Virus record (IMG/VR): IMGVR_UViG_3300028840_002358
Location: 1 to 54,657 of that record
DNA: 54,657 bases
Direction: 5' to 3' (one strand)
DNA from: a virus
This document shows, piece by piece, positions 1 through 54,657 of this stretch (the first letter of the stretch is position 1; each line of letters opens with the position of its first letter). Made by a program: the position numbers and the translations under genes. The notes below the pieces were generated by a model that saw nothing but the letters and a program-made list of their open reading frames with translations, was not told where the DNA came from and made no database searches.

Positions 1-144
1 GTCAGAAAGCGGCTTGTCGCTGGACAGCACACCCGGCAGCATCACACCGTGGTCAAAGAACAGCTTGAGAAAGTGCGTGATCGAGTTGTCCACGTCGGCG
101 GATCGAGCCATCGGGCTGATGGGCGAGAGCCCATAGCCCATCCC
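1..144. repeat. Terminal direct repeat, left copy
   Basis: The first 144 bases are identical to bases 54514-54657. The portal reading frame passes through the repeat and continues at 54513. This is what a circular or circularly permuted phage genome gives when an assembler leaves an overlap. A true short terminal repeat cannot be excluded, but its position inside the portal gene argues against a physical genome end here. Confidence 0.97.
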
Positions 145-789
145 CTCCAAGGGATCGAGGGGATTCGGTAGTTTCGTGTGCATCAGATCAGGCGGGGCGA
201 TCATCGTCGCCCGCCCGTTGTCTACCATCTCGGCGCGTGTTGCACCATTGGCCCGGCTGAACGCGGATCGGCCCTCTGGCACGTAGACGAAACCCAAGAT
301 CGTCGATATACCGTTCTTCTTACCCGGTATGATCAGCACGCGGTCCGGGCGGAGATTGTAGAGCGCTTCCGGCGGTGCGCTTGGACGCGGGCGGTCGAGC
401 AGGGTATAGTTGTTGCCGCTGATATTCAGATAGGTGATCGCCTGCTGCCGCATCTCGATCATTGACTGGTGCGGGTTGGGGCGGTCCACCAGCCGAGAGA
501 GCGGATCGTCAGGGGGCAACAGTTCCGGATCCTGCACGTCGCCGGTGTAGGCGCGCAGGGGGGCAGAGACCAACGCACGGCACTTGTACATGATGGCGCT
601 GTAGATCAGCGTATTGAGGTTAAAGCCCTCGTTGACGTATGCGGCAAAGTCCACGAGTTGCCACTGCGGCTGTTCGTCTACGTAAGACGGCCAGAGAAAC
701 GGGGCAACTTTGCGCGCACGAGGGGCAGGGGCAGGCGCCGACGTTTCCCCCGTGAATGCGTATTTTACTCTCTGCCAGAATGTTGTCAT
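1..789 (-). CDS. Portal protein, N-terminal part (continues at 54513)
   Basis: HK97/lambda-type portal protein that forms the dodecameric ring through which DNA enters and leaves the capsid. I read it from the ATG at 789 (protein starts MTTFWQRVKYAF) with GAGGGAC as ribosome-binding site. The frame is open through base 1 and, after removing the 144-bp repeat, continues at 54513 to the stop at 53866, for 478 aa in all. The N-terminal part shows the family pattern of an early 'VNEGFNLNTLIYSAI' helix followed by 'DRPNPHQSMIEMR' and 'NISGNNYTLLDR'. It lies after the terminase genes and just before the MuF head gene, the usual packaging order. A terminator-like hairpin sits just upstream (803-831). 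Confidence 0.93.
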   Translation of the reverse strand, partial: MTTFWQRVKYAFTGETSAPAPAPRARKVAPFLWPSYVDEQPQWQLVDFAAYVNEGFNLNTLIYSAIMYKCRALVSAPLRAYTGDVQDPELLPPDDPLSRLVDRPNPHQSMIEMRQQAITYLNISGNNYTLLDRPRPSAPPEALYNLRPDRVLIIPGKKNGISTILGFVYVPEGRSAFSRANGATRAEMVDNGRATMIAPPDLMHTKLPNPLDPLEGMGYGLSPISPMARSADVDNSITHFLKLFFDHGVMLPGVLSSDKPLSD

Positions 790-802
790 CCGTCCCTCAA
801 AG

Positions 803-831
803 AAAAAAGCCACACCCTCAGAGTGTGGCTT
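803..831 (-). terminator. Terminator-like hairpin just upstream of portal
   Basis: On the minus strand a perfect 9-bp stem (AAGCCACAC with GTGTGGCTT, arms 807-815 and 823-831, 7-nt loop) is followed by TTTTTTC, the form of an intrinsic terminator. It lies between the Tat-signal gene and the portal start, only 14 nt before the ATG. It would thus limit read-through into the structural genes, or act as an attenuator or processing site rather than a full stop. Confidence 0.7.
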
Positions 832-898
832 GCGCGAGACTCTGGAAGTGTGGCGTGCTGATCGAAATCAGGAGGCCGTATTCAGTTGGCCGGTGACT

Positions 899-1399
899 CT
901 ATTCTATCCAACTCCTACGATTCAAAGCGCGTGTGAGGCCGGGTTGCAATGCAATCTCAGGTATCTCTGCCGACCAGATCTCCCCGTTTTCCGATGTGCC
1001 TTTCCAGTACCAGGACAAGACGACCTTACGCGCCTTGACCGTCCTTTCTATCGGAACGCGAAACCCGCCCACGGCGGCCAGCATGAGTTCATCCCTGTAC
1101 TCTGCTGGCACAAGATAGCCGCCCGGATCGTTTTTTACAGGCAGTGTTACTTGCTTGAACTCGTCTCCATCGAAGACGGGGATTGTCATAAACCGCTGCC
1201 TGATAGACTGCAAATCCGCGCCTGACCATTGCTCCTGTCTCAACCCCAGCACATCGGCCATAACGTCGCGCTCTTGCGGTGTCAGGTCGCTGGCCCCGTG
1301 CACTGGCTCAATCAGCGATTCAGGCATAAGCACTGCCGTCGCCGCTGTAGCAAGTAGGCTCTTTAGAAATTGTCGCCTAGTCAGTTTCATTTTTGCCAT
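899..1399 (-). CDS. Tat-signal exported protein of unknown function
   Basis: 166 aa. The N-terminus carries a twin-arginine export motif TRRQFLK (residues 7-13) followed by a hydrophobic Ala/Leu stretch, so export in folded form by the host Tat system is inferred. The C-terminal half has 'DPGGYLVPAEYRDELM', which resembles the start of the mature domain in HK97-fold capsids, including this phage's own capsid ('ASGGFLVPVEYRPELL'). I do not recognise a family over the whole length. The ATG at 1399 follows GGGGGTA very closely; the ATG at 1390 is a good alternative. It is the last gene before the hairpin upstream of portal. Confidence 0.75.
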   Translation of the reverse strand: MAKMKLTRRQFLKSLLATAATAVLMPESLIEPVHGASDLTPQERDVMADVLGLRQEQWSGADLQSIRQRFMTIPVFDGDEFKQVTLPVKNDPGGYLVPAEYRDELMLAAVGGFRVPIERTVKARKVVLSWYWKGTSENGEIWSAEIPEIALQPGLTRALNRRSWIE

Positions 1400-1490
1400 T
1401 ACCCCCTAGCTTCCATCGCTTGATCGCCGCTGCAATCGCGCACACAGCGCGGTAGACGGCTTCCCAAAAGGCGTGATCGGCGTCATTCAA
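1377..1490 (-). CDS. Small protein, 37 aa
   Basis: Begins at a TTG (1490) that overlaps the stop of the preceding gene, with GGAG 7 nt upstream, and ends inside the start of the Tat-signal gene. The peptide 'ADHAFWEAVYRAVCAI' followed by 'AAAIKRWKL' looks like an amphipathic helix and is protein-like. A competing ATG ORF of 26 codons exists in another frame. Function unknown. Confidence 0.45.
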   Translation of the reverse strand: MNDADHAFWEAVYRAVCAIAAAIKRWKLGGNGKNETD

Positions 1491-1782
1491 GGTCCTGCTC
1501 CAAATCCAAAAACGCCGCCTCGATACCGCACGGCCCAGACCACAAAGCTGAGGCTACATTCAGGTCGGCATCCTCAAGTAGCCGTTTATCGTACCACGTT
1601 TCAGCATAGGCCGCTTCTTGCCGTCGTTCACTCCATAGCTTCACGCACAAACACAGCGTCCCGCTTGGCAGAAAAGCCGCCTCATATCCAGACACACGAG
1701 GCACATTGTCTACCTGAAGCACGCGAGGGTCTAGCGCCTTGATCTGATCCCACAAAGCGCGCTCTTGCTCTGTCGTCTCCAC
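1483..1782 (-). CDS. Hypothetical protein, 99 aa
   Basis: I place the start at the GTG at 1782 because it follows the GGGGGTAGG motif that precedes many leftward genes; the upstream ATG would overlap MazG deeply. The protein starts VETTEQERALWDQI and has no motif I recognise. It lies between the MazG-like gene and a 37-aa ORF, with a 1-nt gap on the upstream side. Confidence 0.65.
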   Translation of the reverse strand: METTEQERALWDQIKALDPRVLQVDNVPRVSGYEAAFLPSGTLCLCVKLWSERRQEAAYAETWYDKRLLEDADLNVASALWSGPCGIEAAFLDLEQDLE

Positions 1783-1783
1783 C

Positions 1784-2113
1784 CTACCCCCTACGCATCT
1801 TGGCGGCCACCTCATATTCCATAGATGCAATTTGCTGCCTGCTCTGGCTCTTCTTTAGCCCATACTGCGCGATTTCATCAAGGCTCAATCCGAACAGCAC
1901 AGCTATTGCATTCACGTACCACTGGAGATCGGCCAGATCATCAAGCAATTGCTCTTGATCTACCTCTCCAGTGCGAAAATAGGCACGCACCGTCCCCGCT
2001 ACCTCGCCCATCTCCTCCGTGGCCGACGCCAGAATGTACGCGATTGTATCGCCGCGTGTAGACAGTCGATCAATAGTTTGCGCAGCCTCTCCTTGAAACA
2101 CAGCAAAATCCAC
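1784..2113 (-). CDS. MazG-like nucleotide pyrophosphohydrolase
   Basis: About 109 aa. All-alpha NTP pyrophosphohydrolase signature: 'ATEEMGEVAG' (EExxE-type metal site) and, about 30 residues later, 'DDLADLQWYVNAIAVL', matching the paired acidic helices of MazG/phage dCTPase-like enzymes. Such enzymes hydrolyse (d)NTPs or ppGpp-related nucleotides, and in phages probably tune nucleotide pools or starvation signalling. I choose the GTG at 2113, directly after AGGGGGTAAA, over the ATG at 2131, which would put that motif inside the gene. Confidence 0.8.
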   Translation of the reverse strand: MDFAVFQGEAAQTIDRLSTRGDTIAYILASATEEMGEVAGTVRAYFRTGEVDQEQLLDDLADLQWYVNAIAVLFGLSLDEIAQYGLKKSQSRQQIASMEYEVAAKMRRG

Positions 2114-2136
2114 TTTACCCCCTAGTAACACTCATT

Positions 2137-2343
2137 CTATGAAATGAAGGCTTGATCTCTCCAATAAGTGGACCACGGATAATCCCAATCTGTGACGGCT
2201 TTTTGCTTGACCATGACCCACTCCAACCAGCGAACCTCATAGCGTCCAGTTCCCTCGACGTTCAAGCCTACAGGCAACCAAAGAAAACGCCGAACTTTTC
2301 GCACCGATCCGGGATTAGGTATAGATCGCCTACTCAGTTTCAT
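2137..2343 (-). CDS. Hypothetical small basic protein, 68 aa
   Basis: Starts at the ATG at 2343 with AAGGGGTAGA immediately upstream, 9 nt after the TerL stop. The sequence is basic and rich in Trp (MKLSRRSIPNPGSVRKVRRF at the start, then several W residues). No family recognised. Confidence 0.65.
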   Translation of the reverse strand: MKLSRRSIPNPGSVRKVRRFLWLPVGLNVEGTGRYEVRWLEWVMVKQKAVTDWDYPWSTYWRDQAFIS

Positions 2344-2351
2344 TCTACCCC

Positions 2352-3623
2352 TTACCTGAGCACCCACCCGCCGCCCTGACCGATGGCCGCATAGCGCAGC
2401 GCGTCCAGACGGTGAAACTCTCGCTTATTGTCGATCTTGTCTGTCGGTTCGCCCATACTATCCAGCTTGCGCCGGTAGGTGCCGAACTCGTCAATGAGGC
2501 CAGAACACGAACGGAACACAGCCAGCGAACCGTCTTTGAGCCACTCGATCACCTTGTCGATCCCGCTCTCTACCTCGGTGATCCTCGGTTCGCCCAGCAC
2601 CAGCCCTCCATCTGCCCAATCTCGGCGGTATTGCCCCTCCGACTTGCTGCCCCCGTAAGCGGTGAAAAAGCAGCCGTCGGGCAAGTTGGCCCGCACGCTC
2701 TGCGCATATTCCTTGCTCGTCTTATCCCCGGTCATCTGTTCGTCGTAGACGATCCACTGCTGTGTGTCCGGGTTCTGCGCCAGGTAGACGACGGCGGTAT
2801 TGGCCCCGCCAAAGTCCACACCGATCAACCGCTCCCACTCGTTGGGAATTGCAAAGGGCTCCACGATCATCGACGGTTCAAACGCCGAATAGATCAGCCC
2901 TGCCGGCTTGGTGAACTGGCCCAGGTAGCGCATTCGATAGCGCCAGTCCTGCATCGTCTTGCGCCTGCGTTCCTGCTCCCGATCAGGGAAAGCCGGGTTG
3001 AGCGCGCTTGAGAAATTGACCACCTCAACGTCAGATGCGCCGCGCTGCCATCGGTCGTAGATCTCCGACTTGAGCCACCCCAGGTTGTAGGGCGTCGTAG
3101 TCCCTAAGCATCGGCCCTCGTGCAGGGAGAGCCGCGCCTGTACTGCGTTCCAGTCCTCAAGCGTGAAAGCATCTTGGCCGCATTCGTCGAGCCACGCAGC
3201 TTTTGCCGTGGCGCTCTCCAGGCCCCCGCCTGTACTGGCAGACCTTAGAATGATACGTCCCCACATCGGATCATCGCTGCGCTTGGCGAGAAATCCGCGC
3301 TTTGGATCGCGCAGCTCGATCACCTTGTCGCCTGCCCACCAGCGCCCGATGTGGAGAACGCTCTCAAATACAATGCGCATCTCGGGCAACATTTTCAATT
3401 TGAAAAGGTCATAGCTTGCCGTGACTGCTAGATAGTCCCCTGCGCCGTTGCGCTGGATTTCCCGGTAGAGCCACCAGGGACCATAAGCCGTCTTGCCGCT
3501 TTGCGTCCCAGCAATGATAAACACGAACCGCTTGCCAGACCGCCACGCTCGCGCCTGTCCGGGGTGGGGCGAGAGGATCGCTTGGCCCTTATCATTCGTC
3601 GTCCACAGCGTCGTCTGCGCCAT
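2352..3623 (-). CDS. terL: Terminase large subunit
   Basis: ATP-driven DNA packaging motor and headful/cos nuclease, 423 aa. The N-terminal ATPase has Walker A GTQSGKT (residues 39-45), Walker B 'AAWLDE' (about 142-147) and a coupling motif 'LGTTTPYN' near 173. The C-terminal RNase-H-like nuclease shows 'LIGVDFGG' near 265 and 'HRLDALRYA' near the end, the usual catalytic Asp positions. It overlaps the small subunit gene by 32 nt. Terminase-portal order is standard, although four small genes lie between TerL and portal here. Confidence 0.95.
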   Translation of the reverse strand: MAQTTLWTTNDKGQAILSPHPGQARAWRSGKRFVFIIAGTQSGKTAYGPWWLYREIQRNGAGDYLAVTASYDLFKLKMLPEMRIVFESVLHIGRWWAGDKVIELRDPKRGFLAKRSDDPMWGRIILRSASTGGGLESATAKAAWLDECGQDAFTLEDWNAVQARLSLHEGRCLGTTTPYNLGWLKSEIYDRWQRGASDVEVVNFSSALNPAFPDREQERRRKTMQDWRYRMRYLGQFTKPAGLIYSAFEPSMIVEPFAIPNEWERLIGVDFGGANTAVVYLAQNPDTQQWIVYDEQMTGDKTSKEYAQSVRANLPDGCFFTAYGGSKSEGQYRRDWADGGLVLGEPRITEVESGIDKVIEWLKDGSLAVFRSCSGLIDEFGTYRRKLDSMGEPTDKIDNKREFHRLDALRYAAIGQGGGWVLR

Positions 3624-4164
3624 CGTCCCCCGGCATTCTTACCACGACCTCTGTAATGATCGGGATCGCGCCGCCTTCGCCTGTGCCACTATGCTCAATC
3701 TTGGATGCCGCATAAACACCGAAAATCTTGCATCGCATCTCGATGCACCACTGGACGCCGCGCAGAAAAGACGGATCGCCCGCTTGACCCTTGGTCGTTC
3801 TCTCGATCTGCTCTGTATGCACGCGCCCCGGCACATCTGACGGCTGCCCTTTCTGCTTGACCGTCTCAGCGTCTTTGCAACTTTCAAGCCACGCCCGCCA
3901 ATAGGTGCGCTCCAGTTCATTGATCCGGGCAAGCTCTTGCGCCTTGGTCTCGTCAAGATCGATCAGCGCCGATTCTCGCCATTGCTTGATCAATTGCTGA
4001 ATATCATAGCTGACCATCTGCTGAGAGAGCGCATAACCTCGCCCTGTCTCTGGTTGGCTCAATTTCTCGGCAATCTCGGCCTGCTGCCAACCCTGCAAGT
4101 ACAGAGAAGCAATCTCTCGGCGGTCGCGTTCTATTTGCAGCGCGTTCCGAATGTTAGCCGCCAT
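3592..4164 (-). CDS. terS: Terminase small subunit
   Basis: 190 aa, directly upstream of and overlapping terL. The N-terminal region 'REIASLYLQGWQQAEIAEKL' followed by 'LSQQMVSYDIQQL' reads as a helix-turn-helix, as expected for the DNA-recognition domain of TerS. A central helical region follows and the C-terminus is acidic (DDGADDAVDDE). The function is inferred from HTH plus position. Confidence 0.82.
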   Translation of the reverse strand: MAANIRNALQIERDRREIASLYLQGWQQAEIAEKLSQPETGRGYALSQQMVSYDIQQLIKQWRESALIDLDETKAQELARINELERTYWRAWLESCKDAETVKQKGQPSDVPGRVHTEQIERTTKGQAGDPSFLRGVQWCIEMRCKIFGVYAASKIEHSGTGEGGAIPIITEVVVRMPGDDGADDAVDDE

Positions 4165-4200
4165 ACAAACCCCAGCACAAAGCGCCGCCCCCGCCCTCGC

Positions 4201-5448
4201 TCATTGCGTCACCCGTCGCGGCGAGAGGCCCATACCGGCAAGGCGTTCGAGGGTGACAGAGACATATTTCGGTTCGATGTCACAAGCTCGTCCAATGCGC
4301 TGCATCTGCTCACAGGCAGCTAGCGTGCTACCCGACCCAACAAATCCATCGAATACTACATCGCCTGGGCAACTGCTATATTCCATTGCCCGCCTCGGCA
4401 ATTCTATCGGCTTCTGTGTCGGATGCTTGTAATCAGATGCGGCATCGCGCCCTATCTGCCACAAGGTCGTAAGACTTCTGTCTCCGCAAAAGTAATGTTC
4501 GCCATGTTTCCAGCCATACAACAGCGGTTCATGCTGCGCACGATAGTCTTGCCACCCCATCGACGCGGCTGGTTTGGCCCAAATAATTGTACAACTGAAT
4601 TTCCAGCCAGCGTCACCAAAAGCCAATTCAAACGCCGGACGTGTGCCACGCGGACGGTCCGCGTGGCACACGTAAACCACGCAACCATCCGCCATCGCTT
4701 TATCCCAAGCCTTAAACGCGCAAGCCAGGAATGCCCGCAGCTCAACAGGATCAAGATCGTCGTTTTCGATGACTTGATGTGTCGTACTCTGGCCTCGGCC
4801 AGAGTACGACACGCCATAAGGCGGGTCAGTCCATACCAGCCCCGCCCTCTCCCCACCCATCAACCGCCCCACATCCGCCTCACTTGTCGAATCCCCGCAC
4901 ATCACCCGATGCGACTTGCCCGGTACACTGGCGCTTGGTATCTCCCACACATCGCCCCTGACAACGCCCCACTTCTCTTGCAACTCTTGCGCCTTGTCCA
5001 CCTGCCCGCCGGGATCCTCTGCCGGTTCGTCCTCCCCCCAATCAAGCTGTAACTCGCCCTCGTCAAAACCCCAATCGAGCAGGTCGCCTACCTCAAACGA
5101 GTTTGCCAGTTCCTCCCAGTCCCATTGGCCCATCGTGCCCCGGTGCAGGAACACGACCAGCTTTTGCCGTTCCTTCTCGGTCAGCGGGCGGGACGCCACA
5201 CGGACGTCCACCTCGTAATCCGGGCCATACCGCGCCGACGCTGCCCACACATAGCGGCGCTGATGGCCGTCGTATATCTCGTTATCCGGTCCAATCGCGA
5301 TGGTCTGAATCTGCCCGAACGTGTCGAGCGATTCAATCAGCCGCGCACCCTCACGCTCGTGAATCTCACGCGGGTTATGGTCCCACGGTACAAGGTCCGA
5401 GAGTTTGCGCCGCTCATTTGTCCAAGCGATCGCGCCGTTCTCACTCAC
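4201..5448 (-). CDS. ParB-domain / DNA methyltransferase fusion
   Basis: 415 aa. Residues 1-110 form a ParB/Srx-like domain ('LVPWDHNPREIHER', 'IYDGHQRRYVW'). The rest is a beta-class N6-adenine/N4-cytosine methyltransferase with 'VWTDPPYG' (motif IV, catalytic DPPY) followed near the C-terminus by 'FDGFVGSGSTL' (motif I, SAM binding). Such fusions are common next to phage terminases and probably modify phage DNA before packaging. The GTG start overlaps the previous stop (GTGA). The gene contains two long perfect inverted repeats (4639-4673 and 4779-4812). Confidence 0.93.
   Translation of the reverse strand: MSENGAIAWTNERRKLSDLVPWDHNPREIHEREGARLIESLDTFGQIQTIAIGPDNEIYDGHQRRYVWAASARYGPDYEVDVRVASRPLTEKERQKLVVFLHRGTMGQWDWEELANSFEVGDLLDWGFDEGELQLDWGEDEPAEDPGGQVDKAQELQEKWGVVRGDVWEIPSASVPGKSHRVMCGDSTSEADVGRLMGGERAGLVWTDPPYGVSYSGRGQSTTHQVIENDDLDPVELRAFLACAFKAWDKAMADGCVVYVCHADRPRGTRPAFELAFGDAGWKFSCTIIWAKPAASMGWQDYRAQHEPLLYGWKHGEHYFCGDRSLTTLWQIGRDAASDYKHPTQKPIELPRRAMEYSSCPGDVVFDGFVGSGSTLAACEQMQRIGRACDIEPKYVSVTLERLAGMGLSPRRVTQ
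4639..4673. repeat. Perfect 17-bp inverted repeat inside the methyltransferase gene
   Basis: Arms 4639-4655 and 4657-4673 are exact reverse complements around a single base (arm ACGTGTGCCACGCGGAC). It lies fully within codons of the methyltransferase domain, about 105 bp from a second such palindrome. Confidence 0.95.
4779..4812. repeat. Perfect 15-bp inverted repeat inside the methyltransferase gene
   Basis: Arms 4779-4793 and 4798-4812 are exact reverse complements (arm GTGTCGTACTCTGGC) with a 4-nt loop. It codes for the segment just after the DPPY motif. Confidence 0.95.
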
Positions 5449-5867
5449 ATCCCGCCCCCTGGATTGCCCCCGACCGCTTGGGGGGGAGAGCGATCAGGAG
5501 CATTCCGAGAAGCGCGATGTGCTGCGCTAATGTTGTACATCTCGACAAACGCGCTCAAGTCCTCCACCGGCCACAGATGCTCAGGCACATCCAAGCCGAT
5601 AGATGGACACGAACCGTCCGCTTGCCTCACACAGTAGGACGCAAAAGGCCCGGCGTCATAGGCGCGGGCCATCAGGGTAGAGCCATCGGGAAAGCGAAGA
5701 TAGAGCAAATCGCCACATTGCACCCGACCATCTTGGTAGTGCTCGATAGGTAGGGCGAGCCAGGGGGAATAGGCAGTGTCGTAGTAGCGGGGAGCATCAG
5801 GGGTAGAGCAATACAGCGGTTGCCCAATGCGACCTGCGTAGACTGTGGCGAGAACCAAAGAGAGCAT
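5445..5867 (-). CDS. Double-psi beta-barrel (RlpA/3D-like) protein
   Basis: 140 aa, first gene of the leftward arm. 'CGDLLYLRFPDGSTLMARAY' runs into 'DAGPF', and 'IGLDVPEHLWP' comes later. This matches RlpA-like barrels, which have a G-[TD]-x-L segment, a strand, D-x-GP and a following L/D-rich turn. Such domains are found in lytic transglycosylases and other cell-wall enzymes. The N-terminus MLSLVLATVYAG is hydrophobic but short, so secretion is uncertain. No canonical endolysin is visible elsewhere, so this is a candidate cell-wall-active protein. It overlaps the ParB-methyltransferase start. Confidence 0.7.
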   Translation of the reverse strand: MLSLVLATVYAGRIGQPLYCSTPDAPRYYDTAYSPWLALPIEHYQDGRVQCGDLLYLRFPDGSTLMARAYDAGPFASYCVRQADGSCPSIGLDVPEHLWPVEDLSAFVEMYNISAAHRASRNAPDRSPPQAVGGNPGGGM

Positions 5868-5879
5868 TCAAATTCCCAC

Positions 5880-5904
5880 GGGGGCGAGGCCCACCCTCGC
5901 CCCC
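5880..5904. promoter_or_regulatory. 10-bp hairpin in the leftward leader
   Basis: GGGGGCGAGG (5880-5889) and CCTCGCCCCC (5895-5904) form a perfect stem with a 5-nt loop. It lies 12 nt upstream of the first leftward start codon, in the transcript of the promoter at 5947-5975, so it probably affects translation or mRNA stability. Confidence 0.7.
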
Positions 5905-5920
5905 TCGACAAGGAGAACAT

Positions 5921-5940
5921 ACGGGGCGACACAACCCCGT
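5921..5940. promoter_or_regulatory. Hairpin at the predicted 5' end of the leftward transcript
   Basis: ACGGGG (5921-5926) pairs with CCCCGT (5935-5940) across an 8-nt loop. The predicted leftward transcript starts near 5940, so this would be a 5'-terminal hairpin of the kind that protects mRNA. Confidence 0.55.
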
Positions 5941-5946
5941 GTCCCC

Positions 5947-5975
5947 ATTATAACCGATGGTACACCAGTTGTCAA
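5947..5975 (-). promoter_or_regulatory. Leftward sigma70-type promoter
   Basis: On the minus strand TTGACA (5975-5970), a 17-bp spacer and TATAAT (5952-5947): a full consensus match. It reads toward the double-psi barrel, methyltransferase and terminase genes. No other leftward promoter this good was found by eye. Confidence 0.8.
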
Positions 5976-6028
5976 TAGCCCCGCGTTATGTCTAGGTATA
6001 CGGATGGTAACAAAAGGGCTAGAAATAC

Positions 6029-6058
6029 TTGACAGGCCCGCTCGATTTGTGGTATACT
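6029..6058 (+). promoter_or_regulatory. Rightward early promoter P1
   Basis: TTGACA (6029-6034), 18-bp spacer ending in TTTGTGG, and TATACT (6053-6058). It is divergent from the leftward promoter, with 53 bp between the two -35 boxes. It drives the first early genes from 6106. The region between the two promoters has no gene. Confidence 0.8.
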
Positions 6059-6105
6059 GTATCCAGATTGGACATGGACGCAGGGGGTGGCAAGGAGATA
6101 GGCGA

Positions 6106-6336
6106 ATGGACATCAGGACAAAGAGAATCCGAGACGCACAACCAGGCGAGATCGTAGCAGTTCCACTTGGCGGCATCAAGCCTACCGCAATCAAGATCGA
6201 ATCGCTTTTCTGCGTCATCGACCCCCCGCAACGATGCGCACAAGGTGAAGTCGTCGTGGCATTGGGCTATAGTACGTGCTCGGGTGTATCATTTGAGGCT
6301 GGCCGAATCGTCAGCGTCAACCTTGGTGCTCCATAA
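6106..6336 (+). CDS. Hypothetical early protein, 76 aa
   Basis: First gene of the early arm. Starts at ATG 6106 after CAAGGAGATAGGCGA; longer upstream starts would run through the promoter. Sequence MDIRTKRIRDAQPGEIVAVP, then a beta-rich body ending VNLGAP. No family recognised. Confidence 0.75.
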   Translation: MDIRTKRIRDAQPGEIVAVPLGGIKPTAIKIESLFCVIDPPQRCAQGEVVVALGYSTCSGVSFEAGRIVSVNLGAP

Positions 6337-6378
6337 GCCCCGCCGGGCGGGGCAAGGCCCGGCACAAGGAGGCACGCA

Positions 6379-6522
6379 ATGCTAGGCAGTCTCGTAATGG
6401 AGACGCCGGACACCGTAACCGGCAACACCGGGCGCTGCCACACGGCGGCATTGGATGATAGCCCAAGGGTTCGATCCCCAAGCGCCCGCATCAACGGGGG
6501 TAACTGGCTGCGCTGTTCGTGA
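6379..6522 (+). CDS. Hypothetical small protein, 47 aa
   Basis: ATG at 6379 with a strong ACAAGGAGG site 7 nt upstream. The protein begins MLGSLVMETPDTVTGNTG and has low complexity of fold. The segment 6429-6488 inside it can also fold as a tRNA-like RNA, so whether protein or RNA is the functional product is open. Confidence 0.5.
   Translation: MLGSLVMETPDTVTGNTGRCHTAALDDSPRVRSPSARINGGNWLRCS
6429..6488 (+). other. tRNA-like structured segment (not a full tRNA)
   Basis: CGGGCGC (6429-6435) pairs perfectly with GCGCCCG (6482-6488) like a 7-bp acceptor stem. Inside are a small TGCC/GGCA stem with a 7-nt loop and the T-loop-like string GGGTTCGATCCCC. The span of about 60 nt is too short for a cloverleaf and the T-stem does not pair fully. 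It overlaps a 47-codon ORF. Confidence 0.35.
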
Positions 6523-6587
6523 CACCCGACAAGCGCGATCCGCACGGCAGCGCGGCCTCATTTGACCGACAAGGAGAACAGACGACG

Positions 6588-6878
6588 ATGAACGCACAAG
6601 AGGCACTCGCCCAAATGGGCATCACCCAGGCGCGTACACCAGCGCCCGCCTTCCCCTATGCCGCGTATGATCTAGCATCTCGGACACAGGTCATCGCCAC
6701 AGCGCACGAAGATGCGCTGTGGGCGCGATTGGCCGACGGCACGCGGGCGCTGATCGCAGACCTGACCACCCTGCCCGAGTTGGCAATCCCCGACTGGATG
6801 CGCAAGGCGTTGCGACAGGCCGCCGATCTGCGCGACCTGCACGAGACGCAAGCGGATGCGGTTGGGGGGGCGCTGTGA
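6588..6878 (+). CDS. Hypothetical early protein, 96 aa
   Basis: Starts MNAQEALAQMGI at ATG 6588, after GACAAGGAGAACAGACGACG; a longer in-frame ORF begins upstream but the ribosome site fixes this start. Mostly helical, with no motif I recognise. The stop overlaps the next GTG start. Confidence 0.75.
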   Translation: MNAQEALAQMGITQARTPAPAFPYAAYDLASRTQVIATAHEDALWARLADGTRALIADLTTLPELAIPDWMRKALRQAADLRDLHETQADAVGGAL

Positions 6879-7042
6879 ACGAGGCGATCTACTGCGAGTT
6901 GTGCGGCCACGAGATCAAGGGCGACGACTATCGCGTCGTCGAGATTGACGGGCGCTTGACCACCATCTGCGGCGACTGCTACGCCGAGCCGCTCGAACCG
7001 CCTGAGTGGGCGCATACGCCAAGGAGCGCGAGCTATGCCTAA
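6875..7042 (+). CDS. Small zinc-ribbon protein, 55 aa
   Basis: GTG start overlaps the previous stop (GTGA). Two CxxC knuckles, 'YCELCGHEI' and 'TICGDCYAE', about 25 residues apart, indicate a one-zinc ribbon. Possibly nucleic-acid or protein binding. Overlaps the next gene by 8 nt. Confidence 0.75.
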   Translation: MNEAIYCELCGHEIKGDDYRVVEIDGRLTTICGDCYAEPLEPPEWAHTPRSASYA

Positions 7043-7289
7043 GCGATGGCTCCCCTGTCAGTACCGCGCAATCCGAGCCGGTACGCCTATCTGCTTGCAC
7101 ATCTCCAAGGACGGTGGCGAGATGACCGTCTCAGTCGATGATTGTTGGGGCTGTCTATTTCGCGCCTACACGCCGTCAGGGCAACGGGCAGCAGAGCACT
7201 ACAGAAGCGAAAAAGGAAAAGCCATCTCGCCCCCCGAACGCGCCTGGCTCGACTCGCTGGGCATTCAACCGAGGCGCAGACGTGGTTAG
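7035..7289 (+). CDS. Hypothetical Cys-containing protein, 84 aa
   Basis: MPKRWLPCQYRAIRAG at the start, with 'DDCWGCLF' in the middle; the Cys residues (C8, C20, C37, C40) could bind a metal. Basic C-terminal tail QPRRRRG. Coupled to the zinc-ribbon gene by an 8-nt overlap. Confidence 0.7.
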   Translation: MPKRWLPCQYRAIRAGTPICLHISKDGGEMTVSVDDCWGCLFRAYTPSGQRAAEHYRSEKGKAISPPERAWLDSLGIQPRRRRG

Positions 7290-7575
7290 GCGACCGCGCT
7301 ACCCGCATCCCGACGCCAATCAGGCCGAGATCGTCCAGGCGCTCCGGGCGTGCGGGTTCCTGGTCCTGGACGTGAGTAGCACGCTCCCCACGCCTGACAT
7401 TCTCGTGTGGGGCTATGACCTCGACTCGCAGTCCGGTTTCTGGACCGCCTGGGAGATCAAGACGCCAGCGGGAAAACTCACGAGATCACAACGAATGTTT
7501 GCCGAGCTATGGCCCGGCGCTGTGCAGATCGCACGATGCGCCGGGGATGTATTAGCCGCCTACGGGCGGAATTGA
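7282..7575 (+). CDS. PD-(D/E)xK nuclease-like protein (VRR-NUC type)
   Basis: 97 aa from GTG 7282 (GAGG upstream, 8-nt overlap with the previous gene). The pattern 'ALRACGFLVLDVSS', 'TPDILVWG' and 'WTAWEIKTPAGKLTRSQRMF' fits a minimal PD-ExK fold: an early helix, the PD strand, the ExK strand, then a helix with Q. Phage VRR-NUC proteins of this size are probable Holliday-junction or flap nucleases. Confidence 0.75.
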   Translation: MVRRPRYPHPDANQAEIVQALRACGFLVLDVSSTLPTPDILVWGYDLDSQSGFWTAWEIKTPAGKLTRSQRMFAELWPGAVQIARCAGDVLAAYGRN

Positions 7576-7588
7576 CAAGGAGAACGAA

Positions 7589-7783
7589 ATGACCAAGTTT
7601 CTACAGATGGACGAACAAGGGATCAACATCAATCACATCGTCTATATTCGGCATTATGTGGTTGGCGAGTCTGATCGTGTCGAAATCGAACTCGCCAACG
7701 GTCGCCAGCTTCTCTATACCAACGCCGAAGCACGGCGCTTTATGCACTGGTGGCGAGAACACGCTGAGGTATATGCCGCGTGA
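7589..7783 (+). CDS. Hypothetical protein, 64 aa
   Basis: ATG after GACAAGGAGAACGAA. 'ININHIVYIRHYVVG' and 'RVEIELANGRQLLYTN' give a small beta-sheet followed by a helix. The layout resembles LytTR-like or other small phage DNA-binding folds but is not diagnostic. Confidence 0.7.
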   Translation: MTKFLQMDEQGININHIVYIRHYVVGESDRVEIELANGRQLLYTNAEARRFMHWWREHAEVYAA

Positions 7784-8010
7784 CAGTATCCCTCAGCAAG
7801 CTCAAGTCCCGCGCCAATGCACTCATTGGCCGGGAACTTACCTGGCACGACGCGCCGCACGGCTGGCATTCGCTGGCCTACGACGGCGACGACGTGATCA
7901 GCCTGGACCCGTTCAAGTTGCCGCACATCGCGCGGGTGAACGGGCGGACGATACCGCTGGATGTGCCCGAAAGGGAACCGGAAGCGGTACAAATGGAGCT
8001 TGAGTTCTGA
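7780..8010 (+). CDS. Hypothetical protein, 76 aa
   Basis: GTG start overlaps the preceding stop (GTGA). Sequence includes 'ELTWHDAPHGWHSLAYDGDD' and ends in an acidic EMELEF-like tail. No family recognised; lies just upstream of dcm. Confidence 0.65.
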   Translation: MTVSLSKLKSRANALIGRELTWHDAPHGWHSLAYDGDDVISLDPFKLPHIARVNGRTIPLDVPEREPEAVQMELEF

Positions 8011-8028
8011 GGATGTGGAGACTGATAA

Positions 8029-9339
8029 GTGAGATTTGGTAGCTTGTTCAGCGGCATCGGGGGATTTGATCGGGGCCTGGAATTGGCGGGGATGAAATGC
8101 GCGTGGCAGGTCGAGATTGACGACAAGTGCCGCGACGTACTGACCCGCCATTGGCCCGATACGCCCAAATACGAGGATGTGCGAAATGTCGGACGACGAA
8201 ACCTTGAGCCAGTGCCAGTTGACCTTATTTGCGGTGGATTCCCCTGTCAGGATCTATCGGTTGCCGGACAGCGCGCGGGATTGGCTGGAGAGCGATCAGG
8301 ACTTTGGTTCGAGTTCCATCGAATTCTTGCAGAGCTTAGGCCGCGATGGGTTGTCATCGAGAACGTCCCCGGCTTGCTATCCTCACGAGGTGGGGCAGAC
8401 TTTGCCGTCCTCCTTCGAGGGTTGGTCAAACTCGGGTATGGCGTCGCCTGGAGGATACTTGACGCTCAATACTTTGGAGTGGCCCAGCGCCGCCGCCGTG
8501 TGTTCATTGTCGGCAGTCTTGGAGACGGATGTGCCGCGCAAGTATTATTTGAGTCCGAGAGCAGCGCGTGGGATTCTCCGCCGAGCAGAGAAGCGGGGCA
8601 AGGAACTGCCCGAGATGTTGCACCGTGCCTTGCTACGAGTGGCAGGGGGACAGAGCGAACTGGGGAAAGCAGAGGGCAAGGTGCGATGATCGCCGTGCCG
8701 TTGGGCGCACACCATTGTCCCCGGTACGATCTGGACAATGAGATATACGTCGCCTTTGACGCACGCGGCAATGGGGACGGGCAAACAGCAAGCGCCGTCA
8801 CGGGCGACCACGAACGGAGAATCACAGATTATACTACCGTCGCCTTCCAGCTCCGCTACTACACCCGAGACAACAAGCCTGGTGGACAGCCAAGCGACAC
8901 AGCAGACATTACAAACTGCCACAAAGCCGGCGATAGCGCACCTCACGTAATGGCCTTCCAGCCCCGCTACACACGCAACGGTCGCGGGGCACCGGGCACA
9001 ATAGCCGCCCCATTGACAGCAGAGGCCGGACGAACGGGCAGGGGCGACAGTGCGCAGTGTGTGGTGTTTGATTATTGCGCGCAAGGTTCAGAGCGAACGC
9101 GAGTTGTCCGCTCTGGCGAATATGCGCAGATGATCGCAGGGCGTCCCGACGCCATCGCCCATACCTGGGGCATCCGTCGTCTTACGCCGACCGAGTGTGA
9201 GCGCCTCCAGGGATTCGACGATGGTTGGACTGTCGGTCAATCGGACAGCGCACGTTACAGGCAGCTTGGGAATGCCGTATGCGTGCCGGTTGCGGAATGG
9301 CTAGGACAACGAATAGGAGAATTTAGGAGAATTGAATGA
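8029..9339 (+). CDS. dcm: DNA (cytosine-5) methyltransferase
   Basis: 436 aa with the ordered C5-methyltransferase motifs: I 'FSGIGGFDRGLE' (residues 7-18), IV 'GFPCQDLS' with catalytic Cys73, VI 'ENVPGL' (111-116), VIII 'QRRRRVF', and the C-terminal IX/X motifs 'LTPTECERLQGF' and 'QLGNAV'. The long region between VIII and IX is the target-recognition domain. It methylates phage (or host) DNA, probably against restriction. GTG start. The stretch 8186-8689 is also open in the +1 frame with a highly protein-like product. Confidence 0.95.
   Translation: MRFGSLFSGIGGFDRGLELAGMKCAWQVEIDDKCRDVLTRHWPDTPKYEDVRNVGRRNLEPVPVDLICGGFPCQDLSVAGQRAGLAGERSGLWFEFHRILAELRPRWVVIENVPGLLSSRGGADFAVLLRGLVKLGYGVAWRILDAQYFGVAQRRRRVFIVGSLGDGCAAQVLFESESSAWDSPPSREAGQGTARDVAPCLATSGRGTERTGESRGQGAMIAVPLGAHHCPRYDLDNEIYVAFDARGNGDGQTASAVTGDHERRITDYTTVAFQLRYYTRDNKPGGQPSDTADITNCHKAGDSAPHVMAFQPRYTRNGRGAPGTIAAPLTAEAGRTGRGDSAQCVVFDYCAQGSERTRVVRSGEYAQMIAGRPDAIAHTWGIRRLTPTECERLQGFDDGWTVGQSDSARYRQLGNAVCVPVAEWLGQRIGEFRRIE
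8186..8689 (+). CDS. Overprinted ORF nested in dcm (LSPRAARGILRRAEKRGK-type phage protein)
   Basis: 167 aa in the +1 frame relative to dcm, entirely inside it. Start ATG 8186 has GAGG about 9 nt upstream. The protein is not random-looking: 'GWSNSGMASPGGYLTLNTLE' and 'CSLSAVLETDVP' come before 'YYLSPRAARGILRRAEKRGK'. From memory these strings recur in hypothetical phage proteins encoded at dcm-like loci. The dcm frame across the same bases holds essential motifs IV-VIII, so both frames appear to be selected. Function unknown. Confidence 0.6.
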   Translation: MSDDETLSQCQLTLFAVDSPVRIYRLPDSARDWLESDQDFGSSSIEFLQSLGRDGLSSRTSPACYPHEVGQTLPSSFEGWSNSGMASPGGYLTLNTLEWPSAAAVCSLSAVLETDVPRKYYLSPRAARGILRRAEKRGKELPEMLHRALLRVAGGQSELGKAEGKVR

Positions 9340-9692
9340 ACAACCTCGACGACTTGATCCGCACATACGCAGGACGGCGATCCGCCGTCTGGATCGCTGC
9401 CCAGGGCAATGTCTCAGCACGGACAGTCCGCCGCCGGGCCAAGGCGCTGGGCATCAGCGTCGTCCAGTGCGTCTATGCCAAGCCGGACAAGCAGACCTAC
9501 CACGTCAGACCGCCGGCAGAGAAGCGCGCTGAGTTTGCGAAGATGCTCAATGACCTGATGGACGAGCTGGAATTGCGCTCACAGAACGCCGCACTCTGCG
9601 CCGCAGTAGAGCAAGCTCACGAGTGGCTTGGTGGCGGCTGGTTGCAAAGTCCAGGGGGCTGTGCGACTCACGAGCTCGAGGCCGCGCCCTAG
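9336..9692 (+). CDS. HTH-type hypothetical protein, 118 aa
   Basis: ATG overlaps the dcm stop (ATGA). The N-terminus 'DDLIRTYAGRRSAVWIAAQG' followed by 'NVSARTVRRRAKALGI' looks like a helix-turn-helix with a recognition helix at about residues 27-38. A helical C-terminus follows. Possibly a small DNA-binding or regulatory protein. Confidence 0.65.
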   Translation: MNNLDDLIRTYAGRRSAVWIAAQGNVSARTVRRRAKALGISVVQCVYAKPDKQTYHVRPPAEKRAEFAKMLNDLMDELELRSQNAALCAAVEQAHEWLGGGWLQSPGGCATHELEAAP

Positions 9693-9705
9693 TCAGGCCA
9701 GGGCA

Positions 9706-9834
9706 ATGTCTGCCCTTACGATCCTACTCATCATCGGCGCTATCGTCGTGCTCGCCTGCACGCTCATTTGCTACTGCGCGTGTGTAGTCGGCGGGTGGGC
9801 CGATGACGCGCAAGAAACAAGGAGAATGAAATGA
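9706..9834 (+). CDS. Small membrane protein, 42 aa
   Basis: MSALTILLIIGAIVVLACTL begins a single strongly hydrophobic helix, followed by Cys residues and a short charged tail DDAQETRRMK. The ATG at 9706 fits a weak AGGGCA site. The stop overlaps the next ATG (ATGA). Confidence 0.55.
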   Translation: MSALTILLIIGAIVVLACTLICYCACVVGGWADDAQETRRMK

Positions 9835-10637
9835 CAAAAATTGAGTGGACACACAGACCTGGAACCGTTGGCGTTACCTGGAATCCCGTGACTGGCTGTA
9901 CCAAAATCAGTGAGGGCTGTGCGCACTGCTACGCCGAGCGGATGTCGAAACGGCTTGCGGGGCGGTTCGGGTATCCCGCCGATGATCCGTTTCGGGTGAC
10001 ATTGCATCCAGACAAGCTCGAATTGCCGCGCAAGTGGAAAAAGCCGCGCACGGTTTTTGTGTGCTCGATGGGCGACCTTTTCCACAGAGACGTACCTTAC
10101 GACGAGATCGCATTCGTCTTTCACGAAATGGCGCGATCCCCGCAGCATACGTATTTGGTGCTCACCAAGCGTCCCGACGAGATGCTGGCTTTTTGGAAGC
10201 GGTATCGGTACGACACAGGCATAGAGCTGGAACCGCCGCCGAGCTATATCTGGTTTGGCGTCACTTGCGAGAATCAGCAGCGCGCCAATGAACGTATCCC
10301 GTTGCTGTTGCAGTGTCCGGCGGCGGTGCGGTTTGTGAGTGTGGAGCCGATGCTTGGGCCAGTGGACATCAGCATTGCCGAGATTGAATTCAGCGGGGGG
10401 CATCCAGATGATCCAGCCAGTTATGAGTATTCGGCCAATGTGCTCGATTGGGTCATCGTCGGCGGCGAAACCGGCCCAGGCGCTAGGCCGATGCATCCAG
10501 GCTGGGCGCGTGACATCAGGGACCAATGCCAAGCGGCGGGTGTACCCTACTTTTTCAAGCAGATGTCACGCAAGGCCCCCATTCCCGACGACTTGATGAT
10601 CAGAGAATGGCCCAATGCAACCCGGCGACCGGATTAA
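9831..10637 (+). CDS. Phage Gp37/Gp68-type protein (DUF5131), radical-SAM-like
   Basis: 268 aa. The start 'KIEWTHRPGTVGVTWNPVTG' and cluster 'CTKISEGCAHCYAERM' (C23, C30, C33) are hallmarks of the DUF5131 family, in which three Cys are thought to hold an iron-sulfur cluster. Later blocks 'VFVCSMGDLFH', 'VLTKRP', 'FGVTCENQ', 'RFVSVEPML' and 'VIVGGETGPGARPMHPGWAR' all match. The family is common in phages and its reaction is not settled. Confidence 0.9.
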   Translation: MTKIEWTHRPGTVGVTWNPVTGCTKISEGCAHCYAERMSKRLAGRFGYPADDPFRVTLHPDKLELPRKWKKPRTVFVCSMGDLFHRDVPYDEIAFVFHEMARSPQHTYLVLTKRPDEMLAFWKRYRYDTGIELEPPPSYIWFGVTCENQQRANERIPLLLQCPAAVRFVSVEPMLGPVDISIAEIEFSGGHPDDPASYEYSANVLDWVIVGGETGPGARPMHPGWARDIRDQCQAAGVPYFFKQMSRKAPIPDDLMIREWPNATRRPD

Positions 10638-10788
10638 GCACCGCAAGAGCCGACGCGCGACCTGGACCGTCTGCGCCGTCAATCACGATGGCACAATCGA
10701 GGCCCGTCGCTGGATGCGCGACCGGCGCAAGTGGCGGTTCAAACGCCTGACCAGGCCAGAGGAGTATAGGCTAGTCGAGGCGCATTGA
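10615..10788 (+). CDS. Small basic protein, 57 aa
   Basis: ATG at 10615 overlaps the end of the DUF5131 gene by 23 nt; 58 codons. MQPGDRIKHRKSRRATWTV at the start; rich in Arg/Lys/Trp, so nucleic-acid binding is possible. Its TGA merges with the next gene's TGACAAGGAGA site. Confidence 0.55.
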   Translation: MQPGDRIKHRKSRRATWTVCAVNHDGTIEARRWMRDRRKWRFKRLTRPEEYRLVEAH

Positions 10789-10801
10789 CAAGGAGATTTC
10801 T

Positions 10802-11035
10802 ATGCCAACCGGATTACATCCCGACACACTGACAAAATTCATCACCGGCCTGACCATCTCGTCTATCGCGCTGTATGTCGATCCAGAAAGCGCTCACCTG
10901 TTCCTGAGCAACGGGGTGAGCCACGTCGGCATTCTCACATTCACGACCACGGATGAAGGGTTGAACATTGACCTGCTGGCCAATGCGCCGCACTCGCACC
11001 GGGACGAGTTTGATCCCTATCGAGAGCGTGGCTAA
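10802..11035 (+). CDS. Hypothetical protein, 77 aa
   Basis: ATG after TGACAAGGAGATTTCT. 'LTKFITGLTISSIALYVDPE' and further beta-strand-like segments; acidic C-terminus. No family recognised. Last gene before promoter P2. Confidence 0.7.
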   Translation: MPTGLHPDTLTKFITGLTISSIALYVDPESAHLFLSNGVSHVGILTFTTTDEGLNIDLLANAPHSHRDEFDPYRERG

Positions 11036-11043
11036 ATTTCCTC

Positions 11044-11072
11044 TTGACAACGCCGCCAAGATCGGTTATACT
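11044..11072 (+). promoter_or_regulatory. Early promoter P2
   Basis: TTGACA (11044-11049), 17-bp spacer, TATACT (11067-11072), with GGT before the -10 box as in P1 and P3. It drives the folded leader and GIY-YIG gene and the replication genes beyond. Transcript would start near 11079. Confidence 0.8.
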
Positions 11073-11164
11073 GGATTTGACGCCTGAGAGCGTCAACTGA
11101 GCGGACTGGCAACCCGCTTAGAGCCGAAGATCGAAAAGAATAGGCTCGGACTTGGGGATACGTG

Positions 11165-11260
11165 TCCTCCTGGTTTTTGACTAGGTGGCTCGGGAGCCAT
11201 CTCATATGCCAATGAGATTTAACCCAAGTCACCGGGCCGCCTAGTCAAAGCCCAGGAGGA
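11165..11260 (+). promoter_or_regulatory. Structured leader that sequesters the ribosome-binding site
   Basis: Arms 11165-11189 and 11236-11260 pair over 25 positions with 22 Watson-Crick pairs, 2 G-U and 1 mismatch. The distal arm contains the AGGAGG ribosome-binding site (11254-11259) of the GIY-YIG gene, and the proximal arm contains its complement TCCTCCTGG. Inside the loop is another perfect 7-bp hairpin (11199-11205 with 11212-11218). Smaller hairpins lie upstream, e.g. GACGC/GCGTC and GAGCC/GGCTC. The leader runs about 190 nt from P2 to the gene and has no ORF I trust. It looks like a riboswitch-like or autoregulatory element. Confidence 0.8.
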
Positions 11261-11267
11261 TGTTTCG

Positions 11268-11612
11268 TTGGGAAATAGATACCGCGCACACAAGGGCAAT
11301 CATCAAATCAAACCCAGCGGCAAGATTGGCACGGTCTACCTGCTCCACTTCACAGAAAAGTACCACCACTGCCGACACTACATCGGTTTCACCGAGCGTC
11401 CCCTTGAGACCAGACTTGGCGAGCATTGGGCGGGCAACGGTTCGGCCCTCACGCACGCGGTACACGAACAGACCGGCAATGAGATGATCCTGGCCCGCGT
11501 TTGGGAGAACGTTGATCAGTCCATCGAGATGATTCTCAAGAGCCGCGCCGAATCCCCCAAGCTCTGCCCCATTTGTAACCCTCAAGCCACCCAGTACGCA
11601 CAATACGATTAG
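11268..11612 (+). CDS. GIY-YIG domain protein
   Basis: 114 aa. 'GTVYLLHF' and 'RHYIGFTERPLETRLGEHWA' give the GIY and YIG strands with the conserved Arg (R49) and following His, as in UvrC-like and homing-type GIY-YIG nucleases. A CPIC motif near the C-terminus may bind metal. The start is a TTG (11268), chosen because AGGAGG lies 8 nt upstream; an overlapping ATG ORF in another frame is not domain-like. Expression appears blocked by the folded leader. Confidence 0.8.
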   Translation: MGNRYRAHKGNHQIKPSGKIGTVYLLHFTEKYHHCRHYIGFTERPLETRLGEHWAGNGSALTHAVHEQTGNEMILARVWENVDQSIEMILKSRAESPKLCPICNPQATQYAQYD

Positions 11613-11621
11613 GAGCCCCCA

Positions 11622-12626
11622 ATGGAAACACCAGTAGAGTACAGCACACCACAAACGCCCAAACCGCTTATCCTCGCTATTCTCGGAGATCGCCCTATCG
11701 CCTATCATCCCGTCCTTGCCAAAGCGCTGGGGGGCGTCAAGCAAGCGATCTTTGTCAGTCAATTGCTTTACTGGACAGACAAAGGCGTGCGGCCCGATGG
11801 CTTTATCTGGAAAACCCAAGAGGAATGGTACGACGAAACCGGACTATCCCCCGCCGAGCAGCGCACCGCCCGAAAACATCTTGTCAAGGCGGGCATTCTC
11901 CAAGAAAAGCTGATGAGCATTCCGGCCCGATTGTACTACCGCCTCGACACCGACACACTCCTAACAAGACTGCAAGAGTATCACCAACAAGATGTGAAGG
12001 ATCTTCACAACAAGGACTGCACGACCTCGCCAGCTATTCCAGAGATTACCTCAGAGACTACTCCAGAGACTACAGAGCAAGAGGGCGCTACCGCGCCGCC
12101 CGCCCCCGCCGATGTTGATCTCGCACGACCTCCAAGAACCGGAGCCCTGCCGGACGATGATCGTCTCTTTTATGGAGAGGATGAACCGACAGACAACCCG
12201 GCACAGGAATATCTCAAGCAGGCGCGTGATAGAATAGGTGCTGATCTGTTTTCGGTAACGGCTCATTGCCAAGAGAGACAAGAGGTTGAGGGGCAATGGA
12301 CTGTGCCCGAGCATAGGGGATTGTCCCCTCAATGCGCAGTCTACAAAGAGGCAACCGGTTACAGCCCTGTCAAAGCCGTCAGGGCAGACATTGACGCGGC
12401 GATCCCTGACAATCCGGAGGCCCTAGAAAACTGGTACAAAGTCGCCCACGGCTGGGTGCTGACCGGTTACAGCTATAAGAACGTAGCCGGTATGTTGGAC
12501 TGGTATGCAGAGGGTCGTGTGGGGCGCGACAAGCCGCTTGAGAAGCGCAACGGTGGATCATCGACGTCGCGCGCTGCTGATGTTCACATTGCCCACGATA
12601 CTGTGACGTTTGGAGTTACATCATGA
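11622..12626 (+). CDS. Replication initiator-like protein (winged helix N-terminus)
   Basis: 334 aa. Residues about 25-115 ('IAYHPVLAKALGGVKQAIF', 'WKTQEEWYDETGL', 'RKHLVKAGILQEK') match the winged-helix N-terminal domain of phage replisome organisers/DnaD-like proteins. A low-complexity Pro/Thr/Glu linker near 140-170 separates it from a C-terminal region ending in a basic/Ser-rich tail. It is encoded directly before a DnaB-type helicase with an ATGA overlap, as initiator or loader genes usually are. Confidence 0.75.
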   Translation: METPVEYSTPQTPKPLILAILGDRPIAYHPVLAKALGGVKQAIFVSQLLYWTDKGVRPDGFIWKTQEEWYDETGLSPAEQRTARKHLVKAGILQEKLMSIPARLYYRLDTDTLLTRLQEYHQQDVKDLHNKDCTTSPAIPEITSETTPETTEQEGATAPPAPADVDLARPPRTGALPDDDRLFYGEDEPTDNPAQEYLKQARDRIGADLFSVTAHCQERQEVEGQWTVPEHRGLSPQCAVYKEATGYSPVKAVRADIDAAIPDNPEALENWYKVAHGWVLTGYSYKNVAGMLDWYAEGRVGRDKPLEKRNGGSSTSRAADVHIAHDTVTFGVTS

Positions 12627-13612
12627 CGACGGCTAAACCGAACACATTCGATCCGAAGATCTATCTACACAGCCCCGCCCAACTGGCACAGATGCACGTT
12701 GAGCAATACGAATGGCAGCTAAAGACTCCGGGCATCCAGTTCGATCTGCCCGTCCTGGATCACTACGTGCTGCCCCTCCGACCCGGAAAGCTGGCAATTA
12801 TCTGCGGTCGGCCTGGCAGCGGCAAGACCAGCCTGATGGCCCGACAGGCCAAGCGGACGGCATTAGACATCCAAGCGCGCGGCAAGCAGTTCGAGGAGTG
12901 TGTTGTGTACGTCTCCTGGGAAGAGCACGCCGAGGATCTTGAGGCTTACTTTGAGGCGGATAGCGAGTATACCGTCTCTGATTATGCCTGGGGCAAACTC
13001 TCACTTGATCAGGTCAAGCGCAAGGTGCACGGGCGCGCCAATTTACCGCTTTGGATCATCGGGCACAGTTCGAGAAACGTGAAGGCGCAAACACAACCGC
13101 TTACGCTGCCCATCGTATTCAAGGCCATCGAGCATCTGGCGCAAGGCTACGCCAGCGCCCCAAAACCGATCCTACTCTGTATGGATTATGCGCAGCTCAT
13201 ACCCTACGAACGCGGATACAAGAACCGATATGAGCAGGTCAAGGCCGCGATCAATGCAACCAAACAGCTTGCCCTGCGCGTGGGCTGTCCGGTCATCGTC
13301 GCCGCACAAGCAAGCCGGGACGTGGACGCCTACAGCACGCCGGTCCCGGCAATGAGCGACGCACAGGAGAGCAGCGGGATCGAGCAGGTCTGTGATGTGT
13401 TTTTTGGTATCTGGCGTCCCTGGAAAACCCACCGCGACCGGCCTACTGTGACCATTGCAGGTCATGAAGTAGCCAACAGTCCCGAACTTTTCGTCTTGCG
13501 GATGAACAAACAGCGCAAGGCCGACGGTGAACGGACGTTCATTCTCCACTTTGATATGGCCGAGTTAAAACTTGCCGAGATGGAATTGCAGAGGCAAGAT
13601 ATGGAGTTTTAG
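12623..13612 (+). CDS. DnaB-type replicative helicase
   Basis: 329 aa RecA-fold ATPase with Walker A GRPGSGKT (residues 62-69), 'CVVYVSWEEHAEDLEAYF' (the glutamate-containing strand), Walker B 'ILLCMDYAQLIP', and 'VIVAAQASRDVD' (sensor strand) as in SF4 helicases. It is shorter than full DnaB and lacks a clear N-terminal primase-interaction domain. Lies between the initiator-like and primase genes, forming the replication module. Confidence 0.88.
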   Translation: MTTAKPNTFDPKIYLHSPAQLAQMHVEQYEWQLKTPGIQFDLPVLDHYVLPLRPGKLAIICGRPGSGKTSLMARQAKRTALDIQARGKQFEECVVYVSWEEHAEDLEAYFEADSEYTVSDYAWGKLSLDQVKRKVHGRANLPLWIIGHSSRNVKAQTQPLTLPIVFKAIEHLAQGYASAPKPILLCMDYAQLIPYERGYKNRYEQVKAAINATKQLALRVGCPVIVAAQASRDVDAYSTPVPAMSDAQESSGIEQVCDVFFGIWRPWKTHRDRPTVTIAGHEVANSPELFVLRMNKQRKADGERTFILHFDMAELKLAEMELQRQDMEF

Positions 13613-13613
13613 G

Positions 13614-14534
13614 ATGGATATAGAGCACGCAATGAGGCTGGCCGAACAACGCTGGCCGGGAATCGAGATCACGCGCAAGAGCGCACACGAAGCCAGCGCC
13701 CCTTGCCCGCTCTGCCGGCGGGCGACTGAGGATGGGTTTCTGATTTTCTCCGATCCGCCCCGCTACTGGTGCAGGCAATGCAACGCCTCCGGCTTTCTGG
13801 AGAACAAGGATCCACACCACAAGCTGACCGAGGCTGAACTAACCGAGATTCGCCTGCGGCGTCTGGAGCGCAAGCAAGAGGAACTAGAGCAGCGCGTGTC
13901 GGCCATTGAGCGGCTGAACCGATCACGCATTCACGAGCGGTATCACGCCAACCTGGATGAAGCCGCCTACGGGTGGTGGATGGCAAAAGGCGTCGAGCCC
14001 TGGGCCATTCTGGACTACAAACTAGGTTACTGCCCCCGCTGCCCGACCGACCGCGCCCACAGGCCAAGCTACACGATCCCGATCTTTGACGCCGACAAGC
14101 GGCGATTGCTCAATCTGCGCCACCGACTGGCCGACGCGCCAAACGGCGACAAGTACCGGCCTGAAATGGCAGGATTAGGGACGTGTCTTGCTTTTCCGCA
14201 CCACCTGATCGACGCGGACTATGGTATCATCGTCGAGGGATCGATCAAGGCAATCTGCTGTCATCAATACGGATTTCCTACGGTCGGCGTATTCGGTAAG
14301 CGCGGAAAGTTCAAGGGCGAATGGCTCAACCTGTTCCCGATCGGCGCGCCGATCTACATCGGCCTCGATCCCGACGCGCAAGAAAGCGCCGACCGACTGG
14401 CCTATGGCATTGCCAAGACGGGCAAGCAGACCTATGTCATCGATTGGCCTGAGAAACCCGATGATCTTCTGGTGAATGGCGCGACAGCAGAGGAATGGCT
14501 TTCATACGTCCACCTAGCAAGGAGAATCCATTGA
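13614..14534 (+). CDS. DNA primase (zinc finger + TOPRIM)
   Basis: 306 aa. N-terminal zinc finger 'CPLCRRATEDGF' (C31, C34) and 'YWCRQCNASG' (C53, C56), a coiled-coil region around 70-105, then a TOPRIM domain with the glutamate motif 'GIIVEGSIKAICC' and 'IYIGLDPDAQ' (the DxD-like metal site). This fits a DnaG-type phage primase with the RNA-polymerase and TOPRIM parts compressed. The ATG at 13614 starts 1 nt after the helicase stop; a longer upstream start would overlap the helicase. Confidence 0.88.
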   Translation: MDIEHAMRLAEQRWPGIEITRKSAHEASAPCPLCRRATEDGFLIFSDPPRYWCRQCNASGFLENKDPHHKLTEAELTEIRLRRLERKQEELEQRVSAIERLNRSRIHERYHANLDEAAYGWWMAKGVEPWAILDYKLGYCPRCPTDRAHRPSYTIPIFDADKRRLLNLRHRLADAPNGDKYRPEMAGLGTCLAFPHHLIDADYGIIVEGSIKAICCHQYGFPTVGVFGKRGKFKGEWLNLFPIGAPIYIGLDPDAQESADRLAYGIAKTGKQTYVIDWPEKPDDLLVNGATAEEWLSYVHLARRIH

Positions 14535-14698
14535 CACGCACTGGACCCAAGATGCCGAGCAAAAAGACGTGGCGCGTTTATCGCCGCTGGAAAGACTGGC
14601 CCTCTACTCCCAAGGCAGACTACACGCTGGATGTGCGCAGAGCCCGGCGGCGGGCGCGGAGAGAGGGTCGGTCGGCAAGGAGCGGGGTAAAGTGGTGA
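14531..14698 (+). CDS. Small basic protein, 55 aa
   Basis: TTG start at 14531 overlaps the primase stop (TTGA) and follows AAGGAGA. Very rich in Arg/Lys/Trp, e.g. 'KKTWRVYRRWKDW' and 'RRARRRARREGR'. Probably nucleic-acid binding; function unknown. Confidence 0.6.
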   Translation: MTRTGPKMPSKKTWRVYRRWKDWPSTPKADYTLDVRRARRRARREGRSARSGVKW

Positions 14699-14994
14699 AC
14701 CTCTCCGAGCTTTTGCACCAGGCCGAACACAACGGCGCGGCTGGCTGGTCCTGGTGCTTCGTGACGCCTGAGCAGGCGCGCGAATTGATCACAGCGCTGA
14801 ACAGTTCTCGCGCGAATGAGCGATCTCTTGTGATCGATCTGAACGCTGCGCTGGGCAAGCTGGAGCGCATCGGAGAACTGGCGCACGCCGCACGGTTGGC
14901 GTGGATCGACAACGACCGGAGAGAGATGCAGCGGCTGATCGAGGAGATCGAGGGATTGGCTGGAGATTCTGCTAATGTGGATACGGAGAACTAA
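14695..14994 (+). CDS. Hypothetical protein, 99 aa
   Basis: GTG at 14695 overlaps the previous stop (GTGA); GGGG-rich site upstream. 'VNLSELLHQAEHNGAAGWSW' at the start, then 'VTPEQARELITALN' and helical repeats. No family recognised. Stop overlaps the next ATG (TAATG). Confidence 0.65.
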   Translation: MNLSELLHQAEHNGAAGWSWCFVTPEQARELITALNSSRANERSLVIDLNAALGKLERIGELAHAARLAWIDNDRREMQRLIEEIEGLAGDSANVDTEN

Positions 14995-15860
14995 TGAGGT
15001 GGTCTAAAACGTTTCTGGAATGGAAAAACGGTTACACTGCTTTTCTATCGGTTGTATTCACCTGGGATCTGCCAGTGGCCTATCAGCGCGCCGTTTGGTT
15101 GCGCTGCCAGGGCTACACCGTCAAAGCGGGTGGGCCTGCTGTGGCGCTAATGCCTGATTATCTCTCAGATGTGGCAGAGTGCAATGGCGAATCAGTACAG
15201 GCGCTAGAGAGGCACAATCCAGACGCAACGTTCACGAGCCGGGGGTGTATTCGGCACTGTCCATTCTGTGCTGTTCCGAGGATAGAGGGTCAGTTGAGAG
15301 AATTGGAAGACTGGACACCTGCTCCAATTATATGTGACAACAATCTGCTGGCGTGCAGTCGGGCGCACTTTGATCGGGTTATAGACCGGCTCAAACCGTT
15401 GTTGGGAATCGACTTCAATCAGGGACTTGACGCCCGATTGCTGACCGACTATCACGCTGGTCGGTTGGCAGAGTTGGACTGTATGGTGCGTTTGGCGTTT
15501 GACTCGATAGGCTACGAAAGTAGCTTTATGACTGCGTTTGAGCGACTGCGACGCGCAGGCTTTCCACTGAATCGGATTAGGGTATATGTTCTGATCGGTT
15601 TTCGAGACACGCCAGAGGAGGCATTGTATCGGTTACGCACTGTGGCAGATTTGGGGATTGATCCGAATCCGATGCGCTATCAAGCACTTGACTCGCTCAA
15701 GCGCAATAGCTATGTTGGTCCAAACTGGACACACTCAGAGTTGTCGCGTTATATGCGGTATTGGTCAAATTTGCGTTACATGCGTGCCGTCCCATTCGAG
15801 GAGTGGGACGGATTGAAACATCGTAAGTCGTCAGAGGCGCAGCCGCCTCCGCTAAGTTGA
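14994..15860 (+). CDS. Radical SAM protein
   Basis: 288 aa. 'TSRGCIRHCPFCAVPRIEG' gives the CxxxCxxC 4Fe-4S motif (C85, C89, C92) preceded by TSRGC as in MiaB/B12-binding-type radical SAM proteins. Later 'DFNQGLDARLL' and 'RVYVLIGFRDTPEEALYRL' match the barrel strands. Phage members of this type are often near other modification enzymes, and the substrate is unknown. Different from the DUF5131 protein at 9831. Confidence 0.88.
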   Translation: MRWSKTFLEWKNGYTAFLSVVFTWDLPVAYQRAVWLRCQGYTVKAGGPAVALMPDYLSDVAECNGESVQALERHNPDATFTSRGCIRHCPFCAVPRIEGQLRELEDWTPAPIICDNNLLACSRAHFDRVIDRLKPLLGIDFNQGLDARLLTDYHAGRLAELDCMVRLAFDSIGYESSFMTAFERLRRAGFPLNRIRVYVLIGFRDTPEEALYRLRTVADLGIDPNPMRYQALDSLKRNSYVGPNWTHSELSRYMRYWSNLRYMRAVPFEEWDGLKHRKSSEAQPPPLS

Positions 15861-16018
15861 CTACTCGCACCCTCTCCGGTTCCTACACCGCTCCCGACGG
15901 CTGGGTAATGCGCTGGGCGACACAATGCCCCGACTGCCCGAACCGCCGGGACTGTCGCCACGATTGCGGGCATCCTGGGGACGTGCAATACATCACGGCT
16001 GATGGTCAACAACCATAA
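15857..16018 (+). CDS. Small Cys-rich protein, 53 aa
   Basis: TTG start overlapping the radical SAM stop (TTGA). 'TQCPDCPNRRDCRHDCGHPG' has five Cys and two His in a zinc-finger-like pattern. No good ribosome site, so it would be translated by coupling. Start codon and reality are moderately supported. Confidence 0.5.
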   Translation: MTTRTLSGSYTAPDGWVMRWATQCPDCPNRRDCRHDCGHPGDVQYITADGQQP

Positions 16019-16058
16019 GTGCTGGACAGACATTTAGCGTTTTTCTTAGATTTGCCTC

Positions 16059-16087
16059 TTGACAACAGCGGCAAAATTTGGTATACT
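16059..16087 (+). promoter_or_regulatory. Early promoter P3
   Basis: TTGACA (16059-16064), 17-bp spacer ACAGCGGCAAAATTTGG-like, TATACT (16082-16087). The spacer closely resembles the region at 20243-20264. The gap 16019-16142 contains only this promoter, its operator-like repeat and the leader. Confidence 0.82.
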
Positions 16088-16108
16088 GTGTCTGACGATG
16101 ACAGACAC
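16088..16108 (+). promoter_or_regulatory. Operator-like inverted repeat downstream of P3
   Basis: GTGTCTG (16088-16094) and CAGACAC (16102-16108) form a perfect 7-bp inverted repeat starting right after the -10 box of P3. The first gene behind it encodes a ribbon-helix-helix regulator, so this is a plausible autoregulation site. Confidence 0.5.
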
Positions 16109-16142
16109 GTACATACATACTCACTTACATTAAGGAGGGGCT

Positions 16143-16361
16143 ATGGACGAACCACTGAGCGAACGGATCAACGTCCGATTGACGCGGACACTCAGGGACG
16201 ATATGGAAAAGCAGAGCCGAAAGACTGGTGTTCGTATCTCGGACGTAACCCGCCGTCTATGGATGTTGTGGAGTCGTCACGGCCTCGATCCGTTCGCTCA
16301 GCCTTTGGCACAAACCGACACGGGGGACAAGGAGAACAGACATGATGCAAAACCTGATTGA
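16143..16361 (+). CDS. Ribbon-helix-helix (CopG/Arc-like) regulator
   Basis: 72 aa. 'SERINVRLTRTLRDDMEKQS' gives the ribbon strand and helix A, and 'GVRISDVTRRLWMLW' the second helix, as in MetJ/Arc DNA-binding proteins. Strong site TTAAGGAGGGG. First gene after P3, hence probably an early regulator of its own promoter. Overlaps the next gene. Confidence 0.75.
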   Translation: MDEPLSERINVRLTRTLRDDMEKQSRKTGVRISDVTRRLWMLWSRHGLDPFAQPLAQTDTGDKENRHDAKPD

Positions 16362-16830
16362 GAAACTGGCACGCGCCCGTCAGATCGAAATGCAGTATGA
16401 CGACGAATTGGAGGCCCTTGAATCGGCGATCGAGGCCCTGATCAAAGAACGCTACGATTCTGAATTGCGGCGTGTTCGATTGCTCCGAGAAACGGCCAAG
16501 GCCGATGTAGCCGACGTCGAGGGCGCGATCCGCGCCGCCGCCCTGGACGCATTCAGCGCGACCGGCGACAAGCGCCCCCACCCCGCCGTGGGGATCCGCG
16601 AGATGACGCGGCTTGAGTATGACGAGGGCGAGGCGATCTTTTTCTGCCGACGGGCCGCGCCCAACGCGCTCAAACTGGATAGGCGCGCATTCGAGAAGAT
16701 CGCCAAGCTGGGTATAGAGGCGGGCGGCCCTTTCGATCTCGATTTTGTGACCATCCGCAAAGAGCCGCAAGCGGCGATCGCCCGCGATTTGAGCGCCTAT
16801 ATGGGGGACAAGGAGAACAAGGGTGAGTGA
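16342..16830 (+). CDS. Coiled-coil protein, possible recombination accessory (Gp157/Gam-like)
   Basis: 162 aa. Residues 1-75 are a long helix with regular Leu/Ala/Glu spacing ('LEALESAIEALIKERYDSEL'). The C-terminal half ends with 'DFVTIRKEPQAAIARDLSAY', a pattern I associate with phage host-nuclease-inhibitor or Gp157-like proteins next to annealing genes. The assignment is tentative. ATG after GACAAGGAGAACAGAC. Confidence 0.65.
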   Translation: MMQNLIEKLARARQIEMQYDDELEALESAIEALIKERYDSELRRVRLLRETAKADVADVEGAIRAAALDAFSATGDKRPHPAVGIREMTRLEYDEGEAIFFCRRAAPNALKLDRRAFEKIAKLGIEAGGPFDLDFVTIRKEPQAAIARDLSAYMGDKENKGE

Positions 16831-18034
16831 TACAGCATTGACCGTGAGACAACAGGCGCTTATGCCTGTAATGGAGTTGGAGCAGGCCGTGAGCCGACAC
16901 AACTACCTCGTGCAGCTCGCCGGATCGGTGATGGTCGAGGGTCTGCACTTTGGCACTATCCCCGGCACAGCAAAGCCGACGCTCTACAAGCCGGGTGCCG
17001 AGATGTTAACGACCGTTTTCGGCCTGACGCCCCGCTTTGAGACGATCAAGGAGGTCGAGCAGTGGGAAGGGCTCGAACCGTTCTTCTATTACTGGATGCG
17101 TTGCCGACTTTATCACAGAGATCAGCTTGTAGGCGAGGCCGATGGCTCGTGCAATAGCCGCGAGGCCCGCTATCGCTGGCGATGGGTGAACGAGGACGAT
17201 GTATCCGCCGCTCTGGACAAGACCAAGCTCCAAAAGCGCGGTGGTCGCATCTCAGAGTTCTCGTTTGCCGTGGACAAGGCAGAGACGACCGGCAAATACG
17301 GCAAGCCGGAAGAGTACTGGCAACGGTTTAGAGATGCCATTGAGGCAGGCACAGCCGCCAAAGTTCGCAAGCCGACGGCCAAGGGCGCAGTTTATGACGC
17401 CTGGGAGATTGACAGTACCGTCTACCGCGTACCCAACGAGGACATTTACAGCCAGGTCAACACGATCCTCAAGATGGCAGAGAAGCGGGCGCTTGTCGCC
17501 GCCGTGCTGGTCACAGTGAATGCGAGCGAGTTCTTCACGCAGGATATGGAGGACTTGATCGACGTGCCTGCGAACGTAACGGTGATCAACCAGCCGGCGC
17601 AGCGCAAAACGCCGATGGATGCTAAGCAGGCAACCGATGATCTTTTCGATGGCTACCAGGATCAGAACTACAGCCCCCCGCCAGAGGATGACATTGACGC
17701 CGCCGCCGAACTGGCCGAGGCCAAGCGAGAGGCTGAGGACTTGAATACCAGCAGGCCAGGAACATACATCATCAGTCCCGACGTAAAGCTGATCGAGCTT
17801 GACTATATGCCTGACTGGTTGGACACGGACAAGTCGCGCCAGTGGGGGCGGCTGTTTTTTGAGGCCCGACAGCACCTCGGCTACAAGAACGACTATCACG
17901 CCGAGGGTGCGCTGAAAAGCGTCTTGGGCGATGACTATCAGGAACAGGCATACGCCGCCGCCTGGGCCGTCCTGGTGGATCACGTGAGGGCAAAGGTGGG
18001 CAGCAAACCGACCGCTGATTCTGAGGCCGACTAG
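16823..18034 (+). CDS. Conserved phage protein, possible ssDNA-annealing/recombination function
   Basis: 403 aa, GTG start after GACAAGGAGAACAAGG. The first 250 residues are conserved in style: 'GTIPGTAKPTLYKPGAEMLT', 'YYWMRCRLYHRDQLVGEADG', 'GSCNSREARYRWRW', 'QVNTILKMAEKRALVAAVL' and 'SEFFTQDMED'. I associate these with phage proteins found near recombination genes, but I cannot name a family with certainty. The C-terminus is acidic linker plus a helical domain ('SRQWGRLFFEARQHLGYKND'). Confidence 0.7.
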   Translation: MSDTALTVRQQALMPVMELEQAVSRHNYLVQLAGSVMVEGLHFGTIPGTAKPTLYKPGAEMLTTVFGLTPRFETIKEVEQWEGLEPFFYYWMRCRLYHRDQLVGEADGSCNSREARYRWRWVNEDDVSAALDKTKLQKRGGRISEFSFAVDKAETTGKYGKPEEYWQRFRDAIEAGTAAKVRKPTAKGAVYDAWEIDSTVYRVPNEDIYSQVNTILKMAEKRALVAAVLVTVNASEFFTQDMEDLIDVPANVTVINQPAQRKTPMDAKQATDDLFDGYQDQNYSPPPEDDIDAAAELAEAKREAEDLNTSRPGTYIISPDVKLIELDYMPDWLDTDKSRQWGRLFFEARQHLGYKNDYHAEGALKSVLGDDYQEQAYAAAWAVLVDHVRAKVGSKPTADSEAD

Positions 18035-18042
18035 ACACACAT

Positions 18043-18068
18043 CCTGCCCGGCTGAAAGGTCGGGCAGG
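18043..18068 (+). promoter_or_regulatory. Hairpin between the recombination-like and membrane genes
   Basis: CCTGCCCG (18043-18050) and CGGGCAGG (18061-18068) form a perfect 8-bp stem with a 10-nt loop. There is no T-tract, so it is more likely an mRNA-processing or stability element than an intrinsic terminator. The next SD (AAGGAGA) follows at once. Confidence 0.55.
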
Positions 18069-18084
18069 GTAGCAAGGAGAACCG

Positions 18085-18804
18085 TTGAAACTCTTTTGGA
18101 ACCGCCTTTTGCAAGCGTCGCTATGGCTAGCATCGATTGGCCTTATGATCGCATCATCCGGCCTCGACGGCGCGTACCTCGCCAAGCTGATGCCAACCGG
18201 CTTCGCTTGGCTAGGACTGCTGCTCAACACAATGACCGACCTGACCAGCGAGCTAGGGATGTACTGGTACGGTCGATTGCAGATGGATCGATCCTCGACC
18301 AAGCAAAAGCGCGCCCGCTGGCTATTGGTCGGCCAGATTGTCCTTGTCGGGTACGCCTGGCTGTTCTCTTGGCGGCAGCTTGTGCCAATCATTGCCAAGG
18401 TGGATCCTGGCGCGTGGTGGATGGCGCCCATTGGTGCGGCATTCATCCCATCGGCGCTAATCGTTGTCGGGTATACGCAAGCCCTGCTCGCCGGACGCGT
18501 CGAGGATGTCAAGGCGACCGCCAAGGTCGCGCCAGTGGATGCCAAGTTGGCGTCAGAAGCGCCAACCGAACCGCCAACCGTGACAGCCGAACCGCCAATG
18601 ACGCCAACCATTGACAAGCCAGTGCCAAGCCTGGACACAGAGGCACGCAGGGAGCGGGTATTGGCCGCTATGTTGGCAGACGAACCGCCCACCCAGGCCG
18701 AACTGGCGGACAGGTTGGCCGTCAGTCGGTCAACCATTGGCAACGATGTGGCGCGGCTGCGCCAAGCTGGCCGATTGAATGGACAAGGGGGAACACATCA
18801 ATGA
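18085..18804 (+). CDS. Membrane protein with C-terminal winged HTH
   Basis: 239 aa; TTG start after AAGGAGAACCG. Three to four hydrophobic helices lie between residues 5 and 140 ('LLQASLWLASIGLMIASSGL', 'WLLVGQIVLVGYAWLF', 'APIGAAFIPSALIVVGY'). A Pro/Thr/Glu-rich linker (about 150-190) follows, then 'RERVLAAMLADEPPTQAELA' and 'DRLAVSRSTIGNDVARLRQA', a clear winged helix-turn-helix. A membrane-anchored cytoplasmic DNA-binding domain is inferred. Overlaps the next gene (ATGA). Confidence 0.82.
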   Translation: MKLFWNRLLQASLWLASIGLMIASSGLDGAYLAKLMPTGFAWLGLLLNTMTDLTSELGMYWYGRLQMDRSSTKQKRARWLLVGQIVLVGYAWLFSWRQLVPIIAKVDPGAWWMAPIGAAFIPSALIVVGYTQALLAGRVEDVKATAKVAPVDAKLASEAPTEPPTVTAEPPMTPTIDKPVPSLDTEARRERVLAAMLADEPPTQAELADRLAVSRSTIGNDVARLRQAGRLNGQGGTHQ

Positions 18805-19109
18805 CACAACTGATCCTGGCCCTGGCCTGCCTCTTTATTGCAGGCGTCATCTACAACGAGTTTCTCGCCAGGTCGAAAGTGCAGACTGTCAAGATCGCAG
18901 GCAACGGCTCACGGGCGTGTGAACTCGCTGAGGGCATTATCAATGTCCTGGTCGAGCAAGTCGAACAGCGGCGCGGCCCCATCATCGGTGCAGTGGGAGA
19001 GGACGGCAAGACGATCACGCTTCACACGTTCATTGAGGCGGTGGACGGCCGGCGGCTGATTCTGCGCGACAGGTTGACGCCGGGCACGCTGGTCACGGTA
19101 ATTAGGTAG
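18801..19109 (+). CDS. Single-pass membrane protein, 102 aa
   Basis: N-terminal membrane helix 'LILALACLFIAGVIY', then a soluble domain with helical ('ACELAEGIINVLVEQVEQRR') and beta ('GRRLILRDRLTPGTLVTVIR') parts. No family recognised. It is coupled between two larger membrane proteins and may be a partner subunit. Confidence 0.7.
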   Translation: MTQLILALACLFIAGVIYNEFLARSKVQTVKIAGNGSRACELAEGIINVLVEQVEQRRGPIIGAVGEDGKTITLHTFIEAVDGRRLILRDRLTPGTLVTVIR

Positions 19110-19118
19110 GAGGGTAGA

Positions 19119-20171
19119 TTGGCAATCAATGGGGCAGGGCTTGGAGCACCAGGAACACGGATCACACGCCGTCTTGGGCCGGATGACGAGGTGTGGTTGT
19201 ACGTTTGGCAAGCCATCACGGGAGCCTGTGCGCTCGATCTCGTCCTGACAATGCTGCTGTTCAGCTATGCGATCATTGGCTGGTGGTCATTGGTTGTGTT
19301 TCTCTCTGGCGTCGGTTTCCTGGTCGGCCTGCTCATTATGGTATTCGGCAGACCGCAATGGATGCCCGCCCGGTTTGTCATTGGCAATCTGTGGGCGCTA
19401 GGTGGCGTTATTGGCCTGCTCGTTGGCCGCGAGTGGTATGCCATTCTCGCCAATGGCATCCGACTGGTAGGCCAACAGATCGCCATTCTGGCAGAGTTGC
19501 CGCTGTGGGCCTGGACGCTGTTTGTCCTGGTGCTGCTGGTGGTCGGTTCAAAACTCCAGTGGAAAGCGGCGCTTGTCCTGGCGATTGCCGGGCCTATCAG
19601 CGCGATTGTCATTTTCTCCGATGCCGCCGACTGGTTGGCTGTGTGGCACTCGATCAAGTGGCTATTGGTCCCCTACTCCTGGCCGGTGATTGGCTTTGCT
19701 CTGCTCTTGGCAATTGTAATGGCAAAGGAGATGCTTTTCCCGTCGCTTGAGTGGACATTCCAGCCGGTCAGTTTGGAGGAACTGCGCGAGGTCGGCCTGA
19801 TCGGTCTCTGGATGCCGGGCCTATTTGGAGAGACAGAAGAACCTGAACCCGAACCACCCGAACCGGTGATCCGGGCCGAACATCGAGATGACACAAACGG
19901 CAAGGCAAAAGAGCGGTATGCCCAAGTTCTGATTTCCAACCGGGCGCGTGACTTCTATCTCGCCATCCACGGCGGCGCGCCGTTCACGTTGGCGACCGCA
20001 CGCAAGTGCAAGATCGGGCGCAAAACCTACGAGAAGCGCATCCGTGGCGTGTTCCTGGCGCGTGACTGGCTCAAGTGGCGAGACGAGCAGCACCACGATC
20101 AGGGACTAGAGTTGACAGAGGCGGGAGAGGATATGATCGGGGAGCTCGTGCTAAACGACCCGCGACACTGA
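19119..20171 (+). CDS. Multi-pass membrane protein with cytoplasmic C-terminal domain
   Basis: 350 aa; TTG start after AGGAGGGTAGA. Five or six hydrophobic segments lie between residues 25 and 205 ('IIGWWSLVVFLSGVGFLVGL', 'LWAWTLFVLVLLVVGSKL', 'VIGFALLLAIVMAKEMLF'). An acidic Pro-Glu linker ('EEPEPEPPEPV') follows, then a basic domain 'TLATARKCKIGRKTYEKRIR' and 'LELTEAGEDMIGEL', resembling a winged helix. The architecture repeats that of the 18085 gene. Function unknown. Confidence 0.75.
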   Translation: MAINGAGLGAPGTRITRRLGPDDEVWLYVWQAITGACALDLVLTMLLFSYAIIGWWSLVVFLSGVGFLVGLLIMVFGRPQWMPARFVIGNLWALGGVIGLLVGREWYAILANGIRLVGQQIAILAELPLWAWTLFVLVLLVVGSKLQWKAALVLAIAGPISAIVIFSDAADWLAVWHSIKWLLVPYSWPVIGFALLLAIVMAKEMLFPSLEWTFQPVSLEELREVGLIGLWMPGLFGETEEPEPEPPEPVIRAEHRDDTNGKAKERYAQVLISNRARDFYLAIHGGAPFTLATARKCKIGRKTYEKRIRGVFLARDWLKWRDEQHHDQGLELTEAGEDMIGELVLNDPRH

Positions 20172-20256
20172 CCCGCTAACTTCACGACCATCCCCCGCTT
20201 TGGCCGCTAAAATCACGGTAGAACGACGAAAAGTCAATTTTTCAGCGGCAAAAACT

Positions 20257-20280
20257 GGTATGATCATTCTGTGTCATACC
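20257..20280 (+). promoter_or_regulatory. Operator-like inverted repeat with degenerate promoter copy
   Basis: GGTATGA (20257-20263) and TCATACC (20274-20280) are a perfect 7-bp inverted repeat. The bases upstream, CAGCGGCAAAAACTGGTATGAT, differ little from the P3 spacer and -10 (CAGCGGCAAAATTTGGTATACT), but no -35 box is present. Probably a decayed promoter or a repressor/activator site 34 bp before the -35 of P4. Confidence 0.45.
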
Positions 20281-20313
20281 GCGACATAGGTATCTGAGTG
20301 GGGAACCACTTGC

Positions 20314-20342
20314 TTGACAAATTCTCTGAAATTTGATATAAT
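20314..20342 (+). promoter_or_regulatory. Early promoter P4 (full consensus)
   Basis: TTGACA (20314-20319), 17-bp spacer, TATAAT (20337-20342): an exact sigma70 consensus. It directly precedes the ADP-ribosyltransferase-like gene. The gene-free stretch 20172-20396 holds this promoter and the inverted repeat at 20257. Confidence 0.85.
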
Positions 20343-20396
20343 AAAGCCAGAAATTGAGGGAGGCGGAACCCCTCACAGACAGACAAGGAGACGGAA

Positions 20397-20903
20397 ATGA
20401 ACCTCCAGATGGATGAGAATAGAGAAATGGACAGAATTGCAGAATATGCCAAGCGGATTGCATACAATCTCTATCTGGACGGTTCCGATGTAGCAGAATG
20501 GTTGACAGCCTGGGCCATTGACTGGATGAGCACGGACGGGATTGTTTTCCAAATCGCGGCCACACGGGAATTTGGCGCAACACTCTCTGGGTACGTCGCT
20601 AGCGAAGCGCAGAAACGAGGGATTAGCCTAAGCGCAGATTTCTCTACAGAACAGGCGATCCTCCGTGAAATACAAAACGGAAACGGCATCAATCACCCGG
20701 TGACACTCTATCGCGGAACGGACCACAACGAGCACAACGCTCTAGAGAGTTGGACCACTAGCCGGGAGATTGCAGAGTTCTATGTCAGCCGCAACGGTGG
20801 CGGTCAGGTCATCGAGGAGACTTTTCAGCCGGAGCAAATTCTAGGCACCTACCAACAGGGTATCGGCCTGGAATGTGCGATGGAGGTCATCGTTATTCAT
20901 TAG
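20397..20903 (+). CDS. ADP-ribosyltransferase-like protein
   Basis: 168 aa. The C-terminal half fits the R-S-E type ADP-ribosyltransferase fold: 'VTLYRG' (Arg106), 'ESWTTSREIAEFYVS' (Ser-Thr-Ser, 118-122), 'GGGQVIEETF', 'ILGTY', and a terminal 'ECAMEVIVI' with two acidic positions (E159, E163) where the catalytic Glu is expected. The N-terminal 90 residues are helical. Such phage enzymes, e.g. T4 Alt/ModA, modify host RNA polymerase or other targets early. The perfect consensus promoter suits an immediate host-takeover role. Confidence 0.7.
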   Translation: MNLQMDENREMDRIAEYAKRIAYNLYLDGSDVAEWLTAWAIDWMSTDGIVFQIAATREFGATLSGYVASEAQKRGISLSADFSTEQAILREIQNGNGINHPVTLYRGTDHNEHNALESWTTSREIAEFYVSRNGGGQVIEETFQPEQILGTYQQGIGLECAMEVIVIH

Positions 20904-20945
20904 CGCGAATAGGAACCGCGCAGACACAGACAAGGAGAGACGGAA

Positions 20946-21149
20946 ATGGCACGAGAAACTTTTTACAAAGGCGCTCGATACGTCAATACCGAGGACGGCA
21001 CTGAACACATCATCGTACACGTCTACGAGTATGACAATCAGGCTCCGGTCATCGAGTTTATGGCGATGGACGAGGGCGATCAGGGTCCCCAGTTCTGGCA
21101 GATTGAATCAGAACTGCTGAGAGAGCAGGGATACGAACCCAAGTTCTAA
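20946..21149 (+). CDS. Hypothetical protein, 67 aa
   Basis: ATG after GACAAGGAGAGACGGAA. 'MARETFYKGARYVNTEDGTE' then beta-like segments and acidic loops; net negative charge. No family recognised. Cotranscribed with the ADP-ribosyltransferase-like gene. Confidence 0.7.
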   Translation: MARETFYKGARYVNTEDGTEHIIVHVYEYDNQAPVIEFMAMDEGDQGPQFWQIESELLREQGYEPKF

Positions 21150-21192
21150 CCGCTCAATTTCCCCACACTCGTGGGAAGGAAGGTGCTAGTCA

Positions 21193-21597
21193 ATGCACGC
21201 AGTCATCAAGCTTGAGATCATCGGTGAACCCTATCACTGGATGCGTCGCAATCGACACAAGGCACTTATCAAACGCACTTTGCTGATGCGTGAGGAGATC
21301 AACCTCATTCGCTATGGGCACAAAAAGCATCGCCCTTGGGTGGCACGTATTACTGGACTAGATGATCGTTACGAGTTTCGGCGTGAGTTTGTAGAATGTG
21401 TGCGAGACTGGTCCGATGCACGATCAAACGGTATACGAGGCATCTACGAGTATTTCGCTCTACCTCCTGGAATCTATCAAGTAAATGAGTGCATCCGTCT
21501 TGGTAAGTCTCGACGCTATTTTATCCGCGTCGAGGGCACAGAGTACGAGGAAATCACACGCGAGGAGGTCGAACAGTGGCTATTGAGCAATTGCTGA
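21193..21597 (+). CDS. Hypothetical protein, 134 aa
   Basis: 'MHAVIKLEIIGEPYHWMRRN' at the start, then 'ARITGLDDRYEFRREFVECV' and 'LPPGIYQVNECIRLGKSRRY'. The C-terminus 'EYEEITREEVEQWL' is helical. The mix of beta strands and basic residues could suit a small nucleic-acid-binding protein, but I do not recognise it. A weak AAGGAAGG site lies upstream. Confidence 0.7.
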   Translation: MHAVIKLEIIGEPYHWMRRNRHKALIKRTLLMREEINLIRYGHKKHRPWVARITGLDDRYEFRREFVECVRDWSDARSNGIRGIYEYFALPPGIYQVNECIRLGKSRRYFIRVEGTEYEEITREEVEQWLLSNC

Positions 21598-21689
21598 TCA
21601 AGTTGATGAATCACGGAGACGACATTGAGGACGCTCTCCACGACCTGGAGATGATGATCCGAATGGACAAGTCGCCTGATGGACCATAA
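21576..21689 (+). CDS. Small protein, 37 aa
   Basis: GTG at 21576 with GAGGAGGTC 6 nt upstream, inside the end of the preceding gene. Helical, acidic peptide 'MAIEQLLIKLMNHGDDIEDA' with 'LHDLEMMIRMD'. Overlaps the next start by 11 nt. The strong ribosome site and coupling support it. Confidence 0.55.
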   Translation: MAIEQLLIKLMNHGDDIEDALHDLEMMIRMDKSPDGP

Positions 21690-22893
21690 ACGGATGCTCG
21701 GAGTCAACGTCTTAGAGGCGGCGCGCCAGCGCGTTGCCTGGACGTTTGACACCTTTCCCCACGTGTATGTCTCGTGCTCGTGGGGAAAGGACAGCACGGT
21801 GATGTTGCACCTGGTGATGGATGAAGCGATCCGGCGCGGTCGTCGGGTCGGCGTACTGTTCCTTGACCTGGAGGGACAATACAAGCTGACCATTGACCAC
21901 GGGCTGAAATTGATCGAAATGTACAAAGAGCACATCGAGCCGTATTGGGTGGCCCTCCCGATCCACTTGCGTAATGCCGTGTCCCAATACGAGCATCACT
22001 GGATTGCCTGGGAGCCGGGACGGGAGAATGATTGGATACGGCAGCCGCCCAAGTGCGCGATTACCGATCAGGGATATTTTCCGTTCTACCAGTATGCCTG
22101 CGAGTTTGAGGACTTTGTGCCAGAGTTCGGCCATTGGTACGCGCAAGGCAAGCTATGCGCCTGCTTTGTGGGCATCCGCACGGCAGAGAGCCTGAACCGC
22201 TGGCGGACGATCGCTGGGCACGGGACAAAGTTCGAGGGCCGAAACTGGTGCCAGTACGTCGGACAGACGACGTGGAACGTGTACCCGATTTACGACTGGC
22301 GCGCCCAGGATATCTGGACGTATCACGGGCATTACCCCGACCGGCCCTACAACCGGCTGTACGATCTGATGCACCGTGCCGGGTTGTCGATCCACCAGGC
22401 GCGGATTTGCCAGCCCTACGGGGATGACCAGCGCAAGGGCCTATGGCTCTTTCACCTGATCGAGCCGGACACCTGGGCGCGGGTGGTAGCGAGGGTGAAC
22501 GGCGCGAACCAGGGCGCGCTGTACGCCAACGAGACAGGCAACATCCTGGGTCGCATCAAGATCGACAAGCCGGAGGGCCATACCTGGGAATCATTTGCAA
22601 TGCTGCTGTTGGGCAGTATGCCGCCCAAGACGGCAGAACATTTCAAGAACAAAATCGCGGTTTTTTTGCACTGGTGGCAAGAAAAGGGATACAACACAAT
22701 TCCTGATGAGGCGGATCACAAGCTGGAGGCCAAGAAACAGGTACCCTCCTGGCGTCGGATCTGCAAGGCCCTTCTGCGCAATGATTACTGGTGCAAGGGG
22801 CTGTCCTTCTCGATGCACAAGTCTGGCGCATACAAGCGATACCAGAAGATTATGACGAAACGGAGGAACCAATGGGGCATCTTTCCCTCATAG
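21679..22893 (+). CDS. PAPS-reductase-like PP-loop protein (DUF3440, IbrA-like)
   Basis: 404 aa. The PP-loop 'SCSWGKDSTVML' (residues 32-43) binds and adenylates substrates in the ATP pyrophosphatase/PAPS-reductase fold. Downstream, 'WRTIAGHGTKFEGRNWCQY', 'VYPIYDWRAQDIWTY' and 'HQARICQPYGDDQRKGLW' fit the DUF3440/IbrA group. IbrA proteins occur with an adjacent ParB-like IbrB, as here, and act in gene regulation or nucleic-acid modification by an unresolved mechanism. Overlaps the next gene by 22 nt. Confidence 0.85.
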   Translation: MDHKRMLGVNVLEAARQRVAWTFDTFPHVYVSCSWGKDSTVMLHLVMDEAIRRGRRVGVLFLDLEGQYKLTIDHGLKLIEMYKEHIEPYWVALPIHLRNAVSQYEHHWIAWEPGRENDWIRQPPKCAITDQGYFPFYQYACEFEDFVPEFGHWYAQGKLCACFVGIRTAESLNRWRTIAGHGTKFEGRNWCQYVGQTTWNVYPIYDWRAQDIWTYHGHYPDRPYNRLYDLMHRAGLSIHQARICQPYGDDQRKGLWLFHLIEPDTWARVVARVNGANQGALYANETGNILGRIKIDKPEGHTWESFAMLLLGSMPPKTAEHFKNKIAVFLHWWQEKGYNTIPDEADHKLEAKKQVPSWRRICKALLRNDYWCKGLSFSMHKSGAYKRYQKIMTKRRNQWGIFPS

Positions 22894-23543
22894 GATTCGG
22901 CATTGTAGAACGGGCAAAGGCGCTGGCCGACGAGGTGGCACAGTTGCCCGTCAAGGAGCGGATCGAGGCACTGAACGAGATCCGGCGGGCGTTGCACGCG
23001 GTCAGCCCGTTCTGCGAGGAACCGGTTGACCTGGTGCTGTGGGTGCCAGCAGAAACGGCAGAAGCCAACGACTATAATCCCAATGTCGTAGCCCCGCCCG
23101 AAATGAAGTTGCTTGAGTTATCCATCCAGGAGGATGGGTATACGCAGCCCGTCGTGACGTGGCTTTATCCTGGTGAGAATGGAGATAGCGAGCGCGAGGT
23201 CGTGGATGGATTCCACCGCACACGAATTGGCAAAGAAAGCAAAGACGTGCAAGAACGCACGCTTGGTTATCTCCCAGTCACGACGATCAACGACGACCGT
23301 GAGGCGCGGCCTGACCGGATCGCCGCAACAATTCGCCATAATCGGGCCAGGGGCAAGCATCTAGTCGAGGGAATGAGCGAGATCGTGATCGAGCTGGCGC
23401 GGCGTAATTGGTCGGATGCAAAAATTGGACGTGAGCTAGGGATGGAACCAGATGAGGTACTGCGCCTGAAACAGATTAGCGGGCTTGCCGAGATGTTCGC
23501 GGATCGGGAGTTCTCGGAGGCGTGGGAGGTAGATTCTAACTAG
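22872..23543 (+). CDS. ParB-like nuclease-domain protein (IbrB-like)
   Basis: 223 aa from ATG 22872 (GGAGGAACCA upstream). ParB/Srx motifs: 'YNPNVVAPPEMKLLELSIQE', 'GYTQPVVTWLYPG', 'REVVDGFHRTRIGKE', and the C-terminal HTH-like 'NWSDAKIGRELGMEPDEVLR'. Together with the upstream PP-loop protein this forms the IbrA/IbrB pair known from prophages and phages. A nuclease or NTP-dependent switch activity is inferred, not shown. Confidence 0.85.
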   Translation: MGHLSLIGFGIVERAKALADEVAQLPVKERIEALNEIRRALHAVSPFCEEPVDLVLWVPAETAEANDYNPNVVAPPEMKLLELSIQEDGYTQPVVTWLYPGENGDSEREVVDGFHRTRIGKESKDVQERTLGYLPVTTINDDREARPDRIAATIRHNRARGKHLVEGMSEIVIELARRNWSDAKIGRELGMEPDEVLRLKQISGLAEMFADREFSEAWEVDSN

Positions 23544-23551
23544 GAGACTCT

Positions 23552-23782
23552 ATGGACTGGATAACATTGGCCGATGCCCTGCCGCTCTACAACGACATCC
23601 GCGAGCGGCAGGGTCGGCGCGCCGTAGGATTGAGCGCACTATCCAAGGTCGTCTCTGCGTGCGGCGACACCGAGATCGCATTCAAACCCGGCGGTGGACT
23701 AACCAGCACGTGGCTGGTCAATCGCGACCGGTTGGGCGACCTGATCCCGCCGAGGCCGGGGCGACGGTGGCCGGAGGACTAG
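23552..23782 (+). CDS. Hypothetical HTH-like protein, 76 aa
   Basis: 'WITLADALPLYNDIRERQGR' and 'GLSALSKVVSACGDTEIAFK' suggest a short helix-turn-helix of the excisionase or MerR-like type. A 'WLVNRDRLGDLIPP' end follows, as often seen in phage excisionase-like proteins. Evidence is weak. ATG after AGGAGACTCT. Confidence 0.6.
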   Translation: MDWITLADALPLYNDIRERQGRRAVGLSALSKVVSACGDTEIAFKPGGGLTSTWLVNRDRLGDLIPPRPGRRWPED

Positions 23783-23808
23783 CCCCCCCTCCCCCGCCGA
23801 CCCTGTAC

Positions 23809-23858
23809 CGCCTGCACGCGAGGGGGATGGGGCAGGCAAGCAGGGGTGCGTGCAGGCG
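23809..23858 (+). promoter_or_regulatory. 11-bp inverted repeat in a G/C-skewed spacer
   Basis: CGCCTGCACGC (23809-23819) and GCGTGCAGGCG (23848-23858) pair perfectly around a 28-nt purine-rich loop. The flank upstream is C-rich (CCCCCCCTCCCCC) and can pair with GGGGGATGGGG in the loop. It ends 3 nt before ACAAGGAGAG, the ribosome site of the next gene, so translational control is possible. Confidence 0.55.
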
Positions 23859-23874
23859 CAGACAAGGAGAGTAG

Positions 23875-24069
23875 ATGAGACACAAACGCACAACGTTCTA
23901 TTTCAACAACGGACAGACGATGATTGCTATTGAGGCCGCTGACCACTGGGAGGCCGAACGATTGTTTGCCCAGGCAATGGCGGCACGGCAAAAACCGAAA
24001 CAGAAACACCGCCCAAAACAGGAACAACAACTGTCACCAACGGACTACGCAACTATCCACGGCTATTAG
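23875..24069 (+). CDS. Hypothetical basic protein, 64 aa
   Basis: ATG after GACAAGGAGAGTAG. 'RTTFYFNNGQTMIAIEAADH' forms a small beta/alpha unit, followed by a Lys/Gln-rich stretch 'KPKQKHRPKQEQQL'. No family recognised. Confidence 0.7.
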   Translation: MRHKRTTFYFNNGQTMIAIEAADHWEAERLFAQAMAARQKPKQKHRPKQEQQLSPTDYATIHGY

Positions 24070-24083
24070 ACAAGGAGAGCAAA

Positions 24084-24419
24084 ATGTCAGATGAGGCATA
24101 CAGCAGCAGCTATCAGGTAATCCCTCCTGGCACAAGAACGCCAGGAAGCACGAACGAAAACGATGGCCTTGAGGAGTTGGGCGCATACGCATTCAGTCCC
24201 CTCAAGTGGTTGGTCTACGAAAAGCCGACCATTCCGAGCGTCTTTGAGAGCATTTTTCACGTGACGCCCTGGCAGATGGCCGTTATCCTGCTCGTCACAG
24301 CGATTGTGTTTGTGCTCCTATTCTCAGGAGCTCATCAATTGCAAGCGTTCGGTCAATCGAGCGGCATAGCCCCCACGGTGAACGAGTGGCTGGGGCTTGG
24401 GCCGGGTGGACTGCCCTAA
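24084..24419 (+). CDS. Single-pass membrane protein, 111 aa
   Basis: One membrane helix near residues 70-92 ('MAVILLVTAIVFVLLFSGAH') between a polar N-terminal part and a short tail ending GLGPGGLP. ATG after GACAAGGAGAGCAAA. The stop overlaps the next ATG (TAATG). Function unknown. Confidence 0.7.
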   Translation: MSDEAYSSSYQVIPPGTRTPGSTNENDGLEELGAYAFSPLKWLVYEKPTIPSVFESIFHVTPWQMAVILLVTAIVFVLLFSGAHQLQAFGQSSGIAPTVNEWLGLGPGGLP

Positions 24420-24763
24420 TGTTCCGCCGCTATGCCCGCACGATGGGCAACTTCGCTGGTGGCATCGAGTTTGATCCCTACACCGAATATGATGTCTGTC
24501 CCACGTGCGGCGCAATCAAGGAAGCAGAAAGTACAAAATGTAATACGTGTGCAGCACGTGAGCGGGCAGAGAAACAGGCACAACGGGAGCAGGCCACACT
24601 CGAACAACAACGCTCCGAAGCTCACGAATTCTACCGAGAGAAAATGGCCGAGGGATGGACGGCGATGGATTGTTGGAGGCACGCACAGGAACAGCGCGCC
24701 GCCAGGGGCGACCCGGTACGTCCCCGTTTCTGGACGGGGCAGAGCATCGGAAGGCCGAAATAG
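24419..24763 (+). CDS. Zinc-ribbon, coiled-coil protein, 114 aa
   Basis: 'YDVCPTCGAIKEAESTKCNT' gives CxxC...CxxC, a one-zinc ribbon, followed by a charged helix rich in Arg/Gln/Glu and a Pro/Arg tail. Start at ATG 24419, coupled to the membrane protein gene. Unknown role. Confidence 0.65.
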   Translation: MFRRYARTMGNFAGGIEFDPYTEYDVCPTCGAIKEAESTKCNTCAARERAEKQAQREQATLEQQRSEAHEFYREKMAEGWTAMDCWRHAQEQRAARGDPVRPRFWTGQSIGRPK

Positions 24764-24799
24764 CTCTGCTGAGTATGTGGATACGGAGAAGGAGTGCCA

Positions 24800-25570
24800 G
24801 TGAACGAGTATGCACCAAGAACGACCTACGACATTGACCAAGACGTGCCAGATGTCCTGGACAAGATGCAATGGACACAACATGGAGACGAGACGCACGG
24901 CGTCATTGTGCAGCGGCTTGACCGTAAGCTGTACGTCAAGACGAACAAGGTACTTGAAGCGTTGGGCGGCAAGTGGAGCCGCAAGGCCAAGGCGCACGTA
25001 TTCGAGCGAGACCCACGCCCCGCGCTGGCCTGGACCATCGAAAAGGCCGAGTATGAGGTTGTCAAGGACGGATTCTTTCCGACGCCTCTTGAGATTGGTC
25101 TTGTCATGGCAGAGATGGCCGACCTTGCGCCGGGAATGGACGTGCTAGAGCCATCAGCAGGTAAAGGCAATTTGATAAAGGCTATTCTTGAAGTTCAACC
25201 TTTTGCTATTGTGTCAGTCATTGAGATAGATGACCAACGGCGAACATACCTAGAACAAAGAGAATACAACGTGATAGGCAAGGACTTTTTGCTTTACCAA
25301 GGCCATCACGACCGTATTATTCAGAACCCGCCTTTTGAGCGCAACCAGGACATTATGCACGTACGCCACGCCTGGGAGATTCTGCCAGCCGGTGGCGTTT
25401 TGGTGAGCGTCGTCAGTGAAGGTCCATTCTTTCGCAATGATAGCAATGCGCTGGCCTTTCGCGCCTGGCTGCACGAGCAGGATACCGAGACGCTGGCCCT
25501 GGATGCTGGCGCTTTTGCCGAGAGTGGAACGAACGTTAAGGCGAGAATCATCAAGGCAACGAAACGATGA
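24800..25570 (+). CDS. N6-adenine DNA methyltransferase-like protein
   Basis: 256 aa from GTG 24800 (AAGGAGT 6 nt upstream). SAM-binding motif I 'VLEPSAGKGNLIKAI' and catalytic motif IV 'IIQNPPFERNQD' (NPPF), followed by 'LPAGGVLVSVVSEGPFF', as in gamma-type adenine methyltransferases. The N-terminal 90 residues ('LEALGGKWSRKAKAHVFERD') are a conserved phage addition. It is the third DNA methyltransferase in this genome and near the end of the early arm. Confidence 0.88.
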   Translation: MNEYAPRTTYDIDQDVPDVLDKMQWTQHGDETHGVIVQRLDRKLYVKTNKVLEALGGKWSRKAKAHVFERDPRPALAWTIEKAEYEVVKDGFFPTPLEIGLVMAEMADLAPGMDVLEPSAGKGNLIKAILEVQPFAIVSVIEIDDQRRTYLEQREYNVIGKDFLLYQGHHDRIIQNPPFERNQDIMHVRHAWEILPAGGVLVSVVSEGPFFRNDSNALAFRAWLHEQDTETLALDAGAFAESGTNVKARIIKATKR

Positions 25571-25692
25571 CCTACTACACACCTGATTGGCTGATCCGCG
25601 CCGTGGATGAACTCAAGGCTGCTATGCCGTGTCAATGCTGGCGGTGTAGAGCGCGGCGATGGATAAGCCGACAAGTAAGTCGGTTCCGCTAA
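25567..25692 (+). CDS. Small Cys/Arg-rich protein, 41 aa
   Basis: ATG overlaps the methyltransferase stop (ATGA). 'MTYYTPDWLIRAVDELKAAM' then 'CQCWRCRARRW' with three Cys. Last ORF of the early arm. Support comes from coupling only. Confidence 0.45.
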   Translation: MTYYTPDWLIRAVDELKAAMPCQCWRCRARRWISRQVSRFR

Positions 25693-25723
25693 ATTGACTA
25701 CCAAGAGGAGGTGATCCATTCTC

Positions 25724-25751
25724 AAGCCGCCTAGCTCACACTAGGCGGCTT
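25724..25751. terminator. Terminator hairpin between converging arms
   Basis: AAGCCGCCTAG (25724-25734) and CTAGGCGGCTT (25741-25751) form a perfect 11-bp stem with a 6-nt loop. On the plus strand it is followed by TTG after the TTTT of the arm, a fair intrinsic terminator for the early arm. The leftward arm also ends here (last stop at 25758), so it probably works in both directions. Confidence 0.8.
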
Positions 25752-25757
25752 TTGAGT

Positions 25758-26144
25758 TCACCACCGATGCCCCAGCCATCGGGCCGGAACACCACCCTGT
25801 ACGCGCATCCCACGTTCCGATGCCCCTCGCTCATACTGTCGGCGGAACCCAAGAGACATAACCGCCGGGATGCCGATTGCCAGCGAGAGGTAGGGGAATA
25901 GCGCCGATGCCCAACCGATCCAAGTCGGCTCAGGGTGGGGCAGTATCTCAAGCCCGACCGCCAGCGCAAACGCTCCCGTTTGCAGTATAGCGCCCAGCAC
26001 CGCTGACAAGATCGCCCGCTGCGTCTCTGTCCAGGTTTTCATTGCCGCCGGGAACAGGGATACCAACCAGCGGACGAGCACCTCGAATCCGCCACTGAGA
26101 ATCCACGAAACGAACACGGTCAACTCTACTCCAGTCATTTTCAA
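25758..26144 (-). CDS. Holin-like membrane protein, 128 aa
   Basis: Last gene of the leftward arm. Three hydrophobic helices within residues 5-105 ('GVELTVFVSWILSGGFEVLV', 'ILSAVLGAILQTGAFALAVG', 'ALFPYLSLAIGIPAV') and a basic C-terminal tail, as in holins that permeabilise the inner membrane. ATG after AGGAGTTGAAA. Position next to another membrane-anchored coiled-coil protein supports a lysis cassette, although no clear endolysin is adjacent. Confidence 0.65.
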   Translation of the reverse strand: MKMTGVELTVFVSWILSGGFEVLVRWLVSLFPAAMKTWTETQRAILSAVLGAILQTGAFALAVGLEILPHPEPTWIGWASALFPYLSLAIGIPAVMSLGFRRQYERGASERGMRVQGGVPARWLGHRW

Positions 26145-26147
26145 CTC

Positions 26148-26480
26148 CTATCTAGTGAGTGCTACAACAAGTGATCCGATTGCCACACTGAGCAAAGTCA
26201 GGTCTTTCAGCGTCGGCCAAATTTTCCACCGCCGCTGCAAATCCTCGATCTGATTCTCTACTTTGAGATTGAGCGCCGCCAGTTGCGCTGTTAGCTCGAT
26301 GATTTGATCGCGCAACAGGCCGACCGCTTTCTCCAAGGAGGAGGTGTCGCGCTCGATACCCGCCACTTTGTCCTTGACGCGCTCCAGGTGGGCCTCGCAC
26401 AACTCGGCCTGCTTGCCGATGCGCTGATCCACGATCAATTGAATCTCTGACGTTTTCCGGCGCTCGTCATCTGTCGTCAT
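26148..26480 (-). CDS. Coiled-coil protein with C-terminal membrane helix (XhlA-like)
   Basis: 110 aa. A long heptad-rich helix ('LEKAVGLLRDQIIELTAQLA', 'ALNLKVENQIEDLQRR') is followed by one C-terminal membrane segment ('LTLLSVAIGSLVVAL'). This layout is that of haemolysin XhlA-type proteins, which work with holins. The ATG overlaps the stop of the LamG gene (ATGA). Confidence 0.65.
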   Translation of the reverse strand: MTTDDERRKTSEIQLIVDQRIGKQAELCEAHLERVKDKVAGIERDTSSLEKAVGLLRDQIIELTAQLAALNLKVENQIEDLQRRWKIWPTLKDLTLLSVAIGSLVVALTR

Positions 26481-27298
26481 ACTCTAAAAATGCTCCTGAA
26501 CTGGCTATACACACAGCGGACCCAGGCGTCGGAGAGCATCCCAGCGCAGAGGAACACGCAGCTTGCCCGACCATCCAGAAATGCACCCGCAGCCCCTGCG
26601 CTGTACGCGCCGATGGTGAACTGACTGTTCGAGTCGTTCAACGCCGCCGGGATTGCTGCAACGTTGGTATTCTCCTGAACTGCCCCGCCCGATGCGGCAT
26701 AGATTTTGATCTCTGCCCCAGGGTCATACCGACCGGCAACGAAATACCAGCGGCCCGTCGTCGGCGTGACCTGCACGTCCACGGAAAACGCCGCCGCACC
26801 GGTCCCCACAGTGAAACGAAACGGGTCGTTCGCCAGATCGCCCCGGAAGATGAGCTGATAGCTGAGATTGGCGACGGTGTTGTCGTTCTTGCCTGCCAAA
26901 AACTCGGCGTTGGTCAGCCGGTCAAAGCGGAACCAACCGCCGATGGTCAAGCCGCGCTGTGAGACCGGGATATAGCCCTCTGTGCCCAGGATGTCGGCCC
27001 AGTTGCCCGCGCCGCCGTCGGGGCGGCTCAGGTATTGGTTCACGCCGTCAAACTCGGCATACGGCGCGCTGCTGTCATCGCCGAATAGGGCGGCGTTGTT
27101 GTTCGTGAGCCGGTATCCCATCCCGGTCGCGTCGCACACCTGGGGATTCTGGTAATCGATGAAGCCCATCGTCCAGGCGGCGCGAATGAAGGGGAGCGAT
27201 TGCAGAATGCCCATCGTCCGCTTTTGTGGATCGGTTGCATCCAGCCAGTCAAGGCGCTGTTCCATCCTGCTTACACTGCGCGCAATGCCGATGCTCAT
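26477..27298 (-). CDS. LamG/concanavalin-like tail protein
   Basis: 273 aa. Residues about 75-270 read as a LamG-type jelly roll: 'APYAEFDGVNQYLSRPDGG', 'SQRGLTIGGWFRFDR', 'RWYFVAGRYDPGAEIKIY', 'SQFTIGAYS'. The N-terminal part may attach to the tail. Such proteins bind carbohydrate and are typical tail-tip or fibre components for host recognition. Overlaps the Gp37-like gene by 4 nt. Confidence 0.75.
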   Translation of the reverse strand: MSIGIARSVSRMEQRLDWLDATDPQKRTMGILQSLPFIRAAWTMGFIDYQNPQVCDATGMGYRLTNNNAALFGDDSSAPYAEFDGVNQYLSRPDGGAGNWADILGTEGYIPVSQRGLTIGGWFRFDRLTNAEFLAGKNDNTVANLSYQLIFRGDLANDPFRFTVGTGAAAFSVDVQVTPTTGRWYFVAGRYDPGAEIKIYAASGGAVQENTNVAAIPAALNDSNSQFTIGAYSAGAAGAFLDGRASCVFLCAGMLSDAWVRCVYSQFRSIFRV

Positions 27299-28434
27299 AG
27301 CTGCCAGTCCACGCTTTCGATCCGTGCGTCAACGGTTTCCCTGCCGTTGTCGTCGATGCTCAAGATCACCTGCCGGATGATCGCCTCGAATTCGTTGCCC
27401 AGGAAGCGGGCCGTCACCCGATCGCCCCAGTCCCAATCGCGCCCGAACACGAGGCCAGCAGTGTCCGCCGCTTGCCCGGTGAACAATCGCTTGGGCCTAC
27501 CGGCCATTAGCGCCTGCTTTGCCGCCGCCTCGACTGCTTCGGGCGAACTATTGAACGAGCTATAGGACCAGTCCTCGTAGCGGCCATACCGGCTTACAGC
27601 AATGCGGCTTGCATCATATGCCTGGACAACCTCACGGAATTGGTCCTCGCCCTGGCCCCCTGCGTAGATGTAATTCGTCTCCTCTGTCCAATCATAGATC
27701 AACTGCGATGCCTCCAGATTGCCGCGCGCTTCGTCAAAAACGGCGGTCTCTGTTCGGTCTGCCCCAGGCTGCCCCGTCTTGGTTCTGAATTGAAACGTAA
27801 TCGATGTGCTCGATATGCTGTCCTCTACCACGTCCCAAAAGACCTCGTTGTCGTCGGCTTGACTGGCGCGCTGGATGTCCCCGATCACGCGGTCGAGCCG
27901 CTGCCAAGCAAAGTCTTTGCTGATCGCGGTCCCCTGAGTCGTATTGATTTGCACGGTCAGGCCGGGGATCGCCCGCGCGCCATAGCTGGGGGCAGGATCG
28001 GAGGCGTCGGTTACGGCCTGCTCGTCTACGACTTCTTTCATCAGATCATCAGCCTCGACGGCGAGTTTCATACTCTCGATGGTCTGCGTATAGTTGGCGA
28101 CGATGCGCCGACTGAGCAGGCTGTTCGGATCGAACCCGCGCAGCTCGATCAGCAGGCCGCTCTCTATTCGGGCCAGCATCCACCAGCGGATCAGGTAGGT
28201 GCGCCAGAGGCCCAGGCGTCCCCCTTGCGGCGCGCGCCATACCTGGAGCATATAATCCGGCTTGAGCAGGGTCGTATCGAACGAGGCCGGGAACCGGGCA
28301 GAGAACCGCCCCGAGCCATTGGCGACGCGCTGAAATGTGCCCGAGAGGATTTTATCAAGTAACGTGCGTCCCTGCCGATCTGCCAGGCGTCGCCCATAAT
28401 CATCGGTCAGCCAGAACTCATAAGAGCCTGCCAT
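27295..28434 (-). CDS. Tail protein, ReqiPepy6 Gp37-like
   Basis: 379 aa. The start 'EFWLTDDYGRRLADRQ' and 'LLKPDYMLQVWRAPQGG', then 'LIELRGFDPNSLLSRRIV' and 'RYEDWSYSSFNSSPEAVEAA', match siphovirus Gp37-like tail proteins, which fold like the T4 gp27 tail hub. The product probably lies at the tail tip downstream of Dit. Confidence 0.8.
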   Translation of the reverse strand: MAGSYEFWLTDDYGRRLADRQGRTLLDKILSGTFQRVANGSGRFSARFPASFDTTLLKPDYMLQVWRAPQGGRLGLWRTYLIRWWMLARIESGLLIELRGFDPNSLLSRRIVANYTQTIESMKLAVEADDLMKEVVDEQAVTDASDPAPSYGARAIPGLTVQINTTQGTAISKDFAWQRLDRVIGDIQRASQADDNEVFWDVVEDSISSTSITFQFRTKTGQPGADRTETAVFDEARGNLEASQLIYDWTEETNYIYAGGQGEDQFREVVQAYDASRIAVSRYGRYEDWSYSSFNSSPEAVEAAAKQALMAGRPKRLFTGQAADTAGLVFGRDWDWGDRVTARFLGNEFEAIIRQVILSIDDNGRETVDARIESVDWQL

Positions 28435-30954
28435 CTAATCAGCGCTCCAATAAGGATCGGACCAAATGATCTCAATATCCGATCCGGTTGCCGCTGAATC
28501 GTATACCAAGATGCTGATATCGTTATCCCCTGGCTGTAGGCACCACGTACCAAAGTCGCAGTTTGGAAGGATCGCGCTCTGCCGGCGTCCAAAGAAGCTG
28601 CTGACAATGCTCTTGCGAGTAGGCGCCAAATCAATAGTTAGCTCCTCATCTTGCAGTAGCGTATAGGCAAAAAGCAATTCCTTGCCCGTCGTCTCGTTTC
28701 TGATCTCGTAGACGATGGAAGAAACAGCATTCAGGCCGATGATATTGATGCGCGGGTAGGCGTCCTCCGTGCCCTCATTTGTGATCGTCTCTCGCCAGGC
28801 ACGGAGCATCAGGATGCCGGTTGTTGCGAAGCCGATCCACAGATCATAGTTCTGCTCGATTACCGGATCGGCTGGTCCTGCTGTAATTGCTGTAACTGCG
28901 TTGGTCGCCACCTCTCTGAAATCTACCTGCGCCCAACTCGCCCCGTTCCATTTAGCGATGGTGTTTACGGGCACGCCGCCCGCCGTAGTAAATGCACCAC
29001 ACGCATAGAGCATCTCATCTGGCCCAAACGCCAGATTGTTACCGACCCCGTTGAATCCTGTACTAAGCGGCGTCGTTGCCTGCCCGTCGTAGCGGGCCAC
29101 ATAGTTGACGGTCGTTGCTCCGCCGTCGGCTGTGGTAAAGTTTCCAGTGAAAAACACTTCATCTCGGGCATTGATTACGATGTCGGTAGCTTGCGCGTTT
29201 AGTTGTGTAACCGCATTCCAGGCCGCGCCGTCCCACATCGCGATATGATCGGCCCCTGCTACGTTGGCGAATGTGGTAAAGTTACCCACGACCCACACGC
29301 GATCCTGGCTGTCTATGGCTACGTCAAAGATCGCCGTGACCGCTGCCGCGCCAGCGGTCGGGTTGCCCACGGCGGCCCAAGCGGCCCCATTCCATACGGC
29401 GATGTAGTCCAGGTTGGACGCTACCGCACTAGCCAAGTCGGTGAAATTCCCAACCACGTACAGATTGCCTGTCGAATCAAAGGCCATTTGCGCGATGTAG
29501 GCGCAGACGGTTGCCGCCTGGTTCGGGACGCCGACCGCATTCCAGGCCGCGCCATCCCAATAGGCGATCCAATCGGCATTCGCCACCCCGCCGATATTCT
29601 GCGCTTGACCGCAGACATAGATATCCCCCGTTGGCCCCTCAGCCAATCCCCACATCACAGCCGCGCCCGCGCCTAATCCACCACCAACCACCGCCCACGT
29701 CTCGGTGTTTGGCGTGTACTGTACGAGATGATCCGCAGCCGCTATGTTGTCAAAGTTGAGAAAGTTTCCCGACCAGTAAACAGTTTTGTCACTGGCGACC
29801 AGAATATCATAGATCTCTGTGTACGTCCCTGCCACGTTGGGTGGACCCAACACGCTCCATTTGCTAGTGGCAGTCTCATCCTTCAGCCGCGCCGCCACGT
29901 TGCGCCGTGTGGCTGTCACGAGGCTGGTCGGCGTTGCTGCGCTCTCTCCAATCTCATAGAAGTTTGGATCGGTCGCCAAAAAACGCAAGGCAAAGGACTG
30001 TTCTAGGCAAGGAAAATCACCCCTGATCCTGCCCTCTAGGCCCGTCTCGTAGTATGCCTCGATCTCCTTGTTCACGGCTGCGCCAGTATAGCGGATCACG
30101 ATCGGCTGATCAACCGGCACGGTGTTGGGGGCCACGTCCTCGATCAGTTGTTGCCGCTTGGCGTGCAGGTCGGAGAGGCTTGTCCCCTTGACCCATCCTG
30201 TGAGGGAGAAGGGGCGGACGTTCGTTTTCTGGCTGTTCAATTCGCCGCCGGGCAGAATGGCGTAGCTATCCACGTTGAGCATGATCGGGCTCATCCCCGC
30301 GCCGATCATCCCCTCTATGTCAAAATCACGATCGGCAAAATCGACCAGGATACCACCTGCGCGGCTGACGGCGCTTCTTTGGCTATGCCCATTGTGGGTC
30401 ACTGCCAGCCATTCGCAGCCATCCTGATCGCCGTCGCAATAGGTGGTTGTGTGGCCCTTGATCTCAAACTGCACGGCGTCTACGTAAGCTGAAACGTTCG
30501 GCGTGCCGGTGATCCAGACCAAAACGACGATATTATCCCCTGTCGCGTTGGCCGTGAGGACAGGCGTCTCGACGCGCACCCAACCACTGGTTGGCCCTAC
30601 CAGATCGACGCTGATCAACTGCTGCGCCCCTACGCCCGCCTGTTTGTTGATCGTTAGTGTGAACGTGGCTGCGTTGGGAATGTTCACCCACGTGCTCGCG
30701 ATATACTCCTCATTGAGCACGCTGGTAGGCGTCAACGTAGTGGACGATCCAAATCTGTCAGCTTGCGCTCCTGCGAGTTTTTCCAGTTCCAGACACCAAG
30801 CGCCGAACATCTGATCGTCAGAACTGTAAGATCGGTTGCCGCCTGCTGCGCCTGTTGTATAGTTGGCCCATCCGTCAGTAATATTCTCCTCGAAAGATGG
30901 ATTGCGTATGTAATTGATCGTCGCTTCTGGTTGGATAAAGCTCCAATAGCCCAT
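28435..30954 (-). CDS. Distal tail (Dit) protein with N-terminal CBM-like and internal beta-propeller insertions
   Basis: 839 aa. Residues 1-190 look like a carbohydrate-binding module ('INYIRNPSFEENITDGWANY'). About 200-360 ('NVRPFSLTGWVKGTSLSDLH', 'FPCLEQSFALRFLATDPNFY') match the N-terminal half of siphoviral Dit. About 370-700 carry at least five blades of the type 'WDGAAWNAVG...VVGNF', a beta-propeller. The last 120 residues ('PRINIIGLNAVSSI', 'LLQDEELTIDLAPTRKSI') match the Dit C-terminal galectin-like domain. So this is an enlarged Dit able to touch the host surface. Confidence 0.8.
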   Translation of the reverse strand: MGYWSFIQPEATINYIRNPSFEENITDGWANYTTGAAGGNRSYSSDDQMFGAWCLELEKLAGAQADRFGSSTTLTPTSVLNEEYIASTWVNIPNAATFTLTINKQAGVGAQQLISVDLVGPTSGWVRVETPVLTANATGDNIVVLVWITGTPNVSAYVDAVQFEIKGHTTTYCDGDQDGCEWLAVTHNGHSQRSAVSRAGGILVDFADRDFDIEGMIGAGMSPIMLNVDSYAILPGGELNSQKTNVRPFSLTGWVKGTSLSDLHAKRQQLIEDVAPNTVPVDQPIVIRYTGAAVNKEIEAYYETGLEGRIRGDFPCLEQSFALRFLATDPNFYEIGESAATPTSLVTATRRNVAARLKDETATSKWSVLGPPNVAGTYTEIYDILVASDKTVYWSGNFLNFDNIAAADHLVQYTPNTETWAVVGGGLGAGAAVMWGLAEGPTGDIYVCGQAQNIGGVANADWIAYWDGAAWNAVGVPNQAATVCAYIAQMAFDSTGNLYVVGNFTDLASAVASNLDYIAVWNGAAWAAVGNPTAGAAAVTAIFDVAIDSQDRVWVVGNFTTFANVAGADHIAMWDGAAWNAVTQLNAQATDIVINARDEVFFTGNFTTADGGATTVNYVARYDGQATTPLSTGFNGVGNNLAFGPDEMLYACGAFTTAGGVPVNTIAKWNGASWAQVDFREVATNAVTAITAGPADPVIEQNYDLWIGFATTGILMLRAWRETITNEGTEDAYPRINIIGLNAVSSIVYEIRNETTGKELLFAYTLLQDEELTIDLAPTRKSIVSSFFGRRQSAILPNCDFGTWCLQPGDNDISILVYDSAATGSDIEIIWSDPYWSAD

Positions 30955-30960
30955 TCTGCT

Positions 30961-33177
30961 CTACCTTCCGGCAAGCCCCTGCATCATAAAGAATTCGTCC
31001 TGGACGCGCATCGCTGTAGCCGCGCTGTTGACGGTCAAATTGTAGTGATTCGTGGTCATATGTTGGCTTTGGTCGGTCGGGAACACCGACGCCCCACGGG
31101 GGATGTAGGCCAGTTCAGGGCCGCGCTCGCCCACGAGGGCCATACCGCCAGGGGCAAAGGCAGAACCGTGTTGCATCACGTCGCCGCCCTGTGTTGGCCC
31201 TGCCGTGGTGGGCGTCGCAAGCTCCGTGCGGATCCGGATCACCTTCTCGGAAGGCAGCTTGTTGAACTCCTTCATAAAGTAGTCGAAAAAGCTCGACGCC
31301 TCCCCGCGCATCTGGGCAACCATCCCGGCCCACTTGCTCTCTTGAGTATCCATTGCCGCCACGGCGGTATCGGTGATCAACCCGTACTCGACGCTGATGT
31401 CCTGGCGCATTTGAGTGACGAAATCCGCCTCAGCTTGAGTGTAGCCGTCGGCGGCAAGGTTCATCTCGGCCCAGGCGTTGAAATGGTTTAGAACCATCCG
31501 GCCTAGACTTTGCCGCTGTGCCTCCTCTTGCGCGGCCTGCGATTCTTGCAAGCCGAGCAACGACTCCTCGTACTGGCGATTCTCCTCGGCAAGCAGGGCG
31601 TCCACGTTCTCGCCCTTCATCATAACGAAGCCCTCGTTTGCCTGTTCGAGCAAGCTCGTCTTTTCCGCGATCTCTTCTTGCAGCTTGCCGATAGACTGCT
31701 CTGTGCGCGCGCGCTCCAGGTCGGTTGTCTCTTCATTGTACTTGGATTGCCGCTCTAGCAGTTCGTCGAGCCGCCCTTGGGCGATGCGAACCTCCAGGCT
31801 CAACTCGTCCTCGTTGACCGCTTGCCGCCAACTCTGCCCGCGCCTGGCAATCTCTGCGAGTGCCTCCTGGTGTTTGGTTTCCAGTTTCTCGCGCTTATCC
31901 GCGAATTGCTCCGCTGAATCTGTGATCTGCTCCTCATAGTCGGCGTAGCTCATTGCGGTGTCGAGTCGGGCGTCCGCCGTCTCCATCGCTGCAACAGCAG
32001 CGTCGCGCATTGCTTTTTCTGCTCTTTGAGTTGTGGTGATGAAATCCGATTCGGCTTGTTCGGCGTCTTGGATGGCAGATTGGTAATCGTCAAATGCCCG
32101 TTGACTATCAATACCAACTGTCGCCGCTAATAGCTCCTGCTCATGCCGATGGTCTATTGCCATAACCGTGCTTCGATCTAATTCAGCATTGGCCTCCAGC
32201 ATCGCCTGCTCATATTCCGACCAACGATGCGCGCCAGCGTACAGTTCGTCGTGCATCAGCCGTTGCTGCTCGCGATTATGCGTTCTGGCTTCGCTGTCCC
32301 TTATCACCTGCTCGCGCGTGGCCCTGATTTCCTCATTGCTCATTCTGTGAGCAAAAGTCGTCTTTTGGATTTCCTCGCGCCATTCTCGGAACCGTGTAGG
32401 CAGGTCGCGGATCACCTCGTCGGCGCTCTTGCCCTCTGTGCTCATAGCCTCTAACGCCCCGGCGAAATCCTCTGCGATGATTTTCCCCGCCTCTTGCCGC
32501 ACCGTTTCCAGCGCCGCGCTTACTTTGGCAATGCGGACAGAAGCCAGATCGGACGTGTCACCCAGCGTATCAAGCGCCTTCGATCCCTCTTCCATCACGG
32601 CCATCTTGAACGCTTGCTCACGGTTGAGAGCACGGCCAGATTCGAGCAATTCATCAATGCGCTGGCGGACACGCCCTGAGCTGATGCCGAAATTGTCAAG
32701 ACGGGGGATCGATTGGTTGGCAAGCAGGGCGGCAAAGTCGGCTATGCGTTCCCCCGCCCCCATCGTCTGATCACCCAATTGCGTTGCCATCGCGGCGATC
32801 TGGCTCATTTCATCGCCGGTGTCTACAAGGCCCATCTGCAAGAGCCGCCCGGCGCTCGACATCGCCGTCATTCGATCCACGGTGTTCAAAGAGCCTTCGT
32901 TAAAGGCATTCAGGAACATCGTTGCCCGGTCAGCGCCCCCGGCAAACTGAGAGAATCGGCGTTCAGACGCCTGGACAGAGACGCCCAGCTTGCCCAGCTC
33001 GACAGTCATTGCGGGGATCTGCTGAACGAATCCAAGCAGGCCCTCACCAGCCGCGCGCAGCGCGCCCGTGACGACTTGGTTAAACGCCTCGTCAAAGCCC
33101 TTCTTGACAGAGCCAAGTGCGGTCCCCGTTTTGTCCCTGGCCTCGATCTCGACGGCAATCGTATAACGATCAGGCAT
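30961..33177 (-). CDS. Tape measure protein
   Basis: 738 aa. Sets tail length and is ejected on infection. 'VEIEARDKTGTALGSVKKGF' at the start is a tape-measure beginning. The body is almost all helix, with long coiled coils at about 250-590 ('LDELLERQSKYNEETTDLER'). Near the C-terminus 'GSAFAPGGMALVGERGPELA' is a signature of phage tail tape measures. At about 1.5 angstrom per residue it predicts a tail of roughly 110 nm. Confidence 0.92.
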   Translation of the reverse strand: MPDRYTIAVEIEARDKTGTALGSVKKGFDEAFNQVVTGALRAAGEGLLGFVQQIPAMTVELGKLGVSVQASERRFSQFAGGADRATMFLNAFNEGSLNTVDRMTAMSSAGRLLQMGLVDTGDEMSQIAAMATQLGDQTMGAGERIADFAALLANQSIPRLDNFGISSGRVRQRIDELLESGRALNREQAFKMAVMEEGSKALDTLGDTSDLASVRIAKVSAALETVRQEAGKIIAEDFAGALEAMSTEGKSADEVIRDLPTRFREWREEIQKTTFAHRMSNEEIRATREQVIRDSEARTHNREQQRLMHDELYAGAHRWSEYEQAMLEANAELDRSTVMAIDHRHEQELLAATVGIDSQRAFDDYQSAIQDAEQAESDFITTTQRAEKAMRDAAVAAMETADARLDTAMSYADYEEQITDSAEQFADKREKLETKHQEALAEIARRGQSWRQAVNEDELSLEVRIAQGRLDELLERQSKYNEETTDLERARTEQSIGKLQEEIAEKTSLLEQANEGFVMMKGENVDALLAEENRQYEESLLGLQESQAAQEEAQRQSLGRMVLNHFNAWAEMNLAADGYTQAEADFVTQMRQDISVEYGLITDTAVAAMDTQESKWAGMVAQMRGEASSFFDYFMKEFNKLPSEKVIRIRTELATPTTAGPTQGGDVMQHGSAFAPGGMALVGERGPELAYIPRGASVFPTDQSQHMTTNHYNLTVNSAATAMRVQDEFFMMQGLAGR

Positions 33178-33181
33178 CGGC

Positions 33182-33364
33182 CTAGCCTCTCGCGATCTTG
33201 CGTTCCAGGTTTTCGAGTTGGATATCTTGCATCATCGCCTCAAAATCCTCTTGCGCCAGTTCTGACGGCGTGCAACCGTACAGCTTGCGCGCCCGGTAGA
33301 GCACATACGCCCACGGCGGACTGCCCGTCCCTGTCCACAGAGCCCCGGCAGCCCGGTCGATCAG
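33182..33364 (-). CDS. Tail assembly chaperone frameshift extension (T-like)
   Basis: Sixty codons in the -1 frame after the A7 slippery stretch (33365-33371): 'LIDRAAGALWTGTGSPPWAY' then 'CTPSELAQEDFEAMM', ending just before the tape measure start. No start codon or ribosome site of its own. Expressed as a G-T fusion of 187 aa, as in lambda and most long-tailed phages. Confidence 0.85.
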   Translation of the reverse strand: MIDRAAGALWTGTGSPPWAYVLYRARKLYGCTPSELAQEDFEAMMQDIQLENLERKIARG

Positions 33365-33744
33365 TTTTTTTGCTCCTCCGTTTGCCGTTCACCGTTGACG
33401 CACGCGATGACAAACGCCATCTCGTCAGTGGTCAGGCGCTCGATCACGGTCAGGTCATCGGCAGGCAAGGGCAGCGGTTCGCCGTCATCGCCTACCCAGT
33501 TCCAGGATCGGACGTGCCCCGCATAGTACCGCATATTGTCGCGCATCTGGTCGGCAGGGGAAGGCGCACGTCGGAATAGCCGCCCCAACCAACGCCCAAA
33601 ACGATAGCGCGCTGTGTTGCGCGCCTCAGCCGCCCGCCGGTTGCCGAGCACCTCGCCCACGGTCGCGCCGCGTAGCACGAGGATCGCGCCTTCGCCCTGC
33701 ACGCTGGATGCGTCAAATGTACGCGTTGATAGTCGCTCTGGCAT
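33361..33744 (-). CDS. Tail assembly chaperone (G-like)
   Basis: 127 aa, directly upstream of the tape measure gene. 'GAILVLRGATVGEVLGNRRA' and 'LTVIERLTTDEMAFVIACVN' fit the small acidic chaperones that bind the tape measure. It ends GAG CAA AAA AAC TGA; the A AAA AAC heptamer is in phase for -1 slippage into a second frame, giving the longer GT-type product. ATG after GGGGGTATCT. Confidence 0.85.
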   Translation of the reverse strand: MPERLSTRTFDASSVQGEGAILVLRGATVGEVLGNRRAAEARNTARYRFGRWLGRLFRRAPSPADQMRDNMRYYAGHVRSWNWVGDDGEPLPLPADDLTVIERLTTDEMAFVIACVNGERQTEEQKN

Positions 33745-33764
33745 AGATACCCCCTTTCAGCCGA

Positions 33765-34232
33765 CTAGCTGGCGTAGACGAACGGATCGATGTCGGCGGC
33801 GTGCACAGTGAACTCGGCCATCGCCGGTCCTGCCTCGCCCGCGTTCACGTCCGGCCAGCGCATCCGGGTGACGGGCGCATAGTTTGTCTGCCAGCCTTCA
33901 TTCCCAGCTACCGCGCCGCCGGGAATCACGCGCAGGCAGATCTTGCCATCACACACAGCCTCTCGGAACGCCTCGCGCGCTAGGCGGTACGCCTCGGTCG
34001 CGTTCGTGTTGAACACGCAGCGCACAACGATGTCCGCCGGTTGGTGCTTGCCCAATTCGCTGATCGCGAACCGCCCATCAAGCGTGTATTCGTCTGCGAC
34101 GTTTTTCGTCTGCTCGATCCCGGTCACGCTGTTGGTCGATCCGCTCACGTCCGTGAACGGCGAACAGGTCGAGCTTGCGGCGATCCCCACATACGCGCAC
34201 GCGATGGGGACACTACTGGTTGTCTGTGGCAT
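33765..34232 (-). CDS. Major tail (tube) protein
   Basis: 155 aa, upstream of the tail chaperones, where the tube protein normally lies. 'KNVADEYTLDGRFAISELGK', 'PADIVVRCVFNTNATEAYRL' and 'MAEFTVHAADIDPFV' give a beta-rich protein with one central helix, as in siphoviral tube subunits. Assignment rests mainly on position, size and fold pattern. Confidence 0.72.
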   Translation of the reverse strand: MPQTTSSVPIACAYVGIAASSTCSPFTDVSGSTNSVTGIEQTKNVADEYTLDGRFAISELGKHQPADIVVRCVFNTNATEAYRLAREAFREAVCDGKICLRVIPGGAVAGNEGWQTNYAPVTRMRWPDVNAGEAGPAMAEFTVHAADIDPFVYAS

Positions 34233-34271
34233 TTTGCTTTACTCCTGGGCCAACTGGCCCTACTTGTCTCC

Positions 34272-34673
34272 TCAGCGCTTTATCTCAGCGCTGCCGATTC
34301 CTAGATAATCCCTGATCTCGGCCTGCCATCTTTCGATGGCAAGCGCGAGTTTGTCCACTCGTTCGTTAAAGCGATCATCGTCGCCCGGCGCGCGGATGCT
34401 GGCCCGGATGGCATAGGCGACGTCTTTCGCTCCCATCGTCACGAAGCCGATGGTATCGATACCCAGGTCGGCCAGCTTGCACGCCCTGCCCCCCTCGCCC
34501 CAAAAGACAGTAAGCGGCGGCGCCTGCACCTCGCTGATCGCTCCCGTATCGAGCAGCGCCTTGCGCGTCCTGGCGCTCAGCATCGAGAGCGAGTGAACGC
34601 AGCCGTTGCCGCCCTCGATGAACGCCCCGTCGTTATGGTCAATGAGCAGCTTCTGGTGAATGCGATAGAGCAT
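34272..34673 (-). CDS. Hypothetical tail-region protein, 133 aa
   Basis: ATG at 34673 overlaps the previous stop (TGATG); longer upstream starts would bury it in that gene. 'MLYRIHQKLLIDHNDGAFIE' and 'HSLSMLSARTRKALLDTGAI' are followed by 'ADLGIDTIGFVTMGAKDV'. The layout, with a possible small ligase- or zipper-like N-terminal domain, is not one I can name. Between the terminator-like and tube genes. Confidence 0.65.
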   Translation of the reverse strand: MLYRIHQKLLIDHNDGAFIEGGNGCVHSLSMLSARTRKALLDTGAISEVQAPPLTVFWGEGGRACKLADLGIDTIGFVTMGAKDVAYAIRASIRAPGDDDRFNERVDKLALAIERWQAEIRDYLGIGSAEIKR

Positions 34674-35146
34674 CAGAAAATCCTCACCGTGATCTCGAAC
34701 CGATAGCCGGTATAGAGCACGGTCGCGTAATCGAACACGACCCGCTGACACGTCCAGTGCATTGAGCGAATCCCGGCCTGTGCGAAGAGAGGGCAGCCGC
34801 CTTGCTCGTCTAGCTTGTCGCTCACGATTGACGCAAGGTCCACCGCGTCGCCCCAATCCTCGTTGAGCTGGGAGCGTTGGCGGACGTACAGATCGAGCCG
34901 GATCAATATCTCGGTCTGTCTCACGCCGGGAATACCGGTCACGCCGTCCACGAACGTTGTCCGGTCGGTGTCTGTCGCCGCGTCCACCTCCCACCGTTCG
35001 GGATAGACCTGGATCGTTTTGGTCGTGTTCATCCCCTCAGTCAACTCGTCGTAGTTCTGGACGCGGTTCAGATCGCCCGATACGACAAGCTCCTCAAGGA
35101 CGGTATGAATCGCCGTGCAAATCTCGCCTACGGTCACAATCGCCAC
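34673..35146 (-). CDS. Tail terminator/completion-like protein
   Basis: 157 aa, directly after the HK97 gp10-like gene. 'MAIVTVGEICTAIHTVLEEL', 'TKTIQVYPERWEVDA', 'RQTEILIRLDLYVRQRSQLN' and 'YTGYRFEITVRIF' give a helix followed by beta strands, as in gpU/Gp12-type tail terminators. Function inferred from position and fold. Confidence 0.7.
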   Translation of the reverse strand: MAIVTVGEICTAIHTVLEELVVSGDLNRVQNYDELTEGMNTTKTIQVYPERWEVDAATDTDRTTFVDGVTGIPGVRQTEILIRLDLYVRQRSQLNEDWGDAVDLASIVSDKLDEQGGCPLFAQAGIRSMHWTCQRVVFDYATVLYTGYRFEITVRIF

Positions 35147-35147
35147 G

Positions 35148-35633
35148 TCATCGCCTCACGATCCGGCCCACGGCCTGCTCGATGATCCGCTTGATCCTGG
35201 CGCTGTTATCCTCTATGGCGCGCTGTAGGAACCGCTTGGCCTTGATGCCGCGTGCTGCGATCGCCATTCGCGCACCCGCTGCCAGCGCACCCGCCGCCCT
35301 GCGATCTCCGCGCATCTTGCGGACGGCCCACTCGTAGAGGGGCTTCCAGGGCGGCCAGAAGGGGCGCGTTCCCAGCTCCATATAGGGCGCGTACTCTCGG
35401 TTACTCCCTACGATGCCGGTCACAATCTTATCACGCTGCACAACTTCCGGGACGATGGACGCCCGCAATGGCCCGCGATCCACCGGCGCATTCTTGCGCG
35501 CTGCCCGCGTGACGATCAACGTCGCCTGTCCCATCGCCGCCGCCATTGGCGAGCCGGAAATGTCGCGCTGCATCTGATCGACCTTGGCTTGAAAGGCGTC
35601 CAGGCCCCTGATCTTGCCGTCTATCTCGGTCAT
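35148..35633 (-). CDS. HK97 gp10-like head-tail connector
   Basis: 161 aa. 'AARKNAPVDRGPLRASIV' and 'EYAPYMELGTRPFWPP' are hallmarks of the HK97 gp10/tail-completion family. It closes the neck between head and tail. ATGA-type overlap with the upstream connector gene. Confidence 0.88.
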   Translation of the reverse strand: MTEIDGKIRGLDAFQAKVDQMQRDISGSPMAAAMGQATLIVTRAARKNAPVDRGPLRASIVPEVVQRDKIVTGIVGSNREYAPYMELGTRPFWPPWKPLYEWAVRKMRGDRRAAGALAAGARMAIAARGIKAKRFLQRAIEDNSARIKRIIEQAVGRIVRR

Positions 35634-36331
35634 CGTCTGCCCGTCGCAATGCGCACGTAACGCCCATCGATCAAGATGCCCGCGATGTCGGGATCAAGCT
35701 GCTGTACGTAGAGCAGCCCGCCCAGGTCGGCGCTTGCCAAACTGTCGGCCATCGCGCCTTGCAGGCGCTTGTACCAGCGCGCCGTCTGCATAATGCACGC
35801 CTCCACGATATCGTCCGGCACATCCACGTTATAGCCCCACTTAGCCGTCACTTTCACCGTCGGCACTCTTGCCAACAGATCGATCCCCCGCCGCGCCCGC
35901 CCTCGCTTGCGCATCTGTGGCGTCTCGCCGGTGAACCAGCTTTGATCGCCATTCGGATCAACGAAGAGGAGCGTGTAGGGTAGGAGGTTGAATTCCGGCT
36001 CATCAGGATCACCGCTACCGGCAAACCAGTCCCCATCGCCCGCCATATTCGTGGTAGGGGAGTCCCACGCTTCATAGTCCTCATCTGACGGCGCGTCCTT
36101 GACGGCCACGGCGCTGATCTCCACGCATTCATCGATCAACTGGTACGCCTTGCCGCTGCCCCGGTAATATCTGGCGCTTGCAGCCGCATCTGCCTCGAAG
36201 CCGTCGGGGCGCTTGCAGAACTGGTTGATCTTGCGCTCTGCACCCGTGATGATCCGGGCAATCAAAGCGTCGTCCCCAGCATCAGTTTTCTGCATCGAGT
36301 CTTTGACCATCGCGGTTGTACAGTATGCCAT
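35630..36331 (-). CDS. Head-tail connector (gp6-like adaptor)
   Basis: 233 aa. 'MVKDSMQKTDAGDDALIARI' and 'ITGAERKINQFCKRP' at the start, and 'DIVEACIMQTARWYKRLQGA' near the end, give the all-helical pattern of gp6/gp15-type adaptor proteins with a central insertion. It sits under the portal ring. The order adaptor, gp10, terminator, tube is standard. Confidence 0.82.
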   Translation of the reverse strand: MAYCTTAMVKDSMQKTDAGDDALIARIITGAERKINQFCKRPDGFEADAAASARYYRGSGKAYQLIDECVEISAVAVKDAPSDEDYEAWDSPTTNMAGDGDWFAGSGDPDEPEFNLLPYTLLFVDPNGDQSWFTGETPQMRKRGRARRGIDLLARVPTVKVTAKWGYNVDVPDDIVEACIMQTARWYKRLQGAMADSLASADLGGLLYVQQLDPDIAGILIDGRYVRIATGRR

Positions 36332-36340
36332 CGTTCTACC

Positions 36341-36586
36341 TCATAAAAGCCCGTCTAGCCAGCAGTGCACCAGAAACGATGCTGCCAACGCAAGCCACCA
36401 CGAGAGCCGGGATATGGAGCGGTCTACCGCTGTTTCTCGCGAGATTCTCCCAGGTAATCGGTATTCCCCGTACCACGCATACGAGCACGTGATCCAGGTC
36501 AAGAGCCACGCTAACAGCCCCGCTAACGCAGAGGACGAGAAGTGCTTGATTTCGTCTCGCAAAGCGTTCAAGAGCCACTTATTCAC
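36341..36586 (-). CDS. Small membrane protein, 81 aa
   Basis: Two hydrophobic segments ('ALAGLLAWLLTWITCSYAWY' and 'LSWWLALAASFLVHCWL') with a basic loop between. ATG overlaps the previous stop. A second ORF in another frame over the same bases is a shadow. Could be a minor lysis or superinfection factor; unknown. Confidence 0.6.
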   Translation of the reverse strand: MNKWLLNALRDEIKHFSSSALAGLLAWLLTWITCSYAWYGEYRLPGRISRETAVDRSISRLSWWLALAASFLVHCWLDGLL

Positions 36587-36804
36587 ACGACCTCGATCAC
36601 ACCGTCAGCAACCAGCTTGTCACGGATAGCCGCGAGATCAGAAGTCTCATAGTCGAGTCCGGCATAGTTGAGGAGAGCACGCAACTCGGTCACGTTCCGA
36701 CCTGCTTTTCCGTCCTTGCCGCCGAGAGCTTGCCGCAATACCCCCTCAACTCGTGCCGTTTCTTGCTCAAGCCATTGCTCATCAGTCAGTTTGATAATTG
36801 CCAT
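36583..36804 (-). CDS. Hypothetical protein, 73 aa
   Basis: 'MAIIKLTDEQWLEQETARVE' then 'RNVTELRALLNYAGLDYETS' and a final 'VADGVIEVV'; mostly helical and acidic. No family recognised. Follows the beta-propeller-repeat gene. Confidence 0.65.
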   Translation of the reverse strand: MAIIKLTDEQWLEQETARVEGVLRQALGGKDGKAGRNVTELRALLNYAGLDYETSDLAAIRDKLVADGVIEVV

Positions 36805-36811
36805 TTTTGCC

Positions 36812-37429
36812 TCAATTCACCATGATCTGGTATATTCGATCTGTGTTTACATCGCCGTGCCATAGCGTGCGTCCATCCCACGCCACAGAGAATGGCAACG
36901 TAGAAGGCGTAGGATTGAAGGTTCGGTTCACAGTGCCAGTCACAGGATCTATTTGGTAGAATACTCTAGTTGTGTTACTCGTAGTCCACAATGTACGCCC
37001 ATCCCAAGTTAAACCACGAGGATTGTTTGTCGGATATGCAAACGATCTTGTCAGGGAACCCGTGACTGGATCGATCTGATAAATGAGATTGAGAACTCTA
37101 GCGGTGTGCCATAATGTTCTGCCGTCCCACGCTAGATCGGATGGATCATTGGGAATGGCAAAACTATGGATAACCGCACCCGTATGCGGGTCAATTTGAT
37201 ATACACGATTGTTTGTATTTCCAGCTATCCATAGCGTATGTCCATCCCAGGTGATCCCAACTGTGCCTGTGTCTGGACTATTGAACGATCTAATGCTAAT
37301 GCCAGTTATAGGATCAACTTGATAAATGATGGTATTAGAAGTCATCCATAAAGAATGACCGTCCCACGTCATAGCAAATATATCCACTACTGGAGAAGGA
37401 AAGCTCCTGATCACTGTTCCAAGTGCCAT
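36812..37429 (-). CDS. Beta-propeller-like repeat protein, 205 aa
   Basis: About five repeats of roughly 40 residues, each containing 'WDGRTLW' and 'YQIDPVTGS' or close variants ('WDGHSLW', 'WDGHTLW'). This is the pattern of a YVTN/NHL-type beta-propeller, short by one or two blades of a closed ring. In a phage structural operon it may be a surface or fibre-associated ligand-binding protein, possibly trimeric. Note the unrelated propeller in Dit. Confidence 0.7.
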   Translation of the reverse strand: MALGTVIRSFPSPVVDIFAMTWDGHSLWMTSNTIIYQVDPITGISIRSFNSPDTGTVGITWDGHTLWIAGNTNNRVYQIDPHTGAVIHSFAIPNDPSDLAWDGRTLWHTARVLNLIYQIDPVTGSLTRSFAYPTNNPRGLTWDGRTLWTTSNTTRVFYQIDPVTGTVNRTFNPTPSTLPFSVAWDGRTLWHGDVNTDRIYQIMVN

Positions 37430-37438
37430 TATGCGCTC

Positions 37439-38011
37439 CTATGCGTGGGCTACGCCGAAATTGCCCCGGAAGGCCCGCGCCCGAATTCCGACGGTGAACG
37501 TCGCGCCGACGCCCGCGCCCGTCGTCACTGCCCGGAAGCGCACCAAGTCTTGGCCGCCACAAGGCAACAGGAACGAGTGTCGAATACCAGGGGCAGCAGT
37601 TGCCGTGTCCTCATAGTACAGGCTAGCCCAGTAGCCCTCAACGAAATCGAACCAGTTCGCCCCGTTGTTGTGGCTGAATTGTGGAATGATCCGCACATCC
37701 GTAGGCGCGCCCGCGCTCTCGACGTAGAGTTGAATCCACAGTGCGCTATACTCGCTCACGTCTAGACTGTCACTGTTCACCGCTGCCGGTGTGCCGTCGA
37801 TCACGACGTCGTTGAGAAGGACAGCCCAAGCGGATTGGGCAACAACTTGCACATCCTCTGCAAGCGGATTCGTCGGTGAAACGTCCGCACCATCCGTCTG
37901 CACGTTGCCCCCGTTGTACACCTCCAGCGCGTGATGATCCCCCATATCCTTGTACCGCGTGACCATCGTCGTGGGGATCGGCGCCCCTTGTGCTCGATCA
38001 ATGTCTGCCAT
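37439..38011 (-). CDS. Putative virion protein, 190 aa
   Basis: 'MADIDRAQGAPIPTTMVTRY', 'GDHHALEVYNGGNVQT', then 'SLDVSEYSALWIQLYVESAG' and 'FSHNNGANWFDFVEGYWASL', a beta-sandwich-like pattern common in small phage structural proteins. First gene after the glycan island on the connector side. Function unknown. Confidence 0.65.
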   Translation of the reverse strand: MADIDRAQGAPIPTTMVTRYKDMGDHHALEVYNGGNVQTDGADVSPTNPLAEDVQVVAQSAWAVLLNDVVIDGTPAAVNSDSLDVSEYSALWIQLYVESAGAPTDVRIIPQFSHNNGANWFDFVEGYWASLYYEDTATAAPGIRHSFLLPCGGQDLVRFRAVTTGAGVGATFTVGIRARAFRGNFGVAHA

Positions 38012-38024
38012 TTTCTTACCTCAC

Positions 38025-39155
38025 TTAGTAGTTCTCTCGTGCGAATTTGACCACACCGTCAATGATGCGCGTTTGATCCATCTCGCTTAGGTTCTGGTGC
38101 AACGGGATGCAAAGCGTGTGTTCTGCTGCCCATTCTGCGTTCGGCAAGCGGGCCTTGCACCCATAGAACGGGATCAGGTGCAGCGGGTAGTACCTGAATG
38201 TGCAATAGATACCCCGTGCACAGAGAAACGCCGCTAATTCGTCGCGCTTGTCCTCGACCTGAATCCAGTACATATAGTAACTCGACGTGCATCCCGGCAA
38301 GGGCTCGGGCGGGATCGTGATGCCGGGCAGATCGTACAAGCACGCTTGATACCGCCGCCAGACGCGCTTCCTCTTTGCTATGAATTGCGGCAATTGCCTG
38401 AGCTGCACGCGCCCGATGGCTGCCAGCACATCGTTGCTGATGTGCCGCCCCGCTGGTTGCTGTACGTCGAACTCCCACCAGCGCGCCGCGCCGCCTTGGG
38501 CTGCATCGGTCCCGCTGGCTCGCTTGCTGGGCATCCCAAAGTAGCGCCACTGTTCGGCCCGATCCGCCTGGTTGTCGTAGAGCATCCAGAGCGCCCCGCC
38601 GTCGCACATTACCAGTTCCTTCATCGCGTCGAAACTCCACACGCCCGCGTGACCGAGCGTGCCGCACGCCTTGCCGTGATAGATGCTTGCCACTGCGTTT
38701 GCTGCATCCTCCAGGATGGGCAGGCCGACGCCCCCGGCCTCCTGAATCTCATAGAACGGCGCTGGATGCCCGCCAAAGTGCAACAGGAACACCGCCGCCG
38801 TCTTGTGATTGTAGAGCCGCGTGATCTCTGACGGTAGAATGTCGAGCGTGTGCTTGTCCACGTCAGCGAACACCGGCCACGCGCCCACGCTCACAATCGC
38901 GTTCGCCACGCCGACGAACTGGATCGTCGGGACGATCACCTCGTCACCCGGCCCAATGCCCAGGGCGCGCAGCATTGCAAACGTTGCCGAGGTGCACGAG
39001 TTGAACAGCAATGATCGCTCTTGCCCCAGGTGGACGGCAAATTCGCGTTCAAACGCCGCGCACTCTTTGCCCCGGCCCAACCAGCGGCTCTTGAACACCC
39101 GCTCGACCGCTGCCAGTTCCTCACGCCCCAACGTGTTGCTGAAAATCGGTATCAT
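38025..39155 (-). CDS. DegT/DnrJ/EryC1-type PLP aminotransferase
   Basis: 376 aa from ATG 39155 (GGGGGTAAG upstream; ATGA overlap with the sulfotransferase). Sugar aminotransferase fold: 'SRWLGRGKECAAFEREFAVH' at the start, 'LLFNSCTSATFAMLRAL', 'LPILEDAANAVASIYHGKAC' and 'WSFDAMKELVMCDGGAL', where the Lys would bind PLP. 'YMYWIQVEDKRDELAAFL' follows. It converts keto-sugar nucleotides to amino sugars and so fits a role in making a glycan donor. Confidence 0.9.
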   Translation of the reverse strand: MIPIFSNTLGREELAAVERVFKSRWLGRGKECAAFEREFAVHLGQERSLLFNSCTSATFAMLRALGIGPGDEVIVPTIQFVGVANAIVSVGAWPVFADVDKHTLDILPSEITRLYNHKTAAVFLLHFGGHPAPFYEIQEAGGVGLPILEDAANAVASIYHGKACGTLGHAGVWSFDAMKELVMCDGGALWMLYDNQADRAEQWRYFGMPSKRASGTDAAQGGAARWWEFDVQQPAGRHISNDVLAAIGRVQLRQLPQFIAKRKRVWRRYQACLYDLPGITIPPEPLPGCTSSYYMYWIQVEDKRDELAAFLCARGIYCTFRYYPLHLIPFYGCKARLPNAEWAAEHTLCIPLHQNLSEMDQTRIIDGVVKFARENY

Positions 39156-39826
39156 CTTACCCCCTGAAAATGATTGAGTTTTGGCGTCACCCACTGCGCC
39201 GCCTGCTCGATATTACTCGGCGCGATGCCCGTGCCGATAAAAGCGAATTGCGCCAGTTCTCGGATCACAATCTCAGGCTCACGCACCAGCCGGTCATAGT
39301 CTACGATGTGCGTCGGCCCGTGCCAGATCTCGAGCTGCCGATCAAGGCCATCCCACCAAGTATCAATGATCTGCTCGGCGTTGCCCTTGCCGTGATAGGT
39401 TCTCTGTAAGTGCCGGGTGACGCTGGCTATACTCGCCTCTCTCGGTCGATCTGTGATGACCACTCGCACCTCGACGCCCTGCTGCTGCAAGATAGGCCAG
39501 ATGAACTGGGCGACGAAACACAACCACGGGTCTTTCATCCCCCATAGCGGCTTGCGTGCACATTCCTTTGCCAGCGCCCGGTAGAGCGCCTTTTGCTGCT
39601 TGCCGATGCGCTCGATCTCCGCCGCCTTGAGGTTGTAGCCTTTTCCCGTGAGCCTTTGCGTCGTCAATCGCCAGCGCATATCCTCAAAATAGCCGAGAGG
39701 ATTGGCCCAGTCGGCAGGCTGGAAGTGGCCCTTGCCCATATCCACGCCGAGTTTGTGGAGCACCCCAGCGGTGCAGCTCGATCCGCTTCTCGGTACGCCG
39801 AGGACCATCACGCAGACGCTAGACAT
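39152..39826 (-). CDS. Sulfotransferase-like protein
   Basis: 224 aa. 'VMVLGVPRSGSSCTAGVLHK' is the 5'-phosphosulfate-binding loop (PRSGSS), and 'WLCFVAQFIWPILQQQ', 'VVITDRPREASIASVTRHL' and 'HIVDYDRLVREPEIVI' fit the 3'-phosphate-binding part. Uses PAPS to sulfate an acceptor, probably sugar or protein. Neighbour of another sulfotransferase-like gene and the aminotransferase. Confidence 0.82.
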   Translation of the reverse strand: MSSVCVMVLGVPRSGSSCTAGVLHKLGVDMGKGHFQPADWANPLGYFEDMRWRLTTQRLTGKGYNLKAAEIERIGKQQKALYRALAKECARKPLWGMKDPWLCFVAQFIWPILQQQGVEVRVVITDRPREASIASVTRHLQRTYHGKGNAEQIIDTWWDGLDRQLEIWHGPTHIVDYDRLVREPEIVIRELAQFAFIGTGIAPSNIEQAAQWVTPKLNHFQGVR

Positions 39827-40583
39827 AGCCGTATAGCTCCATCGCCGGCCCCGCGATCCGCTTGACCGTTGCCTTTTCGCTGGCGTTCAACGTTGCCCCT
39901 TTCGCCTTGCCTGCCACGCGCTGATCGCGCAGCCGCCACCAGAATTCGGGCGCGAGGATCGGCGTCACACCCAGGGCGTCAAATAGACCTTCGATCCGCT
40001 CCGTGAATCGCTCCTTGCTCACGCGCCGGTCAAAGAGCAGTTCATAGCGTAAAACAGGGACGCCGATTTGAGTCAGGCCGTGATAGAACTGTGATTTGAG
40101 ACTCCACGCGATCGCGGCTTGCTCGATCATTGGCCTCTTGACGTAGCCGTCGCCTATATCCCACAGCGCCTTGACGTTCGGATAGGCCCACCACTTCCAG
40201 CCCCAACCCCTCGCCTTGAGACTGGCAGCGTAGGCGTAGGGCGAGCGAGCGATCAGCACTCCCCGCGCAGGTTGCGCCAGCAAGCCGCCGGGGATCACGG
40301 TCATTGCATCTTGGACGCCATAGGTCAGGGCGACGTGTTCAAGCAAGGCTGGATTGCACTCGACATAGGTCTCTGCGCCTTGTCGAGAAACCATCAGATT
40401 GAGCAGGTAGTTTGTAAAGAACGCTGCCCTAGTCTTGCGGCCCGCCGTCCTGGTGCGCTTGGGGAAATTGTCATGGAACGTGGCGACTTTGGACTGATCC
40501 GTCGCCTTGTCGAGCAGCAACTTGACCCAATGCGTCGCCGTTCGTCCTGTGCCCGCCAGGTATGAGAACTGCTTATTGAGCAT
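39819..40583 (-). CDS. Sulfotransferase-like protein (second)
   Basis: 254 aa from ATG 40583. 'FSYLAGTGRTATHWVKLLLD' resembles a PSB loop (GTGRTAT), with 'GVLIARSPYAYAASLKARGW' (R-S-P pattern) and 'VPVLRYELLFDRRVSKERFT' further on. The exact donor is not certain, but the fold is sulfotransferase-like. Overlaps both neighbours slightly. Confidence 0.75.
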   Translation of the reverse strand: MLNKQFSYLAGTGRTATHWVKLLLDKATDQSKVATFHDNFPKRTRTAGRKTRAAFFTNYLLNLMVSRQGAETYVECNPALLEHVALTYGVQDAMTVIPGGLLAQPARGVLIARSPYAYAASLKARGWGWKWWAYPNVKALWDIGDGYVKRPMIEQAAIAWSLKSQFYHGLTQIGVPVLRYELLFDRRVSKERFTERIEGLFDALGVTPILAPEFWWRLRDQRVAGKAKGATLNASEKATVKRIAGPAMELYGYV

Positions 40584-40890
40584 CGCCCTGCCTCTCTGGA
40601 TCGTGACTCGGCGCTTTGCCCCGTTCCGTGCACGCCTGATCGTAGCCCAGCATAAAGGCCACGGCCAGACCGTTGAGCAGCTTATCAAAGAGCACCTTTG
40701 CTGCCTTGCGCGCCTGTCGCTTGCTGGGCATTCCATTCAGGCCATCATTCAGCGCCAGGGCAAGCGCCGCCTTGGCCATCGTATACGCCTCTGTGCTGGT
40801 GATGCTATCGATCTGCTCAGTCCCATAGCGCGCCATCAGATCATCGACGGCCTTTGGAACATCCACCGTTTTCTGTAGCCAGTTATCCAT
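40573..40890 (-). CDS. Hypothetical helical protein, 105 aa
   Basis: ATG 40890 after GGGGGTACAGGCG. 'DVPKAVDDLMARYGTEQIDS' and 'AYTMAKAALALALNDGLNG', then a charged tail. No family recognised; embedded between glycosyltransferase and sulfotransferase genes. Confidence 0.6.
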   Translation of the reverse strand: MDNWLQKTVDVPKAVDDLMARYGTEQIDSITSTEAYTMAKAALALALNDGLNGMPSKRQARKAAKVLFDKLLNGLAVAFMLGYDQACTERGKAPSHDPERQGDAQ

Positions 40891-41530
40891 CGCCTGTACC
40901 CCCTTTCGGCTTGTGGACCCACTTCTTACGGTATCGCCGCTTGTCGTGCTTGGCCCACTGGTTCCTGAGCTGCCCATTTTCGTTATGGTTGCCCCTCAAG
41001 TGCTGGATGTAGACGCCCTTGACCCAGATCTGTTTCCAACCCTTGCGCATTGCCCGCTGTACCCAGTCCGATTCATCGCCGTAATGGATGAATCCCTCAT
41101 CAAAGAGCCCTACATCGCGCAATGCCTCGGCGCGCACTGCTGCCACGAACCAAGCCAACGGCCCCTTGACGACGTGCACCTCGAACGGGTCGCCCGGCTT
41201 GCCGCTCTTTTGTGGCGTCGTCGAGCACTCGCCAGATGGGCAGGCCATCCCATAGCGGTTGTTCATTCGTAGGCCCTGGATCAGCAGCTTCAACCAATCA
41301 CGTTGAGACGGGATCGTGTCATCGTTCAGGTAGCAGATGAATGGCGTTTCAAGATGGAGCGCGGCCTTGAACAGGGCGTTGTTGAGCTTGACGGCTCCGC
41401 GCATCTTGTAATCGACCAGGAGCAGGCCGTCGGTATCGATGCCAGCGGTCGAGCGTGCGAGGCGCATCGTCTGCGCGCCCCGATCAAGATCAAGCGTTGG
41501 CATCACGATAGTGCAGATTGGATCGGCCAT
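40883..41530 (-). CDS. GT2-like glycosyltransferase
   Basis: 215 aa from ATG 41530 (1-nt overlap with the upstream stop). 'PICTIVMPTLDLDRG' at the start, 'TPFICYLNDDTIPSQRDWLK' with the DD metal-binding pair, and 'FDEGFIHYGDESDWVQRAMR' form the GT-A family 2 pattern (acceptor-site ED-like motif). Transfers a sugar from a nucleotide donor. Similar in plan to the gene at 46963. Confidence 0.83.
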   Translation of the reverse strand: MADPICTIVMPTLDLDRGAQTMRLARSTAGIDTDGLLLVDYKMRGAVKLNNALFKAALHLETPFICYLNDDTIPSQRDWLKLLIQGLRMNNRYGMACPSGECSTTPQKSGKPGDPFEVHVVKGPLAWFVAAVRAEALRDVGLFDEGFIHYGDESDWVQRAMRKGWKQIWVKGVYIQHLRGNHNENGQLRNQWAKHDKRRYRKKWVHKPKGGTGDG

Positions 41531-42315
41531 TAGCGCGGCCACCTCACAGGAGGACGATCAGCGACAACGGTTGCAATCTCGCCAATGCTGGGGCAGCTTC
41601 CCCCCAGTGCGCACGTCGGGCAAGGCGTTGCCGTCGGCTGTGGCGTGTACGTCGGATAGGGCGTATAGGTCGGCAGCGGTGCGGGCGTCTCTGTCCCCCC
41701 TGGGCTGTCTACGTGCCGGATCGTGCAGTTGTCCCAGTAGGAAGCGTTGTTCTTGGTCGCGTAGCTGTTGTTCGCCCCGGCTGCAACGGTGATCCGGTCG
41801 CCCCACGCTTGGGCCACGACAGATACCCGCGTCCACTGCCGGTAGGGCTTGACGTACCCCTGCCCCCATATCATCGTCCGATGGAAGGGATCGCCGCCCC
41901 AGGGGTTGATCCCGACAAAGACCTCCATTCGCCCGTCCGGTTCGCTGATGTTGTAGACGGCGCAAGAGAACTCGTACCACTCGCCTTGCTGCACGTCCAC
42001 GCGCTGAAAGATCGTCCCAAACTGGCGCGCAAAGGTCGTGAACCATCGCTGGCTCTTGCCTTGCTGGGCGATCTCTGTCTCGGGTTGGTATTCAGGCCGA
42101 TAGCAGGGAGCTCGACACTGACGATCGTCGCCCTCCAACCAAGCGGGATCCCACCCCTCGGCCACCACGACCTCGCCCGCGCCCCTTGGTGTAAACTCAC
42201 CCTCAAAGTTGCCGTTGACCAGCACGGGCGCTTGTGCGTGTCCCTGAACAGCCAAAAGCAAGATCAGGAGACCCAGGGCCAGCACTACGGCGGCCTTTTT
42301 CTCGAATTTAGTCAC
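41530..42315 (-). CDS. Secreted carbohydrate-binding-like protein with PT-rich linker
   Basis: 261 aa. Signal peptide 'AAVVLALGLLILLLAVQGHA' (about residues 8-27), then a beta-sandwich-like domain beginning 'APVLVNGNFEGEFTPR' with 'WYEFSCAVYNISEPDGRMEV', like CBM4/9 or related modules. The C-terminal linker 'PTYTPYPTYTPQPTATPCPT' is typical of secreted Chloroflexota proteins. Presumably exported by the host or displayed; role unknown. Unusual inside a phage glycosylation cluster. Confidence 0.78.
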   Translation of the reverse strand: MTKFEKKAAVVLALGLLILLLAVQGHAQAPVLVNGNFEGEFTPRGAGEVVVAEGWDPAWLEGDDRQCRAPCYRPEYQPETEIAQQGKSQRWFTTFARQFGTIFQRVDVQQGEWYEFSCAVYNISEPDGRMEVFVGINPWGGDPFHRTMIWGQGYVKPYRQWTRVSVVAQAWGDRITVAAGANNSYATKNNASYWDNCTIRHVDSPGGTETPAPLPTYTPYPTYTPQPTATPCPTCALGGSCPSIGEIATVVADRPPVRWPR

Positions 42316-43003
42316 GGTGTTCTCTCCAAAGGCCCTCTAGCTCACCGGTCGCACAGGGCCACATCAGGATCATTTTGCTGTCATCCTCTCCAGGCCCTAA
42401 CTCTGTCACCCACCAGCCTTCCCCTTTCAGCCGTTCGATCTGCGCATCAGTCACGGTCAGGATCGTATACCGCGCTCGATACCTGAACCATTCATCAGCA
42501 GCCTCGACAATCCATCGCTCACCGTCGGCTAGGTCTGCGCTCTCCCAGCCCCTGTAGGTGTTGAACATCACGGCGACGTCGAAGAGTACATCGCCGCCGT
42601 CCCTGAAAAGCCGCTGGATCGGGATGCGGAACAGCCGCACGCCCTGATCCTGGACGACGAAATGGGCCTGTAGCCGGTCCTTGTTCAGATCGACGCCCAG
42701 CGCCTGGCACATCGGGAACCGCCGCTTGACGTGCCAGGGGATCAGCGCATCTCCACAGCAGATGTCCACGAACGAGAACCGCTCCGGGATCAACCGATTG
42801 TAGAGCAGATCGTCAATGGCGCGCAGCACCTTGGCCGGGCGAGAACGGTGATCGTCGGCGTTCCAATCCGAGACGCCTACCCGCTGCCACATCTCGGCCT
42901 GGAGGTTGCTGATCGGCGTCCTGGGCCACAGGTAAAGCTCTTGCGTGTGATTCTGTTCGGCCTCGCGTTCAAGGCGCGCCAGATATTCGATGGCGTCATT
43001 CAC
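42308..43003 (-). CDS. SAM-dependent methyltransferase
   Basis: 231 aa. 'FVDICCGDALIPWHVKRRFP' is a Rossmann motif I, 'ALGVDLNKDRLQAH' motif II, and 'VLFDVAVMFNTYRGWES' follows. Probably O- or N-methylates a sugar or small molecule; no DNA-methylase motif IV is seen. ATGA overlap with the upstream GT-D gene. Confidence 0.75.
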   Translation of the reverse strand: MNDAIEYLARLEREAEQNHTQELYLWPRTPISNLQAEMWQRVGVSDWNADDHRSRPAKVLRAIDDLLYNRLIPERFSFVDICCGDALIPWHVKRRFPMCQALGVDLNKDRLQAHFVVQDQGVRLFRIPIQRLFRDGGDVLFDVAVMFNTYRGWESADLADGERWIVEAADEWFRYRARYTILTVTDAQIERLKGEGWWVTELGPGEDDSKMILMWPCATGELEGLWREHRD

Positions 43004-43766
43004 CGGTTAGGTTTCTCCTCAGAATCTCCCTGGTCGCCCGTTTCTTCCAGAAGGACCGAGTTAGCGCGGCGCTTTTGCTGACCGGCCCCCCGTAACGCTC
43101 GTGAACGTACCCATCAAAGACGCTCCCCAAGTCGAGCACCGCCGCCGTTTCCCCCCGCTCTTTCCAGAGCATCCAGGTGATGACCGGCGCGGCTGGCCCT
43201 GCGTGCACCGTGTACAGCGCGTTCTCTGGATAGGCCAGCGCCTCGGCAACGATGCGCTCGCGGGCGAAAAAGGCACGATGGTATGGAACCTCGACGTGTG
43301 CGTGATAGTCGAACAAGCCGACCTGATCGATGTGCCGAAGGTGGGGAGGGCCTACCACGATCACGGGTCGTCGTTGATTCCGCATTGCAGTGTAGAAAGG
43401 ATGCGCATAGCCTCGCACATTTGCGAAATGAATAGCTAAGGCATTGTACCACGTCACGCCGGGAAACAGGCGGTCGCAGTGGTCACGCGCCAAGCGCTCT
43501 TTGGGACGGCAGTTCCCGTCCATCCACAGAGAGCGGTAATAGTTGCCATCGTTCGGCGGCTGCTTGATCGACTTTCTCAAAAGCTGTCTCATCTCTTTGA
43601 TCCTGAGACTGTGCCCATCCCCGTTCTTCGTGCGCCCGCCGCCGTGTTTGCGGTTGGTCCAGATCATCCCGTTCAACTCGCCGTCGCCAATTCGCACGAG
43701 TGTGAAGGGCTCCTCTCGCTCGATTTTCTTGACCCACCAGGCATAGGGGTTGCAGCAGGTTTTCAT
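42996..43766 (-). CDS. GT-D fold glycosyltransferase (first copy)
   Basis: 256 aa from ATG 43766 (ATGA overlap). 'FTLVRIGDGELNGMIW' carries the R-x-GDGE signature of GT-D (DUF1792) enzymes, such as the streptococcal enzyme that extends adhesin glycans. 'VIVVGPPHLRHIDQVGLFDY' and 'LYTVHAGPAAPVITWMLW' also match. Homologous to the gene at 44457. Confidence 0.83.
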   Translation of the reverse strand: MKTCCNPYAWWVKKIEREEPFTLVRIGDGELNGMIWTNRKHGGGRTKNGDGHSLRIKEMRQLLRKSIKQPPNDGNYYRSLWMDGNCRPKERLARDHCDRLFPGVTWYNALAIHFANVRGYAHPFYTAMRNQRRPVIVVGPPHLRHIDQVGLFDYHAHVEVPYHRAFFARERIVAEALAYPENALYTVHAGPAAPVITWMLWKERGETAAVLDLGSVFDGYVHERYGGPVSKSAALTRSFWKKRATREILRRNLTGE

Positions 43767-44467
43767 TCGTTGCGTTCCTTGATCAACTGCACAAACGGAT
43801 CGCCCTCTGGCATCAAACTCAGGTTGGGAAGTACACAATGCCCGCCGATCTTCCCTGACATTGGCACAAGCTGAGGGCGCGTGAACTCTGGTCGGCCCAG
43901 CGCTGCATAGCCCTGGTTGTATGCCTGCGTCCAGAGCGTCCACGCCTCGAAAGGCACGTCTGCCCAGTCGCACAACTCCTTGACGTGTTTCGTCCACTCG
44001 ATGCACAGACCATAGAATGTCGTTGAAAGCAATTTGATCAGTTCGGTCGTCTCAGCTTGCTCAGTGATGTAGCAGCGAATCCCGGTCCGGCCTAGATGTC
44101 GCGCGGCTTCCGATGCGCCCTCGCCCCCGACGAACTTGGTGAATGTCGTCAGACTTTGCTCCAAATCCGGATGGATGCCGATTACGGGGCTGTGGCAGGC
44201 GCTCAGGGTCCGGCTCGTGCCGACCGGGACCGTTGAATGGATCACGGTCACACGGGGCCGATAGCGCACCTGGTAGGCCAATACTGCTCGCTTGAACTCT
44301 GGCGAGTAGGGGATACAGATGTGCAGGAAATCGAACCCGCCCGCCGCTGCTTTCTCTGGTAGCGACTTACGCTCGTCCACTGCCCACACGCTATGCGCAT
44401 TCAACAGCACCTTGTACAGCGCCCTGCCGACCTCTCCGAGTCCTACGACCAGCGCCTTATTGTCCAT
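43763..44467 (-). CDS. Nucleotide-sugar dehydrogenase-like protein
   Basis: 234 aa. 'ALVVGLGEVGRALYKVL' is an NAD-binding GxGxxG motif. 'DFLHICIPYS' and 'VTVIHSTVPVGTSRTL' match the UDP-glucose/GDP-mannose dehydrogenase N-terminal domain, and 'MSGKIGGHCVLPNLSL' has a GGHC motif like the catalytic Cys loop. It is much shorter than full UGDH (about 400 aa), lacking the C-terminal UDP-binding domain, so the reaction is uncertain. Confidence 0.75.
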   Translation of the reverse strand: MDNKALVVGLGEVGRALYKVLLNAHSVWAVDERKSLPEKAAAGGFDFLHICIPYSPEFKRAVLAYQVRYRPRVTVIHSTVPVGTSRTLSACHSPVIGIHPDLEQSLTTFTKFVGGEGASEAARHLGRTGIRCYITEQAETTELIKLLSTTFYGLCIEWTKHVKELCDWADVPFEAWTLWTQAYNQGYAALGRPEFTRPQLVPMSGKIGGHCVLPNLSLMPEGDPFVQLIKERNE

Positions 44468-45182
44468 CTGTTACCCTCGTCAGGTTTGCCTTGATGATTG
44501 CCGGGTTTTTGAGCATCCCCTTGTGATAGGTGCGCGTGCGCCGCCCCACATAGGGATCCCACAACGAACCCGTATCGAGTATGAATGAATGCTGTCCGAC
44601 TCGCTGGAACAGGGACCAGGCGAATACTTTCGCCGCCGGGCCAGCCGTGATCAGGTAGCACGCGGGCGCTCGATCTGCCAGCGCCTCGCTCAAGATGCGC
44701 TCTCGCATTGCCCAGCAGTTCTTGCCCGGTATGACAATGTGCTGCCCGATGGGGAACACACGCCCGTTGAGCCCTGCCAACCGCTCAGGGCCGATCAACT
44801 TGATAGGCACGTCTAGGTTGCGCAGCGCCTCGATAAGCGGGTAAAGCCTACCTTTCTTGCTTGCTTTATAAAATACTGTCGAATCGTGAAACCGCATATA
44901 CTCGGGCGTGTTCTCTTCCAGCCACGCTGTAATGTTGGCCCGGTAGGACGTGCGGCGCAAGGCCAGGATGTAGCGCGGATCGTCGGGCGCTCGTGCAATG
45001 ACCTTGATCATCCCGTTTCTGAGTGACTCGTGATGGAGCGTCTGCGAGCGCGACGACGTGATCCCTCTGTCACCTTTTATAGCACTCCATTCTCCGTCTC
45101 CAAGGCGAATTAGACAGAAGGGATCGCAACTGCTGAGCTTATCCACGTAGTATTGTAGCCCTGGGTTGAATGGGTCAATCAT
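44457..45182 (-). CDS. GT-D fold glycosyltransferase (second copy)
   Basis: 241 aa from ATG 45182 (AAGG 7 nt upstream). 'FCLIRLGDGEWSAIKGDRG' carries the R-x-GDGE motif, then 'VPIKLIGPERLAGLNG' and 'ACYLITAGPAAKVFAWSLF'. Same plan as the gene at 42996, including the 'TAGPAA/VHAGPAA' block, so a duplication within the island is likely. Confidence 0.83.
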   Translation of the reverse strand: MIDPFNPGLQYYVDKLSSCDPFCLIRLGDGEWSAIKGDRGITSSRSQTLHHESLRNGMIKVIARAPDDPRYILALRRTSYRANITAWLEENTPEYMRFHDSTVFYKASKKGRLYPLIEALRNLDVPIKLIGPERLAGLNGRVFPIGQHIVIPGKNCWAMRERILSEALADRAPACYLITAGPAAKVFAWSLFQRVGQHSFILDTGSLWDPYVGRRTRTYHKGMLKNPAIIKANLTRVTDGQ

Positions 45183-45183
45183 A

Positions 45184-45900
45184 TCACGCCTTGTGCTTGA
45201 CATAGTAGAAATCTTTGTGCGTGTTCCGCACCCAACAGCGCCCCGGTATCTCGTGCCACTTGACGCCCGCCTGCCAACACACGAACGGCAAGGAGACTTG
45301 ATCCCGCACGCTGTACCGCTCCAACTCTGCCCACCACGCCTCATTGAGCGCCCGGATCGACTCCGTGTTGCGCCGGATGACGCATCGCGTCTCAGGCAGT
45401 CCCCACTTGTGCGGCATCCCCTCTTGCAGATAGCGCATCGCCTGTCGCTTGAGCGTCTTGGGATCGTCCTTGTGTTTCTGCGCACAGAACTCGGCTTCGA
45501 CGTACAGGCAATCCCGGTCGGGATGACGAAAGATCGCCAAGTCCGCATCGCCTAGATACCGCTCTACGATCTCCCTCGGATCGGCCAAGAGCCTCACGTT
45601 GCCATCCACCCAGATCCACACATCGGCGTCAATGTAGCGATGGGGCATTGCCTTGTAATGCCGCGCCCAGCGCCGCAAGCCCTGCTTTGGTTCGACAAGT
45701 TGCTGCTCCCAGGTCGGGATCACCGCAAGCCCTGTCGTGCCTTTGCGGATCGTCGGCTTGTCCTCGTCTGTCCACAAGCCCACCTCTCGGCGTGGACGGT
45801 CGGTGAAACAGATGTGATCCGCGCCTCGCGAGGCCAGCGGGTAGACCGACCACAGCCGGTCAATGTCGCCAAAGATCGCGGTGTAGACGGCGATCCTCAC
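45184..45900 (-). CDS. DUF616-type glycosyltransferase
   Basis: 238 aa. 'IAVYTAIFGDIDRLWSVYPL', 'HICFTDRP', 'HRYIDADVWIWVDGNVRLLA' and 'ADLAIFRHPDRDCLYVEAEF' fit DUF616/TOD1-like glycosyltransferases, in which the 'W.DG' segment is the metal-binding region. GTG start overlaps the stop of the YkgJ-like gene. Confidence 0.83.
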   Translation of the reverse strand: MRIAVYTAIFGDIDRLWSVYPLASRGADHICFTDRPRREVGLWTDEDKPTIRKGTTGLAVIPTWEQQLVEPKQGLRRWARHYKAMPHRYIDADVWIWVDGNVRLLADPREIVERYLGDADLAIFRHPDRDCLYVEAEFCAQKHKDDPKTLKRQAMRYLQEGMPHKWGLPETRCVIRRNTESIRALNEAWWAELERYSVRDQVSLPFVCWQAGVKWHEIPGRCWVRNTHKDFYYVKHKA

Positions 45901-46301
45901 GCTATTACTCTCTCAAAAGAGAATCCACACTCTGGAAATCGTTCGAGATTACCAGGATGAATAGGCCAAAACTCGCAAATAACGGGCCAGTCTAATGTCT
46001 CCCAGCAAGTGCACTTATTGTCAACAAACGCACTACAGGGCTCAAATCGCGGCTCGTCCGTAACCTCTATCTTCATCCACAACCAGATACCTCGTGCGCG
46101 AAAGACGGAGAATCCTTCCCAATCAGACAAATCACCAAGATCGGATAGCTCTGGCGAGCCACTAGATTCATCATCACCACTCACAACTTGAATCTGTGCT
46201 CTGATTTGAGTTGCGCAGCAACACTTCCCGCACAGCCTACAAGAACCTGTACGCCGATAAAGCGAAAGAGTATTATCCTCGACGATCCATAGATCGGTCA
46301 C
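45897..46301 (-). CDS. YkgJ-like zinc/iron-chelating domain protein
   Basis: 134 aa. 'CRLCGKCCCATQIR' at residues 21-34 and later 'CTCWETLDWPVICEFWP' and 'PECGF' give the Cys cluster of YkgJ-type proteins. Their biochemical role is unknown. GTG start coupled to the sulfotransferase-like gene by GTGA. Confidence 0.72.
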   Translation of the reverse strand: MTDLWIVEDNTLSLYRRTGSCRLCGKCCCATQIRAQIQVVSGDDESSGSPELSDLGDLSDWEGFSVFRARGIWLWMKIEVTDEPRFEPCSAFVDNKCTCWETLDWPVICEFWPIHPGNLERFPECGFSFERVIA

Positions 46302-46993
46302 TCCGCCGTCCTCAGCGCGTGCTCATAGATTGCCATATCAAAATGGTTGTACTCGGCAATCGCCTGCCGTTCCTTGTCGGTCGCTGCCCGGTGCCGCTTG
46401 CCGACCATCTTTGTCGTGTAGTCCGTGTGCTCCCATCTAAACGCCTTGGCGAATCGCTGCACGCTGGCGTCAAATGAGGCCACGAACCCAACCGCCGCCA
46501 TCGTCTGGAGGTGTAGCAAGGCCAGCCCAAAATGGTCCTCTGTCAATTGTCGCTTGATGGGCAGAGACCCGCAGTCTTTGCACCCGGCCAGCCAGCGCGT
46601 CATTCCGTTGTCCACGTCGGCAAACGCGCCGCTTGTGGCAAAGGCGACAAGTCCTCTCTGCCGGGCGAATTCGTACCATTTATGTTTCGGGAATCGCCGC
46701 ACGAACCAGTAGAGTGAAACGACTCGATCCACTGGATGGCGCAGCATCATCGCCGTCTGATAGGGCCGAGGGATTGTGCCGATCTGGACGCCCCAAGGTA
46801 GATGCCCCGTGAGACAGGTGATCCGGTTGCGCTGCTCCGCCGGTCTCTTGTGAAACTTGCGCCAGCCGCCGCCATTGCCGACGCGATGGAACCCTGCGCC
46901 ATAGTTGGCACGTAGCAGGCTCATCACCGTTGACCCCGCGCATTTCGGGATATGGAAATAGACTAGCGTAGGAGCCGCTTTTTGCTGTTCCAT
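46298..46993 (-). CDS. Sulfotransferase-like protein (third)
   Basis: 231 aa from ATG 46993; the longer upstream ORF is arginine-rich read-through of another gene's bases. 'LVYFHIPKCAGSTVMSLLRA' is the sulfotransferase-2-type PAPS loop (HIPKCAGST), 'TAMMLRHPVDRVVSLYWFVR' the 3'-phosphate motif (RxPxxRxxS). This is the clearest of the three sulfotransferases and resembles carbohydrate sulfotransferases. Confidence 0.88.
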   Translation of the reverse strand: MEQQKAAPTLVYFHIPKCAGSTVMSLLRANYGAGFHRVGNGGGWRKFHKRPAEQRNRITCLTGHLPWGVQIGTIPRPYQTAMMLRHPVDRVVSLYWFVRRFPKHKWYEFARQRGLVAFATSGAFADVDNGMTRWLAGCKDCGSLPIKRQLTEDHFGLALLHLQTMAAVGFVASFDASVQRFAKAFRWEHTDYTTKMVGKRHRAATDKERQAIAEYNHFDMAIYEHALRTAE

Positions 46994-47547
46994 ACCAGGT
47001 CGTCGTGTTCCTTCCATTTGAAAATCAAGCCTGATCCGTGGTGGGTATGCTTGAGGTACACGTCGCGCACCCATACGCTCTTGTACCCGGCCTGCTCTGC
47101 CCTCTTGCAGTAATAGTTGTCGCTGCCATAGTGGATGAATGCCTCGTCCAGGTAGCCGATCTTGTCCACCAATTCGCGCTTGACGAGGACGCACCAGAAG
47201 GGCAGGTGATCGACCTCCTGTAAGCCGCTCTGCCCCGACCAGCCGTAGCACATCGGCTTTGTGCTCGACTTGCCCGACGGTCCAACAATGCCGAACGATG
47301 GATCGCTATAGAGCGCCCTGTGCAGCGTGTGCAACCATCCGTATTGAAACCATTCAATGTCATCGTTCAGGATCATCGCGTCGCCCTGCGCCTGTTTCCA
47401 CCCACGGTTTACTGTGTGCGAGAAACCGTCCGACTTGGCGTCGTGGACGATGATCGTCTCGGTCTCACAGCCAGCCGTCAGCGCGGCCAATCGCGCCGTA
47501 TCCGCTGCCAGGTCGGGCTGCACAGTCGGGATAATCATCGTGATCAC
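46963..47547 (-). CDS. GT2-like glycosyltransferase
   Basis: 194 aa. 'ITMIIPTVQPDLAADTARLA' at the start, 'GDAMILNDDIEWFQYGWLHT' (DD metal site) and 'LDEAFIHYGSDNYYCKRAEQ' near the end. Same small GT-A plan as the gene at 40883 and probably a paralog. GTG start overlaps the upstream stop (GTGA). Confidence 0.83.
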   Translation of the reverse strand: MITMIIPTVQPDLAADTARLAALTAGCETETIIVHDAKSDGFSHTVNRGWKQAQGDAMILNDDIEWFQYGWLHTLHRALYSDPSFGIVGPSGKSSTKPMCYGWSGQSGLQEVDHLPFWCVLVKRELVDKIGYLDEAFIHYGSDNYYCKRAEQAGYKSVWVRDVYLKHTHHGSGLIFKWKEHDDLVWNSKKRLLR

Positions 47548-47738
47548 TCGCCTTGTGCCTCTCTGGCAATATCAAAAATGACATTCAAAACCTCTTCATC
47601 TCCAATGTACTGAATATGAACACCCACAAAAGGTTCCTTGGCATCAAAATCAAGCACAATGCGTGTTACTTTGCCAGCATCCAGCCCCATAACTTCACAT
47701 AACTTGGTCGCGGCCTCATTAGCATTCACAACCGCCAT
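47544..47738 (-). CDS. Hypothetical protein, 64 aa
   Basis: ATG 47738 after AAGGGGGTAGA; the longer ORF upstream belongs to the previous gene's other frame. 'ATKLCEVMGLDAGKVTRIVL' and 'FDAKEPFVGVHIQYIGDEE' give an alpha/beta pattern seen in small phage tail-region proteins. Unknown. Confidence 0.65.
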   Translation of the reverse strand: MAVVNANEAATKLCEVMGLDAGKVTRIVLDFDAKEPFVGVHIQYIGDEEVLNVIFDIAREAQGE

Positions 47739-47739
47739 T

Positions 47740-48360
47740 CTACCCCCTTGCCATCCCGAACCGATGCGCCACAACCGCGCCTCCATTGAACGGCCTGCCC
47801 AGGAGCGCGATCCGTGCCGTGCTTTGTTCAAGCGCCCGCAAGAGCGCCCCTTGATCCTTGTCCTTCCAACGCATCCACTCGGACCGCCACGTCTGGAACA
47901 GCCGCTTGACTCGCACCGATTGCCCGAACCACATCGCGCCGGTGTTGAGCTGTAGCGGCTCGATCCTACACTCCCACAGCGTAGCGAATCGCTCAGGGCC
48001 GGAACAGTGCCCTAGCATCTCGGTTCCCTGGGGGATGCTGGGAACGATGACCATATCCCATCCCTGATCCAGGTAGGAAAAGCCCACTTCCAGCTTGTCA
48101 TACACCCGCGTGTCCGCGTCGAGAAACAACGTTTGCTCCCAGGGCGTCAGGATGTCCAAATTCACCTTTGCCCACCTGCCCGGCGTGCCCACATCCGGCC
48201 AGTCTATCGTCGGCGCCCAGCCGACCGGATCGCCATCCGTGATGACCCGAATCGGCCATCTTGGATGAATGCGCGCCAGAGATTCAGCGGATAGCCGCGC
48301 CTCTTGCCGCGCTTTTGCGCCATAGGCCACGTACAGCACGCCCCGGCTTATCGTCGCCAT
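47740..48360 (-). CDS. GT8-like nucleotide-sugar glycosyltransferase
   Basis: 206 aa from ATG 48360. 'GVLYVAYGAKARQEARLSAE' at the start, 'TLFLDADTRVYDKLE' with the D-A-D metal motif, and 'LNTGAMWFGQSVRVKRLF' followed by 'DQGALLRAL'. This is a GT-A retaining-type pattern (GT8-like). Start chosen at ATISRG because the preceding region belongs to the upstream gene. Confidence 0.8.
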   Translation of the reverse strand: MATISRGVLYVAYGAKARQEARLSAESLARIHPRWPIRVITDGDPVGWAPTIDWPDVGTPGRWAKVNLDILTPWEQTLFLDADTRVYDKLEVGFSYLDQGWDMVIVPSIPQGTEMLGHCSGPERFATLWECRIEPLQLNTGAMWFGQSVRVKRLFQTWRSEWMRWKDKDQGALLRALEQSTARIALLGRPFNGGAVVAHRFGMARG

Positions 48361-49031
48361 CGCCCCAACCATCCCGCCGGCAGGCTGCACAGCAACACCC
48401 GATGTCGGTAGAGCGCGCGCAAGAAGGCCAATTCGTCGCACTCGCTATCTTGCCGTTCGGTTTCCCACGCTGCGATCAGATCCTCAGTGTCGGGCGTCTT
48501 GCGTACCCACACCGCGCTTGATTCATAGACGGGGATCCTCAGATCGCCTATTGCCTCTCTCGTGCGTCGCTGCTCTGCCTGGTCGCCCATCTGTGAGGCC
48601 AGAAGTTCGTTGCTTCTCAGCATCGCGGCGACTTCCCAGGACGCATAACGCCCGGTGTCCTCAATGCGGGCAAAGCCCAGCGCGATTTGTTTGCGCTGTA
48701 GCGGCTGGCACTTGAGCCAGATCAACGTGCGCGGGTAGGGCAAGCGGAGCGCCCCGCTCCACTCGGTCACGTCCACCTTGAGCCCATCCAGCGCGGCTTG
48801 CGCATCTCGGATCGTGCCGTCGCGCAGATAGATGCCGCAATCATCCAGGTTCTCGGTCAGAGCACGCTGTACTTGCGCCTCTTCTGGCAACTCCGCTTGC
48901 CCGGTTTCGAGCAACTCTATCGCCCGTTGCTTGGAGACAGGCACCCAGTCCCCAGGGTGATAAGTTGTTAAAGAACCGTGCTCATTTGCGGCCATAATCA
49001 CCGTGACCGCTTTCACGTGTACTTTCGCCAT
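48348..49031 (-). CDS. Hypothetical protein with head-protein-like N-terminus and GT-like C-terminus
   Basis: 227 aa from ATG 49031 (AGGG site upstream); the longer upstream ORF is not used. The first 60 residues ('YHPGDWVPVSKQRAIELLET' then 'GQAELPEEA') look like a small phage head-associated domain. The C-terminal half ('PDTEDLIAAWETERQDSECD' then 'ELAFLRALYRHRVLL') resembles the end of the neighbouring GT8-like enzyme, but no DxD motif is seen. Possibly an inactive or truncated relative. Confidence 0.6.
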   Translation of the reverse strand: MAKVHVKAVTVIMAANEHGSLTTYHPGDWVPVSKQRAIELLETGQAELPEEAQVQRALTENLDDCGIYLRDGTIRDAQAALDGLKVDVTEWSGALRLPYPRTLIWLKCQPLQRKQIALGFARIEDTGRYASWEVAAMLRSNELLASQMGDQAEQRRTREAIGDLRIPVYESSAVWVRKTPDTEDLIAAWETERQDSECDELAFLRALYRHRVLLCSLPAGWLGRWRR

Positions 49032-49096
49032 TACAACCCTACCCCCTATGGTGGGGATGCCGGGCCGGGGGTAGAGACCCGGACACCCCCTTGAAA

Positions 49097-49122
49097 GCGC
49101 CTGCAAAACTGCCCCCAGGCGC
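49097..49122 (-). terminator. Candidate weak terminator after the capsid cluster
   Basis: GCGCCTG (49097-49103) and CAGGCGC (49116-49122) form a perfect 7-bp stem with a 12-nt loop, followed on the minus strand by TTTC only. It lies just after the stop of the decoration-like gene and could reduce read-through from abundant capsid mRNA into the glycan island. The gap 49032-49129 also contains G/C-rich short repeats. Confidence 0.45.
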
Positions 49123-49129
49123 GCGAAAC

Positions 49130-49570
49130 CTAATGCACGATCTCGGTGATCGTACCAGTCGGAACCGGCACGTACCGCGCCACGACGCCGATGCCGAGCA
49201 GGGCGCATTCGACTGCCCCACCGGCGATGGTCAGGACGCCGCGCACATAGTCGTAGCCCGGCGTCATCTCTTCCATTCGGCATTCCATCACGATCAGGTC
49301 GTCCCCGTCGCCTCCGGCCTGCGTCAGCTGCGTGATCGCCTTTCCGGCGATGTTGGCCGCGTTGGTGCCGAGTGCGTCGGTTGCTTCCTGGAGCACAAAA
49401 TCGACGGTAGCGCCTTGCGCCATCTCGCCAACATCCAGGAGCACGACGAATCTGTGGTGCGTATGTGCGGCGGCCCAGCCGGTGTTGTAGACCCCTATCG
49501 CGCGGTTATCCGCGTGAAGGGCCTGTACCATTTGATGGACCTCGCTGAACTCTTCGGTATAGCTTGGCAT
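49130..49570 (-). CDS. Putative head decoration/minor capsid protein
   Basis: 146 aa, directly after the capsid gene, with GGAGGAAAT upstream. 'HTHHRFVVLLDVGEMAQGAT', 'QEATDALGTNAANIAGKAIT' and 'DDLIVMECRMEEMTPGYDYV' give a compact alpha/beta pattern I have seen in capsid-adjacent phage genes, but the family name is not certain. Probably a virion protein. Confidence 0.7.
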   Translation of the reverse strand: MPSYTEEFSEVHQMVQALHADNRAIGVYNTGWAAAHTHHRFVVLLDVGEMAQGATVDFVLQEATDALGTNAANIAGKAITQLTQAGGDGDDLIVMECRMEEMTPGYDYVRGVLTIAGGAVECALLGIGVVARYVPVPTGTITEIVH

Positions 49571-49585
49571 TGTCTCATTTCCTCC

Positions 49586-50929
49586 TTAGCTCGCCACGTC
49601 GCCCAGGATCACGAACGGGCTGATCTGGAACGTCCCGTCGGCCAGCGTCAGGGGGGCGCTCAACCACGGCTGCCCGTCCACACGATGCACCGCGCGCCAG
49701 GCGGTAATATCGTATTGGAACCGATAATGCATCGAGCTGTCGATGGTCGTCGCCTGGCGGTCGCCCACCAGGTAATAGTTCCAGTCGGCCAGCAGGATGT
49801 CCCCGCTCGTGCCCAGCGTCGGGAGCTTTTCGGTGTAGTAGATCGGGAACCCGAACAGCGTCCCCGGCGCGCCCTCGCGCGCATTCGGGATAAAGATGTA
49901 GGACGGGTTAGCCGCAGGCCCGTTGAGCGCCAGAAGCTGCGGCATCGCTGCACGCGTGATATGCCAGCAGGGGGCGTCCCCGTGATGCTGCGAGAGCATA
50001 TTGAAAATATCGGCTACGCCGATAGCACCCGCAACGGCCCGGTTGACAGTGATCGTCGCTGCGGCATTCAGAACGCCCAGCGGTTGGCCCGCGCCCGTGC
50101 CCTGCAAGAAAGTGTATTCCTCTTCCCAGCGAATGGCCCCGGCGAAGCCCATTGGCGACTGCAAAAAGGCCATCAGCCCGACCGCCTCGTCTGCAAGCAA
50201 TTCGTCCGACGCCTCAGTGTAGCATACGAGCTTGTGCGCCACGAGGTTGATCTGGCGAAAGGCGGGTTGCGTCTCGTCTTTTTGCGTTGCCTCTTCGGTC
50301 CACGAGGCAACGATCCCGCCGTGCTGGCGCGTCTGGCCTGCCGTGGTGCCCGTCTGATCCAGTGTCGGCATTTGAATTTGCCGGCGCGACATCGGGATCA
50401 CGGTCGCTCGCGCGCGGATCGGGTTGTCCTCGTAGACGACGCCCAAAAGTTCGGGGCGATATTCCACAGGGACCAGGAACCCGCCGCTTGCGCCCACCGA
50501 TTCAAGCAGGTCTTTCGTCTGCGCGCCGTTCTTGAGCGTCTGCGCGCTTTTCTTGGCCAGCCAGTTGTCGCCGTCGTCGTCATCCTCGTCCTTGTACTCG
50601 CCACATCCCAGCACCTCACGCGGATCAATCGGCCCGCGATATTTTGGATCGTAGTAGCGATGCGTCCACTGTAGCCACTGCCCAGCGTTTTTGATCTGGT
50701 AGCCGGGCTGCGCGCCCTTCTTGTTCGGCTCCTCCTGGAACGCCTTGTATTCGATAGCCGCCTCTTCGATGTCTTTCAGTTCGGCGGCGCGGGCGTGCCA
50801 GTCCTTGCCCTCCAGGATCAGTTTGTCGCGACGTTCCGCGTCCTCTGCGCTGATCTCGTCCAGCTCGAGCAGACCCTTCGCCTCGGTAAAAAGGCGATTG
50901 GCCTTCTCAAGCATCTGTTTTCTGTTCAC
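49586..50929 (-). CDS. Major capsid protein (HK97 fold)
   Basis: 447 aa. The N-terminal 110 residues are a charged coiled coil ('KGLLELDEISAEDAERRDKL') that serves as the internal scaffold (delta domain). The shell part begins near 'GASGGFLVPVEYRPELLGVV', the typical mature N-terminus, with 'IRWEEEYTFLQGTGAGQPLG' and 'DWNYYLVGDRQATTIDSS' further on, both HK97 landmarks. GTG start with GGAGGTTGAAAC and a GTGA overlap to the protease gene. Confidence 0.95.
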   Translation of the reverse strand: MNRKQMLEKANRLFTEAKGLLELDEISAEDAERRDKLILEGKDWHARAAELKDIEEAAIEYKAFQEEPNKKGAQPGYQIKNAGQWLQWTHRYYDPKYRGPIDPREVLGCGEYKDEDDDDGDNWLAKKSAQTLKNGAQTKDLLESVGASGGFLVPVEYRPELLGVVYEDNPIRARATVIPMSRRQIQMPTLDQTGTTAGQTRQHGGIVASWTEEATQKDETQPAFRQINLVAHKLVCYTEASDELLADEAVGLMAFLQSPMGFAGAIRWEEEYTFLQGTGAGQPLGVLNAAATITVNRAVAGAIGVADIFNMLSQHHGDAPCWHITRAAMPQLLALNGPAANPSYIFIPNAREGAPGTLFGFPIYYTEKLPTLGTSGDILLADWNYYLVGDRQATTIDSSMHYRFQYDITAWRAVHRVDGQPWLSAPLTLADGTFQISPFVILGDVAS

Positions 50930-52425
50930 GTTTCAACCTCCGATAGTTCTCGTTCAATGACCCCCATCAGTTCGTTTATGTCGGCCATCAGTTCCTCGGA
51001 GGTGGGTGCTGTCTGCGGCCCGGCCTCGGTCTCTTGGCCCGTCGCGGCCTCTGTACGAGGTGCGTCTTTCGCTTGTTCGTCCTGTTCTGGTTCGTCCTCT
51101 GTCGGCATCGTATCGCTCAAAAGCGCCTCTAGGTCGGCAAGCGCCGATTGTGCGGCGTCAATGGCCCCCTGGATGCGCCTGGCGTTGGCGGCGCTGATTG
51201 CGCGCCCGATCTTGGTCGCTATTTTGGGAGAAAACGCCATAAAGAACGCAGGGAACCCACCACCTCCACTCAGATTAATATCCATAATATCATCAGGGAT
51301 AGTGCTATTCAATTCATCCAGCGCAAGCCCTATCGCGTGCGACATTAATCGCCGCTGATCCTGATCTAAATAACCCTGCACGATCAAATCATCAGCAATA
51401 ACGGTGAAAATCCTATGGATGGAACCGGTCAAGAAGTCGCCCAATCGTTGTATCGGCCTTCCATCTGGCCCAAGCTCCTTGCTATCAACTATGCCGTCGT
51501 CAATGCCGCCCCCGCCGCCCCCATTCGGCTCATCTTTCCCCACATACCGGGGCGGATCGTCTGTCTCAGGATCAAGCGCCTGCTTTGCCGTGCGTTCGAT
51601 CCACGCCTTCCACAGCTCGGCGCGCTGGTCGAGCGTCGCATCGGCCAAGAATGCCGTCAGGTTGTCAATCGCCGTTTGCTTGTCGGTCTCTGGATCGGCT
51701 TCTTTTGTCCCTGTCGTAACGGTTGCCGGGTTGGCTCCCCAGATCACGTTGCTGTATTCCCAAAGTCTGATCTCTTTGAGCAGCCGAGTCGTGACCTTCT
51801 GACCATCGATCTCCTCCTCGACATATTCAGCCGTGATCGGATCATAACCGATAGACGTTTCTGGCAGAAAACCGCCGTCAACGAGATGAAACATATTGCG
51901 CCCGTTATCGGTTTTCATTGCATATTGGGTAACGGCCAGCAGACCCCCAGTCGCTTCTGGATATTCCTCAAGCACTTTTTGGGGCAGCTCATTGCGCCCG
52001 ATTTCTCGCATAGCACGCGGTTTGCCCACTACGCGCAAGGCGCTATCGGCCATGTGCTGATCAAGTGTACGAATCTTGCCGAATCGCTCGGCAATGGTTT
52101 TTGTATATGCGCCGGGCATCACCCGATCCCCCTGCATATCCCGAATGCCGAATACACTGACCACGTGCTCAACGATGCCCTCTTTTTCATCTACTGCCTT
52201 GATAAACGTCGGGATCGTCTTGCGTTCAAAGTTGGGCAAGTCTCTGTAATCGCTTGCGTTCTTGCTCATTGGTTCCTCCGCCCCCTGTTCGTCGCGGTTT
52301 TCCCACATCGAATAGCACACGGCGGTCGCCTGCTCGCTGTCCTCTGCCGTGCTGTCCTCAAGAACGATAGGGATGCAGCGCGCTATGAACTCGTCTTGTG
52401 TCTCGTCTGCTCTAGGTGTTGGCAT
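50926..52425 (-). CDS. Prohead maturation protease with C-terminal extension
   Basis: 499 aa. Residues about 65-245 match the caudovirus prohead serine protease (herpesvirus-type fold): 'GAYTKTI', catalytic His in 'LDQHMAD' (H124), 'LLAVTQYAMKTDNGRNM', and the nucleophile in 'LPETSIGYD' (S191). The N-terminal 'DETQDEFIARCIP' segment is a common leader. After residue 250 there is a 250-aa Glu/Asp-rich helical extension that could work as scaffold. Cuts the delta domain off the capsid. Confidence 0.92.
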   Translation of the reverse strand: MPTPRADETQDEFIARCIPIVLEDSTAEDSEQATAVCYSMWENRDEQGAEEPMSKNASDYRDLPNFERKTIPTFIKAVDEKEGIVEHVVSVFGIRDMQGDRVMPGAYTKTIAERFGKIRTLDQHMADSALRVVGKPRAMREIGRNELPQKVLEEYPEATGGLLAVTQYAMKTDNGRNMFHLVDGGFLPETSIGYDPITAEYVEEEIDGQKVTTRLLKEIRLWEYSNVIWGANPATVTTGTKEADPETDKQTAIDNLTAFLADATLDQRAELWKAWIERTAKQALDPETDDPPRYVGKDEPNGGGGGGIDDGIVDSKELGPDGRPIQRLGDFLTGSIHRIFTVIADDLIVQGYLDQDQRRLMSHAIGLALDELNSTIPDDIMDINLSGGGGFPAFFMAFSPKIATKIGRAISAANARRIQGAIDAAQSALADLEALLSDTMPTEDEPEQDEQAKDAPRTEAATGQETEAGPQTAPTSEELMADINELMGVIERELSEVET

Positions 52426-52678
52426 CTCTAATCCGCTTTGCCATCAAACGCATACAGTCACGCCTTAAGTGCTCAAGGCTGAATATCTCCTCAGTCATGT
52501 TGTCTCGAAGGATGATATAAGAAGCCCAATCTGACGCCACAAGCACAGGCACGGACATTCCCGTAACCTCAACGACAGGAATTCCAAAAATACTGGCTAT
52601 TGGTTTTTGTTCTCCGACAGTGCATTCGATAAAAGGCGGCAATCCGTCTGCCTCAAAATGCGGATCGATTAGTGTCAT
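52412..52678 (-). CDS. Hypothetical protein, 88 aa
   Basis: Overlaps the protease start by 14 nt. 'DGLPPFIECTVGEQKPIASI' then 'VLVASDWASYIILRDNMTEE' suggests a small mixed alpha/beta fold. Sits between the Zn-ribbon protein and protease. No family recognised. Confidence 0.65.
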   Translation of the reverse strand: MTLIDPHFEADGLPPFIECTVGEQKPIASIFGIPVVEVTGMSVPVLVASDWASYIILRDNMTEEIFSLEHLRRDCMRLMAKRIRDANT

Positions 52679-52691
52679 ATTCCTATCCTGC

Positions 52692-53027
52692 TCAGTCGTA
52701 CCTCATCCAATCTGCCACTCGATTCTCTTGCGCCCCTGTCAAAGCGGGCACCTTATACTCTGTCGGCCCCACCTTGGCGTGCTGCTGCCGCCTGTCTGCA
52801 CAGCGCAGGCACAGGATCGAACCGGTGCCCTCTTCGATCCAACTCTGGTCGCCTGCTTCCAACGTCTCTCCGCAAACGACACAGTGCACGGTCAGGCCGA
52901 ACGGAACAATGTAGGTCTCTCCCTTTCCCATCGCCCCCTCCTTGATCTGTCTAATTCGAGCGCGAATCTCTGCCGTCGTGATCTGTGGGAATGCCGGTTT
53001 CAGCAGAGCACGGATAAAGCGGTTCAT
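52692..53027 (-). CDS. Zinc-binding protein, 111 aa
   Basis: 'VHCVVCGETLEAGDQSWIEE' and 'ILCLRCADRRQQHAKVGP' give two CxxC pairs, a treble-clef or ribbon zinc site, between a helical N-terminus and a short tail. ATG overlaps the MuF stop (ATGA). Could be a small head-associated or regulatory protein. Confidence 0.72.
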   Translation of the reverse strand: MNRFIRALLKPAFPQITTAEIRARIRQIKEGAMGKGETYIVPFGLTVHCVVCGETLEAGDQSWIEEGTGSILCLRCADRRQQHAKVGPTEYKVPALTGAQENRVADWMRYD

Positions 53028-53872
53028 TCAATGTCCTCAATCACAGGTGCCGTTACACAACGACACGAAACTATTTCCGACGCCGGTGCCCCCAGGCTCC
53101 CATCAAGCGGATGGAGCATCGGATAGCCGCCGACCTCGAACGGCTGGCCGATCACCCGTACTTGTCCATCAGCCGCCGCGTGTGTGGGCCTCGTGCGCGC
53201 ATCGTTCGTTGCAACCCACTCGTGCCGGTCTGCCCCATAGGCGCGGAACAGGAGCGGGCTCGCAAAGGAACTCGAATGCATGCTTTCCGTTCTCGATATC
53301 ATCTCTACTCGATACCTCGGACTTCGATTGACGAACCATTGCCGCTCGTCATCGGTCAGCGTCTCGTCTCGTAGGTAGACATCCCACAGACGATCAATGC
53401 CGTTATTCAGGCGCTCGATGGTCCAGCCCTCCTCGCGTGCCGTCTTGAGGAGGGCGAATAGATCGCTCTCTGTCGTCTCAAGGATCGGCTCGCTGAAAGT
53501 CATCTCGTAAGCCTGAAACTCGAGCGCCGCATTTTCTAGCCAGTTTTGGACGTTGAACTGTATGCCTAGTTCAGTAGTCCAGACGTCGTTCACGTCCCTG
53601 GCCGTGCCGATGATCAGCGGGTGGAACAGCTCGCGCCAATTGGCGGGCGCTTCGTTGGCAAAGTAGTCGGCCCAGTCGCGCTCGATCAACTCCCAGTCTA
53701 CCGACTGCTTACGCTGTAGAAAGAGAGCCTTGGCCGCGTTGACCCTGGCCCGGATAGCCCGGTGATCGCGCTCTAGTGCATCCTCGCTGGCATTGGCATA
53801 GTCGCCTTCGGTCGCCTCGGCTGCTTTGTCGAGGATGCGCGCGACCCTCTCTTTTTGTTCAGTTGTTAAGGC
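53024..53872 (-). CDS. MuF-like head morphogenesis protein, probably made by -1 frameshift from portal
   Basis: Minor head protein of the Mu gpF/SPP1 gp7 family, a few copies of which are carried in the capsid with the portal. The C-terminal 110 residues show the family pattern: 'RVEMISRTESMHS', then 'HEWVATNDARTRPTHAAADG', 'MLHPLDG' and a terminal 'EIVSCRCVTAP'. The open frame begins right after the A9 tract at 53873-53881 with ALTTEQKERV, and I find no ATG or GTG before the MuF domain. The first start-like codon, a TTG at 53689, has SD-like GGGAG directly abutting it with no spacer and would cut off about 60 helical residues. I therefore infer synthesis as a 759-aa portal-MuF fusion (477 + 282 aa). 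The following gene overlaps its stop (ATGA). Confidence 0.85.
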   Translation of the reverse strand, partial: ALTTEQKERVARILDKAAEATEGDYANASEDALERDHRAIRARVNAAKALFLQRKQSVDWELIERDWADYFANEAPANWRELFHPLIIGTARDVNDVWTTELGIQFNVQNWLENAALEFQAYEMTFSEPILETTESDLFALLKTAREEGWTIERLNNGIDRLWDVYLRDETLTDDERQWFVNRSPRYRVEMISRTESMHSSSFASPLLFRAYGADRHEWVATNDARTRPTHAAADGQVRVIGQPFEVGGYPMLHPLDGSLGAPASEIVSCRCVTAPVIEDIE

Positions 53873-54657
53873 TTTTTTTTTACAGTCACGGACGGTAACA
53901 GTTTGCGACCCTCGTCTGTCGCCTGGGCACCGCCGTCCTCAGTCTGCTCAATCACGCGCCCCTGACCCAGGGCGGCGACGGCCGGAACCTCGATCATCAT
54001 AGGGGAGAGGACGAATACGTCATCCTCCCCAGGCCCCAGGGCAGGCAAGCCCATCGTGCGCCTGTACTCACCCCTGGTCACACCGCCCGATTTGAATCCC
54101 TCAAGCATCCGGTCTTGTTCCGCCTGGCGCTGTGCCTGGAAAGCAGGAACCTCGGCATAGTCGAACGCGACGAACTTATCGCCGTCGTTGAGGTAGTATT
54201 GATAGTCCACCTCGAACAGGGCGTTTTCGGGGACCATCGTATCTTCCCAAAACGCCTGTCGCGCCTCCCGATAGTTGGCATAGGTCGCTCGGTCCAGCCC
54301 GACGCGGGCGCCGACCAAGATCGGAGGGACGCCGAACGGCCCCAAGATGCGCGTCTCGTTGCGTGCGTCCTGCTGCTGAAAGCCCATCTCATCGAATGTG
54401 AGCCCGATGCGCTGATAGGTCGTGCCCTGTTCGAGCACGCCGATCTCTTCGCTCCATCGGTAGTACCCGCCGTACATCTCTTTCCAATTCTCTTTGACGC
54501 GGGCAATCGTATCGTCAGAAAGCGGCTTGTCGCTGGACAGCACACCCGGCAGCATCACACCGTGGTCAAAGAACAGCTTGAGAAAGTGCGTGATCGAGTT
54601 GTCCACGTCGGCGGATCGAGCCATCGGGCTGATGGGCGAGAGCCCATAGCCCATCCC
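53866..54657 (-). CDS. Portal protein, C-terminal part (continues at base 1)
   Basis: C-terminal part of the 478-aa portal protein; bases 54514-54657 duplicate 1-144. The segment has the conserved portal core 'LGPFGVPPILVG' and 'ANYREARQAFWEDTMVP', and a clip/wing region ending 'GVTRGEYRRTMGLPALGPGEDD', all typical of the Phage_portal family. The gene ends in GTA AAA AAA AAG CCT TAA. The A9 run (53873-53881) contains A AAA AAG in the reading frame, a classic -1 slippery heptamer. Slipping by -1 moves ribosomes into the MuF frame, which has no good start of its own. The normal product is portal; a minor product is probably portal-MuF. Confidence 0.93.
   Translation of the reverse strand, partial: GMGYGLSPISPMARSADVDNSITHFLKLFFDHGVMLPGVLSSDKPLSDDTIARVKENWKEMYGGYYRWSEEIGVLEQGTTYQRIGLTFDEMGFQQQDARNETRILGPFGVPPILVGARVGLDRATYANYREARQAFWEDTMVPENALFEVDYQYYLNDGDKFVAFDYAEVPAFQAQRQAEQDRMLEGFKSGGVTRGEYRRTMGLPALGPGEDDVFVLSPMMIEVPAVAALGQGRVIEQTEDGGAQATDEGRKLLPSVTVKKKP
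53873..53881 (-). other. A9 slippery tract, candidate -1 frameshift site (portal to MuF)
   Basis: On the minus strand the portal codons read GTA AAA AAA AAG CCT TAA. The last seven A/G bases form A AAA AAG in the correct phase for tandem -1 slippage, as in E. coli dnaX. The -1 frame is open for 282 codons and encodes MuF. A stem-loop can form about 25 nt downstream (GGTCG/CGACC enclosing CCTCG/CGAGG), further away than usual stimulators. Transcript slippage adding one A would give the same product. A missed A in the assembly (A10) is the alternative. Confidence 0.75.
54514..54657. repeat. Terminal direct repeat, right copy
   Basis: Exact copy of bases 1-144. Merging the two copies gives a 54513-bp circle in which the portal gene is intact. 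Confidence 0.97.

Follow-up and report, generated by a model that had tools for sequence, protein, structure and literature searches.

The portal and MuF genes in the window

The window, that is, the whole stretch of 54,657 nucleotides analysed here, is an IMG/VR virus contig (IMGVR_UViG_3300028840_002358) with identical ends of 144 bases, positions 54514–54657 being a repeat of 1–144. Genes therefore run on across the contig ends. Once the 144-bp ends are joined, a minus-strand ORF of 486 codons becomes whole and encodes a portal protein (Table 1), both halves of which match PF04860 above its gathering score (104 and 71 bits, cutoff 39). Just past the portal lies a MuF head protein in the -1 frame (PF04233, 34.8 bits, cutoff 29.6). 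An initial annotation had placed both genes within 53024–54513; this holds for MuF, whereas the portal is not wholly inside that span, starting as it does at 813 and crossing the contig ends. A small Cys-rich protein with two CxxC pairs is encoded at 52692–53027 (minus strand), directly 3' of MuF and overlapping the MuF stop. No tRNAs were found in the window.

Table 1. Features of the portal–MuF locus, in window coordinates
Feature	Position	Strand	Basis or remark
Portal gene, 5' part	1..813	-	GTG at 813, or ATG 8 codons in; PF04860, E 1e-19
Portal gene, 3' part	53866..54513	-	PF04860, E 9e-30; gene continues across the contig ends
Portal (frame 0) stop TAA	53866..53868	-	One codon past the candidate slip site
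A9 tract (putative slippage site)	53873..53881	-	In-phase A_AAA_AAA (53881–53875) and A_AAA_AAG (53878–53872); A9 kept in relatives 68–78% identical (DNA)
MuF head protein, -1 frame	53024..53872 (stop included)	-	PF04233, E 3e-8; phrog_2468, E 7e-30; codon-position test; predicted structure
First TTG in MuF frame (rejected start)	53687..53689	-	Would delete the first long helix
Prohead protease S78 (context, downstream)	50926..52425	-	PF04586
Major capsid protein (context)	49586..50929	-	PF05065, E 1e-44

On the minus strand the portal gene ends GTA AAA AAA AAG CCT TAA, the plus strand reading T9, and this run is the sole homopolymer of 8 or more nucleotides in the window. The open stretch of the -1 frame begins at 53938, ahead of the tract, and continues as far as the stop at 53024. 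The overlap of the two frames contains in-phase heptamers of the X_XXY_YYZ form: A_AAA_AAG, to which the initial annotation had drawn attention, and also A_AAA_AAA. A_AAA_AAG is among the best slippery heptamers for the ribosome. The predicted -1 product is 767 aa long when counted from the GTG and 759 aa, the length that had been proposed, when the joined ORF is counted from the ATG. Elsewhere in the window, the in-phase heptamers GGGAAAG and GGGTTTC occur within -1 ORF overlaps at 22887 and 14459 (minus strand), probably by chance.

Downstream of the tract, the first ATG, GTG or TTG in the MuF frame is the TTG at 53689, 61 codons on, in line with the earlier remark that MuF lacks a usable start for its first 60 or so residues. 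Conservation of the MuF-frame protein (TTEQK...) and third-position bias set in immediately past the tract. Across the 60 codons ahead of any usable start, third positions vary about 2–3 times as often as first and second positions, and amino-acid identity is 0.55–0.78 in the MuF frame compared to 0.22–0.52 in the other frames. In an AlphaFold2 model of MuF (mean pLDDT 89), the first helix spans residues 7–57, directly following the three lysines that the tract encodes; comparison of the model with PDB structures gave no match. TTG 53689 was rejected as a start because it would remove this predicted helix together with conserved residues. Protein-level conservation of the downstream frame reaches back to the slip site, and this frame has no start of its own.

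Conservation of the A-tract in close relatives

The same A9 is found in a phage from another sample that is 99.98% identical (L002/L038). The A9 and the -1 offset are common to three lineages and seven assemblies: that of the window and two that are ~77% (L003/L004/L005) and ~68% (L006/L007) identical to it in DNA. Conservation of the tract, which had been named as a check, thus extends to lineages 68–78% identical. In the three lineages the tract reads GTA AAA AAA AAG CCT, CTA AAA AAA AAG GCG and ATT AAA AAA AAA GCA. Small length changes lie beside it and its phase differs from one lineage to another, whereas the nine A's and the net -1 offset are kept in all three. In L006/L007 (L041), the tract is immediately preceded by a TAA in the MuF frame, so that any frame switch must fall within the tract or the short overlap that follows, and not further upstream. 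A true A10 run had been named as the observation that would speak against a frameshift. We rejected it, since the near-identical phage of the second sample and relatives in five other assemblies read exactly A9, which with the window makes seven assemblies of the three lineages.

One contig of the ~77% lineage (L003/L037) carries an extra C ~70 nt upstream of the tract (GAGCCCAGAGC) that puts portal and MuF in one frame and is lacking from the near-identical L004/L040 and L005/L042; it is either an assembly error or a natural in-frame variant. In MuF of this sister lineage (L040, 1662–2237), the C-terminus is extended by a segment that contains an HTHP motif, looks JAB-like by eye, has no Pfam match and is lacking from MuF of the window.

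Portal–MuF junctions among wider relatives

Two IMG/VR scans with portal motifs, together with profile searches, yielded 51 non-redundant loci with a readable portal–MuF junction. They belong to a broad set of phages, most of them uncultured. Thirteen distinct sequences, from about 10 lineages, are in the -1 state; all of these relatives are metagenome contigs and are known here from their sequence. Their sites are A9 (the three of the window clade, L052, L061, L064, L072, L092 and L117), A7 in slippery phase (L059, L070 and L124) or, once, C_CCT_TTT (L058). In 9 of the 13 (six lineages) the MuF frame lacks any start codon over 20 codons or more, and a possible GTG or TTG start lies within ~12 codons in four (L052, L058, L061 and L117), with a TTG overlapping the portal stop in L061 and L117. 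Long A/T runs are concentrated at this junction: 13 of the 14 sense-strand runs of 9 or more in the 384 kb of the 51 related loci sit there, 12 of them within a strict 70-bp window (P ~4e-23) and the thirteenth just outside it, at a locus whose HMM start is truncated.

About 25 relatives in the portal tree have an in-frame portal–MuF fusion without a slip site. In-frame fusions with a slip site at the junction are seen in L077/L031 (A9), L071 (A10), L141 (A7) and the cultured phages Geobacillus GBK2 and Bacillus Silence (T9), in which the -1 frame stops two codons on; GBK2 and Silence are 58.6% identical over the fusion. L071, an in-frame fusion with A10, is 98.4% identical overall to L092, which has A9 and is in the -1 state. 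In a few relatives (L132, L137 and L080) MuF has its own ATG. The frameshift state is scattered among fusions, with 7 changes on the MuF tree and 10 on the portal tree; the deep nodes are weak, and well-supported nodes force at least 5 and at least 3 changes, respectively.

Other arrangements were seen in the same searches. In L119 (1840–2112), MuF is +1 relative to the portal near CCC TTT CGG, where a UUU to UUC shift is possible, and has no good start; this single contig holds either a +1 site or an error. The L031 portal ORF (IMGVR_UViG_3300009529_000049, 2911–7038) contains an apparent intein (after ...LATASY, beginning CLPKTANIS... and ending ...VVHN), past which it continues in frame into MuF. 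A related portal clade (L045, L066, L069, L073, L076, L086 and L159) has a short Cys-rich, zinc-ribbon-like C-terminal tail, and no MuF was detected in this clade. In L032/L035/L088 the portal has a long Pro/Ala-rich, helical C-terminal extension and a MuF gene lies ~3 kb further downstream.

When viral sequences were scanned more deeply with MuF alignments, the same six contigs came back along with one distant one, whereas portal motifs did find relatives. Scans of genome contigs gave no relative readable as portal, most matches being chance pattern matches. One distant in-frame fusion was found in Chloroflexota genomes and four distant portal–MuF-like ORFs in Bacillota genomes, in each case without a slip site at the junction.

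Proposed frame change and alternative explanations

We consider it very probable (about 0.8), from the sequence features described above, that the A-tract is a functional slippage site, with most of the product being portal alone and a minority portal–MuF. Most expression would be read in frame 0 and would stop one codon past the tract, giving the portal alone. In a minority of cases the frame would shift on the A-tract into MuF, giving a single polypeptide with MuF at the C-terminus of the portal. Portal rings would then be mixed and would hold a few covalently attached MuF domains, presumably inside the head by analogy with SPP1 gp7. The programmed frame change and minor portal–MuF product put forward in the initial annotation are supported by the frame relation, the slippery site, the missing start and the conservation, which can be read directly from the DNA; the ratio of the two products, the location of the fusion and its benefit are what we infer.

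The likeliest step would be tandem -1 ribosomal slippage on A_AAA_AAG or A_AAA_AAA. Addition of an A by RNA polymerase (A9 to A10), or the two machines acting together, would be nearly as likely on the tract of the window. We lean slightly towards a part for ribosomal slippage in the window, be it alone or with the polymerase. The A9 tract suits both the ribosome and the polymerase, while A7 and C_CCT_TTT speak for the ribosome. No shared Shine-Dalgarno-like element or downstream RNA structure was found (fold z-scores -1.8 to +1.3). Such stimulatory elements are frequent in -1 frameshifting and not strictly required.

Transcriptional slippage alone, a rival on mechanism only, has in our judgement somewhat less than an even chance. 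RNA polymerase would add or drop A's on the A9 run, and the ribosome would read normally a fraction of A10 mRNA that encodes the fusion. The run in the window has the length, about 9 or more, at which homopolymers are taken to slip in transcription, and exactly 9 A or T is the classic threshold for efficient slippage, used for instance by Thermus dnaX (PMC5009743; PMC1088944). The lack of translational stimulators is in keeping with such slippage, as is the finding that almost every long run is exactly 9 nucleotides in length but varies in phase. A dnaX-like layout is found in L077/L031 (A9, in frame) and in GBK2 and Silence (T9, the -1 frame stopping two codons on), and both layouts are known to arise through transcriptional slippage in Citrobacter tssM1 and Yersinia tssM3 (PMC4256274). 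However, the long run is absent from L059, L070 and L124, which have A7 in the ribosomal phase, from L058 (C_CCT_TTT) and from phage Emery (T6A), and A_AAA_AAG in the window is also a top ribosomal heptamer.

We regard it as improbable that MuF is a separate protein, initiated internally or at a poor start codon (TTG 53689 or a non-canonical one) and coupled to portal termination, with an idle A-tract; the fusion-junction peptide VTVKKKALTTEQK would then not be expected. Some relatives do start MuF separately, from an ATG of its own (L132, L137 and L080) or potentially from the TTG that overlaps the portal stop (L061 and L117). Initiation at TTG 53689, however, would remove the predicted helix 7–57 and conserved residues, no start is common to the window, L040 and L041, and the conservation of A9 would be left unexplained. 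Ordinary translational coupling was rejected.

Still less weight is given to a contingency locus, at which the tract would flip between A9 and A10 in the DNA, making individual phages either portal-only or all-fusion. The L071/L092 pair (A10 and A9 at 98.4% identity) and the interchange of frameshift and fusion states on the trees would fit such a locus. Against it, every sample of the lineages of the window, L040 and L041 has A9, and A7 and C_CCT_TTT are not hypermutable repeats.

Least probable of all is an assembly or sequencing error that hides a true A10 and thus a plain in-frame fusion: in-frame fusions are common in relatives, L071 has A10 where its near-twin L092 has A9 and the extra C of L003/L037 restores a single frame, but seven assemblies from three lineages agree on A9, every one of the 13 offsets is -1 where errors would fall both ways, the A7 and C_CCT_TTT cases have no long homopolymer, and the phase of the tract varies between lineages while the net offset is kept.

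Returning to slippage on the A-tract, the in-frame fusions of both domains in relatives and isolates indicate that a portal–MuF fusion is structurally workable. The ~25 in-frame fusions without a slip site further suggest that 12 copies of MuF may be tolerated and that the group as a whole does not depend on a set ratio. A low number of MuF domains may not be essential, or the in-frame fusions may be processed in some other way. The initial annotation had suggested a few MuF-tailed subunits in each dodecamer; a minor fusion product fits this part, whereas the need for a precise ratio is not established, given the in-frame relatives without a slip site. We also put forward, as a speculation that we think possible but doubtful, that a recurrent slippage element sets the number of MuF domains per portal ring in unrelated portal families (HK97-type, and T4-type in Emery) and in both default orientations (portal-only by default with a slipped fusion, or fusion by default with a slipped truncation at A9/T9), in A9/T9 phages mainly through RNA polymerase.

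Relation to known systems

Frameshifting in the tail assembly chaperone genes of dsDNA phages (lambda G/GT) was reportedly described by Xu, Hendrix and Duda in 2004. As in lambda, where the ratio is fixed, the slip site at the portal–MuF junction ends a structural gene and would yield a minor, C-terminally extended product. In contrast to lambda, the genes are head genes, portal and MuF, and not a tail chaperone pair before a tape measure gene, the sites are mostly A9 or A7, and the frameshift state is interchangeable with an in-frame fusion in relatives. Minor C-terminally extended virion proteins also arise from -1 frameshifting in the major head protein gene of phage A2 (PMC5009743) and from +1 frameshifting in SPP1 gp17.1/gp17.1* (PMC6316719), although these are a major capsid and a tail tube protein, respectively, rather than a 12-mer portal. 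Thermus dnaX (A9), Citrobacter tssM1 (an A-run of 11) and Yersinia tssM3 produce long and short forms, the long one being either the default or the slipped product. These are cellular genes for which the mechanism is proven, and the A7 relatives of the portal–MuF locus do not fit it.

The same two domains, in the same order and in one ORF, occur in PHROG 2662, which is an in-frame portal–MuF fusion, in Microbacterium phage clusters EA3/EA5/EA8/EB (PMC7302621) and in GBK2 and Silence. SPP1 gp7 is bound to the portal in 1–2 copies per capsid and is dispensable for assembly and needed for full infectivity (PMC6316719; PMC5576092).

The closest precedent is phage Emery (Brevibacillus, formerly P. 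larvae; KC595516), for which ribosomal slippage giving head morphogenesis products of 58.9 and 82.5 kDa was predicted in 2014 (PMC4168068). At this locus (L171, 3171–5350), gp4 ends CGT TTT TTA ATG CCG TAA, with U_UUU_UUA in phase, and gp5 is a -1 extension with a MuF domain. The frame-0 product is in the portal position, the gene after terminase, and gives a weak PF07230 match below the gathering score. From its sequence, gp4 is probably a T4 gp20-type portal and gp5 its -1 form with a MuF/SPP1-gp7-type C-terminus. Emery thus resembles the window in having a slippery heptamer at the gene end and a MuF-type C-terminus in the -1 frame. It differs in its portal, which is T4 gp20-like and not HK97-type (PF04860), and in being a single phage without comparative evidence. 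The authors of that study named no portal and called both products head morphogenesis proteins. Apart from this unrecognised prediction, we found no statement of a portal–MuF frameshift in the open-licence literature, and within that literature the remark that programmed frameshifting is not usual for portal–MuF is borne out.

The kind of event is therefore already known and one instance had been predicted, with its portal unrecognised; as far as we found, its broad conservation is new. Annotation pipelines that split portal and MuF would give MuF a wrong start. Cultured phages carry candidate sites, GBK2 and Silence T9 and Emery U_UUU_UUA, which makes the idea testable. If the A9/T9 phages mainly use slippage by RNA polymerase, head assembly in tailed phages would be an unusual place to find that mechanism at work. 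If our main reading is true, slippage would be a simple means to hold 1–2 copies of MuF per capsid, which SPP1 achieves non-covalently, and the portal, the most stoichiometrically constrained head protein, would be added to the phage proteins that owe their composition to slippage.
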